Assembly (NCBI GenBank): GCA_027311185.1
Contig: DAICZK010000037.1
Location: 1 to 11,546 of the forward strand
DNA length: 11,546 nt
Reading direction: 5' to 3'
Source of the DNA: Sulfuriferula sp.
GTDB lineage: Bacteria > Pseudomonadota > Gammaproteobacteria > Burkholderiales > Sulfuriferulaceae
The notes under the pieces are model-generated. The model was not told where the DNA came from and did no database searches. It worked only from the letters and a program-made list of their open reading frames with translations. A program made the position numbers and the translations under genes. Shown in pieces: positions 1 to 11,546 of this stretch; position 1 is the first letter of the stretch, and the number at the start of each line of letters is the position of its first letter.

Positions 1-289
1 AACTCAGCAATTCCACGGTAACGTTTTCGGCACCCATCATGGTCTGGCAAGCCAGGCGCGATTTGGAGCTGACGCCAACGATGCTGTCGAGTTTTTCGTT
101 CTCCAGGCGCTGCGGTTTGGACAGACTTTTGCGGCCTTCCTGTATATAAATGTGACAGGAACCGCATTCGGCTTTGCCTTCGCATTTATGCATGATTTTT
201 TCGCCAGCCTGCATAATCGCGGCAAGCAAACTGATTCCAGCATCGACTTCGACCGTTTTACCGCTGGGTTGTATGGTTAACTGGGACAT
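1..289 (-). CDS. 2Fe-2S plant-type ferredoxin (partial, C-terminus beyond window edge)
   Basis: The frame runs from the ATG at 289-287 to the window edge with no stop, giving 96 residues beginning MSQLTIQPSG. It is a small beta-grasp ferredoxin. Cysteines at residues 36, 42, 45 and 81 form the C-X5-C-X2-C...C pattern that holds a [2Fe-2S] cluster, seen as CEGKAECGSC and later LACQ. Family knowledge says such proteins carry single electrons. In nif operons similar ferredoxins are thought to serve nitrogenase or Fe-S assembly, and that role here is inference from context. An AAGGAG ribosome site lies about 8 bases before the ATG. It follows the SIR2-like gene after 43 bases, so it is probably the next gene of the same transcript. 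The missing C-terminus should be short, since all four ligands are already present. The spacing resembles adrenodoxin/ISC-type more than chloroplast-type ferredoxins. Confidence 0.9.
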   Translation of the reverse strand, partial: MSQLTIQPSGKTVEVDAGISLLAAIMQAGEKIMHKCEGKAECGSCHIYIQEGRKSLSKPQRLENEKLDSIVGVSSKSRLACQTMMGAENVTVELLS

Positions 290-332
290 ACTGTAAACTC
301 CTTACTGAAAAATATAAACAAAAAACAAAAAA

Positions 333-1184
333 TCAAGCTGCGTCGACCAACTGCTCCTGCGTCAGTATCGCCGCGAATTCTGCTAACGGCATATAAATCG
401 GCTGGATATTCTGCTCGGTGAGGAAACGTAATTCGTTGCGCGTAGGCTCGCAAGACAGCACGGCCCAGTGTTGATCGGACGAACGTTTCATGATCTGGCG
501 CGCGAAAGTACGCTGCAACTGATCGTTAAAACGACAGCCCAGAAACAGGAAATGGCGGCCGGCGCGCAGCGACTGCACCCGCGCCGGAATAGGCGTCTGG
601 ATGTCGATCTCGGTCAGCACTTCGACATAATCCGAATCGGAAACGAGATAATTGGCGGCCGGGCGCACGCAGCCTATAGGCTGGTATAGCAGGCTGCTCC
701 AGGTTTCGGCTTCAGCCTCGGTAGCGGGGCTGCCGTTGGCGTGGAAATATGCCGTCCACTGACCGAAATGCTCGGCTTGCGACAAACCCTGCACCAGTCC
801 CCAGTTACTGCGTGCGGCAAACGCGTTTTGCGGGGCATCGTCGTACCAGGCGGCAACCAGCAGTGAGAGCGTCGGCAACGATGCGAAATAATTATGCAAC
901 GCCGACGGCGTAACGCTGGGCTCGAACGCAGCGTTCATCAGACTGGTCAGCGTCTTGCGGTGTTTGAAGTTCTCGATGAACTGCGCGGCTGAAGTCAAGC
1001 GCTTGCGGATTTTGTGCGGCACCGTGACTTTTGCCGTCATCAGTTCGGCCAGCGCCTCGGGAGTAGCCGGCACCGGCGAGCCGTGGGCGATTAGATCGAG
1101 CATACCGGGTCCGAAATAGGGAATAATGCGATCATGGGCAAGGCCTTCGATCAACGGTCTGAGTAAGGTAGCGGTATCAGTCAT
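333..1184 (-). CDS. SIR2-like (SIR2_2-type) protein of the nif operon, catalytic residues apparently lost
   Basis: This 283-residue soluble protein resembles the SIR2-like family of NAD-binding Rossmann proteins. An N-terminal GPG loop (IIPYFGPGM, residues 20-28) sits where sirtuins have GAG. The stretch VAAWYDD (110-116) matches the usual TTNYDD segment, and a C-terminal SDSDYVEVL...FLFLGCRFND block (182-221) is typical of SIR2_2 proteins. Catalytic SIR2 proteins use the Asn of the TTN segment and a His in a later LHG motif. Here those places hold Trp113 and YQPIG (167-171). I infer that NAD hydrolysis or deacylation is unlikely and that the protein may bind a nucleotide or a partner instead. 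The ATG at 1184 has only a weak GAAAG ribosome site. The gene follows the DegT-like gene after 34 bases and precedes a ferredoxin. The family assignment is fairly secure; the role is unknown. Confidence 0.78.
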   Translation of the reverse strand: MTDTATLLRPLIEGLAHDRIIPYFGPGMLDLIAHGSPVPATPEALAELMTAKVTVPHKIRKRLTSAAQFIENFKHRKTLTSLMNAAFEPSVTPSALHNYFASLPTLSLLVAAWYDDAPQNAFAARSNWGLVQGLSQAEHFGQWTAYFHANGSPATEAEAETWSSLLYQPIGCVRPAANYLVSDSDYVEVLTEIDIQTPIPARVQSLRAGRHFLFLGCRFNDQLQRTFARQIMKRSSDQHWAVLSCEPTRNELRFLTEQNIQPIYMPLAEFAAILTQEQLVDAA

Positions 1185-1218
1185 GACGAGCTTTCAATGT
1201 TTGGCAAAAAACAAGCCG

Positions 1219-2370
1219 TTAATAAATGGCGGCACCTGCACCGACGTTAATCGATGAATCCTTGGTCGTAGTGACGATAAAGAGCACCGTGTCTTTATCC
1301 AGATGTGCGTGAAACGGTAACGACAACGAACGATCGGCGATTTTTTCGGTCACGAACAGATCGCCTTTCCTGTAACCCAGCGTACTGTAGTAATACTGAA
1401 GATGCAGCGGATTACAGAACGCGGGTACTTCGATCTGCGCAGTCAGGAGGTCATCGACGATCTGGTTGCGTGCGCTGCGGGTAAAACGGGTTCCCAGATG
1501 GATAAGATAAACCATCCAGTGCACCTCATCGACCTCGGGCGCGACATACGCCGGCTTGATGCCCTCGAACGATTGTATGTATTCGCTGTAATAGCTTTCC
1601 ACGCGTTTGCGCCGCGCCAGTATTTCATCCAGCCGATCCAGTTGCGCGAGACCCAGCGCGGCGGCCATGTCGCTAATGGATGCCTGATACGGCACGCGCC
1701 CCGCGATGGAAATCGAAAATCGCTCATCCAGGCTGCGACTGCGCGTATAACGCAGCTCACTGGCAAGCTGATGATCGTCGGTCACTATCATCGCGCCTTC
1801 GCCGCAGACCAGCGCAGACGGCTGCGAGAAATCGAAAATTGCCAGGTCGCCGAACGTGCCGACCAGTTCGCCGTGATAACGCGAGCCGATCGCCTCGGTG
1901 GAATCCTCGATCAGTTTCAGACCGTGCAAATCGGCCAGCGCCCGAAACGGCCGCCATGCCGCCGGGTGCCCGTTGGTATTGCCTACCAACAGCGCGCGGG
2001 TTCGAGGCGTAATTTTCGCCGCCGCCTTGTCGACCGCCATCGTGCCCGACCAGTAATCGATGTCGGCAAACACCGGCGTCGCGCCGACCAGCACTATCGC
2101 ATGCGCTATCTGGTGCCAGGAATAGGCGCTCGCGATCACCTCGTCACCCGGCCCGATGCCGAGCGCGCGCAGGGCCACCATCAATGCCGCGGTACCGTTC
2201 GCGACTGCGATGCCGTAGCGCCGGTCCAGGCTTTCAGCGAAGGCATCCTCGAATTTCTCGACCACTTCGCCCGCCGAGATGCGCGAGGATTTGAGTACCT
2301 CTGCTACAGCATCGAGTTCGGTCTTGCTGATGTCAGGGTCGGTCAAGACGATCCAGTCTTCGGTTTCCAT
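1219..2370 (-). CDS. DegT/DnrJ/EryC1/StrS-fold protein lacking the PLP lysine
   Basis: The 383-residue product has the fold-type-I architecture of DegT sugar aminotransferases. Recognisable parts are the N-terminal SSGRIS-like segment (SSRISAGEVVEKFE, 28-41), the NGTAAL motif (58-63), GDEVIASAYSW (75-85), the PLP-contacting aspartate in LIEDSTEAIGS (153-163), the GEGAMIVTDD segment (190-199) and the conserved helix ISDMAAALGLAQLDRLDEIL. In active members the segment before GEGG reads SFxxTK, whose Lys forms the Schiff base with PLP. Here it reads DFSQPSALVCGEG, with Ser185 in place of Lys, so ordinary transamination is unlikely. The start at 2370 is chosen because a GTGGAG site lies 9 bases upstream and family similarity begins there. 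An upstream in-frame start at 2439 would add 23 unrelated residues. The gene follows the 87-residue gene by 5 bases. Its substrate and role in nitrogen fixation are unknown. Confidence 0.88.
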   Translation of the reverse strand: METEDWIVLTDPDISKTELDAVAEVLKSSRISAGEVVEKFEDAFAESLDRRYGIAVANGTAALMVALRALGIGPGDEVIASAYSWHQIAHAIVLVGATPVFADIDYWSGTMAVDKAAAKITPRTRALLVGNTNGHPAAWRPFRALADLHGLKLIEDSTEAIGSRYHGELVGTFGDLAIFDFSQPSALVCGEGAMIVTDDHQLASELRYTRSRSLDERFSISIAGRVPYQASISDMAAALGLAQLDRLDEILARRKRVESYYSEYIQSFEGIKPAYVAPEVDEVHWMVYLIHLGTRFTRSARNQIVDDLLTAQIEVPAFCNPLHLQYYYSTLGYRKGDLFVTEKIADRSLSLPFHAHLDKDTVLFIVTTTKDSSINVGAGAAIY

Positions 2371-2375
2371 GAGGT

Positions 2376-2639
2376 TCAGCTCCACGCGGCGAGTATCACG
2401 CCCGTGGCAACCCCGGGCTCGTCTATCATGCGCCAGCAATGATTGCTGGTGTCAACCAGAAACACGTCGAACTCGCCGATACGCCGATACGGCGTTTCGT
2501 GACGCATGTCGGCTGCATCGCAGCGCGACACCGTCAGATCTGGAAAAGACGCCCGCACCACCGGTACGGGGTTGCCGCCAGCAGGAACAGCCAGCAGCAA
2601 TGCCGCCAGTTCATCGATTCGCTCAGCTTCAATAGCCAT
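2376..2639 (-). CDS. small uncharacterised protein between nifT and the DegT-like gene
   Basis: An 87-residue acidic protein begins MAIEAERIDELAALL and ends GVILAAWS. I do not recognise a characterised family. It may be one of the small nif-cluster DUF families that follow nifT. It has no membrane segment or signal peptide. A charged N-terminal helix (residues 2-15) is followed by a compact alpha/beta region with FDVFLVDTSNHCWRMID near the C-terminus. Two cysteines are present but do not form a cluster motif. The ATG at 2639 is one base after the nifT stop, with a GGGAGA site inside the end of nifT, so translation is probably coupled. The stop is 5 bases before the DegT-like start. The same frame stays open upstream to 2828, but that part is an arginine- and tryptophan-rich shadow of nifT. 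The tight packing makes this a real gene of unknown function. Confidence 0.82.
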   Translation of the reverse strand: MAIEAERIDELAALLLAVPAGGNPVPVVRASFPDLTVSRCDAADMRHETPYRRIGEFDVFLVDTSNHCWRMIDEPGVATGVILAAWS

Positions 2640-2640
2640 G

Positions 2641-2850
2641 TCATTCTCCCACTTTACGCGCGTCGACCGTGATCGGCAGCGCCGTGTCGGCCGCCAGCGC
2701 CGGCAGCTCCAGCTGCAGTCCGTTGCCGAGCGTGATGATGCCGCCCCACATCGTCGGCGTATCCATCGCGACGATGGGCTCCTCAAGATCCTTTTTCGGT
2801 ACGTAGGCCGATAATGCGCCGGCAGCATTTTTACGGATCATAATTTTCAT
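2641..2850 (-). CDS. nifT: NifT/FixU family protein
   Basis: The 69-residue product beginning MKIMIRKN matches the whole length of NifT/FixU. The diagnostic stretches are YVPKKDLEEPIVAMD (16-30), the WGG turn (35-37) and the C-terminal LPITVDAR (59-66). NifT is a small protein encoded in many nif clusters; its exact biochemical role is not established and it is usually dispensable for nitrogen fixation. A longer reading from a TTG at 2868 is possible, but the family starts at MK-MIR, so the ATG at 2850 is preferred. The ribosome site is weak (TTGGAAA). The gene lies 32 bases after the nifS stop and one base before the next small gene, consistent with a single transcript nifS-nifT-unknown. Confidence 0.94.
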   Translation of the reverse strand: MKIMIRKNAAGALSAYVPKKDLEEPIVAMDTPTMWGGIITLGNGLQLELPALAADTALPITVDARKVGE

Positions 2851-2882
2851 ATTCAGATTTCCAATCAACGACTAAAATTCCA

Positions 2883-4034
2883 TCAAGCGGCGATTCCGGC
2901 CAATGGTCGTACCATATTCGGCAACACTTCAAGGAGACGCTCCACCTCTTCCATCGTGTTGTAACGGCTCAATGAAAAACGCACGGCGGCGAGGGCCTGA
3001 TCCGGCGATTGCCCCATCGCCAGCAAAACATGCGACGGCTCGGTACCTCCCGCGGTACAAGCGGACCCGCTGGAGACGCAGATACCGGATTTATCCAGCC
3101 TGTCGAGTACGATCTCGGCGTTGATGAGACCAAAACGCATGTTGCTCGTATTCGCCACTCGCGCAACGTTGCCAGAGTTAACCTGCGCGAACGGCAGCGT
3201 TTGCGCAATTTTCTGCTCCAGATAATCGCGCATGCCACGGATACGTTGCCCGTCTACCTCAAGACGTATCATCGCCTGCTCTGCCGCCACGCCCAGTCCG
3301 ACGATGGAGGCAACATTTTCGGTACCACCGCGCCGCCCGCGTTCCTGGTGGCCGGACAACAATGCCGGCAGTTTGAAGCCCTTGCGCACGAACAGCACGC
3401 CTATGCCTTTGGCGGCGTGAAGCTTATGCCCTGAAAACGACAGCATGTCGATCGGCAACTGGCCGAGCTGTATAGGCAAACGCCCTACTGCCTGTACCGC
3501 GTCGGTATGAAACGGCACCCCGCATTCGGCAGCAATCGCTGCTGCCTGCGCTACCGGCAGAACGACGCCGGTTTCGTTATTTACCCACATCATGCTCACC
3601 AGCGCGGTCTGTGGCGTGACCGCGGCGCGCAGCGCGTCGAGATCCGGCAGCCCGTCGCTGTCGACGGCGATTTCGGTGACACTCACGCCCTCGCGAATCA
3701 GACGCGCGAGCAGCAAACGAGTCGAAGGATGCTCCACCGCGCTGACCACCACGTGCCGCCGCGACGGGTCACGCGCCAGCGCGCCCAGTATGGCCAGATG
3801 GTTGCTCTCGGTCGCGCCACTGGTAAAAACGATTTCGGCCAATGTCGCACCGAGCAGCACCGCTACCTTCGCACGCGCTTCCAGCACCATCTGCTTGGCC
3901 GCCGCACCAGCCTTGTGCTGGCTGGACGGATTGCCGTAACACTCCGCAAGACACATCGTCATTGCCGCGACGACTTCTTCCGCCACCGGCGCAGTCGCGT
4001 TGTTATCCATGTAAATCCAGGCGGGATGGGTCAT
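2883..4034 (-). CDS. nifS: Cysteine desulfurase NifS
   Basis: A 383-residue pyridoxal-phosphate enzyme that removes sulfur from L-cysteine and passes it as persulfide to Fe-S scaffolds. Visible motifs are YMDNNATAP at the N-terminus, TSGATESN (71-78), His101 in VEHPS, the PLP aspartate in FHTDAVQ (Asp178), the Schiff-base lysine in SFSGHKLHAAKG (Lys204), RGGTEN (235-240) and the catalytic cysteine loop SSGSACTAGG (Cys326). The short SACTAGG loop is typical of the NifS/IscS class rather than SufS. Length and motif order match NifS. The ATG overlaps the stop of the upstream gene as ATGA, so the two are translationally coupled. nifU, the usual partner, is not adjacent here; nifT follows instead. 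The context makes NifS more likely than housekeeping IscS. The enzyme should supply sulfur for NifB and nitrogenase clusters. Confidence 0.96.
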   Translation of the reverse strand: MTHPAWIYMDNNATAPVAEEVVAAMTMCLAECYGNPSSQHKAGAAAKQMVLEARAKVAVLLGATLAEIVFTSGATESNHLAILGALARDPSRRHVVVSAVEHPSTRLLLARLIREGVSVTEIAVDSDGLPDLDALRAAVTPQTALVSMMWVNNETGVVLPVAQAAAIAAECGVPFHTDAVQAVGRLPIQLGQLPIDMLSFSGHKLHAAKGIGVLFVRKGFKLPALLSGHQERGRRGGTENVASIVGLGVAAEQAMIRLEVDGQRIRGMRDYLEQKIAQTLPFAQVNSGNVARVANTSNMRFGLINAEIVLDRLDKSGICVSSGSACTAGGTEPSHVLLAMGQSPDQALAAVRFSLSRYNTMEEVERLLEVLPNMVRPLAGIAA

Positions 4035-4429
4035 TGCCAGAACACCCTTTGCGGATCCTGATTGAGATACGCGATCGCCGTCTGCAGATCAGCCGCATGC
4101 GTATGCAGCTCCCAGCTGTCGTACACGTGATCCTTCTGATACAGCCGCCAAGCCCCCAGGTCAGCCACATATTCGAGCCTGGCGATGTCGACCGTGCCCC
4201 CCTCCGCGTCGATATTACGCGCGCAACAAGGACTGACGATCAGGTAACCCTCGCTGACGGGCAATACCTCGGGCGTGACGTAACGGTAACGCTGCCGTTG
4301 TTCGAGCAATTTCGCAATGCGCCGCAAATCAAGTTCGTTCGGATGCGCGGCCCAGCTTGCCACCCCGGGGCGACGCGCCGCAGGGTCCGCGCCCGCGTGC
4401 TGATGATGGGTCATCCGTCCTTTGTTCAT
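4031..4429 (-). CDS. uncharacterised nif-associated protein (possibly DUF3024-like)
   Basis: A 132-residue soluble protein from the ATG at 4429. The first 25 residues are basic and His-containing (MTHHQH, then RRPG), probably disordered. From about residue 30 a folded region follows: a helix (NELDLRRIAKLLEQRQRYRY), then beta-rich sequence with a CC pair (VSPCCARNID), then WRLYQKDHVYDSWELH. This order of helix, strands and a W-x-x-Y...D...W pattern resembles small DUF3024-type proteins, but that is a weak recognition. The C-terminal part (LQTAIAYLNQDPQRVFWQ) looks helical. The start could also be the ATG at 4414, preceded closely by AAAGGA; an open frame upstream to 4474 overlaps nifZ and is unlikely. 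It begins 11 bases after the second nifZ and ends by ATGA overlap with nifS. Function unknown. Confidence 0.78.
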   Translation of the reverse strand: MNKGRMTHHQHAGADPAARRPGVASWAAHPNELDLRRIAKLLEQRQRYRYVTPEVLPVSEGYLIVSPCCARNIDAEGGTVDIARLEYVADLGAWRLYQKDHVYDSWELHTHAADLQTAIAYLNQDPQRVFWQ

Positions 4430-4440
4430 GATCGTCTCGC

Positions 4441-4692
4441 TCAGGGCGCGAGGGCAAGTTCGTCTTCGAGGCAACCGACGACTCGACCCTGCTCAGGGGA
4501 TGCCATGAATTCGACCATGTAGACGGGGGTGTTGCTGTCGACATGATGCCCAACTTGCACTACTTCGCCCACGGTGCCTTGCGGCACCAGCAGTTCATCC
4601 ACCGCGTAATCGGGATAGGAGCCGTCGTTGACCAGATCAATTTCCGCGACCACGCGCTGCCCCCATTGAAATTTCGCTGTACTCGCATCCAT
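4441..4692 (-). CDS. nifZ: NifZ-family protein, second copy
   Basis: An 83-residue protein that is essentially one NifZ domain. It has FQWGQRVVAEIDLVNDGSYP near the start, a central LVPQGTVGEVVQVGHH and VYMVEFM, and a terminal GCLEDELAL. These align with the first NifZ of this window: YGEKVKSLKTVRNDGTFQG, LVKKGDIGYVTSIG, IYGIEFV and GMCGKELESL. NifZ is a chaperone-like factor needed for full maturation of the second P-cluster in MoFe protein. Whether this divergent copy does the same is inference. The ATG at 4692 has a GACGGAG ribosome site about 9 bases upstream. It lies 95 bases after the first nifZ, a wider and structured gap, and 11 bases before the next gene. It lacks the N-terminal acidic extension and the charged C-terminal tail of the first copy. 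Confidence 0.88.
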   Translation of the reverse strand: MDASTAKFQWGQRVVAEIDLVNDGSYPDYAVDELLVPQGTVGEVVQVGHHVDSNTPVYMVEFMASPEQGRVVGCLEDELALAP

Positions 4693-4747
4693 AACTCAAT
4701 ACTCCGTCAAAATCAGTCCAGATAAAATAAGTCTGCAAAACATTCCG

Positions 4748-4779
4748 CCTGCCATCGCCGCAGGTATCCGGATACCGGA
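4748..4779 (-). repeat. overlapping inverted repeats in the nifZ-nifZ spacer
   Basis: The spacer holds a perfect 14-base palindrome, GGTATCCGGATACC, at 4763-4776. A competing hairpin TCCGG-3-CCGGA lies at 4767-4779, and a second stem CCTGC-7-GCAGG at 4748-4764. Read on the transcript they lie just after the first nifZ stop (4788) and about 55 bases before the second nifZ start. Only a short TTTT follows, so a full terminator is unlikely. I infer an mRNA-stability, processing or attenuating structure, or a REP-like element. Confidence 0.55.
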
Positions 4780-4787
4780 CATCGCAC

Positions 4788-5090
4788 CTATTCCAGATAT
4801 TCTTCCGCCGGTGCGCGGTTCGGCTCCAGCGATTCGAGTTCCTTGCCGCACATGCCGACACGGTAACCATACTCGACGAATTCTATGCCGTAGATATAAA
4901 ACTGCTGCAAAAAGCTCCCTATGCTGGTGACATAACCGATGTCGCCTTTCTTGACCAGTATGTCTCCGATCTCCTTGCCCTGAAACGTGCCATCGTTGCG
5001 CACGGTTTTCAGGCTTTTGACCTTTTCGCCGTAATTGAAAACCGGCGGCCCGGTCAGCTCGACCACATTATCGTCACGACTGATTTTCAT
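4788..5090 (-). CDS. nifZ: NifZ, P-cluster maturation factor
   Basis: A 100-residue soluble protein matching NifZ over most of its length: PPVFNYGEKVKSLKTVRNDG (15-34), DILVKKGDIGYVTSIGSFLQ (43-62), YIYGIEFVEYGYRVGM (65-80) and CGKELESLE. In Azotobacter, NifZ helps convert the second precursor cluster of MoFe protein into a P-cluster. The product is somewhat shorter than the longest NifZ proteins, which carry C-terminal extensions. Its ATG at 5090 lies inside the end of the LRV gene (17-base overlap) with an AAGGGG ribosome site about 8 bases upstream, so translation is probably coupled to the LRV gene. A second NifZ-like gene follows after 95 bases. This copy is the more canonical of the pair, and I take it as the functional NifZ. 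Confidence 0.93.
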   Translation of the reverse strand: MKISRDDNVVELTGPPVFNYGEKVKSLKTVRNDGTFQGKEIGDILVKKGDIGYVTSIGSFLQQFYIYGIEFVEYGYRVGMCGKELESLEPNRAPAEEYLE

Positions 5091-5889
5091 GATAAAGCCC
5101 CTTGTTAACAGAATGCCTGAGGACTATCGACCTCGCCGCCTGCTGGCGCGACGTCACCATTTCGCGTACTGCTTCGTCTTCGTCGACCGACAACCGCGCC
5201 AGCTTGACCACATCAATGCGTTTCGCCACCTCGTAGCGCACGCGCCAGTCAGGATCGTCGAGCAGCATGGCGAGCTGTGTCGCCGACATGCGCCGCACCA
5301 CGACCAAGCGTACCGTAACTGCCTCGTCGTTGGCCATGACGCTGAGCCAATCGATACCGATGCGCTTTGCGACCTCACCGCGCACTTCCGCATCCTCGTC
5401 ATGCACCATCTGCGGCAACAATCCCACCGGCAGGCGGCGCGCGACGATAGTCCGCACGTAATAATCGCTATCGTGCACCATGCTGATCAAATCGGTTTCC
5501 GGCAACCGTGTCGCGACACGAATCCGTACTTCGCGATCCGGGTCCTGTCGCAACTTCATCAACTGCCGCAAAGTCAGACGTTGCGCCGCGCTCCAGCGCA
5601 CTGTCTCGTCCGCATCGTTAATGAGCTGCGGCAAATGAAAAACTTCAACATATTTGGCGGCAATGGCCCGCACCTCGAAATAAGGATGGCGGAGCTGATC
5701 CTTGGCGAGCTTGGGATTCCAGCGGAAAAACCGGTCTATGCGCAAGGCATAACGATCGAACACGCAGGCCAGCTGAGGCTGGCAGCGATTTTCCGCAAGC
5801 AGCTCGCGGTACGAACAGGTCTCGCAGTTCAATGCGCAGCCTTGCCAGTCCACTGCCGCGAAAGCCTCTGTAGTTTCAGTCGTCATCAT
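5074..5889 (-). CDS. LRV-type protein: N-terminal 4Fe-4S domain plus 24-residue helical repeats
   Basis: A 271-residue protein with two parts. The N-terminal domain has a cysteine cluster CALNCETCSYRE...C...C (residues 18, 22, 25, 36, 42), fitting the Fe-S domain of leucine-rich-repeat-variant (LRV) proteins first seen beside nitrogen-fixation genes of Azotobacter vinelandii. From about residue 68 there are seven consecutive 24-residue repeats, each starting with an acidic DxD-like turn followed by xVRxxVAxRL (for example DPDREVRIRVATRL, DSDYYVRTIVARRL, DEDAEVRGEVAKRI), plus a partial eighth. LRV proteins form a right-handed superhelix of alternating helices; their partner is unknown. Start choice: two adjacent ATGs at 5889 and 5886, overlapping the TPR gene end by 11-14 bases; an in-frame TTG at 5934 is less likely. 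The gene overlaps nifZ by 17 bases, so the TPR-LRV-nifZ genes are translationally linked. Family assignment is strong; function is inferred. Confidence 0.9.
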   Translation of the reverse strand: MMTTETTEAFAAVDWQGCALNCETCSYRELLAENRCQPQLACVFDRYALRIDRFFRWNPKLAKDQLRHPYFEVRAIAAKYVEVFHLPQLINDADETVRWSAAQRLTLRQLMKLRQDPDREVRIRVATRLPETDLISMVHDSDYYVRTIVARRLPVGLLPQMVHDEDAEVRGEVAKRIGIDWLSVMANDEAVTVRLVVVRRMSATQLAMLLDDPDWRVRYEVAKRIDVVKLARLSVDEDEAVREMVTSRQQAARSIVLRHSVNKGLYHENQS

Positions 5890-6427
5890 CTTGCCCAATA
5901 CGCTCCAGCACCCCGCGCAAAACCGAACCTCCAAGCCTGTCGGCGGGATCGAGCATCGTCAATTTGTCCACCATCGCCGCTCCGGTATCCATTTCCCCCA
6001 GGCGCATGTGCAGATACGCGCACCCCTTCAGGGTAAACAGATAAAATCTCGGCGCAGCGGCATAAGTCGAAAAATCCGCATGTTGCGGCGTCACTGCTTG
6101 CCAGTCTTGCGGCAAATTCAAATCCATCGCCGTTTTAACCAGACAGCGTTGCGCTACATCGAGCGCCTCGCTCAGACGATTCTTGTAAAAATAAAACCGG
6201 TACAGCGCAATATGCACCGCAGGGTGTTCGGGCGCTCGCGCATAAGCCTGCAAGAGATACCCTTCCGCTACCCCGTCGAGGTGGTATGCCGCCGCTGCAC
6301 GCTGCAAATCTTCCGCTACCTCGGCGGTTATTGCGCCGCCGAGACAGGCGGATTCCAGCCAGTCATTCAACTCGCCAGTCAGGCTCGAATCCAGCCCCAA
6401 CGACTCTGTCAATGTCGCAGCAGACAT
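5876..6427 (-). CDS. TPR-repeat protein of the nif operon
   Basis: A 183-residue all-helical soluble protein with degenerate tetratricopeptide repeats. The first repeats lie about residues 42-97 (AEGYLLQAYARAPEHPAVHIALYRFYFYKNRLSEALDVAQRCL). A second region, about 125-165, reads YLFTLKGCAYLHMRLGEMDTGAAMVDKLTMLDP, a clear TPR with the usual small and aromatic positions. It ends in an acidic run (GQDDDD). TPR proteins are protein-protein adaptors; a scaffolding role in Fe-S or nitrogenase assembly is inference from the neighbours. The ATG at 6427 is preferred. An in-frame GTG at 6439 directly follows the stop of the IscA-like gene and would add four residues; neither has a strong ribosome site. 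The gene runs into the LRV gene with a short overlap, suggesting coupled synthesis of the two repeat proteins. Confidence 0.84.
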   Translation of the reverse strand: MSAATLTESLGLDSSLTGELNDWLESACLGGAITAEVAEDLQRAAAAYHLDGVAEGYLLQAYARAPEHPAVHIALYRFYFYKNRLSEALDVAQRCLVKTAMDLNLPQDWQAVTPQHADFSTYAAAPRFYLFTLKGCAYLHMRLGEMDTGAAMVDKLTMLDPADRLGGSVLRGVLERIGQDDDD

Positions 6428-6439
6428 GGCTGGATACAC

Positions 6440-6817
6440 TCAGGCGCGTTTGATGGATGAAACGTTAACGACTGTCGTACCGGCATCGCCGGCCGACGAA
6501 CCGGAACTCCCGCACCCGCACGATGCCGCATTCGGATTGATGAAACTCAAACCGGATTCCATCGGCGTGTCTATGAAATCTATGGTCACGCCTTCGAGCA
6601 GCAAGCGGCTTTCTACCGGCAAAAATAGCTTGAGCCCGTTCCAGTCGAATGCGACATCGCCCGGCATGGGTGCGGCTTCGGCGCTGAATTCTGCCGCCAA
6701 ACCCGAACAGCCGCCCGGCGAGACGCTAAGGCGAAAGCCCGAATCGGCTGGACCGCCGCCAAAACGCACGATGCGACGCATGAATTTCTCGGCTTTGGGT
6801 GTAATGGTTATATTCAT
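6440..6817 (-). CDS. IscA/HesB A-type Fe-S carrier, nif-associated
   Basis: A 125-residue A-type carrier. The three conserved cluster-binding cysteines are visible: Cys37 in VSPGGCSGL, and Cys100 and Cys102 in NAASCGCGSS. The core MNITITPKAEKFMRRIV and the segment FIDTPMESGLSFINPNA are typical of IscA/HesB. The protein binds iron or [2Fe-2S]/[4Fe-4S] clusters and hands them to apo-proteins. Nif clusters often carry such a copy (called iscA-nif in Azotobacter), and here it probably serves NifB or nitrogenase clusters. The C-terminal tail after CGCG (SSGSSAGDAGTTVVNVSS) is longer than in housekeeping IscA, which usually ends soon after the CGCGxSF motif. The start is firm: AGGAGGAAAAG directly precedes the ATG at 6817. 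It lies 22 bases after the ferredoxin gene and its stop abuts the TPR gene. Confidence 0.93.
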   Translation of the reverse strand: MNITITPKAEKFMRRIVRFGGGPADSGFRLSVSPGGCSGLAAEFSAEAAPMPGDVAFDWNGLKLFLPVESRLLLEGVTIDFIDTPMESGLSFINPNAASCGCGSSGSSAGDAGTTVVNVSSIKRA

Positions 6818-6839
6818 CTTTTCCTCCTAAAATAACGGC

Positions 6840-7058
6840 TTAAGCCTGATAACGCGGGTATGCGTTATCAATGACGCAGGTCAGATCGACCGGACAAACC
6901 GCAACGCATTGCGCTTCGTCGAAATGCCCGATACATTCCGTGCATTTTTTCGGGTCGATAATAAACACGCCATTTTTCTCACGGATTGCGACATTCGGAC
7001 ATTCCGGTTCGCAAGCCGAACACCCCGTGCATTGAGACGCGACAATTTTGTAAGCCAT
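6840..7058 (-). CDS. fdxN: FdxN-type 2[4Fe-4S] ferredoxin next to nifB
   Basis: A 72-residue bacterial ferredoxin. The first motif is C10-x2-C13-x2-C16-x3-C20-P ([12 protein letters not shown]). The second is C39-x2-C42-x8-C51-x3-C55-P, with the 8-residue insertion found in Chromatium-type and nifB-linked ferredoxins. Eight cysteines hold two [4Fe-4S] clusters; a ninth, Cys61, follows the second motif. FdxN-type proteins encoded just after nifB support NifB-cofactor synthesis by supplying electrons, and the same is likely here. The ATG at 7058 is chosen because MAYKIV is the usual family start and AAGGA lies about 9 bases upstream. A longer frame upstream to 7160 overlaps nifB and is not family-like. 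It lies 40 bases after nifB and 22 bases before the IscA-like gene. Confidence 0.95.
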
Positions 7059-7098
7059 GATACGTATCCTTCTAAACTCCACTTGAAATAAGCCGCGA

Positions 7099-8652
7099 TC
7101 ACGCAGCGGCGATGTACGCGCCCTGACGGATATCGGCGTCGCCGCGTGCCTGATGCTCAATTTCGCCCGTACTCACCTTGGCGCAATATTCCCTGAAGTA
7201 GGTGATCGCCGATTCCTCGATAAACTCGTGCGCGAACCGGTCCACGGGATCTATCCCCGCGGCCTTGAGTTCATCGCGCGGGCAACCGCCGATCTTGGCA
7301 ACGAATACCGCATGACAGTCGTTGATGGCGCGAACGACCGAAGGCAAAGTCTCCTCCTCGCCAAAACCGCCCTGGCAATACAGGTCGACGCGACGGTGAC
7401 CGACGAATTTCGAACCGGCTGAACCGACTTCGTAAATCTGGAATTCGGTAGCGTGGCCGAAGTGCTCGTTGACGCGCCCTTGTCCCTTGGTCGCAACAGC
7501 AATCATCAGCTTGATGTCGGTCGTATCCAGATTGGCCATCGCGGCCTCCTTGGCGGCAACTTTTTCCATCCGCTCCGCTTCGACCAGCGCCTGGTAGTTT
7601 CTGCGCGATTCGGCGTCGTAGACGACTTCGCTCATCTCGTCGATTTTCTCAGTGGTAAACTCGGCGCTACGATCCTCACCCAGCAGGCCGACAGCATCGG
7701 CACGGCACTGACGGCAATGGCGCATCATGTTCATGTCGCCTTCGCACGCGTCCTGCAACGCCTTGAGTTCCTGCGCGCTAGGCCCGCGCTGGCCGTTGAG
7801 GCCGAATACGGTGCCATGCTCGGGTGCCGAAATCAGCGGCATGATATTATGCAGAAATGCGCCGCGCGATTTGACCGCCTTGTTCACCTCGACCAGATGC
7901 TTGTCGTTGATGCCCGGGATCATGACCGAATTGATCTTCGCCAGTACGCCCGCAGCAGTCAGCATCTCCAGCCCTAGCATCTGCCGTTCGGTCAGGATGC
8001 GCGCAGCTTCTATGCCGGTGTAGCGCTTGTTCTTGTAATAAATCCACGGATAAATATGCTGTCCGATTTCAGGATCGACCATGTTGATGGTAATCGTCAC
8101 ATGATCGACATTGAACGCCTTGATCGTGTCAACATGGTCGGGCAGAGCCAGACCGTTGGTCGACAGGCACAGCTTGATGTCCGGCGCCGTTTTGGCGATG
8201 AGCTCGAAAGTCTTGAAGGTCTTGGCCGGGTTTGCCAAGGGGTCCCCGGGTCCGGCGATGCCCAGCACCGTCATCTGCGGAATCGCCGACGCTACGGCCA
8301 GCACTTTTTTCGAGGCCTGCTCCGGCGTCAGTTTTTCGCTGACCACGCCTGGCCGCGACTCGTTGGCGCAATCGTATTTGCGGTTGCAGTAATTGCACTG
8401 GATATTGCAGGCGGGTGCCACTGCGACGTGCATGCGCGCGTAGTGATGATGTGCCTCTTCACTGTAGCAAGGATGGTTCTTGACCTTTTCCCATACTTCG
8501 GGCGCCATATCGGCCGGTCCGTCCGACGAACCACAGCTCGCCTTGCCGCCCTCGCTGGAAGTACCGCAGCCTTTATGCTCGGCTATTTGCTCAAGTATCT
8601 GTGTCAGCGGTTTGGCGGCCGACGTTTCCATATCTGTCATCGTAGATTGCAT
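7099..8652 (-). CDS. nifB: NifB, radical SAM NifB-co synthase with C-terminal NifX-like domain
   Basis: A 517-residue enzyme that builds the 8Fe-9S-carbide NifB-cofactor, the precursor of FeMo-co, from two [4Fe-4S] clusters and S-adenosylmethionine. The radical SAM motif CNIQCNYC (Cys82, Cys86, Cys89) is preceded by the family signature [16 protein letters not shown] (60-75). Other conserved points are [24 protein letters not shown] (131-141) and the pair HCRQCRADA (312-320), whose cysteines, with Cys62, help bind the additional clusters. After about residue 378 a dinitrogenase-iron-molybdenum-cofactor-binding (NifX/NafY-like) domain begins, with [24 protein letters not shown]. The two-domain length is normal for proteobacterial NifB. 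The ATG at 8652 has AGGGG about 8 bases upstream. A sigma54 promoter with NifA site lies upstream, making nifB the likely first gene of the long operon running leftward. Confidence 0.98.
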
Positions 8653-8705
8653 GAATCGCCCCTAAATCAAAAGTTGCGCTAAAAATAACCCCACGCACAA
8701 CCATT

Positions 8706-8721
8706 AGCCAGAAGCATGCCA
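8706..8721 (-). promoter_or_regulatory. sigma54 (-24/-12) promoter of nifB
   Basis: On the minus strand the sequence reads TGGCATGCTTCTGGCT: GG at 8720-8719 and GC at 8708-8707 separated by exactly 10 bases. Against the consensus TGGCAYG-N4-TTGCW the only mismatch is G for the second T of TTGC. Transcription would begin near 8695, leaving a leader of about 43 bases before the nifB ATG. Together with the activator site upstream this is a strong call. Confidence 0.82.
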
Positions 8722-8738
8722 GATAATATATTTTTATT

Positions 8739-8751
8739 AATCAGATAGTTA
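8739..8751 (+). promoter_or_regulatory. IHF-like bending site between NifA site and nifB promoter
   Basis: AATCAGATAGTTA matches the IHF consensus WATCAANNNNTTR at all but one position, with an A/T-rich tract (8726-8738) beside it. It lies between the -24 element and the NifA site, where IHF usually bends DNA in nif promoters. The motif is loose, so confidence is moderate. Confidence 0.42.
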
Positions 8752-8815
8752 CTGCATTAACAAGAAATTTCCTTTGGTGCCGAGCACGACAATCGCCGTG
8801 TCGCTTGTCGGCCTT

Positions 8816-8831
8816 TGTCGTAAAAATAACA
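8816..8831. promoter_or_regulatory. NifA upstream activator sequence (TGT-N10-ACA)
   Basis: A perfect TGT-CGTAAAAATA-ACA site is present. Its centre is about 128 bases upstream of the predicted nifB start of transcription, inside the 80-150 base range usual for NifA sites. It is the only perfect TGT-N10-ACA I find between nifB and the yqhA-like gene. Confidence 0.8.
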
Positions 8832-8988
8832 AAACCGTCAAATAGTGATTTCAGTCAATGCTAGTGAAAAATTATTCAAACAAACCGGGAAACTTCCGTT
8901 TTTTAAATTTTTAATCAATAGATTAGTGATCTTTCCGTGAGGACACTGACCCCGTTACCCGGAACGAGTTGCAGCGTCGGGCGTAACA

Positions 8989-9525
8989 TCAATGTTCGCT
9001 TTTGGCATCTGACGCATGCGAGAGGTAAAGTGCCAGGCCGATGAGCGCGATGGCCCCGCCGAGATAAAGCAGATCGAGTGGTGTTTCGATCTTCACTCGG
9101 ATCGCTTCTTGGAACAGCGTGACGATCAGGATCATCAGAATCACCTTGGCAAGTCGTGATTTCAGATCATCCAGACTTTCGATCAGCAGTATTTTGCTCG
9201 ATCTTGCTTCCCCCTTGGCCTCGTCGATGTCGCTGATAAAAAGTTCATAGAGTCCGAGCGAGAAGATCAGCATGACGGTGGCAAGCAAATAGCCATCGAC
9301 TACCTCAACGACGTGGGTAATGGTGTCCTCGTGCAAACTCTGCCTGGCAGACGCGCTGAGGTCCGGATCAGCATAATGGATGATATGTTTGATCATGAAG
9401 AACACGTCTACAGTACACATGTAGAAGATGGCAAAGCCCGCAATCATGCTGGCTACGACGGCGAAAAGCACTACATAACGGCTGCGCCACAACGCGCCTT
9501 CGAAAAACGATTCAAGTAGTTTCAT
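8989..9525 (-). CDS. yqhA: YqhA/UPF0114 family four-helix membrane protein
   Basis: A 178-residue inner-membrane protein with four predicted transmembrane segments at about residues 17-38, 75-97, 126-144 and 151-169. The start MKLLESFFEGALWRSRYVVL and the motif VDGYLLATVMLIFSLGLYELFIS are characteristic of the YqhA (UPF0114) family, whose biochemical function is not established. Between the second and third segments is a charged cytoplasmic-type loop (DIDEAKGEARSSKILLIESLDDLKSRLAK). The ATG at 9525 is preferred over one at 9540, because AAGGA lies 8 bases before it and the family begins MKxxE. The gene stands between nifA and nifB with more than 200 bases on each side, and probably has its own promoter (a TATAAT box 31 bases upstream). 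It may be a passenger or may have a nif-related membrane role; nothing in the sequence decides this. Confidence 0.86.
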   Translation of the reverse strand: MKLLESFFEGALWRSRYVVLFAVVASMIAGFAIFYMCTVDVFFMIKHIIHYADPDLSASARQSLHEDTITHVVEVVDGYLLATVMLIFSLGLYELFISDIDEAKGEARSSKILLIESLDDLKSRLAKVILMILIVTLFQEAIRVKIETPLDLLYLGGAIALIGLALYLSHASDAKSEH

Positions 9526-9555
9526 CGGTATTTCCTTCATGAAAGATCATGGCTG

Positions 9556-9584
9556 ATTATAGTGTGAATCCGTAACCCCGATAA
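9556..9584 (-). promoter_or_regulatory. possible sigma70 promoter of the yqhA-like gene
   Basis: A perfect TATAAT lies at 9561-9556 on the minus strand, with a weak -35 (TTATCG, 9584-9579) 17 bases upstream. Transcription would begin near 9549, leaving about 24 bases of leader. No sigma54 or NifA site is seen upstream, so this gene is probably not NifA-dependent. Confidence 0.4.
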
Positions 9585-9754
9585 CAGGGTCAACACCATT
9601 GCACTGCAGCATACCATCAGGTTTGTCCCTATCGGCTGCGCAATCTGGATATCCGGCACGCCAAACACGACTGGACACTGGATAGGACTTACATTCCGAT
9701 GGCTCGCGATTTCGTATATCTGACCGCTGTGCCGATTGAGCAACAGCAAGAAAA

Positions 9755-11374
9755 CTAGAATTTCCTGACTTCGATATTGTATTTAAGCAGCGCATAGCCC
9801 ATTTGGCGCGCCGATATACTCAGTAGCCGCGCCGCTTTTGCCTGCACCCAGCCGCACTGTTCCAACGCCCATATCAGGCGTTCGCGCTCGGTGGTCGGAG
9901 CCGCCGGGCGTTCGTTTTCAAAAACCGGGGGCGCCACATGCTCGTGAGGCGCTGCCGGTTTTTCCTTATGCATGGGTTGAATCACGATGGGTATCGGTTC
10001 GAATTCTCCGTGCAGCGTTTGTTTCAGACACTTGCCGTGCTGACAAGGGAAATCGATCTCGCGGATGGTATTGTTGCGCGTCATGGTCGCGGTGCGCTCC
10101 ACGCAATTTTCCAGTTCGCGCACATTGCCCGGCCAGTAGCAGTTGACCAATACCCGCATGGATTCGGGCGTCATCGTCAGATCACGCTTGTTTTCCTGAT
10201 TGAATTTGACCAGAAAACGCTCTACCAGATAAGGAATGTCGTCGCGCCGTTCGCGCAAAGGCGGCAAAAATATGCTCACCACATTGATCCGGTAATACAG
10301 GTCCGCCCGAAAATCACCGTCGGCGACTGATTTTTCCAGGTTTCTGTTGGTCGCCGTAATCAGGCGAACGTCGACCTGTATGGTTTTGTTGCCGCCCACG
10401 CGCTCGAACTCGCGTTCCTGCAGCACGCGCAACAGCTTGGCCTGAAACGCAGGCGATATGTCGCCAATCTCATCCAGAAACAGCGTCCCGCCTTGCGCCA
10501 GCTCGAACCGCCCTTTGCGTTCCCCCTGCGCGCCGGTAAACGCGCCCTTCTCGTGACCGAACAGTTCGGATTCGAGCAACGTTTCGGTCAGCGCCGCACA
10601 ATTCACCTTGATGAACGGCGCATTTTTACGCGGACTCAAAAAGTGGATGCTGCGCGCGATCACCTCCTTACCGGTGCCGCTTTCGCCCCGCAGCAGCACG
10701 GTTGCGCGTCCCGGCGCGGCGAGATGCGCCTGGGAAAACACCTCCTGCATGCTCTTGGAGAACCCCACGACGTTGTCCAGACTGTATTTGCCGCGCAGCT
10801 CGGTTTTCAAACGCTGCTGTTCCTGCAACAGCGCCGCGCGCTCGGCCACCACGCCCTGATGCAGGCGCACCGTCTGGCCGATCAGATTGGCGACCATGGT
10901 CAACAGCATGACATCTTTCTGGTAACTGCCCACGTAATCGCCCGCCACCCGATCTATGCTCAATACCCCCATCGCCTTGGCGCCCACCTTGATTGGCACG
11001 CCGATGAATGCAATGACCTGATCCTCGGTTCCGTTTAACGAACCGGTACGATTGAGATACAGCGGCTCGTCGGCAATATCCTGCAGCACGACCGGCACGC
11101 CCGACTGCAGGATTTTTCCGGTAATTCCTTCTCCGGACTGAAAACGTCCGCGCCTGAATTCCTCATCCGACAGCCCATATGCACCGACCAGGTGCAAGTC
11201 GCCGCTGTCCTGCACCAAACTGATCATGCCACGCCGTATGTTCAAATAGACCGATAACACGTTCAGGACTTCGCGAAACGTTTTTGGCAAATTAAGCGAC
11301 GAGCTTAATATCTTGCCCACTTCATAAACAGTCAACAATTCCTGATTACCGCTCAGGTCAGATTTATTGGCCAT
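9755..11374 (-). CDS. nifA: NifA, sigma54-dependent transcriptional activator (redox-sensitive type)
   Basis: A 539-residue bacterial enhancer-binding protein. An N-terminal GAF domain (about 20-175) is followed by an AAA+ domain with Walker A GESGTGKE (230-237), the sigma54-contacting GAFTGA (277-282), Walker [11 protein letters not shown] (295-304) and the arginine region [13 protein letters not shown]. At the end of the AAA+ domain and the linker, cysteines 412, 424, 444 and 449 give C-X11-C-X19-C-X4-C, the signature of NifA proteins that sense oxygen or iron directly and work without NifL. A proline-rich linker (about 457-495) leads to a Fis-type helix-turn-helix ([28 protein letters not shown], about 502-529). 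It should activate the nifB promoter at 8706-8831. The ATG at 11374 has GGAGG at ideal spacing. An ATG at 11401 has AAGGA too close to it and is less likely. Confidence 0.97.
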
Positions 11375-11495
11375 GACGACCTCCAGAGAACAACATTTCA
11401 TTTCCTTCTATGACTAAGGGCTCGTTAATGAACGTTCGCTTCCCTGTTTGCTGTTTTTTTTCGTATTGGTAAATTTAGAGATTTGAATATCCTAA

Positions 11496-11524
11496 AATAT
11501 AATAAATTGCGACAAAACCTACAA
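11496..11524 (-). promoter_or_regulatory. possible sigma70-type promoter of nifA
   Basis: In the AT-rich leader a -10-like TATATT (11501-11496) lies 17 bases after a weak -35-like TTGTAG (11524-11519) on the minus strand. No GG-N10-GC sigma54 element or TGT-N10-ACA site was found between 11402 and 11546. AT-rich DNA yields such matches by chance, so this is tentative. Confidence 0.3.
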
Positions 11525-11546
11525 AATGCTTGCCGTTCCCTTAAAT

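Follow-up and report, generated by a model that had tools for sequence, protein, structure and literature searches.

The SIR2-fold protein encoded in the window (the whole stretch of 11,546 nucleotides analysed) belongs to a family that accompanies nif genes and in which the catalytic Asn and His of SIR2 domains are never retained together (0 of 510 best-match rows, not de-duplicated). Since this pair is lost in every row seen and both fold and sequence are firmly held, NADase or deacylase chemistry is argued against, and canonical SIR2 catalysis has very probably been lost in the nif family. The chances are about even that such a non-catalytic SIR2-fold protein guards nitrogenase in respiring cells. 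The analysis connects SIR2-named nif genes with a mutant whose phenotype depends on oxygen and nitrate, and the gene becomes a candidate part for installing nitrogenase in aerobic hosts.

Fold and active-site positions of the protein

The SIR2_2 scaffold claimed in the earlier note was confirmed. The score against PF13289 was 75.2 bits, the curated cut-off being 24.5, the match (profile positions 3-141) covered both the Asn-position and the His-position blocks, and the confident AF2 model has the SIR2 fold and matches the SIR2 domains of ThsA, DSR2 and KomC. No NCBIfam model matched the protein, and PADLOC returned only weak matches (LmuA 12.6 bits, ThsA 11.4 bits). As a single-sequence query against the PDB it retrieved no chain up to E 5, so that a profile was needed for the alignment; the profile of 19 nif-linked homologues aligned by sequence to the SeThsA, EcThsA and KomC chains, and that of group C alone (see below) gave one weak, irrelevant match. 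In the printed blocks of the ThsA/KomC alignment the Asn of TTNYD is matched by Trp113. A second block, weak at 2.9 bits (SeThsA), pairs the KPxG segment with K-L-H-G, which puts Ile170 of YQPIG at the His position. Both replacements were upheld as the earlier note had read them. The SIR2 NADase domains of ThsA, KomC and DSR2 share the fold and belong to defence loci, whereas the protein of the window is a stand-alone domain in a nif operon with both residues replaced. In ThsA, Asn112 and His152 are both required for NAD+ binding and cleavage; binding was lost in the N112A and H152A variants, the latter also disturbing the oligomer (available part of PMC7272460).

The nif-linked homologues formed three groups, named by the residues at the two positions: Trp/hydrophobic (the window's group), Trp/His (alpha, group A) and Asn/Leu-Met (group C). 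Each search gave 4368-5115 protein matches, of which the best 120 were examined (360 rows in all), and rows beyond these could therefore keep the Asn/His pair. Position 113 was Trp in 240 and Asn in 120 of the 360 best rows. Whether Trp113 and YQPIG are conserved had been raised by the earlier note, and the answer was divided: Trp113 held in the window's group (invariant in the best 120 rows, its own included) and in the alpha group but not in group C, where Asn stands, and position 170 was conserved in the window's group as a hydrophobic residue (Ile 70, Leu 39, Val 6, Trp 4, Met 1, and no His among the best 120 rows). Gly25 was identical in all 360 best rows, the GxG loop being largely kept, and D115, D183, D185, R207 and R218 were common to all three groups, identical in 90% or more of the rows of each. 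SIR2_2 domains carry a GxS motif; at its Ser, Arg218 was found in 120, 119 and 118 of the best 120 rows per group (357/360). The protein contains three Cys (172, 217 and 245) and no CxxC, so that the zinc-binding Cys tetrad of CobB-type sirtuin deacylases is absent from it.

Group C is about 26% identical to the window's group. In the tree the nif-type proteins formed one clade against 10 control SIR2_2 proteins (99/97), with the caveat that the tool warned of long branches meeting, among them group C with the controls. Nif-positive genomes also yielded 20 SIR2_2 proteins outside the family, and 19 of these kept the pair. The remaining sequence of the window's group is strongly conserved (e.g. 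TEIDIQTP), and the loss of the catalytic residues is for this reason not decay. One homologue among the 60 order loci (L161:8758-9729, minus strand) reads VDTGYDT, a further replacement, by Gly, at the Asn position.

Gene neighbourhoods and occurrence

The gene stands late in a nifB-nifZ-nifS-nifT run, as one of fourteen same-strand genes reaching from nifB to a 2Fe-2S ferredoxin with gaps of -59 to 95 nt (Table 1). The TGT-N10-ACA pattern occurs twice in the window (the other site at 1198), about three being expected by chance, and the position before nifB is therefore the sole support for an activator-like site.

Table 1. Features of the window and of the nif-type SIR2-fold protein encoded in it
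Feature	Position	Strand	Basis
2Fe-2S ferredoxin (ISC-type), downstream neighbour, cut by window end	2..289	-	PF00111; nearest PDB chain is a ferredoxin
nif-type SIR2-fold protein, 283 aa	333..1184	-	ORF; PF13289; AF2 model and fold matches
Arg218, where SIR2_2 has GxS; conserved across the three nif groups	531..533	-	row counts
YQPIG (167-171) at K-L-H-G position, Ile170 for catalytic His	672..686	-	rows and weak PDB block
Trp113 codon at catalytic Asn position (TTN of ThsA/KomC)	846..848	-	profile alignment
GPG loop, residues 25-27, SIR2 GAG position	1104..1112	-	sequence
DegT/DnrJ-type aminotransferase, upstream neighbour of SIR2 gene	1219..2379	-	PF01041
Small nif-operon protein	2439..2651	-	weak DUF6129, below cut-off
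NifT/FixU	2641..2862	-	PF06988, TIGR02934
NifS-type cysteine desulfurase	2883..4034	-	by eye; syntenic gene annotated cysteine desulfurase
DUF3024 protein, between NifS and NifZ	4031..4432	-	PF11225
NifZ, second copy	4441..4692	-	PF04319
NifZ, first copy	4788..5090	-	PF04319
4Fe-4S leucine-rich-variant repeat protein	5074..5934	-	PF05484/PF01816
NifB, first gene of run	7099..8652	-	by eye; syntenic gene annotated nifB
Sigma-54 -24/-12-like element, GG-N10-GC, imperfect	8705..8721	-	by eye; missed by script patterns
NifA upstream-activator-like site, TGT-N10-ACA, before nifB	8816..8831	-	pattern search
Hydrophobic protein of 183 aa, probably a membrane protein, encoded between nifA and nifB	8989-9540	-	ORF

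Eighty-one loci were compared: that of the window itself and, out of 237 relatives, the 80 ranked best; several of them are cut short. NifB was found in 68, NifZ in 70, the NifS cluster in 63 and NifT in 49 of these, together with the DegT aminotransferase cluster (69), the DUF3024 cluster (61), the small nif-operon protein (cluster c12; 58) and ferredoxin (53). A truncated-haemoglobin cluster was present in 21; 18 of these have it between the SIR2 gene and nifH, encoded on the opposite strand. Among its members (L048:17421-17861, L221:12155-12574) one was read as Bac_globin and one is annotated as group II. In all six A-clade loci that were read, L100-L105, as well as in Rhizobium etli p42d, nifT immediately precedes the SIR2 gene; some homologues lie on rhizobial plasmids.

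Most of the group C genes read stand away from nifZ-nifT. NifH was found in 8 of the 22 group C loci, and the SIR2 gene diverges from it in these 8; in L162 nifDK lie downstream of it on the same strand, unlike the arrangement of pnfA described below. Of the 22 loci, 17 have a hemerythrin-like gene downstream in the same orientation (L098, L155-L157, L159, L160, L162-L164, L166-L172 and L218; 16 by clustering, L162 in a longer frame), overlapping the SIR2 gene or lying within 10 nt of it in 11 of 16 and separated by 395-698 nt in the other five, as measured to the first possible start. The three of these proteins read contain PF01814, and a His/Glu/Asp spacing, which we take to be the hemerythrin ligand pattern, was found in all 16 clustered ones. 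Outside group C a strong hemerythrin match was obtained in L207 only. Downstream in L097 and L098 are genes for an iron superoxide dismutase and for a rhodanese-ankyrin protein, and 7 of 22 group C loci have nearby a cluster of which one member was read as flavodiiron-like.

The linkage to nif genes proposed in the earlier note was borne out in both genome samples. In the phylum sample the B-type profile matched in 17 of 398 genomes, all 17 of which also have a nifD-family match. At E <= 1e-50 such a match was obtained in 44 genomes, of which 41 exceed the nifD cut-off; the other three (G068, G177 and G253) contain weaker, NifE-like matches only, and two of these, G068 and G253, carry the SIR2 family gene. 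The A+B+C profile found the same 17 among the 44 nif-positive genomes and no family gene in the other 27. NifT, present in 41 of the 44, is for that reason uninformative as a partner. In the order sample (399 genomes) nifD was found in 57, the SIR2 family in 60 and both in 56; the gene, which tracks nif, is thus near-universal among the nif-positive genomes of the order (56/57, G513 being the sole exception) as against 4 of 342 genomes lacking a nifD match. In each of these four it lies on a cut contig, beside nif genes in L215, L216 and L218, and in L217 beside ferredoxin, the small nif-operon neighbour and a NifA-like ORF. A core nif gene was present in 55 of the 60 order loci fetched, and none within the stretch fetched of L158, L160, L165, L204 and L206. 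The SIR2 gene and nifD share one contig in 36 of the 56 genomes, at no more than 15 kb in 26 and 50 kb in 32. The class of G064 (Zetaproteobacteria, judged from the name of its homologue) has the family in 3 of 61 genomes, each of the three with a nifD-family match.

Published relatives and proposed function

The statement in the earlier note that such nif-linked proteins have no described function has to be withdrawn, since a mutant phenotype is on record for PnfA and homologues have been reported from Zymomonas, Rhodobacter and Mesorhizobium. According to the available part of the 2010 report, pnfA (PST1325) of Pseudomonas stutzeri A1501, encoding a 31.7 kDa protein, is divergent from nifHDK and NifA/sigma-54 dependent, with close homologues known at the time from diazotrophs only. 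Its non-polar mutant retained 23% nitrogenase activity at 0.5% O2, lost nitrate-supported fixation, still grew on nitrogen-free medium and was complemented, the nifH transcript being unchanged; electron transfer or oxygen protection was suggested, and no SIR2 fold is named in that part of the text (PMC2820453). In anoxia the mutant was wild-type-like, which is weak evidence because wild-type A1501 itself is much less active there (PMC2820453). A later table, in the part available, names PST_1325 a SIR2 family protein (PMC11332353). Judged by annotation, size, gene order and diazotroph-only homologues, PST1325 very probably belongs to group C (Asn kept, His lost), and its neighbour PST1324 is predicted to be hemerythrin-like as well. 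PnfA and the protein of the window are thus likely members of different groups (about 26% identical), likened by annotation, size and gene order; the restriction to diazotrophs is shared by the nif-type SIR2 family as seen with the B-type and A+B+C profiles.

Three other SIR2 or sirtuin-like genes lie in nif clusters, like that of the window; the passages available describe no biochemical function for their products. Rcc03262 of Rhodobacter capsulatus is encoded in the operon nifB1-rcc03265-nifZT-rcc03262 and was not found without NifA (PMC6925177). ZMO1821 of Zymomonas mobilis is up in N2 fixation, and a deacetylase was suggested by its authors (PMC8600466); it is also up under phenolic aldehydes (PMC4578398). 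The msi351 gene of Mesorhizobium loti belongs to a listed NifA-RpoN operon. Its mutant was fully effective in nodules, i.e. Fix+ (PMC3538637). Set side by side by description only, the three are expected in group A with His170 kept, unlike the window. In the open-licence literature, searched without the name pnfA, no account of the missing catalytic residues of the family was found.

A phenotype dependent on O2 or nitrate without a change of transcript would point less to gene regulation or obligatory maturation than to nitrogenase being protected or supplied with electrons. The protein would represent a nif-dedicated branch of the SIR2_2 (ThsA/KomC/DSR2-like) fold without canonical NAD+ chemistry, produced with nitrogenase, very likely under NifA/sigma-54 control, and would act after transcription, nitrogenase being kept active during respiration with O2 or nitrate. 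Its degenerate domain would dock onto a component of nitrogenase, onto the enzyme's electron donor or onto an assembly partner, and the bound protein would be shielded or reloaded against O2/NO. In this it would cooperate with an O2-/NO-handling or Fe-S protein encoded in the same gene run, such as the hemerythrin of group C or the 2Fe-2S ferredoxin of the window's group; we infer that window-type and PnfA-type proteins share one job. Protection would agree with the hemerythrin neighbour of group C and with the lack of an effect in nodules. There, O2 is buffered by leghaemoglobin. The Fix+ msi351 mutant also counts against a guard, as do the 27 of 44 nif-positive phylum genomes without the gene and the single non-C locus (L207) with a strong hemerythrin match, and the nitrate phenotype could instead mean electron or energy supply.

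It is tempting to speculate that a phage-defence NADase fold lost its chemistry by different routes (at Asn or at His) and became a nitrogenase guard, its remodelled pocket (Trp/Asn 113, Arg218) binding a nitrogenase protein or cofactor and not NAD+, with the protein paired in one branch with a hemerythrin and the pair protecting nitrogenase in respiring cells. In this full form the proposal is possible but somewhat improbable; if true, a fold of defence enzymes would have been recruited without its chemistry.

Alternative roles

Two further roles, offered in the earlier note, have both lost ground. A ligand sensor, whose SIR2 pocket would take up NAD(H), ADP-ribose or a different nucleotide and signal the redox or ADP-ribosylation state to nitrogenase or NifA, would be consistent with the largely kept GxG loop and the five residues common to all groups, and is nevertheless held to be unlikely. 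It is weakened by the failure of ThsA N112A and of ThsA H152A to bind NAD+ (PMC7272460), and against it stand also the Arg found at the Ser of GxS in nearly all best rows and the unaffected nifH transcription of the pnfA mutant (PMC2820453). That the protein is a maturation scaffold for FeMo-co or P-cluster assembly with NifZ, NifT and NifB is doubtful as well, even with the gene placed after nifB-nifZ in most window-type loci and directly after nifT in the A-clade loci and R. etli, since the anaerobic pnfA mutant was wild-type-like (PMC2820453) and the msi351 mutant Fix+ (PMC3538637); the position of most group C genes away from nifZ-nifT also speaks against it. That the gene is a captured defence gene carried by mobile nif islands, as its phage-defence effector fold and the rhizobial plasmids might suggest, is very improbable in view of the separate nif-type clade, its presence in nearly all nif-positive genomes of the order, the strong sequence conservation and the published NifA control and mutant phenotype. 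A substitute for DraT in post-translational nitrogenase switching was suggested by the phylum sample, where 22 of the 27 nif genomes lacking the gene have DraT but 4 of the 17 carrying it do, and is hardly credible. Replacement of DraT as a general rule was refuted by the order sample, in which 39 of 56 genomes carry both, and the phylum pattern probably reflects, for that reason, the sampling of few clades.

That the protein is an enzyme which has stayed active (deacetylase, ADP-ribosyl transferase or NADase) by using a relocated base, e.g. His139 for His170 in the window's group, is quite improbable. The deacetylase suggested for Zymomonas (PMC8600466) would favour it, and the loss of the catalytic residues speaks against that suggestion; the missing sirtuin zinc site and the replacement of Asn by Trp in every row concerned count against an active enzyme. 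Among the 371 Trp113 rows His170 is present in 125 and a His at 136-142 in 243, the two never together and neither in 3; this mutual exclusion may mark lineages or a moved base, and could go back to a single event, since the pattern runs along two lineages.
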